Origin: Hydrotalea sp.
GTDB taxonomy: Bacteria; Bacteroidota; Bacteroidia; Chitinophagales; Chitinophagaceae
DNA length: 64,000 nucleotides
Reading direction: 5' to 3'
Assembly: GCA_027364735.1 (NCBI GenBank)
Contig: DAHXOT010000007.1
Coordinates: 1-64,000 of the forward strand
The translations under genes were made by a program, and so were the position numbers. The notes beneath the pieces were generated by a model. The model did no database searches. It saw nothing but the letters and a program-made list of their open reading frames with translations, and was not told the DNA's origin. Within the stretch, counting starts at the first letter, position 1. The number at the start of each line of letters is the position of its first letter. Of the stretch, positions 1 through 64,000 are shown piece after piece.

Positions 1-1
1 T

Positions 2-127
2 GAAAGAACTTTTGCATGGTTATTAAATTTTAGACGGCTTGTTATCAATTATGAAAGAACAGAAGAATCTGCCATTAGCTTCATTTATTTAGCCATGATG
101 TGCTTAATGGTGAAAAATATTAATTAA
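2..127 (+). mobile_element. IS5-family transposase, C-terminal end only (cut by window edge)
   Basis: An open frame runs in from the left edge and stops at 125-127. Its 41 residues begin ERTFAW and continue through an FRRLVINYERT stretch. This is the C-terminal end of IS5/IS427-type DDE transposases, where the Glu of ERTFAW is the third catalytic acid. The rest of the element lies outside the window. The stop is only 13 bp from the stop codon of the convergent asparaginase gene, so the right inverted repeat must be very short, overlap that gene's end, or be absent. Family assignment rests on this short motif. Confidence 0.75.
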
Positions 128-140
128 CTCAAACAGCTTC

Positions 141-1163
141 TTATTCTTTATAAATTTCTATTTGCATTTCGCCATTACTTTTTATGTATCCTCTATACAT
201 TCCTTCTGTACAAAATGGCATGGCTATATTTCCTTTTTTATCAATTCCAATTAATCCGCCATCGCCGCCCAATGCGGGTAATTTTTTCATAATCATTTCA
301 TTTGCGGCATCTTGCAAACTCATTCCGGCTAATTCCATTCTATCACTAATACTTTTTGCCATCACCAATCGTATAAAATATTCTCCCCAACCGGTACCAC
401 TAATAGCACAAGTTGCATTATTGGCGTAAGTGCCTGCACCTATAATAGGCGAATCTCCTACTCTGCCATACTTTTTGTTAGTCATACCTCCTGTACTTGT
501 GCCGGCTGCTAAATTTCCATAACTATCTAACGCTACAGCACCAACCGTTCCATATTTGTAATCATGATTATCGGGTTGTTTTAATAATGAAGGTTGATAA
601 AGTAACTTATTTTGTTTTAAAGAATCTTCGTGTTTAGCTTTTAGCAAATCTTCCCATCTTTCTTTAGTAAAAAAATAAGTTGGATCAACAATAGTACAGC
701 CTTGAAGTGCTGCAAATTTTTCTGCCCCTTTTCCCACCATCAACACATGCTCACTTCTATCCATAATTGCACGAGCAGCAGTAATAGGGTTTTTAATAGT
801 AGTAACACTTGCAACAGCTCCGGCTTTTAAAGTATTTCCATCCATAATTGCTGCATCCATTTCATTCTTCCCTTCATTAGTAAACACAGCACCTTTACCC
901 GCATTAAAATGAGGGTCATCTTCTAATACCATAATAGCAGCTTCTACGGCATCTATTGCTTTACCACCATTTTCTAATATCTTATATCCTGCTTTTAAAG
1001 ACTTCTCTAATGCAGCTCTATACGCTGCTTCTTTTTCGGCACTCATGTTCGATTTTAAGATGGTGCCTGCCCCACCATGAATTACCAATGTAAATTGTCG
1101 TTGTTGTGCTTTACTAAAAAAAACAGTACAAACAGTTATAATTAGTACAAAATATAATTTCAT
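141..1163 (-). CDS. Isoaspartyl peptidase / L-asparaginase, Ntn-hydrolase, exported
   Basis: The product hydrolyses isoaspartyl dipeptides or asparagine and matures by self-cleavage before a threonine. The start at 1163 gives 340 residues beginning with a signal peptide (MKLYFVLIITV...SKA, cleavage near residue 19). The longer frame to 1301 would place 46 unrelated residues in front of that signal. The N-terminal motif VIHGGAGT, the NAGKGAVFT motif and the self-cleavage segment YGTVGAVALD are all visible; the nucleophile is about Thr206. The downstream GTSTGG and RVGDSPIIGAGTYA motifs form the substrate pocket. The signal peptide points to periplasmic action. It diverges from the tamB-like gene, and its 3' end abuts an IS5 transposase remnant. 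Family is certain, but asparaginase and isoaspartyl peptidase cannot be told apart here. Confidence 0.93.
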   Translation of the reverse strand: MKLYFVLIITVCTVFFSKAQQRQFTLVIHGGAGTILKSNMSAEKEAAYRAALEKSLKAGYKILENGGKAIDAVEAAIMVLEDDPHFNAGKGAVFTNEGKNEMDAAIMDGNTLKAGAVASVTTIKNPITAARAIMDRSEHVLMVGKGAEKFAALQGCTIVDPTYFFTKERWEDLLKAKHEDSLKQNKLLYQPSLLKQPDNHDYKYGTVGAVALDSYGNLAAGTSTGGMTNKKYGRVGDSPIIGAGTYANNATCAISGTGWGEYFIRLVMAKSISDRMELAGMSLQDAANEMIMKKLPALGGDGGLIGIDKKGNIAMPFCTEGMYRGYIKSNGEMQIEIYKE

Positions 1164-1278
1164 ATAATAGTTTGGTATTGAATTTGAACAATAAGAAAGT
1201 ACCTTTATTTTTATTGCACTAAAATAGGATGTTCTGAAGAATTTTTTTAAAATATTAAGATATGTTTCGTTAACAATT

Positions 1279-4200
1279 GTGCTTATAATAGTTATAAGCA
1301 TTATTGCAGTTCAAACTTCGCCCGTACAAAATTGGTTAGTGGGCATTGCAACCAAAAATATTTCAGAAAAATTAGGCACTGAAGTAAAAATAAAAAATGT
1401 TAGTTTTTCATTATTTAATAGAATGAACATTGAAGGTTTACTATTAAGAGATAAAGCGAAAGATACCATTGTTTATGCAGGTGCCATTAAACTAAGAATT
1501 ACCGATTGGTTTTTTATAAAAGATAAATCGGAAATAAAATACCTTGGATTAGAAGATGCCCTTATACAACTGCAACGAAAAGATTCTATCTGGAATTATC
1601 AATTTATTGCCGATCATTTATCATCGCCTCCATCTAAAGACAAAAAATCGAAACCCATTCAAATTGATATTAAAAAAATTGATTTCAAGAATGTACACTT
1701 TATTAGTAAAGATTTGTGGCGTGGCGAAACTATACAAGTAAAAGTGGGAAGTTTAGTTGTAAATGCAGATAGTATTAACTTAAATAAAAAAACATTTCGC
1801 ATCAACTCGATAGATATTGATAACCCTTTATTTGCCTTATCGGATTATAAAGGATTAATCCCCGATTCATTACTTACAAAAATCAACCCTATCACTACTT
1901 TAGATACAGGATTGAGAATGAATACAAATAACCTGAATGTTAAAGTTGGTAAAATGGCCATCACAAACGGCACGTTAAGCATAGAATCTAATCAAAATAA
2001 ACCACTTCCCTATTTTGATGGAAGCCATATTTATATTACAAAAATTAATGGAAAATTTAATAATACCAATTTAGTAAAAGATACTTTGCAAAGTGATGTA
2101 TTGCTAAATGCCAAAGAAAGATGCGGATTAATATTAAAAAAATTACAAGCACATTATAAAGTTACTCCGTCAATTATGGAGTTTGCAAAACTGGAATTAG
2201 AAACCAATAAAAGCAAACTCAATAATTATTATGCAATGAAGTTTCAGCATTTTAATCACGATTTTGGCGATTACATAAATGAAGTAATCATGGATGCTAA
2301 CTTAAAAGATGCCAAAGTTAGCAGTGATGATATTGCATTTTTTGCACCCGAATTAAAACTTTGGAAAACTGTTGCAGTAATAAGTGGAAATTTTTTAGGT
2401 ACAGTTGCCAATTTTAATGTAAAAAATTTATTTGCAAAAAATAACAGCTCTACCTATATCACCGGCAACTTTAGTATGAAAGGATTGCCCAATATTCATT
2501 CAACCATAATTAACTTTAAAAATGGCATTATAAAAACAAATTATAACGATGCCGGTATTTATGCGCCAATTATTAAACAAGTAAAACTACCTAACCTTGC
2601 TGCTTTAGGCAATGTATTATTTAGAGGAAATTATACAGGAACCATTTACGATTTTAAAACCAATGGAAATGTTAGCTCAGATTTAGGGTCAGTAGCAGCC
2701 GATGTTGCCATGAAACTTTCTGCAACAAAAGATGATACCTATTCGGGATCGGTTACAACTACTCAATTTAATATTGGAAAATTTTTAGAAACTGATAAAC
2801 TGGGCACTGTTGATTTTAAAGGAAAAATATCTGGAACTAATTTTTCTATTGCCAAACTAAAAACAAGCATTGAAGGTAATATTAGTAAACTTGCTTTTAA
2901 TGATTATACGTATTCAAACATTACTACAAATGGCATTTTTCAAAAAAAATATTTTAGTGGTGAAGTAAATATTGACGATCCTAATCTCGAACTTAAAAGT
3001 CAGGTTGAGATAGATCTTACCAAAGAAATTCCGATATATAATATTTTGGGCGATTTAGTAAAATCGAATTTTAAACCGTTAAACTTTTATAAAGAAAATG
3101 TGTACTTAACCGGATTATTAGATATTGATTTTAGTGCCAGCAACATTGATAATTTTTCGGGTTCGGCAAAATTACTGAATGCCAATATCGGCAACGATTT
3201 TAATACGCTTAGTTTCGATTCTTTAAACTTATCTTCCGGATTGAATCAGAATAAAAAATTTCTTCATTTAGGCAGCAACGATTTTAGTGCTTTTATTATA
3301 GGCGATTTTCGCATTCTCGATTTGCAAACTAACTTTCAATCTTTTTTACACAGATATTTTCCTTCCTATATAAATGCTCCAAAAGATAATCCAACTAAAC
3401 AAGATTTTGTTTTTAACATTAACAGCAATTATATAGAACCTTATTTAAAGCTATTTAATACCAAATTAAGTGGCTTTAATAATGCAAATATTTTTGGTGG
3501 AATAGATACAAAGAAAGATATTTTTAATTTAAACCTAAGCTTGCCTTATGGACAATTTGAAAAATATTCTTTAACCGATGCCAATATATTTGGATTAGGC
3601 AATTTTGATTCTTTACAGTTTGTTGGAAGTATTGCATCGGTTCAAGTAAGTGATAGCTTAAACTTTCCCAATACGCATATTAATATCACTTCTTCCAACG
3701 ATCATTCAACCATTTCGTTAAAAACCAGTGCCAGCAACACTTTAAACGAAGCCGATTTAAATGCAGAAGTATATACACTACAAAAAGGTATTCGAATACA
3801 TTTTAATCCATCCTCTTTTATTTTAAACGAGAAAAGATGGTATTTAGAAAACCAAGGAGAAATTTCAATAACACAAGATTATGTATCGGCACAAAATGTA
3901 AAATTTTACCAAGGCTTTCAGGAAATAGTTGTTGAAACAGAAAATGAAGATGGAGATTATAAAAATAATTTAATTGTAAAACTGAAAAATATTGTATTAG
4001 GCGATATTACTTCATTATTTTTTAAAGACCCGAAAATGGAGGGCTTATTAACCGGAGAAATTCACTTACACGATTTTTATGGAAAATTTAATATTGAAGC
4101 AAACTTAAACGCAGAACAGTTTAGATTAAACAATGATTCAATTGGAATAATTAATATTAAAAGTAATTTTATAAAAGCATCTAAGCTAATTAATTTCAAT

Positions 4201-6054
4201 GTTAGCTCTCCCAATAATCAATACAACCTTACCGCCGATGGATCATATAATTTTACAGATACTGCTGCATCGCCCTTAGATATTGCTGTTCATTTAAAAA
4301 ATTCAAAAATAAATTTCATTCAACAATTTCTTTCAGGCATATTTAGTAACGTATCCGGATTGGCTGCCGGAGAACTAAGCATAAAAGGAAAACCACAATC
4401 GCCTAATTTATTAGGAAAGATATATTTATATAAAGCAGGTTTAAAAGTTGATTATACACAAGTTTATTATTCAATTGACTCGGCCAATATAGCATTCGAT
4501 GAAGATGGAATTAATTTTGGCGAAATAAATGTATACGATACACTACATAACAAAGCAGTTTTAAAAGGAAAACTATTAGAAAAAGGTTTTAAAAATATTA
4601 CTTTCGATTTTGACCTTACCACCAATAATTTATTATTAATAGATACTAAACAAACCGATAATCAACAATTTTATGGTAGAGCAATAGGCAAGGCAACACT
4701 CAGCTTTAAAGGTCCTTTAAATAATTGCAAAATGCTTATTACCGCAGAATCTACCGACTCTTCACATATTTATATTCCCAGCTCTGTAAGCCGCGATAAT
4801 GGTCAGGCCGATTTTATTGTATTTAAACAATATGGCTCGGAAATACAAAAAGAAACTGCTGATAATGAAGCCAATTTTAATGTATCGGTTGATTTAGATA
4901 TTACTGCAAATAATAAAACAACGATAGACGTTATTCTTGACCCATTAAGTGGCGATGTAATAAAAGCTGTTGGCAATGGTCATTTAAAAATAAAAGCAGG
5001 AAGCACAGAACCATTAAACATTATAGGCCGATATGATATTGAACAAGGAAGTTATGATTTTAGCTTTCAATCTTTTATTAGAAAACCTTTTATATTAAAA
5101 TCTGATGCGAATAATTATATAGAATGGACAGGTGATCCATTGAATGCCAATATTCATATTGATGCCTTATATACCGCAGATAATGTAAGCTTAAGCGATT
5201 TGGTAGGAACAAGGTTTAACGGCTCTTCCGGATCGAGTGGCAGTAGTAATAATGCAGTGAATTTATATCGAGGTCCGGTTTATGTAATTGCATCACTTAC
5301 CGATAAACTCAGTAAACCAACTATTAATTTTAAATTAGATTTTCCGCAGGGAAGTCCTTTAAAATCTAACCCGGATTTTGTTGATTTCATTAGTAACATT
5401 GAGAGAGATAATAATGAAATTTTAAAACAAGTAAGTTACCTATTGGTGTTTGGCATGTTTGCTCCTTCAAGTAATAACGGTGTTGCAGGAAATTTTAATT
5501 TTAGTTCTTTTGGTGCATCAACTATTTCTCAATTAATATCTAAAGAAATAAATAAAACATTATCGAATGTTTTAAACAAAGTATTTCATGATAAAAGATT
5601 ACATGTAGATATTGGCACATCGGTATACAACAGCACTAACTTATTACAAAACATAAATGGCGGTAGTGGTTATGTAACCACAAATGGATTTGATAGAAGT
5701 CGTTTTAATTTAAAATTAGGCTATAGCCTATTTAATGATAAAGTTGTAATTACGGTAGGTGGCGATTTAGATATGAATATTGGAGCTACTGCCAACTTGC
5801 CTACACAATGGTTGCCCGATTTTAATGCCGAATGGTTTTTTACAAGTGATAGAAAATTAAGAATTATATTTTTCAGCAAAAACAGCCTCGATTATGGAGC
5901 TTCAACATCAGGCAATGCATTCGGAAAACTTAGTAGGCAAGGCGTAGGTTTATCGTATAAAAAAGATTTTGAAAAATTATTTGCTACCAAACAAGAAGAT
6001 ATTGAATTTAAATCGGCAGCAAGTGCCAATACTAAAAAAGAAGGAACAAATTAA
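1279..6054 (+). CDS. tamB: TamB-like translocation and assembly module protein (DUF490 C-terminus)
   Basis: This is a very large (about 1590 residues) inner-membrane-anchored, periplasm-spanning protein of the TamB/AsmA-like family, implicated in moving lipids or outer-membrane proteins across the envelope. It shows an N-terminal membrane helix followed by the typical QTSPVQNWLV segment. Long repetitive beta-strand sequence with many N, D and K residues follows. A C-terminal DUF490 region (about 1150-1591) contains GRYDIEQGSYDFSF and the FGMF segment. The start is doubtful. The frame is open back to 1228 but has only GTG 1279 as a usual start, and this cuts into the membrane helix. An ATG at 1229 lies one base out of frame; restoring one T after it gives MFLKNFFKILRYV joined to the present sequence. 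The true gene therefore probably starts at 1229 and carries a 1-nt indel, real or from sequencing. The stop overlaps the convergent glycosyltransferase stop by 4 nt. Confidence 0.88.
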   Translation: MLIIVISIIAVQTSPVQNWLVGIATKNISEKLGTEVKIKNVSFSLFNRMNIEGLLLRDKAKDTIVYAGAIKLRITDWFFIKDKSEIKYLGLEDALIQLQRKDSIWNYQFIADHLSSPPSKDKKSKPIQIDIKKIDFKNVHFISKDLWRGETIQVKVGSLVVNADSINLNKKTFRINSIDIDNPLFALSDYKGLIPDSLLTKINPITTLDTGLRMNTNNLNVKVGKMAITNGTLSIESNQNKPLPYFDGSHIYITKINGKFNNTNLVKDTLQSDVLLNAKERCGLILKKLQAHYKVTPSIMEFAKLELETNKSKLNNYYAMKFQHFNHDFGDYINEVIMDANLKDAKVSSDDIAFFAPELKLWKTVAVISGNFLGTVANFNVKNLFAKNNSSTYITGNFSMKGLPNIHSTIINFKNGIIKTNYNDAGIYAPIIKQVKLPNLAALGNVLFRGNYTGTIYDFKTNGNVSSDLGSVAADVAMKLSATKDDTYSGSVTTTQFNIGKFLETDKLGTVDFKGKISGTNFSIAKLKTSIEGNISKLAFNDYTYSNITTNGIFQKKYFSGEVNIDDPNLELKSQVEIDLTKEIPIYNILGDLVKSNFKPLNFYKENVYLTGLLDIDFSASNIDNFSGSAKLLNANIGNDFNTLSFDSLNLSSGLNQNKKFLHLGSNDFSAFIIGDFRILDLQTNFQSFLHRYFPSYINAPKDNPTKQDFVFNINSNYIEPYLKLFNTKLSGFNNANIFGGIDTKKDIFNLNLSLPYGQFEKYSLTDANIFGLGNFDSLQFVGSIASVQVSDSLNFPNTHINITSSNDHSTISLKTSASNTLNEADLNAEVYTLQKGIRIHFNPSSFILNEKRWYLENQGEISITQDYVSAQNVKFYQGFQEIVVETENEDGDYKNNLIVKLKNIVLGDITSLFFKDPKMEGLLTGEIHLHDFYGKFNIEANLNAEQFRLNNDSIGIINIKSNFIKASKLINFNVSSPNNQYNLTADGSYNFTDTAASPLDIAVHLKNSKINFIQQFLSGIFSNVSGLAAGELSIKGKPQSPNLLGKIYLYKAGLKVDYTQVYYSIDSANIAFDEDGINFGEINVYDTLHNKAVLKGKLLEKGFKNITFDFDLTTNNLLLIDTKQTDNQQFYGRAIGKATLSFKGPLNNCKMLITAESTDSSHIYIPSSVSRDNGQADFIVFKQYGSEIQKETADNEANFNVSVDLDITANNKTTIDVILDPLSGDVIKAVGNGHLKIKAGSTEPLNIIGRYDIEQGSYDFSFQSFIRKPFILKSDANNYIEWTGDPLNANIHIDALYTADNVSLSDLVGTRFNGSSGSSGSSNNAVNLYRGPVYVIASLTDKLSKPTINFKLDFPQGSPLKSNPDFVDFISNIERDNNEILKQVSYLLVFGMFAPSSNNGVAGNFNFSSFGASTISQLISKEINKTLSNVLNKVFHDKRLHVDIGTSVYNSTNLLQNINGGSGYVTTNGFDRSRFNLKLGYSLFNDKVVITVGGDLDMNIGATANLPTQWLPDFNAEWFFTSDRKLRIIFFSKNSLDYGASTSGNAFGKLSRQGVGLSYKKDFEKLFATKQEDIEFKSAASANTKKEGTN

Positions 6055-7595
6055 GGCAATATGCTATTGGGCACTTGTTTACAATTTTTTAATCGATATA
6101 CATAAAAAAATCGAACAACTTTTCCGCCACGAATCTGGTTATATATAATTGGATTTTCAATTGTAGAAAAATATTGGCCATATACCTCATTTACATTAGT
6201 AGGAACATTAGAAGGAACAATGCAATAAGCATCATCACCTTCATGTAGCTGATAGCGGTTCTTATTTAACCATGCAAACTTGTGTACATCTTCTAATTTA
6301 CCTATTGCAATTAGTTGCAAGTTGGCTTTTCGAGCAACATAAAATTCAATATGCCCCGCAGGAAACCACTTATTTGCTACTATTACTGCCGTAGATGGCA
6401 TTTTTCCCGATTGAATATCGGCTTTTACTAAATTGCTAAACTCATTTCCAAAAGTTTTCCATCCACTTAAATCTAAGGTAGGGCAATATTCTCCATAGTT
6501 TTCTTCCTTTTGGCTTCCTAAATTAAAGGGCGCAAATTTTATAATAATTACAGCTACAAGTAAAACAAAGCCTACTAAAAAACCGGCATATTTAATGTAG
6601 GCCGGATATATTTTCTTATCCGATTCTATTTCTAAATATTTTGCAGCAATAAAAAATAAAGGAATAAAAGCTGGTCCACTCCAATGCGGCAACGTTTCAT
6701 TAAATAACGATACTCCCCAAAATAAAAATATCATTGGCAAACTCATACATAATAACCAAGTAGTTGTTGCCGAAGAAAACATGTTTCCTCTTCGAAAAAG
6801 ATATACCACAGAAACAAGTAACAAAATAAAAATAATAGGGTTTTGATAGGCAAATTCTCCCACCAATTCATGTATAAAAGAGTTTAATAAAATATGATGA
6901 TGTGTTACTCGTTCCGAATGAAATTTATACGTAATAAAATTGTTCTGCACATTCCAGTAAACTATGGGTAATAATATTAATAAAGTAATTAAACCAGCCG
7001 CATATAAACGCCAATTCATTAACCATTTTACTCTTTTAATTATTATAAATAATCCAAAGCCTACCCATAAATATAATCCGTGAATTTTACTAAGTGCAGC
7101 CAACCCAATGGCAATACCTAATAATAACCAATTAGCAGTTTTAGTAGTTTCATCTTTACATATTAACCTACACATTATATATAAAGATGCTGTCCAGAAA
7201 GGCATTTGCGGCGAATCGGGTAAAATAAAAAGTCCGGCAATAAAACCGGTATATATACTTACATTATAAATGATTGCTGCAAACCACCCATTTTTTTCGG
7301 AGCTAATTATTTTACCAATATTAAAAATAAAAAAAGTTGAAATTGTACAGCCAATAACAGAACCCAATCGAAGAGACATTTCATTAAGCCATTTTAAATT
7401 AAGGGAAGTAATTTGCATGAATATGCCAAGCATGGGTGGATGATCGAAATGATTCCAATCGGGTTGTAATGCATAGGTATAATAATACACTTCATCATTT
7501 CCTAATTCAAAAATTCCGGAGATAATAATTTTAAGTATAGCAGTAATTAGTAGAAAGTAAATTAACCTCTTTTTGTACTGCATAGTCATAATCAT
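6051..7595 (-). CDS. GT39/ArnT-type membrane glycosyltransferase
   Basis: Polytopic membrane protein of 514 residues resembling dolichyl- or undecaprenyl-phosphate-sugar mannosyltransferases (PMT/ArnT, GT-C fold), which move a sugar from a lipid carrier to a protein or lipid on the periplasmic face. Residues 33-57 hold the signature acidic pair in LGNDEVYYY (Asp34, Glu35) followed by PDWNHFDHPPMLG, the conserved first-loop motif of this superfamily. About ten hydrophobic segments follow, then a soluble C-terminal domain from about residue 365. ATG codons at residues 1, 3 and 5 are all possible starts. It is convergent with the TamB-like gene. The acceptor cannot be deduced. Confidence 0.85.
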   Translation of the reverse strand: MIMTMQYKKRLIYFLLITAILKIIISGIFELGNDEVYYYTYALQPDWNHFDHPPMLGIFMQITSLNLKWLNEMSLRLGSVIGCTISTFFIFNIGKIISSEKNGWFAAIIYNVSIYTGFIAGLFILPDSPQMPFWTASLYIMCRLICKDETTKTANWLLLGIAIGLAALSKIHGLYLWVGFGLFIIIKRVKWLMNWRLYAAGLITLLILLPIVYWNVQNNFITYKFHSERVTHHHILLNSFIHELVGEFAYQNPIIFILLLVSVVYLFRRGNMFSSATTTWLLCMSLPMIFLFWGVSLFNETLPHWSGPAFIPLFFIAAKYLEIESDKKIYPAYIKYAGFLVGFVLLVAVIIIKFAPFNLGSQKEENYGEYCPTLDLSGWKTFGNEFSNLVKADIQSGKMPSTAVIVANKWFPAGHIEFYVARKANLQLIAIGKLEDVHKFAWLNKNRYQLHEGDDAYCIVPSNVPTNVNEVYGQYFSTIENPIIYNQIRGGKVVRFFYVYRLKNCKQVPNSILP

Positions 7596-7630
7596 TGCTT
7601 AATCTAAACAAACGAAATTTCATGTATGGA

Positions 7631-8053
7631 TTACTTCTTATCAATAATCCAATTAATAGCTAATTCATAACCTTTTAATCCTAATCCGGCTATAGTTCCT
7701 GCAGCTTTTGCAGAAATATGAGATAAATGCCTAAATTCTTCTCTTGCATAAATATTAGAAATATGTACTTCTATAACCGGTGTAGTAATAGCGGCAACAG
7801 TATCTCCAATAGCAACCGAAGTATGGGTATAGCCTCCAGGGTTTAAAATAATACCATCGTAATCAAAACCAACTTGCTGCAATTCATTAATTATTTCTCC
7901 TTCCACATTACTTTGAAAATAGGTTAATGTTGCTGCAGGATAGGCATTTTGAAGATAATCGAAATAATCTTCAAACGACTGATTACCGTATATTGTAGGC
8001 TCTCTTTTTCCTAAAAGGTTCAAATTTGGACCATTAATGATGGCGATTTTCAT
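7631..8053 (-). CDS. aroQ: 3-dehydroquinate dehydratase, type II
   Basis: Third step of the shikimate pathway: trans-dehydration of 3-dehydroquinate to 3-dehydroshikimate; the family forms dodecamers in the cytoplasm. Starting at 8053 gives 140 residues, the usual size, and begins MKIAIINGPNLNLLGKREP directly on the family motif; the frame extends 6 codons further upstream without conserved sequence. Visible catalytic features are Arg17 and Tyr22 (TIYG), the LNPGGYTHTSVA loop, EVHISN with the catalytic His, and the REEFRHLS segment. It lies between the glycosyltransferase and carA on the same strand, with 121 nt separating it from carA. Confidence 0.97.
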   Translation of the reverse strand: MKIAIINGPNLNLLGKREPTIYGNQSFEDYFDYLQNAYPAATLTYFQSNVEGEIINELQQVGFDYDGIILNPGGYTHTSVAIGDTVAAITTPVIEVHISNIYAREEFRHLSHISAKAAGTIAGLGLKGYELAINWIIDKK

Positions 8054-8174
8054 AACACTAAAGTACAGCAATTAATGATGCTTATACTGTTTGATGAAAA
8101 ATACATACTACTTTTTTTTACCATACTGCTAATACCCGAAAATATATTTATTGACTGTGCAAAGATCAATTGCT

Positions 8175-9275
8175 TTAATTTTTATGCATCAACGCTACAA
8201 AATTATCGAACAAATATCTACTATCATGCGGACCAGGTGTGGCTTCGGGATGATATTGTACGCTAAATGCCGGTTTATTTTTTAGCCGAATACCTTCAAT
8301 ACTTTCATCATTTAAATTAACATGCGTTACTTCAACATTAGGATGATTGCGAACTGCTTCCGGATCTACTCCAAAACCATGATTTTGTGTAGTGATTTCA
8401 CTTTTCCCACTGATAATATTTTTTACCGGATGATTTAATCCTCTATGTCCATGATGCATTTTAAATGTTGGAATATCATTAGCTAAGGCAAGTAATTGAT
8501 GGCCTAAACAAATACCAAATAATGGTTTGTTTTCGTCTAATATTCCTTTTATTGTTTCAATAGCATAAGGCAATGCTGCCGGATCTCCAGGACCATTAGA
8601 TATGAAATATCCATCAGGATTAAACTCTTTTAGTCTACTTAACGGAGTATTGGCAGGATGTACTTTTACATAAATACCTCGCTCTACCAAACAATTTAAA
8701 ATATTTTTTTTAACCCCAAAATCTAAAACAGCAACTTTTAATTTGGCACTTTCATCTCCAAGTAAATATTCTTCTTTCGTGCTTACTTCACTGGCCAAAT
8801 CTAACCCATCCATATTCGGACATTTGGCTAATTCTTGTTGTAATTTTTCAACTTCTACAATTTCCGATGAAATAATACAATTCATGGCTCCTTTTGTACG
8901 AATATGAGCTACCAAAGCTCTTGTATCAATACCTTCAATAGCTACAATATTATTCTCAATTAAATACTCTTGCAAAGAGCCTTTGGCCAATATTCTACTA
9001 TATTGTTCTTCCAAATTTCTTCCAATTAATCCCCGAATTTTTATTGTTTCACTTTCAACATCAGATTCTTTTATACCATAATTTCCAATGTGCACATTAT
9101 TCATAATAATAATCTGACCGGTATAGCTTGGATCGGTGAATACTTCTTGATACCCCGTCATTCCTGTATTAAAACAGATTTCTCCGGTTGTTGTACCAAT
9201 TTTCCCAAATGCTTGTCCGTAAAAAATATTTCCATCTTCTAATAATAAAATGGCAGGTTGAATTGTGTGAGACAT
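8175..9275 (-). CDS. carA: Carbamoyl-phosphate synthase small (glutaminase) subunit
   Basis: Supplies ammonia from glutamine to CarB for carbamoyl phosphate, used in pyrimidine and arginine synthesis. The protein has 366 residues, standard length. The CarA-specific N-terminal domain occupies about 1-140 (FNTGMTGYQEVFTDPSY). A class I glutamine amidotransferase domain follows from about 178, with nucleophile Cys256 in GICLGHQ and the His342/Glu344 pair in YHPEA. No carB is in the window. It follows rplQ but is separated from it by a strong terminator and has its own -7 promoter box at 9297-9304, so it is probably transcribed independently. Confidence 0.98.
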   Translation of the reverse strand: MSHTIQPAILLLEDGNIFYGQAFGKIGTTTGEICFNTGMTGYQEVFTDPSYTGQIIIMNNVHIGNYGIKESDVESETIKIRGLIGRNLEEQYSRILAKGSLQEYLIENNIVAIEGIDTRALVAHIRTKGAMNCIISSEIVEVEKLQQELAKCPNMDGLDLASEVSTKEEYLLGDESAKLKVAVLDFGVKKNILNCLVERGIYVKVHPANTPLSRLKEFNPDGYFISNGPGDPAALPYAIETIKGILDENKPLFGICLGHQLLALANDIPTFKMHHGHRGLNHPVKNIISGKSEITTQNHGFGVDPEAVRNHPNVEVTHVNLNDESIEGIRLKNKPAFSVQYHPEATPGPHDSRYLFDNFVALMHKN

Positions 9276-9296
9276 TTATTGTTTTATTTTTCTGTA

Positions 9297-9304
9297 CAAA
9301 AATA
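9297..9304 (-). promoter_or_regulatory. Probable carA promoter -7 box (TATTTTTG)
   Basis: On the minus strand the octamer reads TATTTTTG, matching the Bacteroidota -7 consensus TAnnTTTG. It lies about 22 nt upstream of the carA ATG, giving a short leader. It falls within the T-rich tail of the rplQ terminator. I did not find a clear -33 TTG. Confidence 0.5.
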
Positions 9305-9306
9305 GA

Positions 9307-9334
9307 AAAGGCAGAACCAATAAGTTCTGCCTTT
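9307..9334 (-). terminator. Rho-independent terminator after rplQ
   Basis: A perfect 11-bp stem (AAAGGCAGAAC paired with GTTCTGCCTTT) around a 6-nt loop. On the minus strand it is followed by a T-rich tract. It starts 27 nt past the rplQ stop and closes the ribosomal-protein operon. Confidence 0.9.
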
Positions 9335-9361
9335 ATATAATAAACTTTTCAACATTTAAAT

Positions 9362-9895
9362 TTATTCGGCCGGTTTATCTTCTGTTAACGATGCATTTTC
9401 TTCAGCCTTAACTTCTACAGCTTCTGTTGAAATTTCGGTTTCAGTTGCTTTTTTGGCTGTTCTACCACGACGAGTTTTCTTGGCAGGTTCAGCAGTTTTA
9501 GTAACAGATTTACCATAAATTTCATTAAAGTCTACCAATTCTATCATTGCTTGTTCAGCATTATCTCCTACGCGAATTCCTAATTTAATAATTCGAGTAT
9601 ATCCTCCCGGGCGAGCAGAAATTTTAGGACCAACAACTGTAAATAATTCTTTAACAGCCGCTTTATCTTGTAAATAACTAAACACTATTCTGTGCTGATG
9701 GCTAATTTGTTCTTTCGAATCGCCTTTTTTGGTTTTTGTTATTAAAGGTTCAATATATGTACGCAATGCTTTGGCTTTGGCCAAAGTTGTTACTATACGT
9801 TTATGAACAATTAATTGGCTTGCTAAATTGCTTAACAAGGCTTCTCTGTGTGCCTTTTTACGGCCAAGATTATTGATTTTATCTCCGTGACGCAT
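9362..9895 (-). CDS. rplQ: 50S ribosomal protein L17
   Basis: Large-subunit protein bL17 at the polypeptide-exit side of the ribosome. It begins [21 protein letters not shown], the family signature, and carries the [11 protein letters not shown] motif near residues 96-106. The usual core is about 120 residues. This protein is 177, with a low-complexity tail from about 135 rich in Lys/Arg, then Ala and Glu. Such tails are common in Bacteroidota L17. Last gene of the alpha operon, after rpoA with a 135-nt spacer. Confidence 0.97.
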
Positions 9896-9911
9896 GACTA
9901 TTTGTTTTAAA

Positions 9912-9938
9912 GCTTATACCGTGTCAGGAATTATAAGC
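9912..9938 (-). promoter_or_regulatory. Hairpin in the rpoA-rplQ spacer
   Basis: Perfect 7-bp inverted repeat GCTTATA / TATAAGC separated by 13 nt, in the 135-nt gap between rpoA and rplQ. No T-run follows, so it is more likely an mRNA-processing or translational element than a terminator. Function is inference. Confidence 0.35.
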
Positions 9939-10030
9939 CGTTATAAAATATTTAAAAGTTGTATGTTTAAGAAGTTAGAAATGCCACTTCATCAGCTACA
10001 CTTTCGAGCCTCTTACACCCTTGAACTTTT

Positions 10031-11032
10031 TTAATTATCTAAATTATCTAACCCTAATTTTACTAAATCCATTCCAAAACTTAACCCTCTTTCGGTTAAT
10101 ACTTGTTCAATTTCACTTAAAGATTTTTGACCGAAATTTCTAAACTTCATTAAATCTTCTTGTTCGTATTGAACCAATTCGCTTAAGCTATTAATTTTAG
10201 CAGCTTTCAAGCAATTGAAAGCACGAACTGAAAGATCCAAATCTTCTAATGGAGTTTTTAATACTTTACGTAATTGTAAAATTTGTTCATCTACCACATC
10301 TTCTTTCTTATCTTCTTTATTATCGAAAGTAATATTCTCGTCGGTAATAATCATTAAATGCTGAATAAGAATGCGTGAAGCTTGTTTTACTGCTTCTTCC
10401 GGATGTATTGTACCATCTGTTGCAACATCTAAAATCAATTTTTCATAATCGGTTCTTTGCTCTACACGATAGTTTTCTATTGCATATTTTACGTTTTTAA
10501 TAGGCGTATGAATAGAGTCGATAGCAATATAACCGAAAGGAGCTTCTTTACTTTTATTTTCTTCTGCCGGCACGTAACCTCTGCCTTTTGCAATAGTTAA
10601 TTCTATATCTAACTTTGCAGAACTATCTAATGTAGCAATTAATAATTCAGGATTTACCACTTGAAAGTTTTGAGATACTTCACCAATCATTCCTGCATTA
10701 AATTCTGTGCGACTTTTAATTGATAAAGAAACTTTTTCACTGGTTACATCATGATCTACATGTTTTACAAAACGTACTTGTTTTAAGTTTAAAATAATTT
10801 CAGTTACGTCTTCTGTAATGCCTTTAATAGTTGCAAATTCGTGGTCTACTCCTTCAACTTTTATTCCCACAATTGCATATCCTTCTAAGCTGCTTAACAA
10901 TACTCTGCGTAAAGCATTACCAACAGTTAAACCATAACCTGGTTCGAGTGGACGAAACTCAAATTGTCCTTCAAAATCATTTGCTTTTTGCAATACAATT
11001 TTGTCTGGTTTCTGGAAGTTTAAAATAGCCAT
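10031..11032 (-). CDS. rpoA: DNA-directed RNA polymerase alpha subunit
   Basis: The alpha subunit seeds RNA polymerase assembly through its N-terminal domain and binds UP elements and activators through its C-terminal domain. In 333 residues, the dimerisation domain spans about 1-230 (FEFRPLEPGYGLTVGNALRR near 25-44). A charged linker rich in Asp/Glu/Lys follows at about 235-250. The helix-hairpin-helix C-terminal domain holds LEDLDLSVRAFNCLK and FGQKSLSEIEQVL. Located between rpsD and rplQ, as usual. Confidence 0.99.
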   Translation of the reverse strand: MAILNFQKPDKIVLQKANDFEGQFEFRPLEPGYGLTVGNALRRVLLSSLEGYAIVGIKVEGVDHEFATIKGITEDVTEIILNLKQVRFVKHVDHDVTSEKVSLSIKSRTEFNAGMIGEVSQNFQVVNPELLIATLDSSAKLDIELTIAKGRGYVPAEENKSKEAPFGYIAIDSIHTPIKNVKYAIENYRVEQRTDYEKLILDVATDGTIHPEEAVKQASRILIQHLMIITDENITFDNKEDKKEDVVDEQILQLRKVLKTPLEDLDLSVRAFNCLKAAKINSLSELVQYEQEDLMKFRNFGQKSLSEIEQVLTERGLSFGMDLVKLGLDNLDN

Positions 11033-11091
11033 TTTATACTCCGTATTTTTTTTTGATTGTTTATTTTTGATTCCGGATTTTCAATAAGCAG

Positions 11092-11117
11092 CAACATATT
11101 TTGTTATACGCTTATTG
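11092..11117 (-). promoter_or_regulatory. Hairpin in the rpsD-rpoA spacer
   Basis: Perfect 8-bp inverted repeat CAATAAGC / GCTTATTG, with further inner pairing AACA/TGTT around a TATT loop. It lies in the 106-nt gap between rpsD and rpoA, about 22 nt after the rpsD stop. No terminator-like T-run follows on the minus strand. It could be a processing site or S4-responsive structure; that is inference. Confidence 0.4.
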
Positions 11118-11138
11118 CCTAATTTTTATTCTACTCTA

Positions 11139-11744
11139 TTATTTAGAGTACAATTCCACTATTAATTGCTCTTTAATGTTTTCTGGAACATTATCTCTTT
11201 CAGGATAAGTTACAAAAGTTCCTTTTTTCTCAGCATCATTCCAATCTAACCAGCCAAACTTAGGGTTTTTACCACGAGATTTGCTGGTAATAGCAGAATT
11301 ATCATTACTTTTTCCTTTGTATGAAATAATATCACCGGGCTTGCATGAATAGGAAGGAACGTTCATTATTTCGCCATTAACAGTAATATGTTTATGAGCT
11401 ACTAATTGTCTTGCTTCGGGCCTGGATGCAACCATTCCCAAACGGAAAACAACATTATCTAAACGAGCTTCTAATAATTTAATTAAATTTTCACCGGTAA
11501 CCCCTTTAATTCGGGAAGCTTCTTCAAATGTTTTACGGAATTGGCGTTCCAACACACCATAAGTGTATTTTGCTTTTTGTTTTTCTTTTAACTGAACAGC
11601 ATACTCGCCTAATGTTTTGCGTTTGCGAGCTGCACCATGTTGGCCGGGAGGATTACTATTTTTCCCTAACCATTTTCCATTGCCTAAAATAGGCTCTCCA
11701 AAAATTCTGGAGATTTTGGTTTTTGGACCTGTGTAACGTGCCAT
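11139..11744 (-). CDS. rpsD: 30S ribosomal protein S4
   Basis: Primary 16S rRNA-binding protein uS4, which in many bacteria also represses its own operon by binding the mRNA. The 201 residues start [13 protein letters not shown]. The S4 RNA-binding domain lies at about 92-155 ([23 protein letters not shown], split here: [10 protein letters not shown] then SRPEARQLV). The N-terminal zinc-binding cysteines of some S4 proteins are absent, as in other zinc-independent S4 proteins. It sits between rpsK and rpoA, with 143 and 106 nt spacers. Confidence 0.99.
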
Positions 11745-11887
11745 AATTGTTTTTCATTTCGATTTTTTTTGAATCGGCGTTTTGATCTGTAAAAAATCGT
11801 AAAAAATTAATCTCACGCCCTTTGTTAAAATGAAAGCTTTTGGCTTTATCAAAAAACTATTATAATTATTTTCTATCAGTATTCAAC

Positions 11888-12298
11888 CTATACCCTTCTT
11901 GCTTTAGGTGGGCGACAACCATTATGTGGTAAAGGCGTTACATCTTTAATAGAAATAACTTCTATACCGCTTTGTACTACAGACCTAATGGCACCCTCTC
12001 TGCCCGAACCAGGCCCTTTCACATATACATCTACTCTTTTTAAACCTGCTTCTGCAGCTACTTTTGCAGCATCTGCGGCAGCCATTTGTGCTGCGTAAGG
12101 CGTATTCTTTTTAGAACCACGAAATCCCATTTTACCGGCAGAAGACCACGAAATAACTTGGCCTTGTTTATTGGTAAATGAAACAATTAAATTGTTGAAA
12201 GTAGCATTGATATGCACATCTCCTGCAGCATCTACTTTTACTACTCTTTTTTTGGCAGCGGCTTTTGCGCTGTTTTGTGCTTTTGCTGTTTTTGCCAT
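11888..12298 (-). CDS. rpsK: 30S ribosomal protein S11
   Basis: uS11 forms part of the 30S platform at the mRNA exit channel. The start at 12298 gives 136 residues beginning [18 protein letters not shown]. The frame reaches 12349, but those extra 17 residues do not match the family. Diagnostic motifs are [40 protein letters not shown] and the C-terminal [12 protein letters not shown]. Cotranscribed with rpsM and rpsD. Confidence 0.99.
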
Positions 12299-12385
12299 TG
12301 TTAATTTTTTGAGGTAATCTTCTAAAATATTTCGCCTCCTGTTATGCATTTTGGCAAACTATCCGGCGATTGTATAAAACCAAAA

Positions 12386-12415
12386 GCTCTAAGCCAGTAG
12401 CAAAGAGCTTAGAGC
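12386..12415 (-). promoter_or_regulatory. Hairpin just after rpsM, upstream of rpsK
   Basis: Perfect 9-bp inverted repeat GCTCTAAGC / GCTTAGAGC with a 12-nt loop, starting 5 nt past the rpsM stop. There is no U-tract of terminator quality on the minus strand. It lies at the head of the 122-nt rpsM-rpsK spacer and may be an attenuator or processing site. Confidence 0.45.
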
Positions 12416-12420
12416 ATTAA

Positions 12421-12801
12421 TTATTTTTTAGGTGCTTTCTTTTTACCTGCAACCGTTTTACGCTTACCTTTTCTGGTACGGCTATTGGTTTTAGTACGCT
12501 GTCCTCGAACAGGAAGACCTTTTCTATGACGCAACCCACGATAACAAGCAATATCCAATAATCGCTTTATACTCATTTGCACTTCACTACGTAATGCACC
12601 TTCTACTTTAAATTCGTTGTTGATGATATTACGGATGGCAGCTTGCTCTTCATCATTCCACTGACTTACTTTTTTATCAAAATCAATACCTGCTTTTGTA
12701 AGAATGTATTGAGCAGTTGAACGTCCTATACCAAAGATGTAGGTAAGACCAATTTCGCCTCTTTTATTTTTTGGTAAATCTATACCGGCAATACGAGCCA
12801 T
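12421..12801 (-). CDS. rpsM: 30S ribosomal protein S13
   Basis: uS13 in the 30S head contacts the P-site tRNA and forms intersubunit bridges. The 126 residues open [21 protein letters not shown] and contain [11 protein letters not shown]. The basic C-terminal tail contains [21 protein letters not shown] and ends in a lysine-rich extension. It follows rpmJ with a 35-nt gap. Confidence 0.99.
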
Positions 12802-12836
12802 AATTATTAATTTCTAATTTTAATGTTATTACTTAA

Positions 12837-12953
12837 TTATCCTTGACGTTGCTTAAATCGAGGATTCTTTTTATTAATTACATACAGCTTTCCTTTCCTC
12901 TTCACAATCTTACAGTCTGCACTGCGTTTTTTAATGGAAGCTCTAACTTTCAT
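12837..12953 (-). CDS. rpmJ: 50S ribosomal protein L36, zinc-less form
   Basis: A 38-residue frame between infA and rps[20 protein letters not shown], then [19 protein letters not shown]. Position and sequence identify bL36. The canonical zinc ligands are Cys11, Cys14, Cys27 and His32. Here they are Ser11, Cys14, Asn27 and Arg32, so zinc cannot be bound in the normal way. This is the C-minus type seen in many Bacteroidota. Confidence 0.97.
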
Positions 12954-12992
12954 ATTTGTAATTTTTATCGCTTTTAACCCTTAGGGTTTAAT

Positions 12993-13211
12993 TTATTTAT
13001 ACCTGAAAATAATTCTACCCCTACTTAAATCGTATGGACTCATTTCAACTCCTACTTTATCTCCAGGTAAAATTCTTATATAATGCATACGCATTTTACC
13101 TGAGATGGTGGCCAATATTTCGTGACCATTTTCTAGTTTAACTCTGAACATAGCATTGCTCAGTGCTTCCAGAATAATTCCATCTTGTTTAATCAGTGGT
13201 TGTTTCGACAT
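12993..13211 (-). CDS. infA: Translation initiation factor IF-1
   Basis: Small OB-fold factor that occupies the ribosomal A site during initiation. The 72 residues include the usual [36 protein letters not shown] and C-terminal [15 protein letters not shown] motifs. It is the first gene of the local operon infA-rpmJ-rpsM-rpsK-rpsD-rpoA-rplQ. secY and map are not immediately upstream. A promoter box sits about 17 nt before the ATG. Confidence 0.99.
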
Positions 13212-13227
13212 ACAATTTTTGGGGCTG

Positions 13228-13235
13228 CAAAGATA
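13228..13235 (-). promoter_or_regulatory. Probable infA operon promoter -7 box (TATCTTTG)
   Basis: Minus-strand TATCTTTG matches the Bacteroidota -7 consensus TAnnTTTG, 17 nt before the infA ATG. It implies that the seven-gene alpha operon starts here rather than continuing from an upstream ribosomal cluster. No confident -33 element was found. Confidence 0.55.
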
Positions 13236-13369
13236 TTAGAACACAACCGAATTATGAAAAATTAGTGAAAAAAAATATTGATTTTGTGGAAAATATTTGC
13301 AAAATTAGTGGTACCCAGCGTTTCAGCTACCTAATAACCCGTTTTTTTACAAATATTTTTTAGGTAAAA

Positions 13370-13404
13370 TTGGTTTTCCCTTTCTCTGAGAAGAAGGAAA
13401 CCAT
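13370..13404. terminator. Imperfect hairpin, possible uvrA terminator
   Basis: Arms GGTTTTCCCTTTCTC and GAGAAGAAGGAAACC are complementary with small bulges. It lies about 470 nt beyond the uvrA stop and 135 nt upstream of the infA promoter. T-rich sequence occurs on both sides. Weak support. Confidence 0.3.
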
Positions 13405-13510
13405 TATTTTATATTTCAATATCTGGTCGTAGTAAAGAACTAAAAACCATATTTGTTTATCCTGCCACAGTTACGCAAACTCTTTTATTAGGTAGGTTTC
13501 TTTTATTGGG

Positions 13511-13840
13511 CGGCTTTCTCACTTCGTTCGAAAGGACGTTATCGTCATTTCGAGGGAGGAACGACCGAGAAATCTACTTAAATTAAATGTTGCAGGTTTC
13601 TTATTTTGGCGGATTTCTCACTTCGTTCGAAAGGACGTTTTGCTTCGTTCGAAAGGACGATGAAAATGGTTCCATCATTTCGAGGTCGGCACTTCCCTCC
13701 GTCATTTCGAGGAAGGTAACGACCGAGAAATCTACTTGAATTAATTGTTGCAGATTTTTTCTTTTGGCAGATTTCTCACTTCGTTCGAAATGACGCTTTG
13801 CTTCGTTTGAAATGACGCTTTGCTTCGTTCGAAAGGAAGG
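13511..13840. repeat. Cluster of inverted intergenic repeats between uvrA and infA
   Basis: The 662-nt gap 13212-13873 has no credible gene. Its right half contains about three copies of a repeat. One arm reads TTTCTCACTTCGTTCGAAAG followed by GACG; the other is its diverged reverse complement, GTCATTTCGAGG...GACCGAGAAATCT. Arms start near 13514, 13612 and 13771; opposite-orientation arms start near 13543, 13673 and 13700. Inner CTTCGTTCGAAAGGACG or GAAATGACG blocks are repeated up to three times within a unit. Spacers between units are also similar (TACTT(A/G)AATTAA(A/T)TGTTGCAG). Related GTCATTTCGA...GAGAAATC elements are known as scattered intergenic repeats in Bacteroidota genomes. I know of no established function. 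Confidence 0.8.
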
Positions 13841-13873
13841 TAACAGTATCTTTTCTTTTACCGAAGCAAAAAA

Positions 13874-16717
13874 TTATACATATTTTCCGGTAAAACTTTC
13901 TTTTACTTTTTTTAAATCGGCAGGTTTTCCGGCAAAGACCAAATTTCCACCGGCATCTCCGGCTTCGGGGCCTAAATCTATTACCCAATCGGCAGATTTT
14001 ATTACATCGGTATTATGCTCAATAACAATTACAGAATGGCCCTGCTCTATTAATGCATTAAACGAGGCCAATAATTTTTTTATATCGTGAAAGTGCAAAC
14101 CGGTTGTAGGTTCATCGAATATAAAAAGCACTTGTCCATGCCCTTTTCCTTTGCCAAGAAAACTGGCCAATTTTACACGCTGAGCTTCGCCACCGGAAAG
14201 CGTATCGGACGATTGCCCTAATTTAATATATCCCAATCCCCCATCTTGCAAAGGCTGAATAGCCGATTTTATATTTTTATCGTTGGCAAAAAATTCAAGC
14301 GATTGATCTACACTCATTTCCAAAACATCAAACACAGATTTATTTTTATACTGCACTTCTACCACTTCTTCTTTAAAACGTTTTCCTCCACAAACATCGC
14401 AGGTAAGATGCACATCGGCCAAAAATTGCATTTCTATCATTTGCTCTCCTTCTCCTTTACAGGCATCACAACGCCCACCATCTACATTAAAAGAAAAATG
14501 TTTGGGCTGAAAACCTCTAATTTTAGATAAAGGCTGTTTTGAAAATAAATCTCGTATCTCGTCATACGCTTTTATGTAGGTAATAGGATTGCTTCGGGAT
14601 GATTTTCCTATTGGGTTTTGATCTACCAATTCTATTTGAGTAATATTATCAATATCGCCTGTAATTTTTTTAAACAACCCTACTTTATCTGCATATTCTC
14701 CTTTTAATTTTTGTAAAGCAGGATATAAAATTTGCTTTACCAACGTTGTTTTACCACTGCCACTAACACCGCTAACCACACATAATATATTTAAAGGAAA
14801 CTGAACCGTAATATTTTTTAGGTTGTTTTGTTTTGCCCCTTCCACCGTAATACTTTTATTCCATTTTCTGATGATGGGGGGTGTATCGATATTTAATTCT
14901 CCTTTTAAATATTTACCTGTTAAACTATTAGGGTTATTAATAAGTGCCTCATAATTTCCCGCAGCTATTACTTCGCCGCCTAAATGCGAAGCCAATGGAC
15001 CCATATCAATAATATAATCGGCTGCACGCATTATAGCTTCATCGTGTTCAACAACTATTACCGTATTGCCTAAATTGCGTAGGTTTTTTAAAACTTCAAT
15101 TAATTTTTGAGTATCTCTTGAGTGTAAGCCTATGGAAGGTTCATCTAAAATATACAAGGAGTTGGTAAGATTAGAGCCTAAGCTTCGTGTTAATTGAATA
15201 CGCTGGCTTTCGCCTCCACTTAAAGAGTTGGCCAACCTGCTTAAAGTTAAATAACCTAATCCTACATCAATTAGTGTTTGTAAGCGTTGATGAATTTCTA
15301 TTAAAATTCGTTTAGCAATTTGATTATCGTGATTGGATAGTGATAAATTATTAAACCAATCTTTTAAATCGGCTATTTGCAACTCGCCCAATTGGCCAAT
15401 ATTTTTTTCACCAACCATAACATATAAAGCTTCTTTACGCAAACGGTAACCGTTACAACTGGGGCAAGTGGTTCTTCCTCTATACCTACTTAATAAAACT
15501 CGGTATTGAACTTTATATAAATTAGCTTCAACTTCTTTAAAAAAATCATCAATACCCAATGCATTATCTACACCTTTCCATAGTTGTTGATATTGCTTAT
15601 CTGTTAGCTCAATGATAGGTTTGTGTATAGGAAACGATTTTGCATTTTTAATAAATTGATCTTTCCACCAAACTAATTTTTCGCCCTTCCATGGTGCAAC
15701 TGCTCCATCGTAAACACTTAACTGTTTATCGGGAATTACTAATGCAGCATCGATACCTAAAACCTGACTAAAGCCTTCGCATGTTGGGCATGCACCAAAG
15801 GGATTATTAAATGAAAATAAATTAGGAACAGGTTCTTCAAATTGAATTCCATCTAATTCAAATTTATTGCTAAACTTTATTAATTCGGCAGCTTCCGGTT
15901 CAATAAACATTTCGCCATCGCCTTCATAAAAGGCAAGAGCAATAGAATCGCTTATTCTATGAATATCATCTTCCTCAAAATTTTTTGTTACAATTCGGTC
16001 TATTAAAATATAGGTATTGGCAGTTATTATGGTATTGTTTAGCTCAACATCATTTAATTCTAATAACGTTTCAATTCTATGTATTTCGCCAAAAGTAGGG
16101 CTGTTGCTATTTTGCTTAACATATATTCTGCTAAATCCTTTTTGCAATAAAATATTTAATTCTTCTCTACTGTTTCTTTGGGTATTATGCTGCTTAAATA
16201 AAGCAAGTATTAATACTTTGGTATTATGAGGTAAAAGAATAATATTTTTAACAACATCGGTTACATCATCCTTATTCACTTCTTTACCGCTAATAGGCGA
16301 AATAGTTTTGCCAACCCGTGCAAATAGCAATCGTAAATAATCGTATATCTCGGTCATACTACCTACTGTACTTCTTGGCGTTCTTGTAATAACTTTTTGT
16401 TCAATGGCAATAGCAGGGCATAATCCTTTTATATAATCTACATCAGGTTTTACCATTCGAGACATAAACTGCCGTACATACGCACTTAAACTTTCGGCAT
16501 ATCGCCTTTGCCCTTCAGCAAATAAAGTATCTATTGTTAAAGATGATTTACCACTACCGCTAACGCCGGTAACTACTACTAATTTATTTCTCGGAATTTC
16601 AACGGTTATATTTTTTAAATTATGTGTACGAGCGCCCTTAATAATAATTGCATCATTCTTTACAGTTGATGCATGATTACTTTTTATTTGCGGTTGTTGT
16701 GAAATTTCTTTTGCCAT
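13874..16717 (-). CDS. uvrA: UvrABC excision nuclease subunit A
   Basis: Damage-recognition ATPase of nucleotide excision repair, acting with UvrB and UvrC. The start at 16717 gives 947 residues, normal for the family; the frame runs 16 codons further without similarity. It has two ABC ATPase modules. The first has Walker A VTGVSGSGKSS (Lys57), a CPSCNGYRLRKEAL zinc region and LSGGESQRIQL. The second has VVSGVSGSGKTTL, a CDACKGEGEQ...CDVCGGKRF zinc finger and LSGGEAQRVKLASFLG. No other uvr gene is nearby. It is divergent from the sigma-factor gene. Confidence 0.99.
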   Translation of the reverse strand: MAKEISQQPQIKSNHASTVKNDAIIIKGARTHNLKNITVEIPRNKLVVVTGVSGSGKSSLTIDTLFAEGQRRYAESLSAYVRQFMSRMVKPDVDYIKGLCPAIAIEQKVITRTPRSTVGSMTEIYDYLRLLFARVGKTISPISGKEVNKDDVTDVVKNIILLPHNTKVLILALFKQHNTQRNSREELNILLQKGFSRIYVKQNSNSPTFGEIHRIETLLELNDVELNNTIITANTYILIDRIVTKNFEEDDIHRISDSIALAFYEGDGEMFIEPEAAELIKFSNKFELDGIQFEEPVPNLFSFNNPFGACPTCEGFSQVLGIDAALVIPDKQLSVYDGAVAPWKGEKLVWWKDQFIKNAKSFPIHKPIIELTDKQYQQLWKGVDNALGIDDFFKEVEANLYKVQYRVLLSRYRGRTTCPSCNGYRLRKEALYVMVGEKNIGQLGELQIADLKDWFNNLSLSNHDNQIAKRILIEIHQRLQTLIDVGLGYLTLSRLANSLSGGESQRIQLTRSLGSNLTNSLYILDEPSIGLHSRDTQKLIEVLKNLRNLGNTVIVVEHDEAIMRAADYIIDMGPLASHLGGEVIAAGNYEALINNPNSLTGKYLKGELNIDTPPIIRKWNKSITVEGAKQNNLKNITVQFPLNILCVVSGVSGSGKTTLVKQILYPALQKLKGEYADKVGLFKKITGDIDNITQIELVDQNPIGKSSRSNPITYIKAYDEIRDLFSKQPLSKIRGFQPKHFSFNVDGGRCDACKGEGEQMIEMQFLADVHLTCDVCGGKRFKEEVVEVQYKNKSVFDVLEMSVDQSLEFFANDKNIKSAIQPLQDGGLGYIKLGQSSDTLSGGEAQRVKLASFLGKGKGHGQVLFIFDEPTTGLHFHDIKKLLASFNALIEQGHSVIVIEHNTDVIKSADWVIDLGPEAGDAGGNLVFAGKPADLKKVKESFTGKYV

Positions 16718-16968
16718 AATACCAAACAAAGAAACAGAATTATTGAAGTTCTGTTTAAAATACACGATAATATTATTGTGAATAAGTGCAAATGTTTGAA
16801 ATATTTATTAACAGAATAGGTTAAAAGTTTGTAAACAAAATAATCGCAGTAATTTCAAGCTGGAAATTGAAAAGTTTTACAAATGTAATTTTATTATAAC
16901 CGTACCAATTCAATTTCGCCTATCCAATCATCCTAATATTTTTAAAGTGTTTCAAAAACCAATCAATT

Positions 16969-17547
16969 ATGAAACCACTGCATGAGGCATTGGATACGGA
17001 TTTAATCCGTTCGTTCCAAGAGGGTAATCAACAAGCCCTCGAAATTTTAGTAAATAGATATAAAGAGAAAATATTTTCTTCCATTTTCTTTTTAGTGAAA
17101 GACAAATATCTTGCTGAAGATCTTTTTCAGGAAGTATTTATTAAAGTGATTGATACTTTACGCTCAAATCGTTATAACGAAGAAGGAAAGTTTGTGCAAT
17201 GGGCTTTGCGTATTGCACATAATTTATGCGTTGATTATTTTAGAAAAATTAAACGCACCAAAATTATTCATAGCGATGATAAAGATATTTTTGAAATGCT
17301 GAATACAAGTGCTGAAAGTGCCGATACTAAAATGGTTCAAGGACAAAGCTACTCGAAGATTAGAACCATGCTGAATGAGTTACCCGAAGAACAACGTGAA
17401 GTAATTGTATTGCGGCATTTTGCTGATATGAGTTTTAAAGAAATTGCAGAAGTTACCAATACCAGTATTAATACAGCATTAGGACGTATGCGATACGGCC
17501 TAATTAACCTAAGAAAATTAATGATTGAAAATCAAATGAGCTTATAA
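16969..17547 (+). CDS. ECF-type RNA polymerase sigma factor
   Basis: Group 4 sigma-70 protein of 192 residues. Region 2 lies at about 25-95 (LAEDLFQEVFIKV, then ALRIAHNLCVDYFRK). Region 4 lies at about 130-185 (LNELPEEQREVIVLRH, MSFKEIAEVTNTSINTALGRMRYG). No anti-sigma gene adjoins it: a DsbD-type gene converges 5 nt beyond its stop. The N-terminus MKPLHEALDTDLIRSFQEGNQ resembles widely conserved Bacteroidota sigma factors. The regulon cannot be read from the sequence. Confidence 0.93.
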   Translation: MKPLHEALDTDLIRSFQEGNQQALEILVNRYKEKIFSSIFFLVKDKYLAEDLFQEVFIKVIDTLRSNRYNEEGKFVQWALRIAHNLCVDYFRKIKRTKIIHSDDKDIFEMLNTSAESADTKMVQGQSYSKIRTMLNELPEEQREVIVLRHFADMSFKEIAEVTNTSINTALGRMRYGLINLRKLMIENQMSL

Positions 17548-17552
17548 CAGCT

Positions 17553-19499
17553 TTACTTGTTTAAAAAAGTATTTAAGCCACATTGCAACCATGCTTTATA
17601 CTCTTTTGCAGATGAAGTGTACCCAATTGGTGTATTTACTACTTGCTCGTTATTGTTTAATATTACATACAAAGGCTGTGTAACCTGATTAAAATTTTCT
17701 GCTTCAAAAGTTGCCCATTTATCTCCAACAGTTACAATATCTTTTTCTTTTCCATCTTTAGTTGTATACGTGAATTGCTGATTTATTGGCAATTTCTCTT
17801 TATCATCTACATACAATGAAACTAAAATAAAGTTGGTTTTAATAAAGGTATAAACCTCGGGCTTTGTCCACACATTTTCTTCCATTTTTCTACAGTTAAC
17901 ACATGCCCAACCAGTAAAATCTATCAATAAAGGTTTATGCTGTTCTTTTGCCATTTGCAATGCCTTTTGGTAATTGTTAATTACATTAGCTTCTAATCCT
18001 TTTTTCATAACATCATTGCCGCCATAAATACTATAATTTAATGGTGGAGGAAAGCCACTTAACAATTGCAAATTTGCATATTGGGTATTGGTAATACCGG
18101 GTAATAAATAAATGGTAAATGCTAAAGCAATAACACCTACCCCTTTTCTACCGGCAGAAATTTTCATTCCTTTATAATCATGCGGCAGGCGAAGTATTCC
18201 AAAGAGATAGGCTGTTAATCCTGCACCCGTAATAATCCAAATGGCAAAAAATATTTCACGCTTAATTAATCCCCAATGCATTACTAAATCGGCATTCGAT
18301 AAAAATTTAAATGCTAATGCTACTTCAATAAAAGCTAATACTTTTTTTACAGTATCTAACCAACCACCCGATTTAGGAATAGCATGTAACCAATTAGGAA
18401 AAACAGCAAATAAAGTAAACGGCAATGCCAATGCAAAACCAAAGCCTGCCAATCCTGCTGTTAATGGCCAAACTCCACCACTAAGTGAGCCTACTAATAA
18501 AGAACCTAAAATTGGACCCGTGCAAGAGAAAGAAACAATTACTAAAGTAAGTGCCATAAAAAAAATTCCGCCTACACTTGTTAATCCGCTTTTAGCATCG
18601 GCTTTACTGGCAATACTACTTGGTAATGTTATTTCAAAATAGCCAAAAAAAGAAATAGAGAACACAATAAAAATGATAAAGAAAATAATATTTAACCAAG
18701 CACTTGTAGAAATATTATTAAATATCTCGGGTTGAACATTGCCTAATAAATGAAAAGGAACACTGGCCAACACATAAATAAGTACAATAAAAATACCATA
18801 TAAAATACCATTTTTGATAGCTTGCCGATGATTAGCAGATCTTTTAGTGAAGAAAGAAACCGTAACCGGAATCATGGGAAATACACATGGGGTAAGCAAT
18901 GCAATTAACCCTCCTAAAAATCCTAAAAAGAAAATAGCCAATAAGCCTTTATTATTTCCCGAAGTAGTTTCAATACCACAATTATTTAGTGGATGAGCAA
19001 CATTGATAGATGCTATTTGAATAGATTGATGATTAGCATTATTTGTAATTCCACCTTCTAAATTTACCTCAAACTTTTTTTCAATTTGCTGAAACTCTTG
19101 CTGCTTACCCACATTTGCCGTAATACTTCCTTTTAAAATGGCCGGTACTTCTCCGCTAATAATTATTTTTTGCTTTACATGTATTACACCTGTATAAACA
19201 GTGGTTTTTTTATTAAAAATAATATCCGATATAACTACTGCAGGTTTATCAAAAATAATATTGCCGCTTAGTTTGGCATTCTCGTAATTGGGAACAAATT
19301 GAATAGATTCCAACCCATCAATATCTTTGTTACTACCATACAAATGCCAACCTGCCGCAATAGATATACCGGCACTTAGCTCATATTCATTATTGCCAAT
19401 TTTTTTTGCATTGATTGTTGTTTGTAACAAACTATCATTTTGAGATAGTGCAGTAAAAACTGTTAGAATTAGTAAAAAGAAAAGAAAAAATTGTTTCAT
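17553..19499 (-). CDS. dsbD: Thiol:disulfide interchange protein, DsbD type
   Basis: Carries electrons from cytoplasmic thioredoxin across the inner membrane to periplasmic thiol proteins. Domain order in 648 residues: signal peptide (1-19), DsbD N-terminal-like beta domain (about 20-150), CcdA-like membrane core (about 185-470) and C-terminal thioredoxin domain (about 495-648). The membrane core has its conserved cysteines in LLTPCVFPMIP (Cys205) and VSFSCTGPILG (Cys326). The thioredoxin domain has active site CVNC (Cys533, Cys536). Downstream of a second N-terminal-domain protein by 9 nt, in one operon with purQ. Confidence 0.95.
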   Translation of the reverse strand: MKQFFLFFLLILTVFTALSQNDSLLQTTINAKKIGNNEYELSAGISIAAGWHLYGSNKDIDGLESIQFVPNYENAKLSGNIIFDKPAVVISDIIFNKKTTVYTGVIHVKQKIIISGEVPAILKGSITANVGKQQEFQQIEKKFEVNLEGGITNNANHQSIQIASINVAHPLNNCGIETTSGNNKGLLAIFFLGFLGGLIALLTPCVFPMIPVTVSFFTKRSANHRQAIKNGILYGIFIVLIYVLASVPFHLLGNVQPEIFNNISTSAWLNIIFFIIFIVFSISFFGYFEITLPSSIASKADAKSGLTSVGGIFFMALTLVIVSFSCTGPILGSLLVGSLSGGVWPLTAGLAGFGFALALPFTLFAVFPNWLHAIPKSGGWLDTVKKVLAFIEVALAFKFLSNADLVMHWGLIKREIFFAIWIITGAGLTAYLFGILRLPHDYKGMKISAGRKGVGVIALAFTIYLLPGITNTQYANLQLLSGFPPPLNYSIYGGNDVMKKGLEANVINNYQKALQMAKEQHKPLLIDFTGWACVNCRKMEENVWTKPEVYTFIKTNFILVSLYVDDKEKLPINQQFTYTTKDGKEKDIVTVGDKWATFEAENFNQVTQPLYVILNNNEQVVNTPIGYTSSAKEYKAWLQCGLNTFLNK

Positions 19500-19508
19500 G
19501 CAATAATA

Positions 19509-19958
19509 TTACTGAACCGTAATTGAAAATGTTTTTTTGGTAGGCGGCAAACATTGTTCATCATTACAAACCATATACGTTATTGTTGCAACAATAGCCG
19601 TTTTTGCTTTAGCTTTTAACTTTATGGGTTGAACAAATTGAACCGAATTAGAATAAAATAAAACTTCCGATTTGAAATTTGGATCGTACACTTTTTCTAA
19701 TTTACCTACTTCTTTTACTTTTCCTTCTACCGTAATTAACGGATTGGGCTTAAAAGTAAATTGTGTTGGTATGGGGCCTTTGCCTGTATTTTGCGAATAA
19801 ATATGCCAAGGTTTTTGTATAGATGCAGTTAGTACAATATCATAATTTCCTTCCGATTTTTTCTTTGCAGCATAAGTAAAACTTACCGGATCTTTCAACT
19901 GTGCATATACACTAAATGACAAAGCTGTACTAATTAATAGAAAAAGAAATTGTTTCAT
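19509..19958 (-). CDS. Secreted DsbD N-terminal-domain-like protein
   Basis: The 149 residues have a signal peptide (MKQFLFLLISTALSFSVYA, cleavage about residue 19) followed by a single domain. That domain resembles the N-terminal part of DsbD: KKPWHIYSQNT-like segment, LEKVYDPNFKSEV, and C-terminal YMVCNDEQCLPP. The two cysteines of CNDEQC are the likely redox pair. It sits 9 nt upstream of dsbD, whose own N-terminal domain lacks a matching CNDEQC motif. The pair may therefore act as a split redox partner; that is inference. Confidence 0.8.
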   Translation of the reverse strand: MKQFLFLLISTALSFSVYAQLKDPVSFTYAAKKKSEGNYDIVLTASIQKPWHIYSQNTGKGPIPTQFTFKPNPLITVEGKVKEVGKLEKVYDPNFKSEVLFYSNSVQFVQPIKLKAKAKTAIVATITYMVCNDEQCLPPTKKTFSITVQ

Positions 19959-19965
19959 TATTTAC

Positions 19966-20625
19966 TTAATTTAATCCTAAAATTTCGAATATTTTTTTTC
20001 CATCCATATTATTTAAAAGCTTGGATGTAGCTCTTTCAGGATGAGGCATCATTCCAAACACATTTCCTTGTTTATTTCTAATTCCTGCAATATTCCTTAC
20101 TGCACCATTGGGATTGTATTTCATATCCACAACACCCAACTCATTGCAATAACGAAAAAGTATTTGATTGTTTGTTTCTAATTCATCTAATACTTTTTCA
20201 CCGGCATAATACCGGCCATCGCCATGTGCAATGGGAATTTTAAGAGCTTGGCTATTATCGGCTTTTATAAAAACATTTTTGCAAGCAAATTGTTGATGCC
20301 CATTTTGCAATAAAACGCCGGGCAACAAATGGCTTTCACATAAAATTTGAAATCCATTACAAACACCTAATACTTTACCACCTTTATTAGCAAAATCTAT
20401 TACGCTTTGCATCATAGGACTAAAACGTGCAATAGCACCACAACGCAGGTAATCGCCATAAGAGAAACCACCCGGCAATACAATACAATCATCGGTAGAA
20501 AACATGCTTATATCTTCATCTTTATGCCAAAGCATAATTACTTCTTTACCTAAATCGTTTTGTAAAGCATCTTGCATGTCTCTATCGCAATTTGAACCGG
20601 GAAATACAACTACGCCAAATTTCAT
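19966..20625 (-). CDS. purQ: Phosphoribosylformylglycinamidine synthase subunit PurQ
   Basis: Glutaminase subunit of the FGAM synthase complex in purine synthesis (with PurL and PurS, not in the window). The 219 residues show the PurQ opening FGVVVFPGSNCDRDM, LPGGFSYGDYLRCGAIA, nucleophile Cys89 in LGVCNGFQIL, and MPHPERA for the His/Glu pair. Only 7 nt separate it from the following DsbD-like gene, so transcription of purQ and the thiol genes is probably shared. A -7 box lies upstream at 20704-20711. Confidence 0.98.
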   Translation of the reverse strand: MKFGVVVFPGSNCDRDMQDALQNDLGKEVIMLWHKDEDISMFSTDDCIVLPGGFSYGDYLRCGAIARFSPMMQSVIDFANKGGKVLGVCNGFQILCESHLLPGVLLQNGHQQFACKNVFIKADNSQALKIPIAHGDGRYYAGEKVLDELETNNQILFRYCNELGVVDMKYNPNGAVRNIAGIRNKQGNVFGMMPHPERATSKLLNNMDGKKIFEILGLN

Positions 20626-20703
20626 ATTTAAAATCTTAAAAGTGTAAAAGTAAAAGTAGATTCAACTATCATGTGTATTGATTATCACACACCATTAAAG
20701 CGG

Positions 20704-20711
20704 CAAAGATA
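20704..20711 (-). promoter_or_regulatory. Probable purQ operon -7 box (TATCTTTG)
   Basis: Minus-strand TATCTTTG fits TAnnTTTG. It is about 78 nt before the purQ ATG, leaving a leader of about 70 nt. No -33 match was found. Confidence 0.45.
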
Positions 20712-20734
20712 AAATGAGAAATGAGAATTACTTT

Positions 20735-21718
20735 TTAAATTTTGATGAGCTGTAAGTTATTGTGGATAATAATTACTACAACTATCCAAAAAAAGAAATT
20801 AGGAAACCACAATTTTTTTGGTACAGAAAAGAAATTGGCAATAAACGCCGAAAGTGGAATAATCCATAAAAAGGCCGCTTGTATGCCTGCATTTTGAAAG
20901 ATAAAAGGGATAGGAATAAGTATGCATAAAAGCACAAACATTACGCTCCAGTTCTTTCTAATTTGAATAATCATTCTATTGTTTACCGGCATCCACTGAA
21001 TAAACCCTAATAGCAGTAAAATAAACAAAATGCCAGCTTCAATTGCTGTCCATATATCAAACTGTTTTAAAGGAATATTCCCTTGTAAGTCGGGTAAAAA
21101 ATGAAATAACATATTCCAATTATCGGTTAAAAACAATACAGAAAATAAAATATAATATGGGATAATTATACCGGTAATTAATACCAGCCATTCAGAAAAC
21201 CGAAATGGACGTACCACCGCTAAAGCAAATAAAGCTATAAGAATTAATATAGCGGTAGGATGATAACAAAGTATGGTAATGCCTATAATTAACCCTATAT
21301 TAAACAATAAGGTTTTAGGCGATACATTATTATATAAGCGAATTAATTTTAAAAAGATCCAAATAACGAAAGTGTTGGCAATCATTGCAGGGGTTAAGCT
21401 GCACCATTGCGGAATAAAGGAAGATAATAAAATGTAGGTCATAGCCACGGTATAATCTGCACTGTAAAACATTTTAGCATCGTTCAATGCAATATTTAAT
21501 CTAATAGCTTGTATTAAAAGTAAAATGCAATAAATAATAAAAATGAAATTAGTATTTAAATATTGTGTGTATTTACTTAAAAGATATGACAATACACCAT
21601 CATCATCACTAACTACCACCTGCGAAGTTGCAAAGAAGAAGTGCGTATGTACTAATACACATAAAATTATTAAAGCTATAATAGCTGCAATTGACTTATC
21701 TCTATAAAATGTTACCAC
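20735..21718 (-). CDS. Polytopic membrane protein, DUF6427-like
   Basis: The 327 residues contain about nine hydrophobic segments in pairs. Short polar loops include DNWNMLFHFLPDLQGNIPLK. A TVAMTYILLSSFIPQWCSLTPAMIANTF-type region (about 89-116) resembles the Bacteroidota DUF6427 family, often located beside purine-synthesis genes. No catalytic motif is visible. It follows the 513-residue secreted protein by 14 nt and is likely cotranscribed with it. Family recall is moderate; function unknown. Confidence 0.6.
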   Translation of the reverse strand: MVTFYRDKSIAAIIALIILCVLVHTHFFFATSQVVVSDDDGVLSYLLSKYTQYLNTNFIFIIYCILLLIQAIRLNIALNDAKMFYSADYTVAMTYILLSSFIPQWCSLTPAMIANTFVIWIFLKLIRLYNNVSPKTLLFNIGLIIGITILCYHPTAILILIALFALAVVRPFRFSEWLVLITGIIIPYYILFSVLFLTDNWNMLFHFLPDLQGNIPLKQFDIWTAIEAGILFILLLLGFIQWMPVNNRMIIQIRKNWSVMFVLLCILIPIPFIFQNAGIQAAFLWIIPLSAFIANFFSVPKKLWFPNFFFWIVVVIIIHNNLQLIKI

Positions 21719-21732
21719 TAAATTTATCTTTA

Positions 21733-23271
21733 TTATAATTCAATCCTTGCAAAACAAATATAATTTCTATACATACAAGGCACAATAAATTGCCTTGCAC
21801 TTACTTGTTTTAATTGATGCGGCATAAATTCATATCCTCTATCTAAATTTTTTAAAGTGGGCGTTTTATCTACTTCACCATCGGGTGTAATACTTAAATC
21901 GGTGATAAGGTTTTGCCTTCTTTCCATAGTATTAAATAAGAAATGAAGCATATCGCCGGTATTAACTAATCCATACCCAATATACATATCTGTTATATCA
22001 TCATACTGATCTTTCTTAATAATATTTCCCCATTCTACTTTACAATCGGGGGTAACGGATAAAACAGCAATATTTTTGGCATAATAGCCTCTATTATTTC
22101 CATATCCATATCCAAATCTCGACCAAGGATAATCGCCTAAGAAAGGAGAATAACCATAATTATAATATCCCAAACCAAATCCAAATGGCGAAAGCCCAAA
22201 TGGATTCATTAAAAAATTATTATCAAAATTGTTTCCATTAGATGTAGTATAAACCAATTCGGCACCAATAATAAATCCGCCATTATGCAGCATAATTATA
22301 TTTTGCAAAAAATAATTATTAAAAGCACCTTTAATAGAGCCATCACCTCTTGCATCGGAACGAAGCTGATCGTTAAATAGAATATTATTGGAAACCAAAG
22401 TCTGTTTAGTAGCAACATCCCATAAACAAGCATATAATCCATCTATATTACCACGATGCTGACCACTAAAAAAAGAAGTAATCAAATAATGTTTATTGTA
22501 ATTATCAACTTTTACTCTAATATCTTTTAAATAGATATTGGTGATATTTAAGTTATAAACCGAAATCGAATCGTTTAACTCGGGTTTAGTAATCAGTATT
22601 GCACTATTAATATTATTGTTTTGGTAAGTAGCTGCTTTTATAAATGCAACATTGCCATCATTATCTACTTGAAATTCGGTAAGAAAACTTTTTTGACCTT
22701 CCTCCATATTAACCGTTATTTTCGATTTATGTAAAGGCTTTAAAAATTTATCTAATAAAATTGTAGTAATTCCCTTAGCTGTTTGGTTTTTCCCATTAAT
22801 TTTAAACAACAAAATTTTTTCTTTATTCTCGCTACTCACCACACTATAAATTTTATTACTCGAATTATAGCCAATTTTCGTAGTATCTAATACAACCATT
22901 TCGTCAACTACTTTACCATCGCCATTAAATTTTAGTGCAGAACAATATACAATATCTCTTTTTTGATATTGAAATATCATATAAAAAAAGTTGGCATAAC
23001 TAATAAAATCGGCATCATAAATTCTTTCATGAAAATTATCAAGCTGAACTTTATTTTTCAATTTCATATTTGCATCGTACACATTAAAAAAGTGCAAATC
23101 CCGATAGTTTTTATACACAACAAAATTGTTCTCCACCTTTCCAATTATTTCAAAATTAATGTTACGAGGTTCTTCTCTGTCGGGTTCAGAATAAACTATT
23201 TGCTGTGCATATAATGATGCATTATATGCAACCAAAGTAAGCAACAGCAGAAATAATATTCTTTTAATCAT
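21733..23271 (-). CDS. Secreted protein of unknown function with a Gly/Tyr-rich insert
   Basis: I do not recognise the family. The start at 23271 gives 513 residues beginning MIKRILFLLLLTLVAYNASLYA, a clear signal peptide; the frame extends 7 codons further. Repeated short beta-strand patterns (VVYKNYRDLHFFNVYDANMK, ILLFKINGKN, IAVLSVTPDCKVEWG) suggest a beta-propeller-like fold. Around residues 350-400 there is a low-complexity insert of Gly, Tyr, Phe and Asn with FGLSPFGFGLGYYNYGYSPF. A -7 box (TACATTTG) is at 23290-23297, giving a leader of about 12 nt. Confidence 0.7.
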   Translation of the reverse strand: MIKRILFLLLLTLVAYNASLYAQQIVYSEPDREEPRNINFEIIGKVENNFVVYKNYRDLHFFNVYDANMKLKNKVQLDNFHERIYDADFISYANFFYMIFQYQKRDIVYCSALKFNGDGKVVDEMVVLDTTKIGYNSSNKIYSVVSSENKEKILLFKINGKNQTAKGITTILLDKFLKPLHKSKITVNMEEGQKSFLTEFQVDNDGNVAFIKAATYQNNNINSAILITKPELNDSISVYNLNITNIYLKDIRVKVDNYNKHYLITSFFSGQHRGNIDGLYACLWDVATKQTLVSNNILFNDQLRSDARGDGSIKGAFNNYFLQNIIMLHNGGFIIGAELVYTTSNGNNFDNNFLMNPFGLSPFGFGLGYYNYGYSPFLGDYPWSRFGYGYGNNRGYYAKNIAVLSVTPDCKVEWGNIIKKDQYDDITDMYIGYGLVNTGDMLHFLFNTMERRQNLITDLSITPDGEVDKTPTLKNLDRGYEFMPHQLKQVSARQFIVPCMYRNYICFARIEL

Positions 23272-23289
23272 AAAGCATATTTTACTTTT

Positions 23290-23297
23290 CAAATGTA
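23290..23297 (-). promoter_or_regulatory. Probable -7 box (TACATTTG) for the secreted-protein gene
   Basis: Minus-strand TACATTTG fits TAnnTTTG and lies 18 nt before the ATG at 23271. This favours the shorter, signal-peptide start over the start at 23292, which would overlap the promoter. Confidence 0.45.
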
Positions 23298-23350
23298 CAA
23301 GTTAAACCGTAACCTAACCTTTAAGTAAATTTTAAAATTCTTTAATCAGT

Positions 23351-24289
23351 TTAATTAATGGGAATAATTTGTGCTTTTTTGTTTTTCTTAATTTTTTCAG
23401 GAAGGTTTTCTACAATAATATGCTTTAAACTTTCTATTAATCTGCGCTTTACAAAGGTTCTATGTACAACCAAACTTACTTCCCGAACAGGTATAGGATG
23501 TTTAAAATTTCGTAACTGAGCAATTTGTTTTGGCAACATATCCATAGTAGCTAATTCGGGCAAAACAGTTATTCCTCCGTATAAATCAACCATCTTTCTT
23601 AATGTTTCCAAGTTACCTGCCTCATAATCTATAGATGCTTCTTGATGCTGTTTTTCCAAAAGCTGACATAAGTATAATATTTGAGATCTAAAACAATGCC
23701 CTTCTTCCAATAGCCATAATTTTTTAGGGTCAATATCTTTGGGCAAAATGTATTGCTTTTTATATATTTCGTTTGTTTTAGAAATGTAGGCTATCATTTC
23801 TTCATAAAAAAGTGGTTCTTCTTCAATTCCATTTTCATTTAATGGTGTAACCAAAATACCCGCATCTATTTTCCCTTCTTTAAGATGCGTAATTAAATTG
23901 CTTGTAGTTAGCTCATTAATTTGCAATTTTATTTGTGGATATTTTTTTGTAAACGTATGGATGAATAAGGGCAATAAATAAGGAGCTAATGTGGGAATAA
24001 TTCCTAATTTAAATTCTCCTTTAACTATTCCTTTTTTTGATTGAATAATTTCGGTGAGTGCATCTCTTTCTGCTATTATTTTTCTTGCTTGTTCTATTAT
24101 TTCAGATCCTTGTTCGGCAGGTATAACCGGTTGCTTACTTCTATCAAATATTTTAAATCCAAGTTCTTCTTCTAACTTTTGAATTTGCATGCTTAATGTA
24201 GGCTGAGTAACAAAACAAGATGCTGCTGCTTCTGCAAAGTGTCTGTATTTATCAACCGCAATAACATATTCCAGTTGAGTGAGTGTCAT
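23351..24289 (-). CDS. oxyR: LysR-family regulator, OxyR-like
   Basis: The 312-residue protein has an N-terminal winged helix-turn-helix (1-60: MTLTQLEYVIAVDKYRHFAEAA, split as TLTQLEYVIAVDKYRHF then VTQPTLSMQIQKLEEELG). A LysR effector domain follows from about 90 (FKLGIIPTLAPYLLPLF). The EEGHCFRSQILYLCQL segment (about 196-211) holds two cysteines spaced like the peroxide-sensing pair of OxyR proteins. No katA, ahpC or dps adjoins it, so the peroxide role rests on sequence resemblance only. A promoter candidate lies upstream within the ldcA 3' region. Confidence 0.82.
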   Translation of the reverse strand: MTLTQLEYVIAVDKYRHFAEAAASCFVTQPTLSMQIQKLEEELGFKIFDRSKQPVIPAEQGSEIIEQARKIIAERDALTEIIQSKKGIVKGEFKLGIIPTLAPYLLPLFIHTFTKKYPQIKLQINELTTSNLITHLKEGKIDAGILVTPLNENGIEEEPLFYEEMIAYISKTNEIYKKQYILPKDIDPKKLWLLEEGHCFRSQILYLCQLLEKQHQEASIDYEAGNLETLRKMVDLYGGITVLPELATMDMLPKQIAQLRNFKHPIPVREVSLVVHRTFVKRRLIESLKHIIVENLPEKIKKNKKAQIIPIN

Positions 24290-24315
24290 CTAAATAGTTT
24301 TTAGTAATATAAATA

Positions 24316-24347
24316 CAAAACTAATCGATTCAATTTATTTCTTTCAA
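24316..24347 (-). promoter_or_regulatory. Probable oxyR-like gene promoter
   Basis: Minus-strand TAGTTTTG (24316-24323) matches TAnnTTTG, with a TTG at 24345-24347 in the -33 position at reasonable spacing. It overlaps the end of ldcA and lies about 27 nt before the ATG. Confidence 0.45.
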
Positions 24348-25241
24348 TTGTACTTGTTTATTGGTAACGGTTAACTGATATTGTACTCCAACTTTTAACG
24401 CCATATTAGTCTTTTCATGACTTACCGGAAAGTTAAAACATACAGGGTAATTATATTCTTCAACATGCTGCTTAATAATAGTATATACCTCTTCACCAAA
24501 TGGAATAGTGGTATCTTTCATTTCAGAAAATCCGCCAATAATAAGTGCTGCAAGATGTTTGAGCATTCCATTTCTTTTCAATTGCAAAAACATTCTATCT
24601 ACATTATAAATGTATTCGCCAACATCTTCTACAAATAAAATTTTATTTTTAGTTTGATAGGAAGATGTAGTTCCTATTAAATGGGCGATAATGGCCAAAT
24701 TCCCTCCTATTAACGCTCCAACAGCTTTGCCATTTCGGTTTAACGAATGAATGGCTGTTTTATAATTTATCGGCTTCCCTTCCAATGCTTTTTTCATTGA
24801 TAAAATAGAAGGTTGCTCAAAGCCTCCATCGTTAAAAGCATTCACCATAGGTGCATGTAATGTAGCAATCTTTATACGCTGATTGATATGAGCATGCAAA
24901 ACGGTTACATCACTAAACCCTATTATCCATTTCGGTTTTTTTGCAAACTTTTTAAAATCAACTTTATCTATAATTCTGGTTAATCCATACCCTCCACGTC
25001 CACATAAAATTGCCTGTACAGAATCATCATCTAACATTTGCTGAAAATCGGTTAAACGTTCCTCATCTGTTCCGGAAAAATAATGAAATTGATTGCCTAA
25101 AGTGTTACCCACCTTCACTTTAAACCCCCATTCTTGCAATGTTTTAATGCAAATAACTGCATTTTCGTATGGTATATAACCCGAAGGACAAACAATAGCT
25201 ATTGTATCATTCTTTTTTAAATATGGAGGAATAACAATCAT
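24330..25241 (-). CDS. ldcA: LD-carboxypeptidase, peptidase family S66
   Basis: Cytoplasmic enzyme that trims the terminal D-alanine from muropeptide tetrapeptides during cell-wall recycling. The 303 residues include IAIVCPSGYI, the GRGGYGLTRII segment, and the nucleophile motif GFSDVT (Ser110). The Glu-containing FVEDVGEYIYNVDRM (about 205-219) and His in FPVSHEKTNMAL (about 278) complete the Ser-His-Glu triad. A single gene, divergent from metG. Confidence 0.95.
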   Translation of the reverse strand: MIVIPPYLKKNDTIAIVCPSGYIPYENAVICIKTLQEWGFKVKVGNTLGNQFHYFSGTDEERLTDFQQMLDDDSVQAILCGRGGYGLTRIIDKVDFKKFAKKPKWIIGFSDVTVLHAHINQRIKIATLHAPMVNAFNDGGFEQPSILSMKKALEGKPINYKTAIHSLNRNGKAVGALIGGNLAIIAHLIGTTSSYQTKNKILFVEDVGEYIYNVDRMFLQLKRNGMLKHLAALIIGGFSEMKDTTIPFGEEVYTIIKQHVEEYNYPVCFNFPVSHEKTNMALKVGVQYQLTVTNKQVQLKEIN

Positions 25242-25302
25242 ACCACAATATTATTTAAATTATAGTTACGATTATTGAAATGAGTCATTTCCTTCATTTA
25301 CT

Positions 25303-25310
25303 TACTTTTG
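25303..25310 (+). promoter_or_regulatory. Possible metG -7 box (TACTTTTG)
   Basis: TACTTTTG fits TAnnTTTG and lies 84 nt upstream of the metG ATG. It is followed by the dispersed GTACAAGTGTGC repeat, which would then lie in the leader. Confidence 0.35.
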
Positions 25311-25338
25311 CACTCTTCTTGCCGCAACATTTGCTTAC

Positions 25339-25362
25339 GTACAAGTGTGCAACGCAACGAAG
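25339..25362 (+). repeat. Dispersed GTACAAGTGTGC repeat, copy 1 (metG leader)
   Basis: GTACAAGTGTGCAACGCAAC and the next few bases recur, with one G/A difference in the core, at 35799-35820. In both places it is intergenic and upstream of genes. See copy 2, where a hairpin is clearer. Confidence 0.6.
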
Positions 25363-25393
25363 ATGAGTTAAGATTTAAAAGCAGATAACAAAA

Positions 25394-27520
25394 ATGAGTT
25401 TACCTAAAAGATATTTAATTACATCGGCATTACCGTATGCCAATGGCTTAAAACATATTGGTCATTTAGCCGGAGCCTATATTCCGGCAGATATTTATGT
25501 ACGTTATTTACGTGCTCAAAAACGTGATGTAGTATATGTTTGCGGAAGCGATGAACATGGTACTGCTATTCCAATTCAGGCAATGAAAGAAGGCACAACC
25601 GCACAAGCAATTATTGATAAATACCATCCAATAATTGAACAAAATTTTAAAGACTTAGGAATAAGTTTTGATATTTATCACAGAACTTCTGATCCTATTC
25701 ATCACGAAACTGCACAAGAGTTTTTCACTTATTTGAATGATAGAGGCGAACTGGAAATGAAGGAAACAGAACAATATTATGATGAAGAAGCGAAAACATT
25801 TTTAGCCGATAGATTTATAAAAGGTACTTGCCCCAATTGCAACCATGATAGTGCTTATGGCGATCAATGCGAAAAATGCGGAAAGAGTTTAAGTCCTGAT
25901 GAATTAATAAACCCTGTTTCTACATTAAGCGGCAAAGCCCCCATTAAAAAAGCTACCAAGCATTGGTATTTGCCTTTAAATAAACATGAAGATTTTTTGC
26001 GTGAATGGATTTTAAAGGAGCATAAAGACGATTGGCGTAGCACAGTGGTTGGTCAGTGTAAAAGCTGGATTGACGGCGGTTTGCAGCCACGTGCCGTTAC
26101 ACGTGATTTGGATTGGGGAATTAAAGTACCAACAAAAGATGGTGAAGGAAAAGTGCTTTATGTTTGGTTCGATGCTCCTATCGGTTATATCTCTGCAACC
26201 AAACAATGGGCATTAAATAATAATAAAGATTGGAAACCTTATTGGTACAATGCCGATACTAAATTGGTTCACTTCATTGGAAAAGATAATATTGTTTTTC
26301 ATTGCATCATCTTTCCTGTTATGTTACAATTGCATGGCAATATTTTACCAACCAATGTTCCTGCAAATGAGTTTATGAATTTAGAAGGCGATAAAATGAG
26401 TACCAGCCGTAGATGGAGCATTGAAATGGATGATTACATCAACGATTGGATTAAGAAAGATAATGGCGGCGAAAGTTTGGCAGATGTGTTGCGTTATTAT
26501 TTAACACAAATTGCACCCGAAACAAAAGACAGTGAATTTACATGGAAAGGTTTTCAGGATGCAAATAACAGCGAATTGGTAAGCATCTTCGGAAATTTTG
26601 TAAACAGAACTTTTGTATTGATGCACAAATTATGTGGCGGAAAAGTTCCGTTATTTCATAATGATTTGATAGATGATGCAGATAAAGAATTGATTGAAGC
26701 AATTCAAAAATCAAAAATAAAAATTGAAAATTTATTAGAGGAATATAAATTTCGTGATGCATTATTTGAAGTGATTGATTTAGCAAGAAAGGGAAATCAA
26801 TATTTACAAAAAAAAGAACCTTGGAAAAAGAAAACAGATAATGCTGAGCAAGGAACAGAAAATCAAAAATTAATTGATAACTGCATTCATCTTTCTTTAC
26901 AGCTTACAGCAAATCTGGCAATTCTTATCAATCCATTCTTACCATTTACCGCTAAAAAAATGTTACACATGATGAAAGTAGTAGAGAAAATATTGGAATG
27001 GGAAAATGCAGGATCGCTAAAATTATTAAAACAAGGTTATAGCATAAGAGCTCCTGAATTATTATTCAGAAAAATTGAAGATGAAGAAATAACATTTCAA
27101 TTAGAAAAATTAAAGCAAAGAAGTCAAATGCAAAAAGCGACAAGCACAACGCCAAATACTGAAAATATTAAGCCTTCAGCCTTAAGCCTTAAACCTGAAA
27201 TTGTATTTGATGATTTTGCAAAAATTGATTTGCGTGTGGGAACTATTGTTGCTGCTGAAAAAGTGGAGAAAGCCGACAAGCTGCTGAAACTCTCTGTGGA
27301 CTTAGGTTTTGAAACACGCACCATTGTTAGCGGCATTGCCTTACAGTTTAAACCCGAAGATATTATTGGTAAACAAGTTACCGTAGTTGTAAACCTTGCA
27401 CCACGTAAAATGCGTGGCATTGAAAGCAATGGAATGATATTAATGGCTGAAGATACAAGCGGTAAACTGCATTTTATAAATCCTGATACGAAAGTGGATG
27501 AAGGAAGTGCCGTTAGTTAA
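25394..27520 (+). CDS. metG: Methionyl-tRNA synthetase with C-terminal tRNA-binding domain
   Basis: Charges tRNA-Met. In 708 residues, the class I catalytic core holds HIGH at 21-24 (LKHIGHLAGAYIPADIYV) and KMSTS at 334-338. The zinc-knuckle insertion has CPNCNHDSAYGDQCEKCG (about 138-155). An anticodon-binding helical domain spans about 385-560. A C-terminal OB-fold tRNA-binding module starts from about 608 (FAKIDLRVGTIVAAEKVEKA, NLAPRKMRGIESNGMILMA). Between the last two lies a low-complexity Ser/Thr linker. A terminator hairpin starts 24 nt after the stop. Confidence 0.99.
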   Translation: MSLPKRYLITSALPYANGLKHIGHLAGAYIPADIYVRYLRAQKRDVVYVCGSDEHGTAIPIQAMKEGTTAQAIIDKYHPIIEQNFKDLGISFDIYHRTSDPIHHETAQEFFTYLNDRGELEMKETEQYYDEEAKTFLADRFIKGTCPNCNHDSAYGDQCEKCGKSLSPDELINPVSTLSGKAPIKKATKHWYLPLNKHEDFLREWILKEHKDDWRSTVVGQCKSWIDGGLQPRAVTRDLDWGIKVPTKDGEGKVLYVWFDAPIGYISATKQWALNNNKDWKPYWYNADTKLVHFIGKDNIVFHCIIFPVMLQLHGNILPTNVPANEFMNLEGDKMSTSRRWSIEMDDYINDWIKKDNGGESLADVLRYYLTQIAPETKDSEFTWKGFQDANNSELVSIFGNFVNRTFVLMHKLCGGKVPLFHNDLIDDADKELIEAIQKSKIKIENLLEEYKFRDALFEVIDLARKGNQYLQKKEPWKKKTDNAEQGTENQKLIDNCIHLSLQLTANLAILINPFLPFTAKKMLHMMKVVEKILEWENAGSLKLLKQGYSIRAPELLFRKIEDEEITFQLEKLKQRSQMQKATSTTPNTENIKPSALSLKPEIVFDDFAKIDLRVGTIVAAEKVEKADKLLKLSVDLGFETRTIVSGIALQFKPEDIIGKQVTVVVNLAPRKMRGIESNGMILMAEDTSGKLHFINPDTKVDEGSAVS

Positions 27521-27543
27521 TAAAAATAGCATTACATCAACAT

Positions 27544-27577
27544 AAAAAATCCCCAACTACTATTTTGGGGATTTTTT
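27544..27577. terminator. Bidirectional terminator between metG and the GMC operon
   Basis: A perfect 13-bp stem (AAAAAATCCCCAA with TTGGGGATTTTTT) around an 8-nt loop. T-runs on both strands let it serve convergent metG (plus) and the gluconate dehydrogenase subunit gene (minus). Confidence 0.93.
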
Positions 27578-27580
27578 TAT

Positions 27581-28249
27581 TTATCCATTGGTGCTATAAC
27601 TAGCACATTCTTTTAATTCTCTTTCGCTGTAACTTAATCCGTATTTTTTCAATACATCATCCGGCACACCATTCCACTGATTAGGTACATTGCCCATATA
27701 CCCAACATCTTTCACACCCATCTCCGATGTATAAAAACCGGTAGCTGTTAAATTTCGCATTAAACTAAAAAATGCCACACCTTGTTCCATACCAACTTTG
27801 GCTTTTGCCGGATAAGCAATATCATCTATAATCGATAATTGTTGCTTTGCATCAATATCAACAAATGCCTTTTCAAAACGTTGCAAACTTTGCATATCTA
27901 ACCAGCGTAAGCCACCACGCATAGGTACTTGTAACTCGGGTTTATCTTTTACAATAAACTCTAAAAAATCATGAACTTTTGCATCCGAAGCACTACCACT
28001 TATTGCATCTTTTGGAATAATAATATCTTCTAACACTATAATCGTTTTCATTTCGTGTTCAGTAAAAAATATAGGTTCGGCCATCAGTTTTTCATACGCT
28101 GCTTTTTCTTCTTTCATTCTATCGGCACCAACAAAAGGACTTGCAGTTTCTTCGGGCAATTTGGTATTGGTATTTTTACATGCATCTACCAATAAAGCTG
28201 TTGAAGCCGTTCCTATCAATAATGCTTTAATAGATTTACGTCTGTCCAT
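27581..28249 (-). CDS. Gluconate 2-dehydrogenase subunit 3 family protein
   Basis: Small accessory subunit of membrane- or periplasm-located GMC dehydrogenases. The 222 residues begin with a twin-arginine-like leader (MDRRKSIKALLIGTASTALL, then VDAC), which gives either a Tat signal or a lipoprotein start at Cys24. The family domain spans about 50-200 (EMKTIIVLEDIIIPKDA, HDFLEFIVKDKPELQ, FFSLMRNLTATGFYTSEMG). It starts 3 nt after the GMC dehydrogenase stop. These small subunits are exported with the catalytic subunit, which here has no signal of its own. Confidence 0.9.
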   Translation of the reverse strand: MDRRKSIKALLIGTASTALLVDACKNTNTKLPEETASPFVGADRMKEEKAAYEKLMAEPIFFTEHEMKTIIVLEDIIIPKDAISGSASDAKVHDFLEFIVKDKPELQVPMRGGLRWLDMQSLQRFEKAFVDIDAKQQLSIIDDIAYPAKAKVGMEQGVAFFSLMRNLTATGFYTSEMGVKDVGYMGNVPNQWNGVPDDVLKKYGLSYSERELKECASYSTNG

Positions 28250-28252
28250 ATA

Positions 28253-29989
28253 TTAAATATTTTGTTTTTTCAATTCATCAATAATGTATTCGCTGGTTCT
28301 CATAGATAAGGCCAAAATTGTCCATGTAATATTTTTATCAGCTTGCGATACAAACGGACATCCATCAACACAAAATAAATTTTTACAATCGTGTGCTTGG
28401 CTCCATTTATTTAAGGCCGAAGTTTTTGGATCATTGCCCATTCGTACAGTTCCTGCTTCATGAATAATATTTCCCGGATTAGCCAATCCGTAATTATTTT
28501 CTGGGCCATCATCGCCCCAAGTAATGATAGCTCCCATTTCATGCATTATTTCTTTAAAAGTTTCTTTCATGTGTTTTGCCTGTTTAATTTCATAATCAGT
28601 CCATGAAGTATGAAATTTTAAAACAGGAATACCATATTTATCTACCGTGTTATTATCAATTCCGCAATAACTTTCGTAACGAGCAATACCCTCGCCACGG
28701 CCTGCCATTCCTACACCCGCACCATAAAAAAACCGATAATCTTCTTTTAACGAAGTACCATATCCGCCTGCTTCTTTCTGTTTTCCTTTTACTAAATACT
28801 TTCCGTTCTGATTTTCAATTGCCCATCCAAAACCATAAGCAGGCTGACTCATACCTCCCCAATATTCAATATGATATCCTCTTGGAAAATCTAATTTTTT
28901 ATTATCTAACCACCATGGCGTATACACATGCATACCGCCTACACCATCTTCATTATATCTTTTTCTGTCGAATAATTGAGGTAGCACACCTCCCATGGCA
29001 GCACCGGTAGAATCGTGTAAATAATGCCCAACAACATTGCTTGAATTGGCTAAACCATTTGCATGCCGATTAGATTTTGAGTTTAATAATAATCTGGCAC
29101 TTTCGCAGGCACTGGCAGCAAGTATTACTGTGCGTCCAAATACCTGATACTCGAGATTATCAATTGTATTAATATAGGCAACTCCGGTTGCTAATCCGTC
29201 TTTATTTGTTAATACTTCCCGAGCCATTGCAAATGTTACTAAATCAACATTATCTGTTTCAATTGCCGGTTTAATTAATACAGATGAGGAAGAAAAATCG
29301 CCATATACTTTACAGCTTCTATTACATTGACCACAAAAAAAACATTGCCCTCTTTCTTTATTAACCGGTTTTGTTAGGATAGAAAGACGAGAAGGAATAA
29401 CAGGAATTTTAATACCATTGGCAGCTTTCTTAATCATTAACTCGTGTAAACGTGGTTTAGGAGCCGGAAGAAAGATTCCATCAGGATCATTTTCTAATCC
29501 TTCGTTGCTGCCAAATACGCCAATTAATCTATCGATTTTATCGTAATAGGGTTTAATATCATCATAACTAATAGGCCAATCATCGCCTAACCCATCAATG
29601 CTTTTTCTTTTAAAATCTTTCGGTCCAAAACGCAAAGAAATTCTACCCCAATGATTTGTTCTTCCACCAACCATTCTGGCACGCCACCATTCCCACTTAT
29701 CGTCTTTATCATGTGTGTAAGGCTCTCCATCTACTTGCCAACCCCAATAACATCCATCAAAATCTCCAAATGGACGGTATTTAGTGCTGGCACCACGCCG
29801 AGGTGATTCCCATGGATTTTTTAGTTGAGCCGAATTTTTTGCCGGATCAAAATCGGCACCGGCTTCTAATAAACATACTTTTAATCCTGCTTTTGCTAAA
29901 ACATAAGCAGCCATACCTCCTCCTGCCCCCGAACCTACAATTACTGCATCGTATTGTTTTGCTTGTTTCTTTATCTGAAACTCTCCCAT
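28253..29989 (-). CDS. GMC-family FAD dehydrogenase with an iron-sulfur-type Cys motif
   Basis: Oxidises an alcohol or sugar, with FAD as cofactor. The 578 residues start with the dinucleotide-binding motif DAVIVGSGAGGGMAAYVLA (14-32). GGRTNHWGRISLRF (108-121) is the GMC signature region. The C-terminal GMC domain has HEAGTVRMGNDP and NLFCVDGCPFVSQADKN. Residues 216-226 read CFFCGQCNRSC, a CxxCxxCxxxC arrangement. FAD glucose dehydrogenases of the gluconate-dehydrogenase type carry an Fe-S cluster, so the same is likely here. The gene is followed by the subunit 3 gene; no cytochrome c subunit is adjacent. The substrate is unknown. Confidence 0.9.
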   Translation of the reverse strand: MGEFQIKKQAKQYDAVIVGSGAGGGMAAYVLAKAGLKVCLLEAGADFDPAKNSAQLKNPWESPRRGASTKYRPFGDFDGCYWGWQVDGEPYTHDKDDKWEWWRARMVGGRTNHWGRISLRFGPKDFKRKSIDGLGDDWPISYDDIKPYYDKIDRLIGVFGSNEGLENDPDGIFLPAPKPRLHELMIKKAANGIKIPVIPSRLSILTKPVNKERGQCFFCGQCNRSCKVYGDFSSSSVLIKPAIETDNVDLVTFAMAREVLTNKDGLATGVAYINTIDNLEYQVFGRTVILAASACESARLLLNSKSNRHANGLANSSNVVGHYLHDSTGAAMGGVLPQLFDRKRYNEDGVGGMHVYTPWWLDNKKLDFPRGYHIEYWGGMSQPAYGFGWAIENQNGKYLVKGKQKEAGGYGTSLKEDYRFFYGAGVGMAGRGEGIARYESYCGIDNNTVDKYGIPVLKFHTSWTDYEIKQAKHMKETFKEIMHEMGAIITWGDDGPENNYGLANPGNIIHEAGTVRMGNDPKTSALNKWSQAHDCKNLFCVDGCPFVSQADKNITWTILALSMRTSEYIIDELKKQNI

Positions 29990-30231
29990 ATAACAAGTAT
30001 TATTTTAATAAATAAAGAAGTATGAATTTATTGCTTTTCCATAATTAAATCTTTTTTTTCTATAACGCAAACATAAATTTGATAATTGCTAAATTTATTG
30101 ATACAATTATGCACAGCTCAATGTCTGTACATTATATCATAAAAACAATGCTTAAAATGGAATAAATAATACTTTCACCGGGCGTAACTTTATACAATAA
30201 AAAAAATAATTAAAAGAAAAAATACATTTAT

Positions 30232-31113
30232 ATGAAAATTGGATTTATTGGTTTGGGCAATCTTGGTATGCCTATCGCAAAAAATTTATTAGCGGCTCAC
30301 AAAGAAATATTTGTTTACAATCGTAGTTTTTATAAAACTAAAACACTAATTGATGATGGAGCTATCGCTTGTCAATCTGTTAAAGAATTAGCCCAACAAT
30401 GCGATATTGTTTTTTCAATTGTTTCGGACGATAATGCCATGAAAGAAATTACATTGGGTGAAGATGGCCTTGCCATGAATTTAAAAGATGGCGGCATACA
30501 TGCTTCTATTAGCACCATACTTCCGGCAACAGCTAACGAATTGGCCAAAAAGCATCAATTATTTCATACAGAATATGTGGCCATTCCTGTAATGGGCCGA
30601 CCCGATGCTGCTCGTTCACGCCAATTAAATTTTTTAATTTCCGGAGCCGATAAAGCGGTTGAAATTATTAAACCTTTATTACCCGATTTGGGTGCAGCCA
30701 CCATTTGGGAATTTGGCCAAGAAGCCGGCGCAGCGAATGTTGCCAAGCTTTGTAATAATTTCTTAATTGCAAGTACCTTAGAATCTATTGCAGAAGGAAT
30801 AACTCTTGCTAAAAAAAGTGGTATCAGCACTACACAATGGATGAAAATGGTCACCAGCACATTCTTAAATTCTCCACTACATAATATTTATGGCAATATT
30901 ATTTTAAACGAGGCATTTACACCTCCGGGTTTTAGTTTACGCTTAGGTTTAAAAGATACCAAACTTGTTGTAGAGCAAGCTGCAACAGCTAATTTACCAA
31001 TGGAATTAGCCCAACTAATTGAAAAAAGAATGAATCGCTGTGTTGCTAATGGCTTAGCCGAACACGATTGGTGCAGCATTGCATTAGATGTTCAATCGGG
31101 TAATCCATTGTAA
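30232..31113 (+). CDS. NAD(P)-dependent beta-hydroxyacid dehydrogenase (HIBADH family)
   Basis: The 293 residues show the Rossmann motif GFIGLGNLGMPIAKNLL at the N-terminus, NRS after the second strand, and VMGRPDAARSRQLNFLISG. The catalytic Lys172 lies in GAANVAKLCNNFLIAS. The family includes 3-hydroxyisobutyrate, tartronate semialdehyde and glyoxylate/succinic semialdehyde reductases. The start MKIGFIGLG and the region around 120-130 fit the GLYR-like group, but the substrate cannot be fixed. It stands alone, with 242 nt of gene-free AT-rich sequence upstream (29990-30231) in which I see no strong element. Confidence 0.88.
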   Translation: MKIGFIGLGNLGMPIAKNLLAAHKEIFVYNRSFYKTKTLIDDGAIACQSVKELAQQCDIVFSIVSDDNAMKEITLGEDGLAMNLKDGGIHASISTILPATANELAKKHQLFHTEYVAIPVMGRPDAARSRQLNFLISGADKAVEIIKPLLPDLGAATIWEFGQEAGAANVAKLCNNFLIASTLESIAEGITLAKKSGISTTQWMKMVTSTFLNSPLHNIYGNIILNEAFTPPGFSLRLGLKDTKLVVEQAATANLPMELAQLIEKRMNRCVANGLAEHDWCSIALDVQSGNPL

Positions 31114-31195
31114 CGCAAACATATTCCAAATAATAATTTTACCTCATTGATTTTGCAATGACAAAAATTTTTCTATCTTCACAAAATAGTTGCAT

Positions 31196-31217
31196 AGCTA
31201 ACTAATTTAAGTTAGCT
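31196..31217 (+). promoter_or_regulatory. Palindrome upstream of fadN, possible operator
   Basis: Perfect 8-bp inverted repeat AGCTAACT / AGTTAGCT with a 6-nt AATTTA spacer, 26 nt upstream of the fadN ATG. Size and symmetry fit a dimeric repressor site such as a TetR- or FadR-type site. No such regulator gene is adjacent. Confidence 0.5.
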
Positions 31218-31243
31218 TTAATTAAAAAATAAGCTTGTCTTTT

Positions 31244-33619
31244 ATGAAACGTACAATTAAAAAAGTTGCTGTTTTAGGCAGCGGCGTTATGGGAAGCCGA
31301 ATTGCCTGCCACTTTGCAGGTATTGGTATTCAAGTATTATTGTTAGATATTGTTGGTAAAGATGTTCCCGCAGATGCAAAACCTGCACTAAAAAATAAAA
31401 TTGTAAACGACGCTTTAAATGCTGCACTAAAAAGCAATCCTTCACCGGTATTTACAAAAGATGTAAGTAAAAAAATAACTACCGGCAACTTCGATGATAA
31501 TATGAAAGATATTGAAAGCTGCGATTGGATTATTGAAGTAGTTGTTGAAAGATTAGATATTAAAAAAATAGTGTACGAAAAAGTTGAACAATTTCGTAAG
31601 CTCGGTACCCTCATTACTTCTAATACTTCGGGTATTCCTATTCACTTATTAAGTGAAGGAAGAAGCGAAGATTTTAAAAAACACTTCTGCGGCACACATT
31701 TTTTCAATCCGCCTCGCTATTTAAGATTATTAGAAATTATTCCTACTCCCGATACAGATCCTTCAATCGTAGATTTTTTAATGCATTACGGCGATTTGTA
31801 CTTGGGTAAAACTACTGTGTTATGTAAAGATACACCTGCTTTTATAGCCAATAGAATTGGCGTGTTTAGCATAATGAGCATTTTTCATATCATGGAAAAA
31901 TTGGGCTTAACTATTGATGAAGTTGATACTTTAACCGGCCCAATTATTGGTAGACCAAAATCGGCTACCTTCAGAACTGCCGATGTGGTTGGCATTGATA
32001 CTTTAGTAAAAGTGGCAACTGGTGTTGCCGATAATTGTGCCACCGACGAAGCAAAAAATATTTTTACCATTCCATCTTGGTTAGAAAAAGTTGTGGCTAA
32101 TAATTGGTTAGGTGATAAAACAGGACAAGGATTTTTCAAAAAAACAAAGTCTGCAGCCGGAAAAGAAATTCTTACACTGAATTTACAAACCATGGAATAT
32201 GGAGCAAGAGTAAAACCCAAATTTGCCTCCATTGAAACTGCTAAACCTATAGATGATTTAAAACAAAGAATTAAAATATTAGCTGCATCAACCGATAAAG
32301 CAGGAAAATTTTATACCTTATTCCATCATGCATTGTTTGCTTATATTTCTCACCGAATTCCCGAAATTTCGGATGAAATTTATCGTGTAGATGATGCCAT
32401 GAAAGCCGGATTTGGTTGGGAAATTGGTGCATTTGAAACATGGGATTTATTGGGCGTAACAACCACTGTTGAAGCCATGAAAGCATCGGGGCATCAACCT
32501 GCCGAATGGGTTATTGAAATGTTAGCCAGCGGAGCATCTTCTTTCTACAAAATAGAGCATGGCAAAAAACTATTTTACGATATTGCCACAAAAACATATA
32601 AACCATTACCCGGCGGAGATGCAATACTTATTTTAAACAACTACTCGGATAAATTGGTTTGGAAAAATAGTGCCTGCAAACTATACGATATTGGCGATGG
32701 TGTTGCAGGTTTTGAATGGAATACTAAAATGAATAGTATTGGTGGCGAAGTATTAGAAGGCTTAAATAAAGCAATAAATATTGCCGAAAATTCATTTAAA
32801 GGATTAGTAATTGCCAACGATGGTGCCAACTTTAGTGCAGGCGCTAATGTGGGAATGATATTTATGTATGCCATTGAACAAGAATATGACGAGTTGGATA
32901 TGGCTATCAGAATGTTTCAAAATAGTATGATGCGTGTTCGCTATTCATCAGTACCAATTGTTACAGCACCGCATGGATTAACATTGGGAGGTGGTTGCGA
33001 AATGAATTTACACGCCGATAAAATTTGTGCCGCTGCTGAAACTTATATTGGCTTAGTAGAATTAGGCGTAGGCTTAATTCCGGGCGGTGGTGGTACCAAA
33101 GAATTTGTATTGCGTGCCAGCGATGAATTACATATTGATGAACCAGAAACCAATACACTGAAAGAAAGATTCTTTGCAATTGCTACTGCTAAAGTGGCAA
33201 CTTCGGCATACGAAGCTTTTGATATGGGCATTTTAAGAAAAGGACATGATGAAGTAATCCTAAATATTGAAAGAAGAATTGCTGATGCTAAAAAAAGTGT
33301 CATTGAAATATATGATGCAGGATATACTATGCCACAACAACGTAAAGATATTAAAGTATTAGGCAGATTGGGATTGGGAGCCATGCTGGCAGGAATTAAT
33401 GGAATGACACGTGCCGGTTATGCAACCGAACATGATGCATTGGTAGCAAAAAAATTAGCTTATGTAATGTGCGGTGGCGATTTAAGCGAACCAACATTAG
33501 TTACCGAACAATATTTGTTAGATTTAGAAAGAGAAGCTTTTTTAAGCTTATGTGGCGAAAAGAAAACATTGGAAAGAATACAAAGTGTATTAAAAAACGG
33601 AAGACCTATTAGAAATTAA
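31244..33619 (+). CDS. fadN: FadN-type 3-hydroxyacyl-CoA dehydrogenase / enoyl-CoA hydratase
   Basis: Bifunctional beta-oxidation enzyme, 791 residues. The dehydrogenase comes first: NAD motif VAVLGSGVMGSRIACHFAG at about 8-26, NTSGIPIHLLSEG, and catalytic His region HFCGTHFFNPPRYL; its C-terminal domains extend to about 440. The enoyl-CoA hydratase domain follows at about 480-700 (FSAGANVGM, LGGGCEMNLHADKI, LVELGVGLIPGGGG). E. coli FadB and FadJ have the reverse order; this order and length match Bacillus FadN. The frame starts at a TTG at 31235, but ATG 31244 is preferred. The thiolase and acyl-CoA dehydrogenase partners are not next to it; a terminator follows. Confidence 0.93.
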   Translation: MKRTIKKVAVLGSGVMGSRIACHFAGIGIQVLLLDIVGKDVPADAKPALKNKIVNDALNAALKSNPSPVFTKDVSKKITTGNFDDNMKDIESCDWIIEVVVERLDIKKIVYEKVEQFRKLGTLITSNTSGIPIHLLSEGRSEDFKKHFCGTHFFNPPRYLRLLEIIPTPDTDPSIVDFLMHYGDLYLGKTTVLCKDTPAFIANRIGVFSIMSIFHIMEKLGLTIDEVDTLTGPIIGRPKSATFRTADVVGIDTLVKVATGVADNCATDEAKNIFTIPSWLEKVVANNWLGDKTGQGFFKKTKSAAGKEILTLNLQTMEYGARVKPKFASIETAKPIDDLKQRIKILAASTDKAGKFYTLFHHALFAYISHRIPEISDEIYRVDDAMKAGFGWEIGAFETWDLLGVTTTVEAMKASGHQPAEWVIEMLASGASSFYKIEHGKKLFYDIATKTYKPLPGGDAILILNNYSDKLVWKNSACKLYDIGDGVAGFEWNTKMNSIGGEVLEGLNKAINIAENSFKGLVIANDGANFSAGANVGMIFMYAIEQEYDELDMAIRMFQNSMMRVRYSSVPIVTAPHGLTLGGGCEMNLHADKICAAAETYIGLVELGVGLIPGGGGTKEFVLRASDELHIDEPETNTLKERFFAIATAKVATSAYEAFDMGILRKGHDEVILNIERRIADAKKSVIEIYDAGYTMPQQRKDIKVLGRLGLGAMLAGINGMTRAGYATEHDALVAKKLAYVMCGGDLSEPTLVTEQYLLDLEREAFLSLCGEKKTLERIQSVLKNGRPIRN

Positions 33620-33645
33620 GAATTAAAAATTAGTAATTAATTATG

Positions 33646-33676
33646 AAGCGTTAGGAATTCTTCCTGACGCTTTTTT
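33646..33676 (+). terminator. Terminator after fadN
   Basis: Stem AAGCGTTAGGAA / TTCCTGACGCTT, 12 bp with one T/G wobble, loop TTC, followed by TTTTTTATTT. It lies 27 nt past the stop. Confidence 0.92.
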
Positions 33677-33746
33677 ATTTATTAACTATTGCATAAGAAA
33701 ATATTAATTACTATTTTACTAGTTCATCAATTAAAACCTAAAAATT

Positions 33747-34277
33747 ATGAAACAAAGTTTGTCAATTCTTCTTGCAGTAATTTTCTTTACTGCGTGTAAT
33801 AACAGTGCAAAAGAAAATACCACTGTTAAAGACAGCACTGTAGCTGCTGTTACACTTCCATATCCTGTTACTTATTCTTCTGATTTTGAGATCGGTGACA
33901 AAAAGTTGGCACAATCTGTTTTAGCGGCCTGGAAAGATTATGACAACAACACATTGCAAAACAGTGCTGGGATATTTGCCGATAGTGTTATGATGTTTCA
34001 TGCTGACGGAACAGTTTTCTCAGGCAAAAAAGATTCCGCAATTGCAATTACTGCAAAATTCAGAAGCAGCATAACTTCGGCCACTTCAAGTGTTGCTGCA
34101 GTTGTTGTTTTAAAAACAAAAGGAAAAGACGATACATGGGTTTGTATTTGGGGAAAGGAAGTAGATGTAATGAAAGACGGAAAAAAAGATTCTACTCTAC
34201 TGAATGAAAACTGGATGTTCAATAAAGATGGAAAAGTTGCTGTCATCCGCCAACTTGCTGCCAAAGAAAAAAAATAA
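33747..34277 (+). CDS. NTF2-like (SnoaL/DUF4440-type) lipoprotein
   Basis: The 176 residues open with a lipoprotein signal (MKQSLSILLAVIFFTAC, Cys17) and a Ser/Thr/Lys-rich linker. A single domain from about 50 follows: QSVLAAWKDYDNNTLQNSAGIFADSVMMF (split here: VLAAWKDYDNNTL and IFADSVMMFHADGTVF), then WVCIWGKEVDVMKDGKK and LNENWMFNKDGKVAVIRQ. This is the SnoaL/NTF2-like cone pattern seen in many small exported Bacteroidota proteins. Substrate or partner unknown. Monocistronic, with a terminator after it. Confidence 0.75.
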   Translation: MKQSLSILLAVIFFTACNNSAKENTTVKDSTVAAVTLPYPVTYSSDFEIGDKKLAQSVLAAWKDYDNNTLQNSAGIFADSVMMFHADGTVFSGKKDSAIAITAKFRSSITSATSSVAAVVVLKTKGKDDTWVCIWGKEVDVMKDGKKDSTLLNENWMFNKDGKVAVIRQLAAKEKK

Positions 34278-34289
34278 ATTTTTGTAAAT

Positions 34290-34324
34290 AAAAAAGTGAC
34301 GACAATATTGTGGTCGCTTTTTTA
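34290..34324 (+). terminator. Terminator after the NTF2-like gene
   Basis: Hairpin AAAAAAGTGACGAC / GTGGTCGCTTTTTT with one wobble and one mismatch around a short AATATT loop, ending in a T-run. It may also serve the convergent broken lipoprotein gene. Confidence 0.8.
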
Positions 34325-34383
34325 TTCTAAAGAAGATGAAAATCTCTTTATTAATTCGCTGATGTTGTAAATTTAAATTGATA

Positions 34384-35201
34384 TCAAAGTATTTCTTCTG
34401 GTTGAACGTTATTATTTGGATTGTTATTATTTTGCGGGCGCATTCCGCCACCCATACCCATTCCCATCCCTACTCCACCATAACCAAATCCGCCAAAACC
34501 AACGCCAATGATAATTCTTGGCCGTATGCCCGAATTATTACGGTTAGGATTACCCATTCTTCCGTTTGCAGTAATTGCATTTTTATGAACCACAATTCCG
34601 ATGCTGAAATTTTTTTTCAACACTTTATCGGTTAATCCATTTTCAAAAATATAATTAAGCGGAATTACAGCCTCATAAACCAAGCCACTGTCAACACTTG
34701 TTTTTAACCCCAGCTGTATTTTACTTCTTTTATCTTTTATTGAAAACCTGCATCATGTAATTAATAAAAACCCTTTATATCATAAGTATCAGATTTCAGA
34801 ACCAAAGCATGTTTTGCATTTGATGTGTTTTCAATAATTGGTCTGCCATTCCTTGGATTAATATTGCGAACCAGTTTTTCTTTCAGGATAAGTAAGCGAT
34901 ATTTTTCTGTTATTTTCTCCTTTAGAATCGAAATAAATAGTGATGCCCGATTTTAAGATCCTTCTTTCCATCTCATCATCTTTTGAAACAATAACGATGT
35001 AAATATTTTTTTTGTCATTGGTGATATTATACAACAGCGTATAATCTTTATTAGCAAACCTAAGCGGCATCTGCCATTTAGAGGGATTGCCATCAGCAAT
35101 TACTGATTCAGTTTGATAATTACCCTGCGGCACCAAATTATGCGCACAGCTTACAAAAACAATGACACTAAAAAGAAGAAGAAATACCCAATCTTTTTCA
35201 T
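34384..35201 (-). pseudogene. Lipoprotein gene broken by about four homopolymer indels
   Basis: Reading the minus strand, one protein can be followed only by changing frame four times. ATG 35201 is followed by AAAAA; one more A gives MKKDWVFLLLFSVIVFVSC, a lipoprotein signal, then AHNLVPQGNYQTESVIADGN. One A too many after PERK (near 34880) shifts to LVRNINPRNGRPIIENTSN. One T too many (near 34773), then one G too many (near 34749), are needed to reach FSIKDKRSKIQLGLKTSVDS. The last part (VYEAVIPLNYIFENGLTDKV) runs to a Gly/Met-rich tail (GGVGMGMGMGGG) and stops at 34384. The intact parent would have about 265 residues; I recall similar exported Bacteroidota proteins but no function. Either true decay or read errors. 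Confidence 0.8.
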
Positions 35202-35281
35202 AACAAATAAATTTTTTTGAAGCACTATTAATAGTGCATACAATAAAAGAAATGCTAAAATAGGTAAGTGAAAAAAGTTAA

Positions 35282-35686
35282 TTATTTTACTCCGTTATTA
35301 TCTACGGCTACAACAGGTGTTGCTCCCAACTTTTTAATTACTTGCATTACTTTAATAGCAGTGCCAAGATGCGAGGTACTATCGCCATTAATTACTACCG
35401 AAGGTTTATCGGTTTCTTTTGAAAGAAAGGTTTGCAGTTCGGATTCTAATTGATTAAAAGGAATTAATTTTTGACCGATATAAATATTTTGATCTTTATC
35501 TACCGTAATTACAACCGTTTGTTTTGCCTTTGTATCACTTTTTGCTTTGGGGTTAGAAACCTTGATAACATTGGGGTTGGCGAGTGTCGACACAATTAAA
35601 AAAAATAATAACAGAATGAACAAAATATCGTTCAATGCACCGGTGTGCACTTCTGGATGTCGTCTTAATCTGTTTCTGATATTCAT
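35282..35686 (-). CDS. exbD: ExbD/TolR-type biopolymer transport protein
   Basis: Proton-channel partner in ExbB-ExbD energy-transducing complexes. The start at 35686 gives 134 residues: short cytoplasmic start MNIRNRLRRHPEVHTGALND, one membrane helix (ILFILLLFFLIVSTLANP) and a periplasmic domain (PSVVINGDSTSHLGTAIKVM). The channel Asp that precedes the helix is in GALNDILF. The frame continues upstream with a TTG start through a 9-nt repeat, but the ATG fits the family. ExbB lies 202 nt upstream. No TonB gene is adjacent. Confidence 0.9.
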   Translation of the reverse strand: MNIRNRLRRHPEVHTGALNDILFILLLFFLIVSTLANPNVIKVSNPKAKSDTKAKQTVVITVDKDQNIYIGQKLIPFNQLESELQTFLSKETDKPSVVINGDSTSHLGTAIKVMQVIKKLGATPVVAVDNNGVK

Positions 35687-35692
35687 TGTAAA

Positions 35693-35728
35693 ATTTAAAA
35701 AGTTTAAGAAGTTTAAAAGGTTTAAAGT
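35693..35728 (-). repeat. Four-copy 9-nt tandem repeat at the exbD start
   Basis: Plus-strand ATTTAAAAA, GTTTAAGAA, GTTTAAAAG and GTTTAAAGT follow directly, a period of 9 nt for 36 bp. The block ends 7 nt before the exbD ATG, where the ribosome-binding site should be. Because the period is a multiple of 3, the upstream frame also stays open, encoding an NFL-type repeat. Confidence 0.8.
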
Positions 35729-35788
35729 CGCCAACGTTTTAAATATTGAACTTTAAACTTTTATTACACGAATTATTTTTATTCAGTA

Positions 35789-35820
35789 TTGCGTTGCAGT
35801 ACAAGTGTGCGACGCAACAA
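35789..35820 (-). repeat. Dispersed GTACAAGTGTGC repeat, copy 2, with hairpin
   Basis: TTGCGTTGCA / TGCGACGCAA form a 10-bp stem with one wobble around a GTACAAGTG loop. The loop and right arm match 25339-25362. It lies in the exbB-exbD gap. Two intergenic copies in one window suggest a genome-wide element. Confidence 0.6.
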
Positions 35821-35888
35821 AAGCTTCATTATTAATCAAAAGTTTGTGCCATAAAAAACTTACTACTTAATACTTACAACTTATCACA

Positions 35889-36587
35889 CTATTTTGTTGG
35901 TTCTTGTAATATATCAATAAATTCGGAACTGGCAGCTTCCATTTTATTGGCCGTTTTATCTATTTGTGTAGTAAGATAGTTATGTCCTACAAAAGCTATC
36001 AATCCAATAATTAAACCCGATGCACTGGTAACCATTTTAGTATAAATACCGCCTGCAATAGTATTTAAAGTGTATTCGCCTGTTGAAGCAATGCCATAAA
36101 ATAATTGTACCATACCTACAATAGTACCCAAGAAACCAAACATAGGTGCAATACCTGCAATAAGTGATAATATATTAAGGTTACGTTCCATTTTATACAT
36201 TTCGAGTTTGCCTACATTTTCCATACTTTTTTCAATGGCATCAATAGGTTTACCAATACGTTGCAAACCCTTATCAATCATTCTTGCCACCGGATTATCG
36301 GTATTTTTTGCCAAGCTTCTTGCAGCAGAAACATTACCGGTAATAATATTGTCGCGAATAATATTCATAAAATTTGCTTCAATTTTAGACGCTTTACTAA
36401 TTGCAATTAATCTTTCAAAAAAAACAAAAACCGATAATATTAACAGCAAATACAAAGGATACATAATCCATCCACCCTTTTGCAATAAATCCCACATAGA
36501 AATTTTTTCGGGATTTGCTGCTATAGTTGATGCTTTATGTAATGAATCGACAAGATTATTAGCCGATACCTGTAATAATTGAAACAT
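35889..36587 (-). CDS. exbB: ExbB/TolQ/MotA-type proton channel protein
   Basis: The 232 residues have an N-terminal periplasmic segment, a first membrane helix at about 34-56 (GGWIMYPLYLLLILSVFVFF, split WIMYPLYLLLILSVFV) and a cytoplasmic helical region. Two further helices follow at about 138-165 (LSLIAGIAPMFGFLGTIVGM) and 185-205, with the conserved Gly/Thr pattern of the MotA_TolQ_ExbB family. Paired with exbD downstream. It would energise TonB- or Tol-type transport; partner unknown. Confidence 0.92.
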   Translation of the reverse strand: MFQLLQVSANNLVDSLHKASTIAANPEKISMWDLLQKGGWIMYPLYLLLILSVFVFFERLIAISKASKIEANFMNIIRDNIITGNVSAARSLAKNTDNPVARMIDKGLQRIGKPIDAIEKSMENVGKLEMYKMERNLNILSLIAGIAPMFGFLGTIVGMVQLFYGIASTGEYTLNTIAGGIYTKMVTSASGLIIGLIAFVGHNYLTTQIDKTANKMEAASSEFIDILQEPTK

Positions 36588-36755
36588 GTTTGCCTGTTTT
36601 GAGTTTTACTAAAGTAGTTGATTAAGCAAAAAAACTGCCATGCTGTGAATAAAATTGCACAATTAACTTATTTTATGAAAGATTTTACACAATTAAGCAT
36701 ATAAACCACATTATAAAAATCAGTTGTGTTCACAGAAATGTTATAAGAAGAGCAA

Positions 36756-38690
36756 CTACTTAATAATAACCGTACCCAATTGCCGGGTTAATTCCTTTTC
36801 AATTTCTTTTAAATGCTTATGAATTTCAATCAATTTTATTAATTCATCTGATGTAGCATGTTCCATATCACGTTGATTTTCTTCAAACATTTTTTTAATT
36901 TTTTTTAGCTTAAAAAAATTTACGCTCATAAGAACATCTTGATGCGAGGTATCTCTATTGGCAATATTTAAGCCTTCAATTTTTTTATCCCAGTTTAAAC
37001 TAAGTTCATGCTGAAAAACCGTAATGCTTACCACTAAATTTCTAATATCGGTATTGGGATGATATAAAAAAGATTTTGTATCGGGTTGTAATCCTTGCTG
37101 ATATTGTATTTTATACTCGTTATATAAACTATCTAATTGCTGATTATCGAAAGTAAATTGTTCTAATTCACTAAAAATATAATCGGCCATTGTTAATTGC
37201 TCGTTCCAATTTTTTATTCCGTATTCTAACAACACACGCAATACGTTTCTTTCTTGTTGTTCATCTTGCTGCAACAATATCCAATTAGCATCATCCTCAT
37301 TTTGCTGCGTACTTTTATTTTGTTGATGAAAATAATTAGCCTCTTCAAAAGGAAGTTTTTTTTCTTCTTTTGAAATTTTATCTCGCTTAAATTTATTAAC
37401 TAAATTGGTTAATCCGCCTTCATCTATTTTAAGTAAAGAAGCACACTGTTTTATATAATCTTGCAGTTTAGTGAAATCTTCGGTTTTATCAATTTTGCTT
37501 AACGTTTCGGCAATATGGTTTACAATTTCGCTTTTTTGGGTAACATCATTTCCTGCTTCTTGCAACATTATTTCTAACTGAAAAAGAATAAAATCTTTTT
37601 TATTGGTTGCAACAAATTGCTTAAACTTTTCGGCACCTAATTTTAATACATAACTATCCGGATCTTCTTTATCGGGAATTAATACTAAACGCACATTTAA
37701 TCCTTCTTCCAAAGCCATATCCAATCCGCGTAATGCTGCTTTAACCCCTGCAGTATCTCCATCATAAATTATAGTAAGATTATTGGTGTATTTTTTAATA
37801 ATTCGAAGTTGATCGGCAGTTAACGAAGTACCACCACTGGCCACAACATTTTCAATACCTGCTTGGTATAAACTAACAACATCGGTATAACCTTCAACCA
37901 ATAAACATTCATTAAATTTATCAATAGCAACGCGAGAAAAATAAATACCATAAAGTACCTTACTCTTACTATAAATTTCGTTTTCGGGAGTGTTAATATA
38001 TTTGGGAGCTTTATCGGCTTTGCCAATAACTCTTGCACCAAAGCCAATAATTTTTCCGGTGGCATTATGAATTGGAAAAATAATACGGTTACGATAATTA
38101 TCTACCAACTCAGTTTCATTTCGTACAACCACCAATCCGGTTTTAGGAAGTAATTCTTTATTAAACTGATGTTGAATTAAGCTGGCAGCAAGCTCATCGC
38201 GTGAAGAAGGATTATATCCTAATTGAAATTTCTTAATAATATCTTCTCTAAATCCTCGCTCTTTTAAATAACTTAATGCTATCAATTTTCCCTCTTCAGA
38301 ATTAAACAATTTATCATTAAAAAAAATTTGTGCAAAATTGTTAATGATATATAAACTATCCGATGTTTGCTGTTGTATTTTTTGCTCGGGCGATACTTCT
38401 GTTTCTTCAATCTCAATACCATAACGGCTGGCAAGCCAACGCAAAGCTTCGGTATAGCTTAGCTTATCATGCTCCATTAAAAAAGTAATAGTATTGCCAC
38501 TTTTGCCACAACCAAAACATTTATAAATTTCTTTTGCAGGAGATACGGTAAAAGAAGGTGTTTTTTCGTTATGAAAAGGACATAAGCCTAAGTAATTAGC
38601 ACCACGCTTTTTAAGTTTTACATATTCGCCAACCACATCAATAATATCGATACGGTTTTTAATTTGTTCTATAGTTTGTGGTGTAATCAT
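36756..38690 (-). CDS. dnaG: DNA primase
   Basis: Makes RNA primers for lagging-strand synthesis. The 644 residues contain a CHC2 zinc domain (Cys37, His40, Cys58, Cys61: LCPFHNEKTPSF, YKCFGCGKSG). The N-terminal catalytic domain has YNPSSRDELA and IIFPIHNATGKIIGFGARV. The TOPRIM core has LLVEGYTDVVSLYQAG and IYDGDTAGVKAALRG. A helical C-terminal helicase-interaction region follows from about 440. Spacing to the next gene is 168 nt, so probably a single-gene unit. Confidence 0.98.
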   Translation of the reverse strand: MITPQTIEQIKNRIDIIDVVGEYVKLKKRGANYLGLCPFHNEKTPSFTVSPAKEIYKCFGCGKSGNTITFLMEHDKLSYTEALRWLASRYGIEIEETEVSPEQKIQQQTSDSLYIINNFAQIFFNDKLFNSEEGKLIALSYLKERGFREDIIKKFQLGYNPSSRDELAASLIQHQFNKELLPKTGLVVVRNETELVDNYRNRIIFPIHNATGKIIGFGARVIGKADKAPKYINTPENEIYSKSKVLYGIYFSRVAIDKFNECLLVEGYTDVVSLYQAGIENVVASGGTSLTADQLRIIKKYTNNLTIIYDGDTAGVKAALRGLDMALEEGLNVRLVLIPDKEDPDSYVLKLGAEKFKQFVATNKKDFILFQLEIMLQEAGNDVTQKSEIVNHIAETLSKIDKTEDFTKLQDYIKQCASLLKIDEGGLTNLVNKFKRDKISKEEKKLPFEEANYFHQQNKSTQQNEDDANWILLQQDEQQERNVLRVLLEYGIKNWNEQLTMADYIFSELEQFTFDNQQLDSLYNEYKIQYQQGLQPDTKSFLYHPNTDIRNLVVSITVFQHELSLNWDKKIEGLNIANRDTSHQDVLMSVNFFKLKKIKKMFEENQRDMEHATSDELIKLIEIHKHLKEIEKELTRQLGTVIIK

Positions 38691-38832
38691 GTATGAATTG
38701 CGAATATAAAAGTAATATACAACTAAGCGAAGTAGATGCTATAATTATTTATACATGATTTGATAGTACTTAAAAGTTGCTATTTGTTTAACAAATAGTT
38801 TACCCAATACACAATTAATTTTACAACAAAAA

Positions 38833-39588
38833 ATGAAACCTGCATTCTTAATAATTAGTCTATTTTTTTCGTTATATACACAAGCACAAAATTTGGGTAG
38901 TTTACTTAATACGGTAGAAAATACCATAAAAAATAAAAATGCTTCTACTGATAGTAGTTTACACAAACCAACAACCGTTAAAAATTTAAGTAATTCGGAT
39001 ATTGCGGCCGGATTAAAAGAAGCTTTACAAGTAGGTACAGAAAGAGGAACTGCTAAATTATCGGCAGTTGATGGATTTTTTAAGAATGCAGCTATTAAAA
39101 TATTAATGCCGTCTGAAGCCGAAAAAATAGAAAAAACTTTGCGAAGCATAGGCTTAAATAAGCAAGTAGATGATGCCGTTTTATCAATGAACCGTGCAGC
39201 CGAAGATGCAGCAAAAAGTGCAACTCCAATTTTTAAAAATGCTATTCAGCATATAACTTTTTCAGATGCCGTTGGAATTTTAAAAGGAGGAGATTCTGCT
39301 GCAACAAAATATCTGAAAGAAAAAACAAATCCTCAATTAACAACTGCCTTTACACCTATTGTACAACAATCACTTCAAAAAGTTGATGCAACAAAATATT
39401 GGGAAACTTTAATTACAGCATACAATAAAATTCCGTTTGTAAAAAAAGTAACTACTAACCTAACAACTTATGTTACAGAAAAATCGCTTTCGGGGATATT
39501 TTATCAAGTAGCTGCCGAAGAACAAAAAATAAGAAAAAACCCTTTGGCTCAAAGCAGCGATTTGCTTAAAAAGGTATTTAGAAAGTAA
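38833..39588 (+). CDS. DUF4197 family exported protein
   Basis: The 251 residues have a signal peptide (MKPAFLIISLFFSLYTQAQ). The DUF4197 domain follows, with LSNSDIAAGLKEALQVGTERG, FFKNAAIKILMPSEAEKIEKTL (split here: FFKNAAIKILMP and EAEKIEKTL), GDSAATKYLKEKTNPQL and YEKIPFVKK-like segments near the end. Family members are periplasmic and of unknown function; a role in envelope upkeep is only guessed. It precedes smc by 165 nt on the same strand. Confidence 0.9.
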   Translation: MKPAFLIISLFFSLYTQAQNLGSLLNTVENTIKNKNASTDSSLHKPTTVKNLSNSDIAAGLKEALQVGTERGTAKLSAVDGFFKNAAIKILMPSEAEKIEKTLRSIGLNKQVDDAVLSMNRAAEDAAKSATPIFKNAIQHITFSDAVGILKGGDSAATKYLKEKTNPQLTTAFTPIVQQSLQKVDATKYWETLITAYNKIPFVKKVTTNLTTYVTEKSLSGIFYQVAAEEQKIRKNPLAQSSDLLKKVFRK

Positions 39589-39753
39589 GTGTTTTAATTA
39601 TTTTAAAATGAAAATAAAATTCATAAATAATTAAAAATCAGGTGTTTAAAAAATAAATGCTTATTTTCCTCACTACTTCTCCACAGTTAATAATGTCTAT
39701 TCTTTTTTCTTTAGCTAATTATGTATGTTCGCAGGTACTAAAATTTAAATAAA

Positions 39754-42700
39754 GTGCGATTAAAATCTTTAGAAATCAAAGGTTTCAAAAGCTTTGCCGA
39801 TAAAACTATTGTAAGTTTCGACGAGGGTGTTACTGGAATAATTGGCCCGAATGGCTGTGGTAAAAGTAATATTATTGATAGTATTCGTTGGGTAATTGGC
39901 GAACAAAAAATTTCTGCATTAAGAAGCGAAAATTTAGAGGCCTTGGTATTTAATGGTTCTAAAACTAGAAGCCCCAGCGGATTAGCCGAAGTAAGTTTAA
40001 CATTTGAAAATACCAGAAATTTATTACCTACCGAATTTAGTACCGTTACCGTTACCAGAAGATTTTATAAGAACGGAGAAAGCGAATATCGCTTAAACGA
40101 TGTTCAATGCCGATTAAAAGATATTCATAATTTATTTTTAGATACCGGCGTTAGTAACGACAGTTATGCCATTATTGAATTAGGCATGGTTGACGATATT
40201 ATTAAAGATAAAGATAATAGCCGGCGCAGAATGCTGGAACAAGCAGCAGGCATTACCATTTACAAAACACGTAAAAAAGAAGCTAAAAATAAATTAGATG
40301 CTACCGAACAAGATTTAGCACGCATTGAAGATTTATTGTTCGAAATAAATAATCAACTTAAAACATTAGAAAATCAGGCAAAAAAAGCGGAAAAATATTA
40401 TGAAATAAAGAAAGAATACAAAGAAGTTGCTGTAGAATTAGCCAAAGCTGCATTAGAAGGCTTTAATTTAAAATACAAAGAATTAAACGAACAACAAGAA
40501 AGCGAAACCAATAAACGCTTTCAGTTAGAAGCAGAAATAGCCAATCAGGAAGCATTTGTAGAAAAAGAGAAAGTTGATTTTATTGAAAAGGAAAAAGCTT
40601 TACAAAGTATGCAACATGAGTTTAATGAATTGTTGCAACAACTTAGATCGAAAGAAAATGAAAAAAACTTAGCTTCACAACGATTAAAGTTTTTACAAGA
40701 AAAAGAAAGTAGTTTAAAAAGTTTTTTACAAAAAGCCGAAGGACAAGTATCAGGCATTGTAGATTCAATTCAATTTAGCAAAACCCAAATACAAGAAGAG
40801 GAAAATAAATTAACCGATATTCAATTACGCTTAACTGAAACTAAATTGAATGTGGAAGAAACCAGAAAAATATTTGATGAAAAAAGAAATGCAGTTGATG
40901 TATTAAGAAATACTTTTCAATCCATTCAACATTTGCAATTTACAGCAGAAAAAAAAGTGGCAATTGCCGATACTTCTATTCAAAACCTACAAAGGCTACA
41001 AACACAATTAATTGAAGAAAAACAAAACCGAGAAAATCAATTATCACAATTACATATTGAATTAACAGAAAAAGAAACGCTGCTCGAAAATAAAAAAATT
41101 GATTTACAACAATTACAAGAACATCACGAAAAAACTAAAGAACAAATTTTAGAAACACAACAACAATTAGAAAGATTACGCAATGAATTGGCTAATGAAA
41201 ATAGAAAATTGGATGCCAAACGCAATGAGTATGATTTATTAAAAAGCCTTATCGATTCTATGGAAGGCTATCCGGAGAGTGTTAAATTTTTACACAACAA
41301 CGCTCAATGGACGAAAAATGTTCCGCTTTTAAGCGATATAATTTACGTGCAACAAGAATATAGAACTGCTGTAGAAAATGTTTTAGAACCCTACTTAAAC
41401 TACTATGTAGTAAATTCTTTACAAGAAGGTTTACAAGCTATTCATTTATTAGACATCAATAAAAAAGGTAAAGCAAATTTCTTCATTCTCGATAAAATAA
41501 ATATTACTACCAATCATATTCAGCAACCTTCAAACACAATTGCTGCAATGCAAGTTATTGAAGTAGATGAGCAATATAAAAAATTAGCTGAATACTTATT
41601 GGCCAATGTTTTTATTGCTGAAAACGAGGAAGCTTTACAATATGCACAGGATGCCACTATTTTAGAAAAAACCGGAAAATACGTTAAAGGAAAATATACC
41701 TTAACAGGTGGAAGTATAGGTTTATTTGAAGGAAAAAAAATTGGACGTGCAAAAAATTTAGAAAAGCTACACGATGAAATTATTTTACAAGAAGCTATTG
41801 TAAATGCACTAAAAAAAGAAATTCAACTAAAACAAAACGAAGTAGTAGGTTATAACCAGCAATTAAAAGAAAATATAATTAAACAAACCGAAAGAGAAAT
41901 TAATCAATTAACCAATCAGGTTTTTGCTTCTAAAAATAAAATTGAAAATTTACAGTTTACACAACAACAATCTCAAAAAAAATTAGAAGATATTGAAAAT
42001 AGATTACAAGAAGAAAATACCAACATTGCTTATACTCGAGAAGAATTACAAAATTTAAATGAACAAGTAAAACAAAGCACTGCCGAAAGAAAATTGGTTG
42101 AACAAGATTATACTTTTGCAGAAACAAACTACACTACCATCACCAATCAATACAACGAAACAAATATTGCTTTTACCAAACAACAAAGTAAAATTCATGC
42201 TATTTCGCAGGAATTAGATTTTAAAAGTAATCAATTAACCGATTTACAAAATCAGGTTAATAACAGCAACACACAATTAAATGAAGTAAGTTTAAATATT
42301 GTAGAAAGTGAACAATCTTTACATAATAGTGAAAATTTGTTTATACACTTGCTGCAAAGAAAGGATACAGAAGAACAAAAATTAAATGAAACCGATCAGG
42401 CATATTATAATCTGAGAAATGCTTTACAAGAAAAAGAAAGTGAATTGCGATTGAAAGTAAAAAGCAAAGAAATGGTTGAACATTTATTAAGTGAAATTAA
42501 AGACAAGCTGAATGAATTGAAATTGCAATTGGCGGGCATGAAAGAAAGATTAAATGTAGAATTTAAGATAGAATTAGATACCATATTAGACCAACCAAGA
42601 AATACAGAAACAAGCTTAGAAGATTTACAAACAAGCAGCGATAGAATGCGTAAACGATTGGAAAATATGGGTGAAATTAATCCAACTGCTATTGAAGCAT

Positions 42701-43272
42701 TTACTGAAATGAAAAAGCGTTACGAATTTATTTTAGAACAAAAAAACGATTTAGTAAATGCAAAAGATAGCTTATTACAAACTATTCAAGAAGTAGAAGC
42801 AACCGCTAACCAACAATTTTTAGATACATTTAATAAGGTAAGAGAAAACTTTCAAAAAGTATTTAAAGCCTTATTTACAGAAGAAGATACAGCCGATATG
42901 GTTTTGGAAAATCCGGAAAATCTCGCTGAAACAGGAATTGACATTGTTGCAAAACCAAAAGGAAAACGACCATCTTCTATTACTCAATTAAGTGGTGGAG
43001 AAAAAACTTTAACTGCTACCGCATTATTATTTGCCATTTATTTAATTAAGCCTGCACCATTCTGTATTTTAGATGAAGTAGATGCTCCCTTAGATGATGC
43101 TAACGTTGGCAAGTTTACGCAAATGATTCAAAAATTTAGCGAAAACTCGCAATTCATCATTGTAACACATAATAAACAAACCATGAGTACAGTAGATGTT
43201 ATTTATGGTGTAACAATGCAAGAACCTGGTGTAAGTAAATTGGTTCCGGTTGATTTTAGAAGCTTAAACTAA
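39754..43272 (+). CDS. smc: Chromosome segregation protein SMC
   Basis: Condensin ATPase that organises and separates chromosomes with ScpA/ScpB. The 1172 residues have an N-terminal ATPase lobe (KSFADKTIVSFDEGVTGIIG, Walker A GPNGCGKSNII at about 31-41). Long coiled coils span about 165-500 and 680-1000. The hinge lies at about 505-665 (MEGYPESVKFL, TGGSIGLFEGKKIGR). The C-terminal lobe has the ABC signature LSGGEKTLTATALLFAIYL and Walker B CILDEVDAPLDDANV. It starts with GTG; there is no in-frame ATG upstream before a stop at 39739. Confidence 0.98.
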   Translation: MRLKSLEIKGFKSFADKTIVSFDEGVTGIIGPNGCGKSNIIDSIRWVIGEQKISALRSENLEALVFNGSKTRSPSGLAEVSLTFENTRNLLPTEFSTVTVTRRFYKNGESEYRLNDVQCRLKDIHNLFLDTGVSNDSYAIIELGMVDDIIKDKDNSRRRMLEQAAGITIYKTRKKEAKNKLDATEQDLARIEDLLFEINNQLKTLENQAKKAEKYYEIKKEYKEVAVELAKAALEGFNLKYKELNEQQESETNKRFQLEAEIANQEAFVEKEKVDFIEKEKALQSMQHEFNELLQQLRSKENEKNLASQRLKFLQEKESSLKSFLQKAEGQVSGIVDSIQFSKTQIQEEENKLTDIQLRLTETKLNVEETRKIFDEKRNAVDVLRNTFQSIQHLQFTAEKKVAIADTSIQNLQRLQTQLIEEKQNRENQLSQLHIELTEKETLLENKKIDLQQLQEHHEKTKEQILETQQQLERLRNELANENRKLDAKRNEYDLLKSLIDSMEGYPESVKFLHNNAQWTKNVPLLSDIIYVQQEYRTAVENVLEPYLNYYVVNSLQEGLQAIHLLDINKKGKANFFILDKINITTNHIQQPSNTIAAMQVIEVDEQYKKLAEYLLANVFIAENEEALQYAQDATILEKTGKYVKGKYTLTGGSIGLFEGKKIGRAKNLEKLHDEIILQEAIVNALKKEIQLKQNEVVGYNQQLKENIIKQTEREINQLTNQVFASKNKIENLQFTQQQSQKKLEDIENRLQEENTNIAYTREELQNLNEQVKQSTAERKLVEQDYTFAETNYTTITNQYNETNIAFTKQQSKIHAISQELDFKSNQLTDLQNQVNNSNTQLNEVSLNIVESEQSLHNSENLFIHLLQRKDTEEQKLNETDQAYYNLRNALQEKESELRLKVKSKEMVEHLLSEIKDKLNELKLQLAGMKERLNVEFKIELDTILDQPRNTETSLEDLQTSSDRMRKRLENMGEINPTAIEAFTEMKKRYEFILEQKNDLVNAKDSLLQTIQEVEATANQQFLDTFNKVRENFQKVFKALFTEEDTADMVLENPENLAETGIDIVAKPKGKRPSSITQLSGGEKTLTATALLFAIYLIKPAPFCILDEVDAPLDDANVGKFTQMIQKFSENSQFIIVTHNKQTMSTVDVIYGVTMQEPGVSKLVPVDFRSLN

Positions 43273-43333
43273 ACTTCTAAAATCAATTTTATTATGCTTA
43301 AAATTTTTCAATTTTTATCAGTAAAAAATTTTT

Positions 43334-43741
43334 GTGCTAAAAATTAGTATCGTTTTATACTTTATTATTTTGTTACTGTATATTTTTTTCTCCCGACAAC
43401 CAGATTATTTTGATAGCGAATTAACAACAGCAACAATACATCTTACAGAAAACGGTATAGCAAAAGCATTTTTTACTGTAAACAATCATTTAACTAGCAT
43501 TAATGTTACTGCCAATCAATATAAAAATGGCGACAAGGTTTTAGTAATATACGAAAATGCTACACCGCAAAAAGGCAAGATATACAGTTGGTGGAATTAT
43601 TGGATTAATGTAAAAGAATTAATACTCTCTTCACTCCTATTTTTTGTAACTTTTTTTGCTGCAAAAAGCATTACAAAAAATCCATCAACAGAATCACTTA
43701 TCAAACATACACCGCCGGAAAGAAAAAGAAAGTACGACTGA
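43334..43741 (+). CDS. Small membrane protein, two helices, unknown function
   Basis: I do not recognise the family. The 135 residues show an N-terminal helix (LKISIVLYFIILLLYIFFS, 2-20). An extracytoplasmic domain of about 70 residues follows (ATIHLTENGIAKAFFTVNNH, DKVLVIYENATPQKGK). A second helix lies at about 93-112 (LILSSLLFFVTFFAAK), with a basic tail PERKRKYD. The start is GTG; an upstream ATG at 43293 is in another frame and ends at once. It is 61 nt after smc and may be cotranscribed with it. It resembles DUF3592-like membrane proteins, weakly. Confidence 0.6.
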   Translation: MLKISIVLYFIILLLYIFFSRQPDYFDSELTTATIHLTENGIAKAFFTVNNHLTSINVTANQYKNGDKVLVIYENATPQKGKIYSWWNYWINVKELILSSLLFFVTFFAAKSITKNPSTESLIKHTPPERKRKYD

Positions 43742-43745
43742 TTTT

Positions 43746-45287
43746 TTATTTAAAATCATCATCACTTAAATCATCGTCTGTAAAATTGATAGAACCTAAA
43801 TTCATCATACTTCCAATTAAATCTTTAAATTCAATTTTCCCTTCTATATTTTTTTTACTGATAAGGGAATAACTTGCCAATCCGTGTAAAACAAACTCCA
43901 TCAACAAAGCATTTTCTTTTTCATTTGCTTGATGATAATATTTTTTTACAAAAGCATGTAACCCATCAACTTTATACAGAGTTGCAAGTTTAGCATCATC
44001 GGCAATATCTACAAATAAATCTAAATGATTACCGGCATCAAACCAATTGATAATTGCTTTATACGGATTGTCTTCTACTTTTTCATCTCCGGATTTTTTA
44101 CCTGTACTTTTTTTTCTTTTCGCTTGTTCCGGATTGGGAAAATATTGAATATACTGAGCTCTAATAGCTTTATCTAATAAATTTACTGCTACTTGATACG
44201 GACCTTCTTGTTCTCCTTCATATACCAATTCAATTTTTCCGGTTATTGAAGGAATAATGGCATTTAAATCGCTAATCCAAACTTGTGTTGCTTTTTCATT
44301 AAATATAATAGCTCTTCTTTCGGCACTGCTTACAGCATTTTCAAATGCAGAAATAGTAAGTCTTGCACTAACACCACTTTTCTTATCTACATATTCATTA
44401 TTACGTGCTTCAAAACCAATTTGCTCAATTAAGCGTTTTATTAAATCGCTAACATTTACTTTTTCTTTTTGTGCTTTTGGAATAGTAGCTTCTTGTTCTG
44501 TTATAGCCAATGAAGTTTCAATGGTTTTAGGATAATGCGTTAAAATTTGGCTTTCTATTCTATCTTTCAAAGGTGTAACAATAGTACCTCTATTGGTATA
44601 ATCCTCCGGATTGGCTGTAAATACAAACAATATATCTAATGGAATACGCAATTTAAATCCACGAATTTGGATATCGCCTTCTTGCAAAATATTAAATAAA
44701 GCCACCTGAATTCTTGCTTGTAAATCGGGTAGTTCATTAATTACAAAAATGCCACGATTACTGCGTGGAATGATTCCATAATGAATTATTTTTTCGTCTG
44801 AAAAACTTAGTTTTAAATTAGCCGCTTTTATTGGATCTATATCGCCTATTAAATCTGCTACACTAACATCGGGTGTGGCAAGTTTTTCACCATATCGCTC
44901 ACTTCTATGAATCCATTGAATAGGCGTTTCATCTCCATATTCCACTATAATATCTTTAGCATACTTGCTTAATGGATTCAATGGATCATCATTTACTTCA
45001 CTACCTGCAATGATGGGAATATATTCATCTAATAAATCAACCATTTGCCTGGCCATTCGAGTTTTAGCTTGCCCACGTAAACCTAAAAACAAAATATTAT
45101 GACGAGATAATAAAGCACGTTCTGTGTCTGGAATTACTGTATCCTCATAACCAATAATTCCTTTGAAAGGATTTTCTTTTGCTCTTATTTTTTCAATCAA
45201 ATTTAGCCGAACTTCTTCTTTAATGGATTTGGCTATGTATCCGCTTTTTTTTAAATCACCTACTGTTTTTATTTTTGAGATATTCAT
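43746..45287 (-). CDS. MoxR-type AAA+ ATPase (Mg-chelatase I-like)
   Basis: The 513-residue AAA+ ATPase has Walker A in LGLRGQAKTRMA (about 69-79), Walker B/sensor region GIFVINELPDLQARIQ, and an arginine-finger region around FTANPEDYTNRGTIVTPLKD. These resemble the Mg-chelatase BchI/MoxR class. It starts 22 nt after the VWA gene, on which it probably depends: ATPases of this class use VWA partners to act on protein complexes or insert metals. The C-terminal third is specific to this group and ends in an acidic tail (DDDLSDDDFK). The target is unknown. Confidence 0.88.
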   Translation of the reverse strand: MNISKIKTVGDLKKSGYIAKSIKEEVRLNLIEKIRAKENPFKGIIGYEDTVIPDTERALLSRHNILFLGLRGQAKTRMARQMVDLLDEYIPIIAGSEVNDDPLNPLSKYAKDIIVEYGDETPIQWIHRSERYGEKLATPDVSVADLIGDIDPIKAANLKLSFSDEKIIHYGIIPRSNRGIFVINELPDLQARIQVALFNILQEGDIQIRGFKLRIPLDILFVFTANPEDYTNRGTIVTPLKDRIESQILTHYPKTIETSLAITEQEATIPKAQKEKVNVSDLIKRLIEQIGFEARNNEYVDKKSGVSARLTISAFENAVSSAERRAIIFNEKATQVWISDLNAIIPSITGKIELVYEGEQEGPYQVAVNLLDKAIRAQYIQYFPNPEQAKRKKSTGKKSGDEKVEDNPYKAIINWFDAGNHLDLFVDIADDAKLATLYKVDGLHAFVKKYYHQANEKENALLMEFVLHGLASYSLISKKNIEGKIEFKDLIGSMMNLGSINFTDDDLSDDDFK

Positions 45288-45309
45288 AATTAATTTTTGG
45301 GCTTATCAT

Positions 45310-46407
45310 TTAATACACAGTTTTTCTTTTTCCACTTTCAAAGTCTTTAAAAATAAATACACCTAAATTATCTAAGCTTGCAAAAAAAGCTTTACCCTGA
45401 TTGGTTTCTGTAAATTCTTGAACAAATTTTTGTAAATAAGGGTCGGAGGCAATCATAAATGTAGTAATAGGAATTTTTAATTTTTTACATTGTGCTGCCA
45501 AATTAATGCACCTGTTTACCACTTTTCTATCTAATCCAAAACTATTTTTATAATAACGCTTGCCAATTTTTAAACATGTTGGTTTGCCATCTGTAATCAT
45601 AAAAATTTGTTTGTTCGGATTTTTTCTTTTCCGTAATAATTCCATTGCCAAATCTAATCCGGCAACTGTATTGGTATGGTATGGACCAACTTGTAAATAC
45701 GGTAAATCTTTAATTTCAATAGTCCATGCATCATTACCAAATACTACAATATCTAAAGTATCTTTTGGATATTTTGTGGTGATTAATTCGCTTAATGCCA
45801 TTGCAACTTTTTTGGCGGGTGTAATTCTATCTTCGCCATATAAAATCATTGAATGAGAAATATCGATCATTAATACGGTTGATGTTTGCGTTTTAAAATC
45901 TGTTTCTCGTATTTGCAAATCATCTTCCTGCATTGAAAAACTTTCTACTCCTCTATTTATTTGTGCATTGCGAATACTTTCGGTAAAATCTATTTGTTCC
46001 AATCTATCACCAAATTGAAAAGGACGTGTATCGGAACTTAACTCATCGCCTTGGCCATGTTTAAATGTTTGATGATTGCCTTGCTTTGTTTTTTTTAATT
46101 TTCCGAAAATTTCTTCCAAGCTTTTTTTTCTAATTGATTGTTCGGTTTTTGATGTAATAGTATAAGTACCTGAAATTTTATCTTCCGATAAATATCCATT
46201 TTGTTTTAAATCGTCAATAAAATCTCCCATACCATAATCGTTGTTAGTAAGCTGATATTGCTTGTCTAATTCATTCATCCAACTTAATGCTTCAGAAGCA
46301 TCGCCATTGGTATAAGTAAGTAATTGTGTAAATATATCGAGCATTTGCTCGAATTTACTTTTTGCGTTTTCTGCCGGATTAAATTGTATAAATCGATGAC
46401 CAATCAT
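45310..46407 (-). CDS. VWA-domain protein, MoxR partner (Mg-chelatase D-like)
   Basis: The 365 residues contain a von Willebrand A domain in the C-terminal half, with an intact MIDAS: DISHS (Asp182, Ser184, Ser186), Thr in the TNTVAG segment, and ITDGKPT. The N-terminal 150 residues hold a helical region with a charged KKTKQGNHQTFKHGQGDE linker. Metal-bound VWA domains bind client proteins. It is the first gene of the MoxR/VWA pair. Confidence 0.88.
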   Translation of the reverse strand: MIGHRFIQFNPAENAKSKFEQMLDIFTQLLTYTNGDASEALSWMNELDKQYQLTNNDYGMGDFIDDLKQNGYLSEDKISGTYTITSKTEQSIRKKSLEEIFGKLKKTKQGNHQTFKHGQGDELSSDTRPFQFGDRLEQIDFTESIRNAQINRGVESFSMQEDDLQIRETDFKTQTSTVLMIDISHSMILYGEDRITPAKKVAMALSELITTKYPKDTLDIVVFGNDAWTIEIKDLPYLQVGPYHTNTVAGLDLAMELLRKRKNPNKQIFMITDGKPTCLKIGKRYYKNSFGLDRKVVNRCINLAAQCKKLKIPITTFMIASDPYLQKFVQEFTETNQGKAFFASLDNLGVFIFKDFESGKRKTVY

Positions 46408-46456
46408 AATATTAAAGCACGAATATATAAAACAAAAAATAAGCGATAAAGTTTAC

Positions 46457-46487
46457 AAAAAAAGCCGCTCTTATACAGAAGCGGCTT
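46457..46487 (-). terminator. Terminator after the DUF2723 gene
   Basis: Stem AAGCCGCT / AGCGGCTT with a 10-nt loop; on the minus strand a T-run of seven follows. It separates the DUF2723 gene from the MoxR/VWA pair. Confidence 0.9.
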
Positions 46488-46506
46488 AAGAAGTTATATT
46501 TTTTTG

Positions 46507-49500
46507 TTATTGAACAACATCTTTTATTAATGGCTTAGAAAATAAATTTTTCTTAGAATAAACAGAATCCATTTGAGAGATAGCACTTAAATAATTTTCG
46601 GCTGTTTGGTGTTCGTACGAAATATTATCTTTGTTTTTCTCGTCTAACGAATTGTAATATTTAATTTGTTGTTGCAAATCTTTTTTAATCGAAGCTTCTA
46701 CTTTAGCAGCTAAAACCGAATCTTCGGCTTTATAACAAGCATCTAAAAACATTAATGAAGTTCTGTTATGCCAGTTGTTTCTGCTGGTCATTCCATAAGG
46801 AAAGTTTTCTTGCAACATCATATCATCGGCTTTATGTAAAACCTTTTTGGCTTCTTCCTTTCTTCCTTTTGTAGCAAGGTTAGCAGCTAATTGACTGTAA
46901 GCATCTCTAATAGTTAATAAATGTCTTCTGTTTTCTTCATCATAATAAACACCTTTTAAATTGGCATTACCGAAACCAAATTTGTTCATTAAATTGTTAT
47001 ACATAAAATCGGTATTTATATCATCGCCAATAACCGGCACTAATCTATAACTTAGGCCATCTTTACGTAAATATTTATCGAATCCTAAACCTTCTCTTCC
47101 TCCAAAGCCACCGGTAAAATAAATGGGGCGTTGCCATTTAGAAGCGGCAATAATATTTAATACAGCTAAATCATTTTTCATTAAAGTATTGCGTGGAATT
47201 TCGAAACGCATATCGCTTACAACACTATCTTTTGCATTTACAGTACCATTACTTAATACTATATTTTTATTAACCGGAACAGAAACTTTTAAAACGGGGA
47301 ATGAATTAATAAAATCTCCACCACCCTGATCTACCATTTTATTCGGATCGTCGCTACCTACATAGTTTTTCATCATATCATACAAATCGTAATACTGGTC
47401 TTGTGGTATTTGTTTTGGATCGTATCGAATATAATCTCTCTTTCTCCCTTCAATTTGCTCGGGTCCCCAAATTACATCTACAGGAGCACTTTCATTTACT
47501 TTATATCGTAATTCATTAATGTACCAATCAATTCCTAATAAGCTATAATTAATTACACGTACATCTTTCCTAATACCTTCTACTTCTTGTGCGTACCAAA
47601 GAGGATAAGTATCGTTATCGCCAAAAGAAAATAAAATAGCATTTGGTGCACAACTTTCTAAATAATCTTTAGCAAGGTCTCTCGCTAAAGTTTTTTTGCT
47701 ACGGTCATGATCGTTCCATTCTTGTTGAGCCATAATTGCCGGAACTGCTAATAAAGAAATAGTAGTTGCAATTACACTTGCTGAAATTTTATTAATTTTT
47801 TTGGTTAACCAATCGGCAATTTGCATTACGCCCAAACCAATCCAAATAGCAAAGGCATAAAAGCTGCCTACATAAGCATAATCTCGCTCTCTGGGCTGAT
47901 TACCTGCCTGATTGAGGTATAAAATAATAGCAATTCCTGTCATAAAAAATAGAAGGAAAGTTACCATTGTATCATCGCCACGTTTTTTATAATGATAGAA
48001 TAAACCAATTAATCCTAAAATAAATGGTAATCCAAATAATGTATTGTGTGCTTTATTATTTTTTAAGCTATCGGGCATTTGGTTTTGATTTCCATAAATA
48101 AGATTATCAATAAATGAAATTCCGGAAATCCAATTTCCATCTCTTACATTACCATTAAATATTCCTTGTAAATCGTTTTGTTTACCAATAAAATTCCATC
48201 CGAAATAGCGGAAATACATCCAATAAAATTGATACCCTACAAAAAATTTAATGTTATCGAGTTGATTAGGTGTTCTATCGTAAGAACCATCTTTCATTTG
48301 GTTAATGCCTAAAAACTCTTTATAGTATTCTGCATGATATTGATCGTTGCTGGCATCCCAAACTCTGGGTAAAACCATTTTATCTTCGGGAGCATATACA
48401 TAGTGTCCATCTTTTCCTATTTCTATATACTTATCCTTACCTTTTTGATATTTGGTAGCTCCCTGCTTATAATCTAAAGGTTGTGCAGTAAATTTTTGGC
48501 CATATAATAAAGGAAAATCTCCATATTGATCGCGACCTAAATAGCCTACCAAACTCATTGGATTATCTACATTATACATATCTATTGCCGGATCTGCATT
48601 ACTACGTATCATAGTAGTTAAGTAGGTACTGTATCCAATTAATACAAAAGCAAAGCACCATAAGCCTAAGCGTAAATAAGGCCATACTTTTTTTTGTGCA
48701 AACCGTAATCCTAACCAAATTAATAAAGCCACTAGAACAAAAAAGAAAGTAAATCCGCTAAAGAAAGGCAAGCCTAAATTGTTAAAAATTCTATCGAATA
48801 CGCCAGCAAAGCTGATGCTATATTGTATTACGGCAATTTGCATTACGCCGGTTAATATCATGCCTATAATAAAGAAGATATAGATACCACCATAATATGC
48901 TTTTTTTTCTTTGCCTAATTTTTCAATTAAAAATAAAAGACCAACAGCGGCAAGTGTTCCAAAAATCATTAATCCTGCTACTGTACTATCCATTGCAACA
49001 CGGTCGGACGCTTCTCCATTTGCTTGAATTAAAGCTCCTATAAATGCAAGAGCACCTCCTGCAATAGTTAGTTTAATAAACCACGAACGAATTACTTTAT
49101 AATTAAAATGATCTTTCTTTCTAAAATAATAAACCATAACAATAGCAGGGATATTCAGTAAGCATAATAAGTGTACCCCAATAGATAATCCAATTAAAAA
49201 GAAAATAAATATTAGCCATCTATCAGCACCCGGTTCATCGGCTTTATTATCCCATTTTAAAATAGCCCAAAATACAATAGCGCTAAAAAAAGAACTCATA
49301 GCATATACTTCTCCTTCAACGGCACTATACCAAAAAGAATCGGTAAAAGTGTATGCCAAAGCACCAACTGCACCGGCTCCCATAATGCTGATAGTTTGAG
49401 CCATTGTCATCGTATCATTCACTCCCACTTTTGCAATTCTGCGAGCAAAATGGGTAATTGTCCAAAATAAAAATAAAATGGTAAATCCACTGGCTAAAGC

Positions 49501-49746
49501 ACTCATTACATTTACCGCTTTAGCAGCTGTTAAAGGATTATTGCCAAATAAAATAATAAAAAACCTACCTAACATTACAAATAGTGGAGCGCCGGGTGGA
49601 TGCGGAATTTGTACTTTAAAACAGCTACTTACAAATTCGCCACAATCCCAAAAACTTCCGCCGGCTTCAGAAGTTAGAATAAATACGGCCGAAGCAATTA
49701 AACCTACTGCCCAACCTACCAGATTATTTGTCTTTTTAAAGTTCAT
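46507..49746 (-). CDS. DUF2723 polytopic membrane protein (GT-C glycosyltransferase-like)
   Basis: The start at 49746 gives 1079 residues (MNFKKTNNLVGWAVGLI...); 12 extra codons upstream are not conserved. The first loop carries the DUF2723 signature GSFWDCGEFVSSCFKVQIPHPPGAPLF (split here: WDCGEFVSSCFKVQ and HPPGAPLFVMLGR), analogous to the acidic loop of PMT-type transferases. About 12 membrane helices extend to near residue 700, including a YVGSFYAFAIWIGLG segment. A soluble domain follows with LFSFGDNDTYPLWYAQE. Family members are assigned as protein O-glycosylation enzymes or transporters without firm proof. A -7 box at 49771-49778 suits a short leader. Confidence 0.9.
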   Translation of the reverse strand: MNFKKTNNLVGWAVGLIASAVFILTSEAGGSFWDCGEFVSSCFKVQIPHPPGAPLFVMLGRFFIILFGNNPLTAAKAVNVMSALASGFTILFLFWTITHFARRIAKVGVNDTMTMAQTISIMGAGAVGALAYTFTDSFWYSAVEGEVYAMSSFFSAIVFWAILKWDNKADEPGADRWLIFIFFLIGLSIGVHLLCLLNIPAIVMVYYFRKKDHFNYKVIRSWFIKLTIAGGALAFIGALIQANGEASDRVAMDSTVAGLMIFGTLAAVGLLFLIEKLGKEKKAYYGGIYIFFIIGMILTGVMQIAVIQYSISFAGVFDRIFNNLGLPFFSGFTFFFVLVALLIWLGLRFAQKKVWPYLRLGLWCFAFVLIGYSTYLTTMIRSNADPAIDMYNVDNPMSLVGYLGRDQYGDFPLLYGQKFTAQPLDYKQGATKYQKGKDKYIEIGKDGHYVYAPEDKMVLPRVWDASNDQYHAEYYKEFLGINQMKDGSYDRTPNQLDNIKFFVGYQFYWMYFRYFGWNFIGKQNDLQGIFNGNVRDGNWISGISFIDNLIYGNQNQMPDSLKNNKAHNTLFGLPFILGLIGLFYHYKKRGDDTMVTFLLFFMTGIAIILYLNQAGNQPRERDYAYVGSFYAFAIWIGLGVMQIADWLTKKINKISASVIATTISLLAVPAIMAQQEWNDHDRSKKTLARDLAKDYLESCAPNAILFSFGDNDTYPLWYAQEVEGIRKDVRVINYSLLGIDWYINELRYKVNESAPVDVIWGPEQIEGRKRDYIRYDPKQIPQDQYYDLYDMMKNYVGSDDPNKMVDQGGGDFINSFPVLKVSVPVNKNIVLSNGTVNAKDSVVSDMRFEIPRNTLMKNDLAVLNIIAASKWQRPIYFTGGFGGREGLGFDKYLRKDGLSYRLVPVIGDDINTDFMYNNLMNKFGFGNANLKGVYYDEENRRHLLTIRDAYSQLAANLATKGRKEEAKKVLHKADDMMLQENFPYGMTSRNNWHNRTSLMFLDACYKAEDSVLAAKVEASIKKDLQQQIKYYNSLDEKNKDNISYEHQTAENYLSAISQMDSVYSKKNLFSKPLIKDVVQ

Positions 49747-49770
49747 GAGTTTGGTTTTAAAAGAGTGGAG

Positions 49771-49778
49771 CAAACATA
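49771..49778 (-). promoter_or_regulatory. Probable DUF2723 gene -7 box (TATGTTTG)
   Basis: Minus-strand TATGTTTG fits TAnnTTTG, 24 nt before the ATG at 49746. It falls inside the longer open frame, which supports the internal start. Confidence 0.5.
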
Positions 49779-49910
49779 ACAAATAAAGCCTTTAGTAAGC
49801 AGAAATTAAAATACAGAAATTAAAAACGATTTTCCTGCAGATACTTTTTAACAATTTATATATAACTATCTAATCAGTATACCTTACCCTATTATAAACT
49901 TAACTACTGC

Positions 49911-49946
49911 TTTTGAATATAAACTTCCTGCATCTTCTTACCTTTG
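49911..49946 (+). promoter_or_regulatory. mtaB promoter: TTTTG and TACCTTTG
   Basis: TACCTTTG at 49939-49946 is an exact TAnnTTTG box; TTTTG at 49911-49915 lies in the -33 position. The ATG at 49954 starts only 7 nt after the box, so the transcript would begin at or very close to the start codon. Confidence 0.6.
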
Positions 49947-49953
49947 CACACTT

Positions 49954-51228
49954 ATGCAAAAAGAGCAAAGCGTAGCATTTCATACATTAGGATGCAAATT
50001 AAACTTTTCAGAAACTTCTACCATTAGCAGAATGTTAGAGAGTGAAGGTTTCAAAAAAAAATCTTTTGAAGAGATTGCCGATATCTATGTAATAAATACC
50101 TGTTCTGTTACAGATAATGCAGATAAAGAATGTAGGCAAATTGTTCGTCGTATTCAACGTAAATCTCCCGAAAGTTTAATTGTAATAACAGGCTGTTATG
50201 CACAATTAAAACCAAAAGAAATTGCCGAAATACCGGGAGTTGATTTAGTATTAGGTGCCGCAGAAAAATTTAATATTGCAACCCATCTTTCAGAATTAAC
50301 AAAAGGAAATTCTACTAAAATTTGCAGTTGCGATATTGAAGATGTTTCGGATTTTAATGCTTCTTTTTCTATTAACGATAGAACCAGAACTTTTTTAAAA
50401 GTACAAGATGGATGCGATTACAGTTGTAGCTTTTGCACCATTCCAATGGCAAGAGGTAAAAGCAGAAGTGATAGTATTATAAATGCGGTAAATAATGCCT
50501 TTAAAATTGCACAATCGGGTGTACGAGAAATTGTTTTAACCGGTGTAAATTTAGGCGATTTTGGAAAAGGATTGGATGGAACTAAGAAATATGAAGAAGA
50601 TTTTTTAGCCTTAATAAAAGCATTAGATACTGTTGAAGGAATAGATCGATTTCGCATATCGTCTATCGAACCCAATTTATTAACCCATGAAATAATTGAA
50701 TTTGTTGCAAACAGTAAGCGTTTTATGCCGCACTTTCATATTCCGTTACAAAGTGGCAGTAATAAAATTTTAGCCTCCATGCGCCGCAGATATAAAAGAG
50801 AATTATATGCCGAAAAAATTATTACCATTAAAAAATTAATGCCACATTGTGCAATTGGTGCCGATGTAATTGTAGGTTTCCCCGGAGAAACTGATGAAGA
50901 CTTTCATGATACTTTCAACTTCATTCATTCTTTAGATATTTCATACTTGCACGTTTTTACTTATTCCGAAAGGAATAATACATTGGCAGTTGCTATGGAT
51001 AATATTGTACCCATGGATAAAAGACATGAACGTAATAAAAAATTACGCAATCTTTCTTACATGAAAAATCAATATTTTATTCAACAACAAAGGGGCAAAA
51101 CCAGAAATGTACTTTTTGAAGATGCAGAAAAAAATGGATTGATGGAAGGTTATACAGATAATTATATTCGAATTCAAACTCCTTACCAAGCATCACTCGC
51201 CAACCAAATTGTTACATGGAAAATATAA
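49954..51228 (+). CDS. mtaB: tRNA t6A37 methylthiotransferase MtaB
   Basis: Radical SAM enzyme adding a methylthio group to N6-threonylcarbamoyladenosine at tRNA position 37. The 424 residues have an N-terminal MTTase domain with TLGCKLNFSE (Cys14), NTCSVTDNADKEC (Cys50) and ITGCYAQ (Cys81) for one 4Fe-4S cluster. The radical SAM core has CDYSCSFC (Cys154, 158, 161) for the other, and a short C-terminal TRAM-like part. TLGCKLNF start and the GVREIVLTGVNLGDF segment distinguish the MtaB group from MiaB and RimO. Confidence 0.95.
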   Translation: MQKEQSVAFHTLGCKLNFSETSTISRMLESEGFKKKSFEEIADIYVINTCSVTDNADKECRQIVRRIQRKSPESLIVITGCYAQLKPKEIAEIPGVDLVLGAAEKFNIATHLSELTKGNSTKICSCDIEDVSDFNASFSINDRTRTFLKVQDGCDYSCSFCTIPMARGKSRSDSIINAVNNAFKIAQSGVREIVLTGVNLGDFGKGLDGTKKYEEDFLALIKALDTVEGIDRFRISSIEPNLLTHEIIEFVANSKRFMPHFHIPLQSGSNKILASMRRRYKRELYAEKIITIKKLMPHCAIGADVIVGFPGETDEDFHDTFNFIHSLDISYLHVFTYSERNNTLAVAMDNIVPMDKRHERNKKLRNLSYMKNQYFIQQQRGKTRNVLFEDAEKNGLMEGYTDNYIRIQTPYQASLANQIVTWKI

Positions 51229-51264
51229 TACCACCCATGCCCCATAACAAATTAAAACAACAAT

Positions 51265-52752
51265 TTAGGATGCATTTAATTCATTCAATGCAGTAATAAC
51301 AGAAAGTTTATGTTGCTCTTTTTCTATAAATATGGGTTCTGCCACACGTTCTTTACAATCTAAAATTCCACAACGCTCGCAAGTAGTATGTACTGTTTTT
51401 ACAGGAACTGTATGATCGTTAATAAAAGGTAAAGTTTGAATGCTTTTTGCGTCTATTAAAATACCAATTGTAACACTGGTAAATTTGTTTGTTTTTGATT
51501 GAGGTTTGGCAAAAGTAATACAGAAATATCTGTTATGTGTTTGCCAATATTGCGATGTTTGTGCATGAACAACCGGATGCCTGTAATTTTTTTTTCTCAC
51601 TTTATCATAAGCGTCTTTCATAGTTTGAATTGCAATCCATCTTCTACAATAATGCTCATTTAAAGTATTGGCATAAGGACTATGCAATTGAGATAAATGC
51701 AATTCTTTAGTCATATCAAAAAAATCTGCATCAACACTACCGCTCATTCTCAAAAAAAATAGTTGATCTATACCAAAATGTCCGGGCAATACATTCATAA
51801 TTCTTTGCATCAACATTTCAGGCGTAACATCATATTTATTAATTAAATCAATCCAAACCTTATCATTCCATTTTGGTGTTGCAGTTATTTGTTTTATGTC
51901 TTCTGTAAAAACATCTTCGGGCATTAGTAAGGCAGATGAAAAATAAGAAGCTTTAAAATTGTTTAATAAAACCTCAAATGAAGCCGAATTTAATACAATG
52001 GTTTCGAATGGACGAGGATTTAATAATAAGAATTGAAATGCCAACTCACGCCCTAATAAAAATTTTTCTTGTGCAGGAGATAATCCTTTATTTACATATA
52101 AAATTTTTCTTTTTTCTGCATAATAAGAACGCAGCTCTTGCAGAGCTTCTTTCATAGCCAATTGTTTTCTATCAACTATAATTCCGTATTGTTTTTTTAA
52201 TAAGTTTTCCAACACGTCTAATGAAACCGGAAAAGATTCTTTTATTTTAAATTTTTGCCTGAACTCTTTATTGGCCACTTCTAATTCATCAAAATAATTA
52301 TCATGTAAATCTTGATAACTTCTTAAAGCAGATGTATAAAAATATTCTTTACTCATTTGCACATTTCTACTAAGCTTTAAAAGTGTGCTAATAAAGGCTG
52401 TTACTTTATCGGGAGTATTGGCAAATAATTCTAATATAGCAGCAGGTGTTAATCCAAAATGTTCCCATGGAATTACGTTCATAAAATCAGAATTCAGCAA
52501 ATCTATAATTGGCTGTAAACGTTTGGTAGCAGTGAGCGATACCATATAATCGTAATCTACTTTTAATGCCTTAGCAATTGCAATAATTTTATCAGCCTTA
52601 GGAAACTTTTTTCCACTTTCAATATCATGTAAATACGAAACAGCAATGTCAGTAGCTTTTGCCAATTGCTGAAAATTAAGTCCTTGTTGTTGCCTTAAGG
52701 TTTTCAACTTTAATCCAAAAATTAACTTAATACTTTCATTGTCTGTAATCAT
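51265..52752 (-). CDS. XRE-type regulator of the ScfR/RamB group, next to the glyoxylate shunt
   Basis: The 495 residues start with a helix-turn-helix (about 10-65: LKTLRQQQGLNFQQLAKATD, SYLHDIESGKKFPKADKI). A middle region resembles the ImmA/IrrE fold, but its zinc motif reads GRELAFQ rather than HExxH. The C-terminal domain is of the short-chain-acyl regulator type (DUF2083), with CERCGILDCKERVAEPIF. In actinobacteria, RamB of this architecture controls aceA/aceB. Here the gene is divergent from aceB with 104 nt between, which fits the same role. That role is inference. Confidence 0.85.
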   Translation of the reverse strand: MITDNESIKLIFGLKLKTLRQQQGLNFQQLAKATDIAVSYLHDIESGKKFPKADKIIAIAKALKVDYDYMVSLTATKRLQPIIDLLNSDFMNVIPWEHFGLTPAAILELFANTPDKVTAFISTLLKLSRNVQMSKEYFYTSALRSYQDLHDNYFDELEVANKEFRQKFKIKESFPVSLDVLENLLKKQYGIIVDRKQLAMKEALQELRSYYAEKRKILYVNKGLSPAQEKFLLGRELAFQFLLLNPRPFETIVLNSASFEVLLNNFKASYFSSALLMPEDVFTEDIKQITATPKWNDKVWIDLINKYDVTPEMLMQRIMNVLPGHFGIDQLFFLRMSGSVDADFFDMTKELHLSQLHSPYANTLNEHYCRRWIAIQTMKDAYDKVRKKNYRHPVVHAQTSQYWQTHNRYFCITFAKPQSKTNKFTSVTIGILIDAKSIQTLPFINDHTVPVKTVHTTCERCGILDCKERVAEPIFIEKEQHKLSVITALNELNAS

Positions 52753-52800
52753 GTTGTAAAACTAAACAAGAGTTAAGAAAGAGACGAAAAAAAATATTTT

Positions 52801-52815
52801 AGCGAAATTTTCGCT
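52801..52815. promoter_or_regulatory. Palindrome between the regulator and aceB, likely operator
   Basis: AGCGAAATTTTCGCT: perfect 7-bp arms AGCGAAA / TTTCGCT with one central base, near the middle of the 104-nt divergent region. Position and symmetry fit the binding site of the neighbouring XRE/ScfR regulator. Not tested. Confidence 0.5.
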
Positions 52816-52856
52816 TTTTAAATTATTTTCACTTTCTTTGAAAAAATTTAGCTGCC

Positions 52857-54488
52857 ATGATACCAACCACTACCACATTACAGCACAAAAGTGTAGCATA
52901 CATTACACCGAATGAGATGACAATTACCGGAGCCTTCCGCCCGGCCTATGCAGAAATTTTAACACCACAAGCATTAGAATTTATTCATTCACTTCATACA
53001 AGATTTGAAGCAAGAAGAAAATCATTATTACATTTTAGAAACCAAATCCAACTAAACATTGATAATGGCATTATGCCGGGTTTTCTTCCTACCACTGCTA
53101 TTATTAGAAACAGCGAATGGAAATGCCCAGAAGTACCTTTTGATTTGCAAGACCGCCGTGTAGAGATTACCGGACCGGTTGATAGAAAAATGATTATTAA
53201 TGCACTTAACTCGGGTGCTAAAATTTTTATGGCCGATTTTGAAGATAGCAATTCACCCGATTGGCATAATACAATACAAGGGCAAATTAATCTATACGAT
53301 GCTATTAGGCATACAATATCGTTTACCAATGAAAACGGAAAAGAATATTTTTTAAATACCGAAATTGCTACATTGATGGTAAGGCCCAGAGGTTGGCATT
53401 TGGTTGATAAACATATTTTAATTAATAGCGAGCCTATTAGTGCGGCATTACTCGATTTTGGTTTATTCTTCTTTCATAACGCAAAACAATTAATTAATAA
53501 TGGCAGTGGACCTTACTTTTATTTGCCAAAATTAGAAAACTATAGAGAAGCAAGGTTATGGGATGATATTTTTGTTTATGCTCAAAATTATATGGGCATA
53601 CCGCATGGCACAATTAAAGCTACTGTTTTAATAGAAACTATTTTAGCAACATTTCAATTAGACGAAATTATTTGGGAATTACGCGATCATTGCGCTGGCT
53701 TAAATTGCGGTAGATGGGATTACATTTTTTCTTTCATCAAAAAATTTAAAAACGTTCCTAACTATATTTTCCCCGAAAGAAGTCAGGTTACCATGACGGT
53801 TCCTTTTATGCGAGCCTATACACAACTTGTAATTAAAACTTGTCATAAAAGAGGCATTCACGCAATGGGAGGAATGGCAGCACAAATTCCAATTAAAAAT
53901 AATTTAGAAGAAAATGAAATTGCCTTAGAGAAAGTTAGAGCCGATAAATTAAGAGAAGTTACCGATGGACATGATGGCACATGGGTAGCACATCCCGCAT
54001 TAGTACCTATTGCAATGGATGTATTCAATCAATACATGACCACACCCAATCAAATTAATACAAAAACAAAGGAGGATTTTTTCTGTTCCGAAAAAGATTT
54101 ATTACAACTTCCGGAAGGCACAATTACCGAAGCCGGTTTTAGAATGAATATTAACGTAGGAATTTTATATTTAGAAAGCTGGCTAAGAGGAAATGGAGCA
54201 GCCGCTTTATATAATTTAATGGAAGATGCAGCTACAGCCGAAATTTCTAGAACACAAATTTGGCAATGGATTAAAACTAATGCCAAATGGGATTGTGGCA
54301 AAGTAATTACCGATACCTGCTACTTAAGAGTAAGAGCTGAAGAAGTAGCAAAAATTAAAAAATATGTTGGAGAAGAAATATTTAACAACGGAAAATTTGA
54401 TGAAGCAATTGCCCTTTTCGATAAGTTGGTTTTACAAGATGATTTCACAGAATTTTTAACCATTCCCGCTTATGAATTAATTGAATAA
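52857..54488 (+). CDS. aceB: Malate synthase A
   Basis: Condenses acetyl-CoA with glyoxylate to malate. The 543 residues match form A length. Motifs visible are FMADFEDSNSPDW, MVRPRGWHLVDKH, ATVLIETILATFQLDEI, LNCGRWDYIFSFIKK and TVPFMRAYTQLVIKTCHKRG. The C-terminal helical plug has MEDAATAEISRTQIWQWIK. It starts the aceB-aceA operon, divergent from its likely regulator. A near-consensus -7 box (TTTCTTTG) lies around 52833-52840. Confidence 0.98.
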   Translation: MIPTTTTLQHKSVAYITPNEMTITGAFRPAYAEILTPQALEFIHSLHTRFEARRKSLLHFRNQIQLNIDNGIMPGFLPTTAIIRNSEWKCPEVPFDLQDRRVEITGPVDRKMIINALNSGAKIFMADFEDSNSPDWHNTIQGQINLYDAIRHTISFTNENGKEYFLNTEIATLMVRPRGWHLVDKHILINSEPISAALLDFGLFFFHNAKQLINNGSGPYFYLPKLENYREARLWDDIFVYAQNYMGIPHGTIKATVLIETILATFQLDEIIWELRDHCAGLNCGRWDYIFSFIKKFKNVPNYIFPERSQVTMTVPFMRAYTQLVIKTCHKRGIHAMGGMAAQIPIKNNLEENEIALEKVRADKLREVTDGHDGTWVAHPALVPIAMDVFNQYMTTPNQINTKTKEDFFCSEKDLLQLPEGTITEAGFRMNINVGILYLESWLRGNGAAALYNLMEDAATAEISRTQIWQWIKTNAKWDCGKVITDTCYLRVRAEEVAKIKKYVGEEIFNNGKFDEAIALFDKLVLQDDFTEFLTIPAYELIE

Positions 54489-54545
54489 GAGCCGATAATA
54501 TTATGCATTTCACAATAACAATAACAAACCCTTAAAACAAGCAAT

Positions 54546-55820
54546 ATGAGTAACTTTTCAAAAGCAGAACAGCTAACCGCACATTGGAACAGTAATCCAA
54601 GGTGGGCTGGCATTATAAGGCCGTATACTGCAGAAAGTGTTTTAACGCTTCGCAGTAAAATAGAAATAGAATATACCCTGGCAAAAAATGGAGCAGACAA
54701 ATTATGGAAACGCTTAACAACACAATCCTACGTTGGAGCCTTGGGTGCATTAACAGGTAATCAGGCAATACAAGAAGTAGCAGCAGGATTAGAAGCTATT
54801 TATTTAAGTGGATGGCAAGTAGCAGCAGATGCGAATATAGCAGGACAAATGTACCCCGATCAATCTTTATACCCCGCTAACTCTGTTCCGCAAGTGGTGA
54901 AAAGAATTAATAATGCTTTATTACGTGCCGAACAAATTGATAGTGTAAATGGAGATAATACAAAAGATTGGATGCAACCTATTATTGCAGATGCCGAAGC
55001 CGGATTTGGCGGCAACTTAAATGCGTACGAGTTAATGAAAGAGATGATTGAAGCAGGAGCTGCTGCAGTTCATTTTGAAGATCAATTATCTTCTGCCAAA
55101 AAATGTGGCCACTTAGGTGGAAAAGTTTTGGTACCAACACAAGAAGCTATTAATAAATTAATTGCTGCCCGATTAGCTGCAGATGTTTGCAATGTTCCTA
55201 CATTAATTATTGCACGCACCGATGGAGAAGCTGCCAATTTAATTACAAGTGATATTGATGAAAGAGATAAAGTATTTATACAAGGTGAAAGAACTTCGGA
55301 AGGTTTTTACTTTGTTAAAAATGGTGTAGAACAATGTATAGCTCGTGGCATCTCGTATGCACCTTATGCAGATATGCTATGGATGGAAACTTCAAAACCC
55401 GACTTAGCAGTAGCAAAAGAATTTGCAGAAGCAATTCATTCAAAATATCCGGAAAAATTATTAGCATATAATTGCTCTCCTTCTTTTAATTGGGCAAAAT
55501 ATTTAACCAAAAAAGAAATGGAAATTTTTAGAGAAGAATTGGCCGCATTAGGATATAAATTTCAGTTTATTACTTTAGCAGGTTTTCATGCGCTCAATAC
55601 TTCTATGTTCGAATTAAGTAAATCGTATTTTGAAAAAGGTATGGCAGGATTTTCTGAATTGCAGCAAAGAGAATTTGCTTTACAAGAAAAAGGATTTAGT
55701 GCTATAAAACATCAAAGTTTTGTTGGAACAGGTTATTTTGATTATGTGCAAAATACTGTTCAGCAAGGTGCTTCTACCATAGCATTAAAAGAGAGTACAG
55801 AAGCTGCACAATTTCATTAG
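54546..55820 (+). CDS. aceA: Isocitrate lyase
   Basis: Cleaves isocitrate to succinate and glyoxylate. The 424 residues have the TIM-barrel core with the catalytic loop [18 protein letters not shown] (nucleophilic Cys187), ADAEAGFGG for metal binding, [11 protein letters not shown], and [13 protein letters not shown]. Of prokaryotic subfamily length, without the large eukaryotic insert. It follows aceB by 57 nt and ends before a strong terminator. Confidence 0.98.
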
Positions 55821-55867
55821 TCTTTTTACGTGTTGGCATAATCAAAGTTGCATTGCACCGCAACTCC

Positions 55868-55894
55868 GGGGTAGCGTTCTCGTTACCCTTTTTT
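55868..55894. terminator. Terminator after aceA
   Basis: GGGTAGCG / CGTTACCC, 8 bp with one G/T wobble, loop TTCT, then TTTTTTATTTT. The next gene (minus) stops at 55893, so it may work in both directions. Confidence 0.9.
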
Positions 55895-57215
55895 ATTTTA
55901 TAATAATACTTATTACAAATAAAAATGCCAATACATACATGGCAGTATTCACTTCTCTGTGTTTTCCGCTAATTAATTTTAATACTACATAACTTACCAT
56001 TCCAAAAACAATACCTTCTGCAATGCTATAAGTAAAAGGCATTATTATAATGGTTAAAAATGCAGGTAACGCATTAGTGATATCCGAAAAATCTATTTTC
56101 TGAATTTCTTTTAACATTAATAACCCAACAATAATTAAAGCCGGCGATGTAGCAGCAGCAGGAATAATAGAAAGAAGTGGTGCAAAGAATAGCGACAAAA
56201 AAAACATGGCACTAACTGTTAAAGCTGTTAATCCGGTTTTACCTCCCGAAGCAATTCCACTGGCACTTTCTATATAAGCAGTAGCCACACTCGATCCTAA
56301 ACATGCAGCCGATGTTGTTGCAATAGCATCGGCCAATAACGCTCTTTTTACATTTGGAATTTTTCCATCCTTATCTAATAAATTTCCTGCCGAACAACAC
56401 CCTATTAATGTACCTACAGTATCAAATACATTTACCGATAATAATGTAAATAAAATAATAAGCATATTCCATGAAAATATTTTCGAGAATTCTATTTTAA
56501 AAAAAACCGGAGCTAATGAAGGTGGTAAACTTACTATAGTTTGAAGCTTTGGCAAATGCGTTAATCCAAGTGGAATGCCAATAATTGTTGCTACAATTAT
56601 TCCTATAAACAAAGCAGCATTTACTTTTTTAAACATCAATGCGGCACTTACAAATAATCCTATAAAAACAATAATTGAAGCTGCAGATTTAATGTTACCC
56701 AGCTTTACAATTACCCCATCGATTTTATTATTACCAACAACCATTCCTGTTTCTATTATTCCGGCATTTACTAACCCAATAAGTGCAATAAATAACCCTA
56801 TTCCAACAGATATTGCTTTTTTAATATCGGCCGGAATACTATTAATAATTGCTTCGCGAATATTTAATAAAGAAAGAATTATGAATAAAATACCTTCTAA
56901 AAAAACAGCGGTTAATGCAAATTGCCAGCTATAGCCCATTCCCATTACAATACTATAAGAAAAAAAAGCATTTAACCCCATTCCGGGTGCAACAGCAATT
57001 GGAAGGTTGGCCAATAAACTCATTAGCAGTGTTCCAATAATAGCTGTAATTGCAGTAGCTACCATTACGGCATTAAAATTCATTCCGGTTTTAGAAAGTA
57101 TTAACGGATTTACTACAAGAATATATGCCATTGTAAAAAAGGTAGTTAATCCGGCAGTAATTTCTGTTTTAGCAGTTGTTTGATGCTGCTGAAGTTTAAA
57201 AAGCTTTTCAATCAT
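55893..57215 (-). CDS. NCS2-family purine permease (AzgA/PbuG-like)
   Basis: Proton-coupled importer of adenine, guanine or hypoxanthine. The 440 residues form about 12-14 membrane helices. Characteristic motifs are TEITAGLTTFFTMAYILVVNP at the start, APGMGLNAFFSYSIV, TVGTLIGCCSAGNLLDKDGK, and SVATAYIESASGIASGGKTGL. Monocistronic, convergent with aceA. Substrate preference not resolvable. Confidence 0.93.
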   Translation of the reverse strand: MIEKLFKLQQHQTTAKTEITAGLTTFFTMAYILVVNPLILSKTGMNFNAVMVATAITAIIGTLLMSLLANLPIAVAPGMGLNAFFSYSIVMGMGYSWQFALTAVFLEGILFIILSLLNIREAIINSIPADIKKAISVGIGLFIALIGLVNAGIIETGMVVGNNKIDGVIVKLGNIKSAASIIVFIGLFVSAALMFKKVNAALFIGIIVATIIGIPLGLTHLPKLQTIVSLPPSLAPVFFKIEFSKIFSWNMLIILFTLLSVNVFDTVGTLIGCCSAGNLLDKDGKIPNVKRALLADAIATTSAACLGSSVATAYIESASGIASGGKTGLTALTVSAMFFLSLFFAPLLSIIPAAATSPALIIVGLLMLKEIQKIDFSDITNALPAFLTIIIMPFTYSIAEGIVFGMVSYVVLKLISGKHREVNTAMYVLAFLFVISIIIK

Positions 57216-57305
57216 AAAAGTTTACTGTAATTAAGATTGAATTTATAAATTGTACTGCAAAGCAGCAACTTACTTTTTTAACTAACTAAAGGCATCAACA
57301 GTTAG

Positions 57306-59828
57306 TTATACGTTTCTTTTTCGTTTTAGTTGGTTATAATCTACAAAATAAATAAACTTAACACTTAACATATTACTATGCGGTGCAGCTAAAGTTTGCA
57401 TTAGGTTTTGAATATACGTTCGGTATGTAAATCCATCAATTGAAACATCGGGACCAATAGCATTTTTCCATGCAACAATTAATCTACTTCCAAGTTTAAA
57501 ATCCCAAGTATAAAAAGCATCTACATTAAATGCATTATAATCATTATCATATCCTGTTTGATATGGAAGTTGATGACTAAAAAAATCTCCATCCATACCT
57601 ACTTTATAAAAATTTACATAATGAACATTGCTCCAAAAATGCCTTACTCTAACCGATAAATTCATTCTAGCTTTAAAATTATACACCCCATTTACAATAG
57701 TTTCCACCCTTTCAGTGTGCCTTTTACCAATTACCGGTTCATTAGTTCCCGGCTCAAAATATACCCAACCTGTTTCACCTGGATCGAATTCTTTACGTAC
57801 ACTTAAACTCAGTAAAAATTTATCATTAAATCTATATCGCACATTTCCATTAGCCATATAAAAAGGCAAATATTCTGGCCAGCCATAAGAAATAGCATAT
57901 CCAACACCTGCTCTAACATACAATTTCTTTCTACTATCCGATCCACCAAAAATTCCACCAAAACTCCAAGGCCATCTATGCATCATTCTACCGGGAGTTC
58001 TTAATTCAAAATAATCGTTTTGCACATTAGGATTACCTACCCAATTAAAGGTAACATCCCAAAAATTTTTAAACACATGCAAAAAACTGAAATTGTATAA
58101 CAACTCGCGGAAAACAAAAGGATTATATAAATTACGATAGAGTACATTAAAACTATAGGTTCGTAAATTGAAATATTTATTGGGCTGAAATTGATTGTAA
58201 GTAAGGTTTACAGAACTAACCACTTCATTAGGATTATGCAAATAGCCTAAATCATTAGGATCGTATCTGTCGCTAGTAATGGTATTGGCTAATTCCCATT
58301 GCCATATACCGCTAACTTTTCCAAAACTTGCTGTTGTTCTAAAGCCATAATGAGCATCGTTACCACCATCCGATCGAAAACCATTTTGCAAATTAGTTGC
58401 ACTTACAGAACTAAATCGGCCTTTTAATTGAAGATTATACATATTTTTCTTATCAAATAAACTTATGTCAATTGCAGAAACATTTGCATTTCGCTGGCCT
58501 GCTTTGCGTAATACATTAGCATTGGTAAATGTAATACTGCTTCTGTTTTTTAATGCCTGATCTAACACAACAATATTATAATTAGAGGCTGGTTCTGTTT
58601 GAACTTCTCTTCTTTTTCCGGATTTATCAATTATTTCAGCAGTTTCGGCAGCAGTAATAGCATTAAAAATGCCAATACCTAAATTATTGTTGGTTCTTCC
58701 TGAAAATTTAGTGGCATTATATAATTGGGTTAATGTTGGGTTTTTTATGATGGTAAATCCACTATCATTAGCCCATGCATTAACACTGTCGTATAGCCGA
58801 GGTGTTCTTCCAACTCGCCTCGAATAAAAAATACCGGCTTTATTAAACAATTCTGTTCCTTCAGTAAAAAACGGTCTATTTTCTGCAAATTGCAATTCGT
58901 ACGGAGATAAATTCAAAACTACATTATCGCTTTGAGTTTGACCAAAATCGGGAATCAATGTCATATCCATTGTAAAGCTTTGGTTAATTCCATATTTCAC
59001 ATCCATTCCTCCATTATGTAAAACAGAATTAAAGCTTCCGTTATTAGTAGGTGTAGAGCTATAGCCGGTAGAAATATAGGGCAAAAAAGATAATCGAAGT
59101 GGTGGTAATAAGTTTTTTAATCCTTTTAAAATACCTGATTGGTTCATCAATCCGGATATTTGAGGATTAATAGGATTCCAATAATCTACTTCATTTAATC
59201 GCCTAATTAACCGATAAAAATTAATACCCCAATCTTGAATTTCGCTTTTAGAAAATCGCAAACTCATATAGGGTATTTTCATTTCAACAATCCATCCATC
59301 ATTAACAATTTTTACTTCACTATCCCAAACCGCATCCCATGTATTATCAATACCTGAACTGTTTATTTTAGCACCAAAACTATTTGAATTGTCAACGGTT
59401 TGATTGGAAGATACTTTAGCATCTGTTTGCACATTTGCACTTGTTACAAGAAATAAAAATCCATTTTGCTTATCGTTATAGGTGTCAAATACAATTCCAA
59501 ACAAATCAACATCTTGCCTATCTTCATTATCTCTGGCTGTAAGTTGTTTACGAATTAATGAAGGATTATCGTATAAATGTGCAGCAACATAAATTGCTTC
59601 ATCATCGTATACAATTTTTACTTCTGTTTTCCGAGAAGCGGTATCGCCAAATTTTGGTTGATTAACAATAAAATTATCTGCGATTGGTGCAGTACGCCAA
59701 ACTTCTTCATTTAATACACCATCAATTTTGGGAGCATGTGTAATTTTTACTGCTTGCAGCATTTTTTGAGCAGTGACGGTAGCCAATAAGAATATAAAGA
59801 CTATTAAAATAGAAAATTTTTGCAGCAT
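57306..59828 (-). CDS. DUF5916 family outer-membrane protein with N-terminal CBM9-like domain
   Basis: The start at 59828 gives 840 residues. It begins with a signal peptide (MLQKFSILIVFIFLLATVTA), then a carbohydrate-binding family 9-like beta domain at about 25-210 (KIDGVLNEEVWRTAPIADNF, VKIVYDDEAIYVAAHLYD, WIVEMKIPYMSLRFS). A long DUF5916 beta-barrel-like region follows (FAENRPFFTEGTELFN, FYSRRVGR) to a C-terminal strand. These proteins are exported and of unknown function in Bacteroidota; ligand binding by the CBM9 domain is inference. No SusC/SusD partners nearby. Confidence 0.88.
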   Translation of the reverse strand: MLQKFSILIVFIFLLATVTAQKMLQAVKITHAPKIDGVLNEEVWRTAPIADNFIVNQPKFGDTASRKTEVKIVYDDEAIYVAAHLYDNPSLIRKQLTARDNEDRQDVDLFGIVFDTYNDKQNGFLFLVTSANVQTDAKVSSNQTVDNSNSFGAKINSSGIDNTWDAVWDSEVKIVNDGWIVEMKIPYMSLRFSKSEIQDWGINFYRLIRRLNEVDYWNPINPQISGLMNQSGILKGLKNLLPPLRLSFLPYISTGYSSTPTNNGSFNSVLHNGGMDVKYGINQSFTMDMTLIPDFGQTQSDNVVLNLSPYELQFAENRPFFTEGTELFNKAGIFYSRRVGRTPRLYDSVNAWANDSGFTIIKNPTLTQLYNATKFSGRTNNNLGIGIFNAITAAETAEIIDKSGKRREVQTEPASNYNIVVLDQALKNRSSITFTNANVLRKAGQRNANVSAIDISLFDKKNMYNLQLKGRFSSVSATNLQNGFRSDGGNDAHYGFRTTASFGKVSGIWQWELANTITSDRYDPNDLGYLHNPNEVVSSVNLTYNQFQPNKYFNLRTYSFNVLYRNLYNPFVFRELLYNFSFLHVFKNFWDVTFNWVGNPNVQNDYFELRTPGRMMHRWPWSFGGIFGGSDSRKKLYVRAGVGYAISYGWPEYLPFYMANGNVRYRFNDKFLLSLSVRKEFDPGETGWVYFEPGTNEPVIGKRHTERVETIVNGVYNFKARMNLSVRVRHFWSNVHYVNFYKVGMDGDFFSHQLPYQTGYDNDYNAFNVDAFYTWDFKLGSRLIVAWKNAIGPDVSIDGFTYRTYIQNLMQTLAAPHSNMLSVKFIYFVDYNQLKRKRNV

Positions 59829-59933
59829 GATTTGGTTATTATATCGAAAATACAACGAATACTATTTTCTATAATCTCATTATATATCAAAGGTTAAAAA
59901 ACTTTATGAAAGCCTTTTTATACAAATTAAAAA

Positions 59934-59953
59934 TCCCCAATAAAAATTGGGGA
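59934..59953 (-). terminator. Terminator after the S24 repressor gene
   Basis: TCCCCAAT / ATTGGGGA, 8 bp with a 4-nt loop; on the minus strand a TTTTTAATTT tail follows. It lies 24 nt past the S24 gene stop. Confidence 0.9.
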
Positions 59954-59977
59954 CTACTACTTACTAACACATTTAAC

Positions 59978-60733
59978 CTAATTTAATTTCTTTTGTAAAT
60001 TGGCAACCTGCTCTTGCAGGTTATTTACCATTCCTGCTAAAGAGCCTACATCCCATTGTTGAACTGCATTGGCTTTATGTAAAATATAAATAGCCTTCCA
60101 TATTTCTAATACATCTTCTTCATTTACAGAATAAGGCTCATAAATGGGGTTATCGCTAACTAACGTAATTTTCTTTTTCAATTTATTATTCTTTAAAATA
60201 CGCTTGTATACTATTCCATCACTTTTAGATAAAACCACATAGGTATTACTATTTTTAACATCCTCTATATCCTGTACTTTTTCGCCAACTATCACACTAC
60301 CACTTGGTGTAGGCAACATGCTATCGCCAATAATTTCAAATGCACGATACTGCCCCGGAGCTAACATAGGTAAAGTAAATGTATTCAACTCATCAATAAA
60401 ATCCGAATCAGCATATCCGGCCAAATATCCTGCTGCTGCTTTAAAAGGTACAAATTGAATTTCAGCAGCACTTAATGAAGCCATTTTTTGTTTTCGCCGC
60501 TGATCGATATAACTATTGCCTTTTGTTGCCGATAAATCTTTTAATAACAGTTCATCCAAACTTAACTTAAAAATGGTACACATTGCTTCAAGTACTTCTA
60601 ATTTAGGTTCGGCACGTTCTTCTTCGTATGCACCAACTAATGAACGTTTAATATCGAGTTTATTTGCAAATACTTCCTGAGTCCATCCACGCAACTTGCG
60701 TAGGTAACGAAGATTTTTTCCGGCATAACTCAT
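59978..60733 (-). CDS. LexA/CI-type repressor: XRE DNA-binding domain plus S24 autoprotease
   Basis: The start at 60733 gives 251 residues; 16 extra upstream residues (to 60781) are not conserved. The N-terminal helix-turn-helix spans about 5-62 (LRYLRKLRGWTQEVFANKL, RSLVGAYEEERAEP). The S24 peptidase domain lies at about 95-215, with Ala101-Gly102 as the likely cleavage bond, catalytic Ser138 in EIIGDSMLPTP and Lys177 in DGIVYKRI. A short coiled coil follows at the C-terminus (VNNLQEQVANLQKKL). Unlike true LexA, the DNA-binding domain is of the XRE type. A palindrome and promoter lie upstream. It may be a stress- or damage-responsive repressor; targets unknown. Not associated with prophage genes here. 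Confidence 0.9.
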   Translation of the reverse strand: MSYAGKNLRYLRKLRGWTQEVFANKLDIKRSLVGAYEEERAEPKLEVLEAMCTIFKLSLDELLLKDLSATKGNSYIDQRRKQKMASLSAAEIQFVPFKAAAGYLAGYADSDFIDELNTFTLPMLAPGQYRAFEIIGDSMLPTPSGSVIVGEKVQDIEDVKNSNTYVVLSKSDGIVYKRILKNNKLKKKITLVSDNPIYEPYSVNEEDVLEIWKAIYILHKANAVQQWDVGSLAGMVNNLQEQVANLQKKLN

Positions 60734-60758
60734 AACTAATAATTTTAGACTGCAAATT

Positions 60759-60786
60759 ACTAAATTATTTAGTTTTATCAAATTTA
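60759..60786 (-). promoter_or_regulatory. S24 repressor promoter and probable self-operator
   Basis: Minus-strand TAAATTTG (60779-60786) is a TAnnTTTG box. Immediately downstream, ACTAAA-TTA-TTTAGT (60759-60773) is a perfect 6-bp inverted repeat overlapping the expected transcription start. This fits autorepression by the product. Confidence 0.5.
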
Positions 60787-60941
60787 TTTTTTCTCCGCCT
60801 TTCTACACTTTCAATTTAAACTCATATCCGATTCAGTTGCCTTATAATCTTTGAATGAAAATCGCAGCATTTACTTATACATTTGAAATAATTTTCTTCG
60901 ATAAAAGGATTTATTTTGTGCAATCACTATTCCTTGTATCA

Positions 60942-61295
60942 ATGAAAATAATATTATCACTCGAACAGGTTGCGCAATTAGCATTGACCATCCTTGGTTT
61001 GCATGTTTTACTCATTTCACTATCGTGGTGGCTGTGGTTGATTTTATTTTTCAGCCCCGATATTTCGATGCTTGGCTATTTAGTTAACAAAAAAATTGGT
61101 GCATACACGTATAATTTATTTCATCACAAATTAGTGGCTGCCATTTTTATTATTGCAGGATTTCTTTTGAAGGATACTATTTTAATGGCAATAGGTTTAT
61201 TATTGTATGCACATTCTTCGTTCGACCGCATCATGGGATACGGATTAAAATTCACCGATTCTTTTAAACATACGCATTTGGGCACGTTGAAATGA
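60942..61295 (+). CDS. DUF4260 small membrane protein
   Basis: The start at 60942 gives 117 residues with membrane segments at about 10-36 (VAQLALTILGLHVLLISLSW) and 65-92. The DUF4260 pattern is visible: FFSPDISMLGYLVNKKIGAY, YNLFHHK and HSSFDRIMGYGLK. A longer frame from ATG 60855 adds 29 residues. However, a TTTG-type sequence (ATAATCTTTG) directly in front of that ATG looks like a promoter, which favours the internal start. Function unknown. It precedes the frameshifted Ntn-hydrolase gene on the same strand by 40 nt. Confidence 0.8.
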   Translation: MKIILSLEQVAQLALTILGLHVLLISLSWWLWLILFFSPDISMLGYLVNKKIGAYTYNLFHHKLVAAIFIIAGFLLKDTILMAIGLLLYAHSSFDRIMGYGLKFTDSFKHTHLGTLK

Positions 61296-61335
61296 TAGAA
61301 TTTATTTTCTATCTTTCTTCTTCAAACCAAAACTT

Positions 61336-62735
61336 ATGCGAGTTCTGTATTTTCTATTCATTATTCTCAGTTTTGTTTCATGCAAAACAAAACAAGAAAA
61401 CAGCGGTCGTTTAGCTAAATCATTTAAAGAAAATAAAAATGGTTGGGTGTATGTTCATCTCGAAGGTTCACCATCCAATATTGGTTATCAGCATGGATAT
61501 TTATTATCAACCGAAATTGATACAGCCATTCAATCAGTTAGTTATTATTTGAATCACGACACAAAAAAGATTGGAATTTTTATCGAACCGCAGCAAAGAA
61601 TTTTTTATGGCCAAAATTAGATCGTGAATACAAAGATGAAATTAACGGCATTGCTGAAGGCTTGCAGGCAAAGGGTTTGAAGTACGATAGTCTTGACATT
61701 ACCGCATACAACGCCATGGAAGAACTGGCATTTTATTATGTTCCGCAATTAATGGATAAAATAAAACCGGGCAGCGGCAATAATAAAGCACCGGGCAATT
61801 GCAGTGCATTTATTGCTACAGGTAGTTTTACCAAAGATGGTAAAATTGTAATGGGGCATAATGCATGGACCGAATATATTTTCGGCCAGCATTGGAATAT
61901 AATTGCAGATATTGTTCCTGAAAAAGGCAATCACATTTTAATGGATTGTATGCCGGGCTTCATTCACAGTGGCGACGATTTTTTAATTACTGCCAATGGC
62001 ATTTTAATTACCGAAACCACCATTACACAATTTAAAGGATTCGATACAACTGCAACTCCCGAATTTGCTCGTGCACGTAAAGCAGCACAATACAGTAACA
62101 GCATTAATGATGTAATTAAAATTTTTATCACCGATAATAATGGCGGTTATGCGAACGATTGGTTGATTGGTGATACCAAAACAAATGAAGTAGCTAAATT
62201 AGAATTGGGTTTAAAAAATTATAAAGTTTGGAGAAGTAAAGACACCGCAATGGTTGGATCTAATTTTCCGAGCGATGAAAAGTTGATTAAAGAAGAAACC
62301 ACTTTTGATGTAAACAATAAAACAACATCGCCCAATGCAAGAAAAGTTAGAATGGAAAAATTAATGATGGATTGGAGAGGACAATTAGATGCTGAAACAG
62401 GAATGAAATTAGAAGCCGATCATTTTGACATATTACAAAATAAAAATGCCAATAACCGATGTGTTATTTGCGGACATATTGATGAAGACCCTTTAGGTTG
62501 TAAAGAATGGGATAACGCTCCATTTTATCCAATGGGTGCTGTTCAAGGAAAAGTAACCACAGCCGCATTGGCAAAGGATATGAAGTTTTGGGCAAGAATG
62601 GGGCATCCGTGTGGACAAGATTTTATTGGTGAAAAATTTTATACCCTTCACCCAGAATATAAATGGCAAGAAAAATATTTAAAGGATATGAAAGCATATC
62701 CATGGACTTTATTTGAAGCGAAAAAAGATAAATAA
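61336..62735 (+). pseudogene. Ntn-hydrolase (C45 / phospholipase B-like) lipoprotein, frameshifted
   Basis: Two consecutive frames form one protein. The first (61336-61620) has a lipoprotein signal (MRVLYFLFIILSFVSC) and the family start VHLEGSPSNIGYQHGYLLSTE. It stops after QQRIFYGQN. The other frame, read from about 61599, continues NFLWPKLDREYKDEINGIAEG and on to 62735. It carries the nucleophile region APGNCSAFIATG, the GKIVMGHNAWTEY motif and a conserved Cys/His-rich segment CVICGHIDEDPLG. Adding one base near 61600 (an AATTTTTT run) restores a single protein of about 466 residues. The family hydrolyses amide or ester bonds after self-cleavage before Cys. It may be a real mutation or a sequencing error. 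Confidence 0.85.
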
Positions 62736-62753
62736 TTTACCTGTAAATTATAT

Positions 62754-63776
62754 TTACAAATTCTTCATCCATTTACTTAAATGCTCAGAAATTTGATGCG
62801 TTTCAATAATAAAACCATCATGCCCATAAGCAGAATCTATTTCAACTAACTGAGCATTGGGTATATGCTGTTTCATAAATCTTTGTTCATCTAACGGACA
62901 AAGTATATCACTTTTAATTCCTATAATTAATACTTTTTGTGGTATAGAATTTAAAGTTTTTATTAAATCTCCACCACGCTTTCTTCCCAAATGATGGCTA
63001 TCCATGGCTTTGGTTAATAACCAATAACTGTAAGCATTAAATCGTTTAACAAGTTTTTCGCCTTGATAAATAATATAGGAAGATGCTTTAAAATTATCAA
63101 TCTTTTCGGGGTCGGGATCAGTTTGTTTATCTTGAAAAATAGCATAGTTACGATACGTTAAAATACCAATAGCCCGTGCAGCTTTTAAACCTTTAGTACC
63201 TGCATCCGATGTATGTTCAAGCCAAGTAGCATCGGCCTCAATAGCCAATCGCTGTGCAGTATGTACCGATACACCCCATGCACTTTCCGATGGAGAAGTT
63301 GCAATTAAAAAAACATTCCTAATTACTTCTTTTTCCATTATACACCACTCTAATGCCTGATAGCCTCCCATACTTCCGCCCATTAATAAATAAATAGTAT
63401 CTATCCCTAAATGTTTGCGTAATAAAATATTAGCAGCCACCATATCTCTAATTGTAATAGACGGAAAATTGGAATAATAAGGCTGATTGGTTGTTGGATT
63501 AATACTTAATGGGCCTGTTGTTCCATAACAAGAACCTAAAATATTGGCACTAACAATAAAATATTTATTCGAATCAATAGTACAATTCTCTCCTACCAAG
63601 CCTTTCCACCAATCTGCCGGATCTGCATTAGCCGTTAATGCATGGCAAATCCAAATTACATTTGTTTTGGTTGCATTAAGTTTGCCATACGTTTTAAATG
63701 CAATTGTAAGTTCTGGCAAAACATTTCCATTTTCTAATACAAAATCATTTTTATAATTAAAGAGTTCCATATACAT
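62754..63776 (-). CDS. metX: Homoserine O-acetyltransferase, MetX type
   Basis: Activates homoserine with acetyl-CoA in methionine synthesis; alpha/beta-hydrolase fold. The 340 residues show CHALTANADPADWW, the ANILGSCYGTTGPLSINP segment, and the nucleophile elbow GGSMGG (Ser135). The catalytic Asp lies in GIKSDILCPLDEQ and the His in YGHDGFI near the C-terminus. A second ATG two codons in (63770) is as likely as the first. Family members sometimes use succinyl-CoA instead, which I cannot distinguish. No other met gene in view. Confidence 0.95.
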   Translation of the reverse strand: MYMELFNYKNDFVLENGNVLPELTIAFKTYGKLNATKTNVIWICHALTANADPADWWKGLVGENCTIDSNKYFIVSANILGSCYGTTGPLSINPTTNQPYYSNFPSITIRDMVAANILLRKHLGIDTIYLLMGGSMGGYQALEWCIMEKEVIRNVFLIATSPSESAWGVSVHTAQRLAIEADATWLEHTSDAGTKGLKAARAIGILTYRNYAIFQDKQTDPDPEKIDNFKASSYIIYQGEKLVKRFNAYSYWLLTKAMDSHHLGRKRGGDLIKTLNSIPQKVLIIGIKSDILCPLDEQRFMKQHIPNAQLVEIDSAYGHDGFIIETHQISEHLSKWMKNL

Positions 63777-63812
63777 TCTGCATTTCGCCGCAAAGTAAGC
63801 ACTTGAATCAAT

Positions 63813-63820
63813 TACATTTG
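63813..63820 (+). promoter_or_regulatory. Probable -7 box (TACATTTG) of the OsmC gene
   Basis: Exact TAnnTTTG, 17 nt before the ATG at 63837. No clear -33 element. Confidence 0.45.
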
Positions 63821-63836
63821 CAGAAATTTATTTTTA

Positions 63837-64000
63837 ATGATACAATTAGAATTAAATAGGGTAGATACAGCTTATGCTTTTGAAGCAAAAGATAATAATG
63901 GGCATATTATAAAAATGGATGGTGCAATTGACATTGGTGGTAACAACAGCGGTGTACGTCCTATGCAAGTTTTATTAATGAGTTTGGGCGGATGCAGTGG
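63837..64000 (+). CDS. OsmC/Ohr family protein, N-terminal part (runs off the window)
   Basis: Open frame from ATG 63837 to the right edge, 54 codons: MIQLELNRVDTAYAFEAKDN and onward to GVRPMQVLLMSLGGCSG. The GxRPMQ(V/L)LLxxLGGC motif, ending at the first peroxidatic cysteine, is typical of OsmC-like proteins that reduce organic peroxides. Most of the domain and the second cysteine lie beyond the window. Confidence 0.88.
   Translation, partial: MIQLELNRVDTAYAFEAKDNNGHIIKMDGAIDIGGNNSGVRPMQVLLMSLGGCS

Follow-up and report, generated by a model that had tools for sequence, protein, structure and literature searches.

A Conserved Palindrome as the Probable Operator of a Predicted CoA-Sensing ScfR-Like Regulator Divergent from the Glyoxylate Shunt Genes of Hydrotalea sp.

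What controls the glyoxylate shunt genes aceB and aceA in Hydrotalea sp., and does the palindrome lying in front of them take part in that control? In the 64-kb stretch of DNA analysed here (the window), a 104-bp gap (52753-52856) separates a large XRE regulator gene from aceB, and the palindrome AGCGAAA-T-TTTCGCT lies inside it. An earlier note on this DNA had described the palindrome and a regulator divergent from a complete glyoxylate shunt, and both were found as described (Table 1). The aceBA neighbours of the regulator are genes for growth on fat- or acetate-derived carbon.

Table 1: Features of the regulator-aceBA locus in the window.
Feature	Position	Strand	Details
ScfR-like regulator ORF, 495 aa	51265-52752	minus	XRE HTH, linker, IrrE/M78-like and GAF-like ligand domain
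aceB, malate synthase A	52857-54488	plus	TIGR01344, 787 bits (cut-off 594.5)
aceA, isocitrate lyase	54546-55820	plus	NF011645, 726 bits (cut-off 562)
Proposed operator, central palindrome AGCGAAATTTTCGCT	52801-52815		core GCGAA-N3-TTCGC at 52802-52814
Left outer half-site ACGAA, 4/5 to GCGAA	52784-52788		18 bp from inner half-site
Right outer half-site TTCAC, 4/5 to TTCGC	52828-52832		18 bp from inner half-site; doubtful
Candidate aceB -7 box TTTCTTTG	52833-52840	plus	one mismatch to TAnnTTTG

The exact palindrome was present as a single copy in the 2.77-Mb genome, against none for the reversed control, and with up to two mismatches allowed its pattern matched once in the window against 0.40 expected. 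Because the window holds 15 perfect 7-N-7 palindromes of whatever sequence, the palindrome by itself is unremarkable, and it is the conservation that is notable. Across the genome, the looser form GCGAAN{2,3}TTCGC gave three matches, equal to its control of three, and the two besides the operator lay within ORFs. The 15-bp form with up to two mismatches was found at 6 places against 10 in the control; its sole one-mismatch place lay within an ORF, so that all three looser matches checked fell inside ORFs. With a single exact copy, and with looser matches that do not exceed their controls, the Hydrotalea genome gave no support for a wide regulon of its own. The gap before the window's fadB ortholog (31235-33619) contained no operator-type site. 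Just upstream of the same gene, at 31196-31217, there is a perfect inverted repeat of another kind, AGCTAAC-N8-GTTAGCT, which may serve a different beta-oxidation regulator of the Hydrotalea genome as its operator.

To assess conservation, 80 named loci, the best 80 of at least 489 relatives, were scanned. A divergent aceB-like gene was present in 48 of them (the copy in L023 being just 30% identical to aceB). In 58 of the 80 loci (40/48 aceB-linked and 18/32 others), the 600 bp upstream of the regulator contained GCGAA-N2/3-TTCGC, and these upstream regions held 62 sites in 46,929 bases, compared with 2 in the remaining 891,437 bases of the loci. Six of the remaining eight aceB-linked loci carried GCGGA-N3-TCCGC, in which both arms have changed together from GCGAA/TTCGC, and two carried a site one base off (L013 and L017). 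By the criterion of the earlier note, absence of the palindrome beside the same gene pair in related genomes would have spoken against its reading; instead, all 48 aceB-linked loci possessed the operator or a variant. These counts are not independent, because a single genus can contribute many loci, Hymenobacter accounting for 15 of the 48 aceB-linked ones. Among the 32 loci without aceB, 14 showed no site, one of which (L071) has 4 bp upstream and another an unaligned frame. In a set of 59 genomes, the window's own included, 8 encoded a full-length ortholog; of the seven others, five had the exact core before the gene, one an imperfect core (L005), and one none (L006). The palindrome is very probably a conserved operator. 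It is barely credible that it instead forms a hairpin in a transcript, as part of a terminator or a leader, or arose by chance in AT-rich DNA, as the number of perfect 7-N-7 palindromes in the window (15) might suggest. These readings were rejected along with a riboswitch, since the folding z-score was -0.53, Rfam matches at the gathering score were absent, and 12- or 13-bp sites with conserved GC ends recur across families at a density far above that in the rest of the loci.

The presence of the motif was then compared with that of the regulator in an order-wide set of 396 genomes, 121 of which encoded the regulator at E up to 1e-20. The stricter form AGCGAAN{2,3}TTCGCT was detected in 187 genomes, namely 114 of the 121 with the regulator (it was unmatched in the other 7) and 73 of the 275 without it, corresponding to a Fisher p of about 1.6e-39 when genomes are treated as free of shared descent. 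Site totals were 531 versus 73 in the reversed control for regulator genomes, and 98 versus 82 for genomes without the regulator; the motif in the latter is thus close to background. Four or more sites were present in 49/121 regulator genomes versus 2/275 others, no regulator genome reached four control hits, and the highest count was 18 in G110, 17 of them AT-centred. Were the palindrome the operator of another, unlinked transcription factor regulating both genes, the occurrence of at least one match in 73 genomes without the regulator, and of four or more in two, would find a ready explanation. This is nevertheless very unlikely, given that sites clearly exceed the control where the regulator is present, stay near it where the regulator is absent, and that operator length tracks the regulator clade, as described below.

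The regulator matched Pfam HTH_3 and Peptidase_M78, both above cut-off, with the HTH at the N-terminus (about residues 11-72) followed by an IrrE/DUF955-like domain. The NCBIfam RamB equivalog NF038139 scored 40.1 bits versus a cut-off of 700, so the protein is not RamB in the strict sense. No DUF2083 C-terminal model was listed among Pfam matches at E up to 0.001, if the copy used includes that model, although this part of the protein does resemble PrpR in its predicted fold; on these results the protein was classed as ScfR-like, on a distant branch. We compared an AlphaFold model (63 rows, mean pLDDT 87) with solved structures. The best match to the predicted model was Mycobacterium tuberculosis PrpR (MtPrpR; 6cyj, Z 26.5, rmsd 4.6, 302 residues aligned over model positions 137-489, 18% identity), followed by IrrE/PprI and CapP with Z of 12.9-14.4, and Foldseek gave an E of 6.6e-14 against 6cz6. 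A profile of the post-HTH part ranked PrpR chains first, weakly (E 0.004), among 177,635 solved sequences; the solved-structure sequence search with the whole regulator or with alignment A1 listed HTH-domain matches alone. The earlier description of the protein as ScfR/RamB-like thus stood as far as the HTH and IrrE/M78-like domains, the predicted PrpR fold, and four conserved cysteines are concerned, and gave way on RamB itself. IrrE/M78 protease activity was rejected as a function, with HEXXH absent; the window reads GRELAF at this position, and the 12 aligned rows inspected also lacked the motif.

The iron-sulfur ligands of MtPrpR include Cys363 and C447-X2-C-X4-C455, as described in passages of PMC6765138. 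The corresponding putative [4Fe4S] cysteines, C369 and C458-X2-C461-X4-C466, were each kept in 114 or 115 of 116 rows, the exceptions being L009, which has none of the four, and one gapped row; in an 88-row count, the exceptions were L009 and L027. Family f8 regulator matches stopped between profile positions 450 and 474, no further than the C-X2-C-X4-C segment. Residues were mapped onto the MtPrpR pocket from a HMMER alignment with numbering worked out by hand. The CoA contacts F240 and R338 aligned to F231 (113/116 rows) and R335 (115/116), and a third pocket residue, R208, was also conserved, its alignment being unsure. At the position equivalent to H319, 67 rows had Q and 45 had H. Phe155 of MtPrpR touches the CoA thiol (PMC6765138, in part); its equivalent, residue 140, is T in the window, F in 60/116 rows, and L in 23, and the T may reflect a different acyl group. 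From the modelled PrpR fold, a partly kept CoA pocket, and a putative [4Fe4S] lock, we infer that the regulator is an ScfR-like predicted CoA-thioester sensor. L009, the one case read alongside the short family f8 matches, kept the operator while missing all four cysteines; it is a natural cluster-less variant that would bear on the role of the [4Fe4S] cluster.

The regulator tree was built without the HTH columns, leaving off L027 (frame unaligned), L003 (a near copy), nine near-duplicates, and paralog rows with fewer than 381 or more than 599 residues. The window fell in a 30-row clade (SH-aLRT 98), in which the sites found were all 13 bp (GCGAA-N3 or GCGGA-N3, some one base off); outside this clade, all were 12 bp. 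Operator length therefore tracks the regulator clade, with one change on the tree. Within the HTH, H42 was present in 14/18 rows with 13-bp sites and 0/67 with 12-bp sites, and F14 in 7/7 GCGGA rows versus 1/11 and 0/67; L039 has N42 despite a 13-bp site. As operator length changed only once on the tree, the link between residue and length proves nothing, and a recognition-helix code for length was rejected.

Both length classes were found together in Phaeodactylibacter luteus. Its aceB-linked regulator has GCGGAAATTCCGC, the sole match to AGCGGANNNTCCGCT in that genome, a second regulator has GCGAAATTTCGC at -36, and a third paralog showed no site upstream. The genome also contains eight AT-centred AGCGAA-N2-TTCGCT sites, mostly beside beta-oxidation genes. 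G281 is not independent of L021 and L077, being the same P. luteus genome with identical proteins and coordinates. A third paralog group (L204, L207, L210, L224, L225, and L231) has HNIEK or HSIEK as its recognition helix, and its genes showed neither an upstream operator nor an aceB within the stretch analysed. Paralog pairs with 12-bp and 13-bp operators amount to a natural experiment in the reading of half-site spacing by an XRE dimer.

Site surroundings were read in four Saprospirales-type genomes, namely P. luteus (Saprospirales), the Saprospiraceae bacteria OFTM40 and Tobar13m-G26 (L062 and L072), and G110, which shares its family code with the P. luteus genome. For each group of neighbouring genes, one member was scanned against families and the others were assigned by BLAST. 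Sites adjoined acyl-CoA dehydrogenase genes and FadB-like 3-hydroxyacyl-CoA dehydrogenases in all four genomes, ETF beta in three (202-351 bp away), and FadD-type ligases and an Fe-S protein in two each. Single-case neighbours were an enoyl-CoA hydratase, a fatty-acid hydroxylase, and a flavoenzyme that, on our reading, has 2,4-dienoyl-CoA reductase domains. In G110, a lipid or ETF gene lay at 8 of 16 site regions, a count that includes an SDR as well as a site that falls within the beginning of an acyl-CoA dehydrogenase ORF, and none lay at the other eight; in P. luteus, a TonB receptor lay downstream of one of the eight sites. The earlier note had suggested looking for the palindrome before other acetate or propionate genes. 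This failed in the Hydrotalea genome with its single site, but the 12-bp form does precede beta-oxidation genes in relatives.

Extra sites were also present in Cytophagales genomes, in Flectobacillus and Hymenobacter as well as Pseudarcicella and Spirosoma. In three genomes (L169, L171, and L198), they lay 40-577 bp upstream of ilvD, whose product, dihydroxy-acid dehydratase, is an Fe-S enzyme. Two Hymenobacter genomes (L196 and L197) had the operator between genes for PEP carboxykinase and a POT-family peptide transporter, and other extra sites lay before GAPDH and before a TonB receptor.

The flanks of the aceB operators were examined for outer half-sites, which were counted where, 17-18 bp from the palindrome, at least 4/5 letters agreed with TTCGC. 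At 12-bp operators, a right outer half-site was present at 15/15 Hymenobacter and 14/24 other sites and a left one at 7/15 and 16/24, respectively, against fewer than 0.5 in shuffled flanks in every case. In the 13-bp class, a left half-site was found at 8/15 sites and was conserved in the alignment of the window's nearest clade; a right one was found only at the window itself (1/15), which makes that half-site doubtful. The half-site array was almost perfect in L049 and L054, both without aceB. Between the operator and aceB, a perfect TAnnTTTG, the Bacteroidota -7 consensus, occurred in 34/49 loci; its distance from the operator centre was 26-32 bp in every case and exactly 32 bp in 22. By class, it was present in 15/15 Hymenobacter, 16 other 12-bp loci, and 3/14 13-bp loci (all at 26 bp). 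The box in the window is imperfect and lies about 28 bp from the operator, near the place of the perfect boxes of relatives. Toward aceB, the reversed box used as a control was hit 8 times, with five of the hits at 30-40 bp, and of 29 TAnnTTTG boxes toward the regulator 13 lay at 34-37 bp, the others being scattered. The evidence for a composite operator and for the -7 distance comes mainly from 12-bp relatives, and the window belongs to the 13-bp class. Neither feature held in general at the extra sites: the box lay 33 bp away, centre to centre, at four Cytophagales sites, two of which are aceB operators, and 41-42 bp away at three, and outer half-sites reached at most 4/46 versus a mean of 0.95 per offset.

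Conservation, the paired changes in both arms, co-occurrence, the predicted fold, the cysteines, and the -7 distance together argue that the palindrome is likely the operator through which a predicted CoA-sensing ScfR-like regulator would control aceBA and itself; both binding and ligand are what we infer from these features. One shared site would serve aceBA and the regulator's own gene, with one pair of HTH domains on the inner palindrome. A tetramer that also gripped the outer half-sites at 17-18 bp would occupy about 50 bp in all, including the stretch directly before the aceB -7 box, and should thereby block the promoter. By analogy with RamB of Paracoccus denitrificans, the tetramer would give way to a dimer once a CoA ester is formed from acetate or fatty acids; this dimer would remain at the central palindrome, some 35-40 bp before the start, and activate aceBA. 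The Paracoccus protein (ScfR class 2) is divergent from ms-icl, changes from tetramers to dimers with CoA esters, and may repress on succinate, according to parts of PMC10370305. A switch of this type is most likely here because the gene order is the same, the fold and the cluster ligands match, and a multi-half-site operator lies beside the promoter; the step to activation is less sure than the operator of a CoA-sensing regulator.

Alternatively, the regulator could be a plain repressor that hides the aceB promoter until a CoA ester lifts it off, with no activation. The position of the operator and right outer half-site just upstream of the -7 box would suit this, as would the repression of icl1 on glucose by M. 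tuberculosis RamB (PMC3420887, in part). Against it, the operator-to-box distance is nearly fixed (34/34 in 26-32 bp), which is tighter than blocking needs, and Paracoccus RamB, with the same divergent order, needs both operator boxes to activate (PMC10370305). We regard plain repression as possible but somewhat doubtful; it differs from the switch from blocking to activation in sign only, so that the odds of the two overlap.

Among known systems, RamB of Corynebacterium glutamicum (class 1) has an HTH-first domain order and a theme of acetate metabolism, both shared by the present regulator, which differs from it in falling far short of the NF038139 cut-off. Proteobacterial FadR is a beta-oxidation regulator answering to acyl-CoA; regulators of this type would be functionally alike if the present reading is true, with one regulator, beta-oxidation genes, and acyl-CoA, but belong to an unrelated protein family. 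Like Paracoccus RamB, the regulator is of ScfR type with [4Fe4S] cysteines, is divergent from malate synthase and then isocitrate lyase, and has a proposed operator of more than one box upstream. In contrast, the RamB motif, as described in parts of PMC10370305, consists of two near-identical boxes with an 18-bp spacer instead of GCGAA-N2/3-TTCGC with outer half-sites, and the phylum and targets are different. MtPrpR (MccR; 6CYJ, 6CYY, 6CZ6, and 6D2S) is the best fold match, shares the C-X2-C-X4-C plus one Cys and the F240/R338 contacts, and is likewise encoded divergently from its target operon (PMC6765138 and PMC3420887, in part). At 18% identity, however, the two differ in operator, TTTGCAAA-N-TTTGCgAA for PrpR and GCGAA/TTCGC here, and in targets, methylcitrate genes for PrpR and glyoxylate or beta-oxidation genes here, going by the same parts of these papers.

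The top-ranked results of an open-literature search gave no description of a Bacteroidota regulator of the glyoxylate shunt or beta-oxidation. For the 12- and 14-letter forms of the operator, the papers listed concerned colibactin crosslinks and Salmonella typing. As far as we have seen, the kind of regulator is known, and its operator, its regulon, and the phylum are new. New are the outer half-sites at 17-18 bp and the -7 box at 26-32 bp at many aceB operators, mainly of 12-bp relatives; the operator length of 12 or 13 bp that follows the regulator clade; and, in Saprospirales, the site before beta-oxidation genes.

More broadly, these results may point to a Bacteroidota-wide acyl-CoA regulon under ScfR-like proteins, a reading that we consider evenly balanced. 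An ancestral regulator of the 12-bp palindrome would have governed beta-oxidation, aceBA, and other central-carbon genes, and the sister clade that includes the window would have shifted to 13 bp, partly as GCGGA, keeping the glyoxylate shunt only. Saprospirales such as P. luteus would hold both as two insulated circuits, with a tetramer-to-dimer switch at aceB from blocking to activating. With a protein, a consensus for its operator, a predicted regulon, and naturally occurring variants of both operator and regulator now available, direct tests of binding and of knockouts can be planned straight away.
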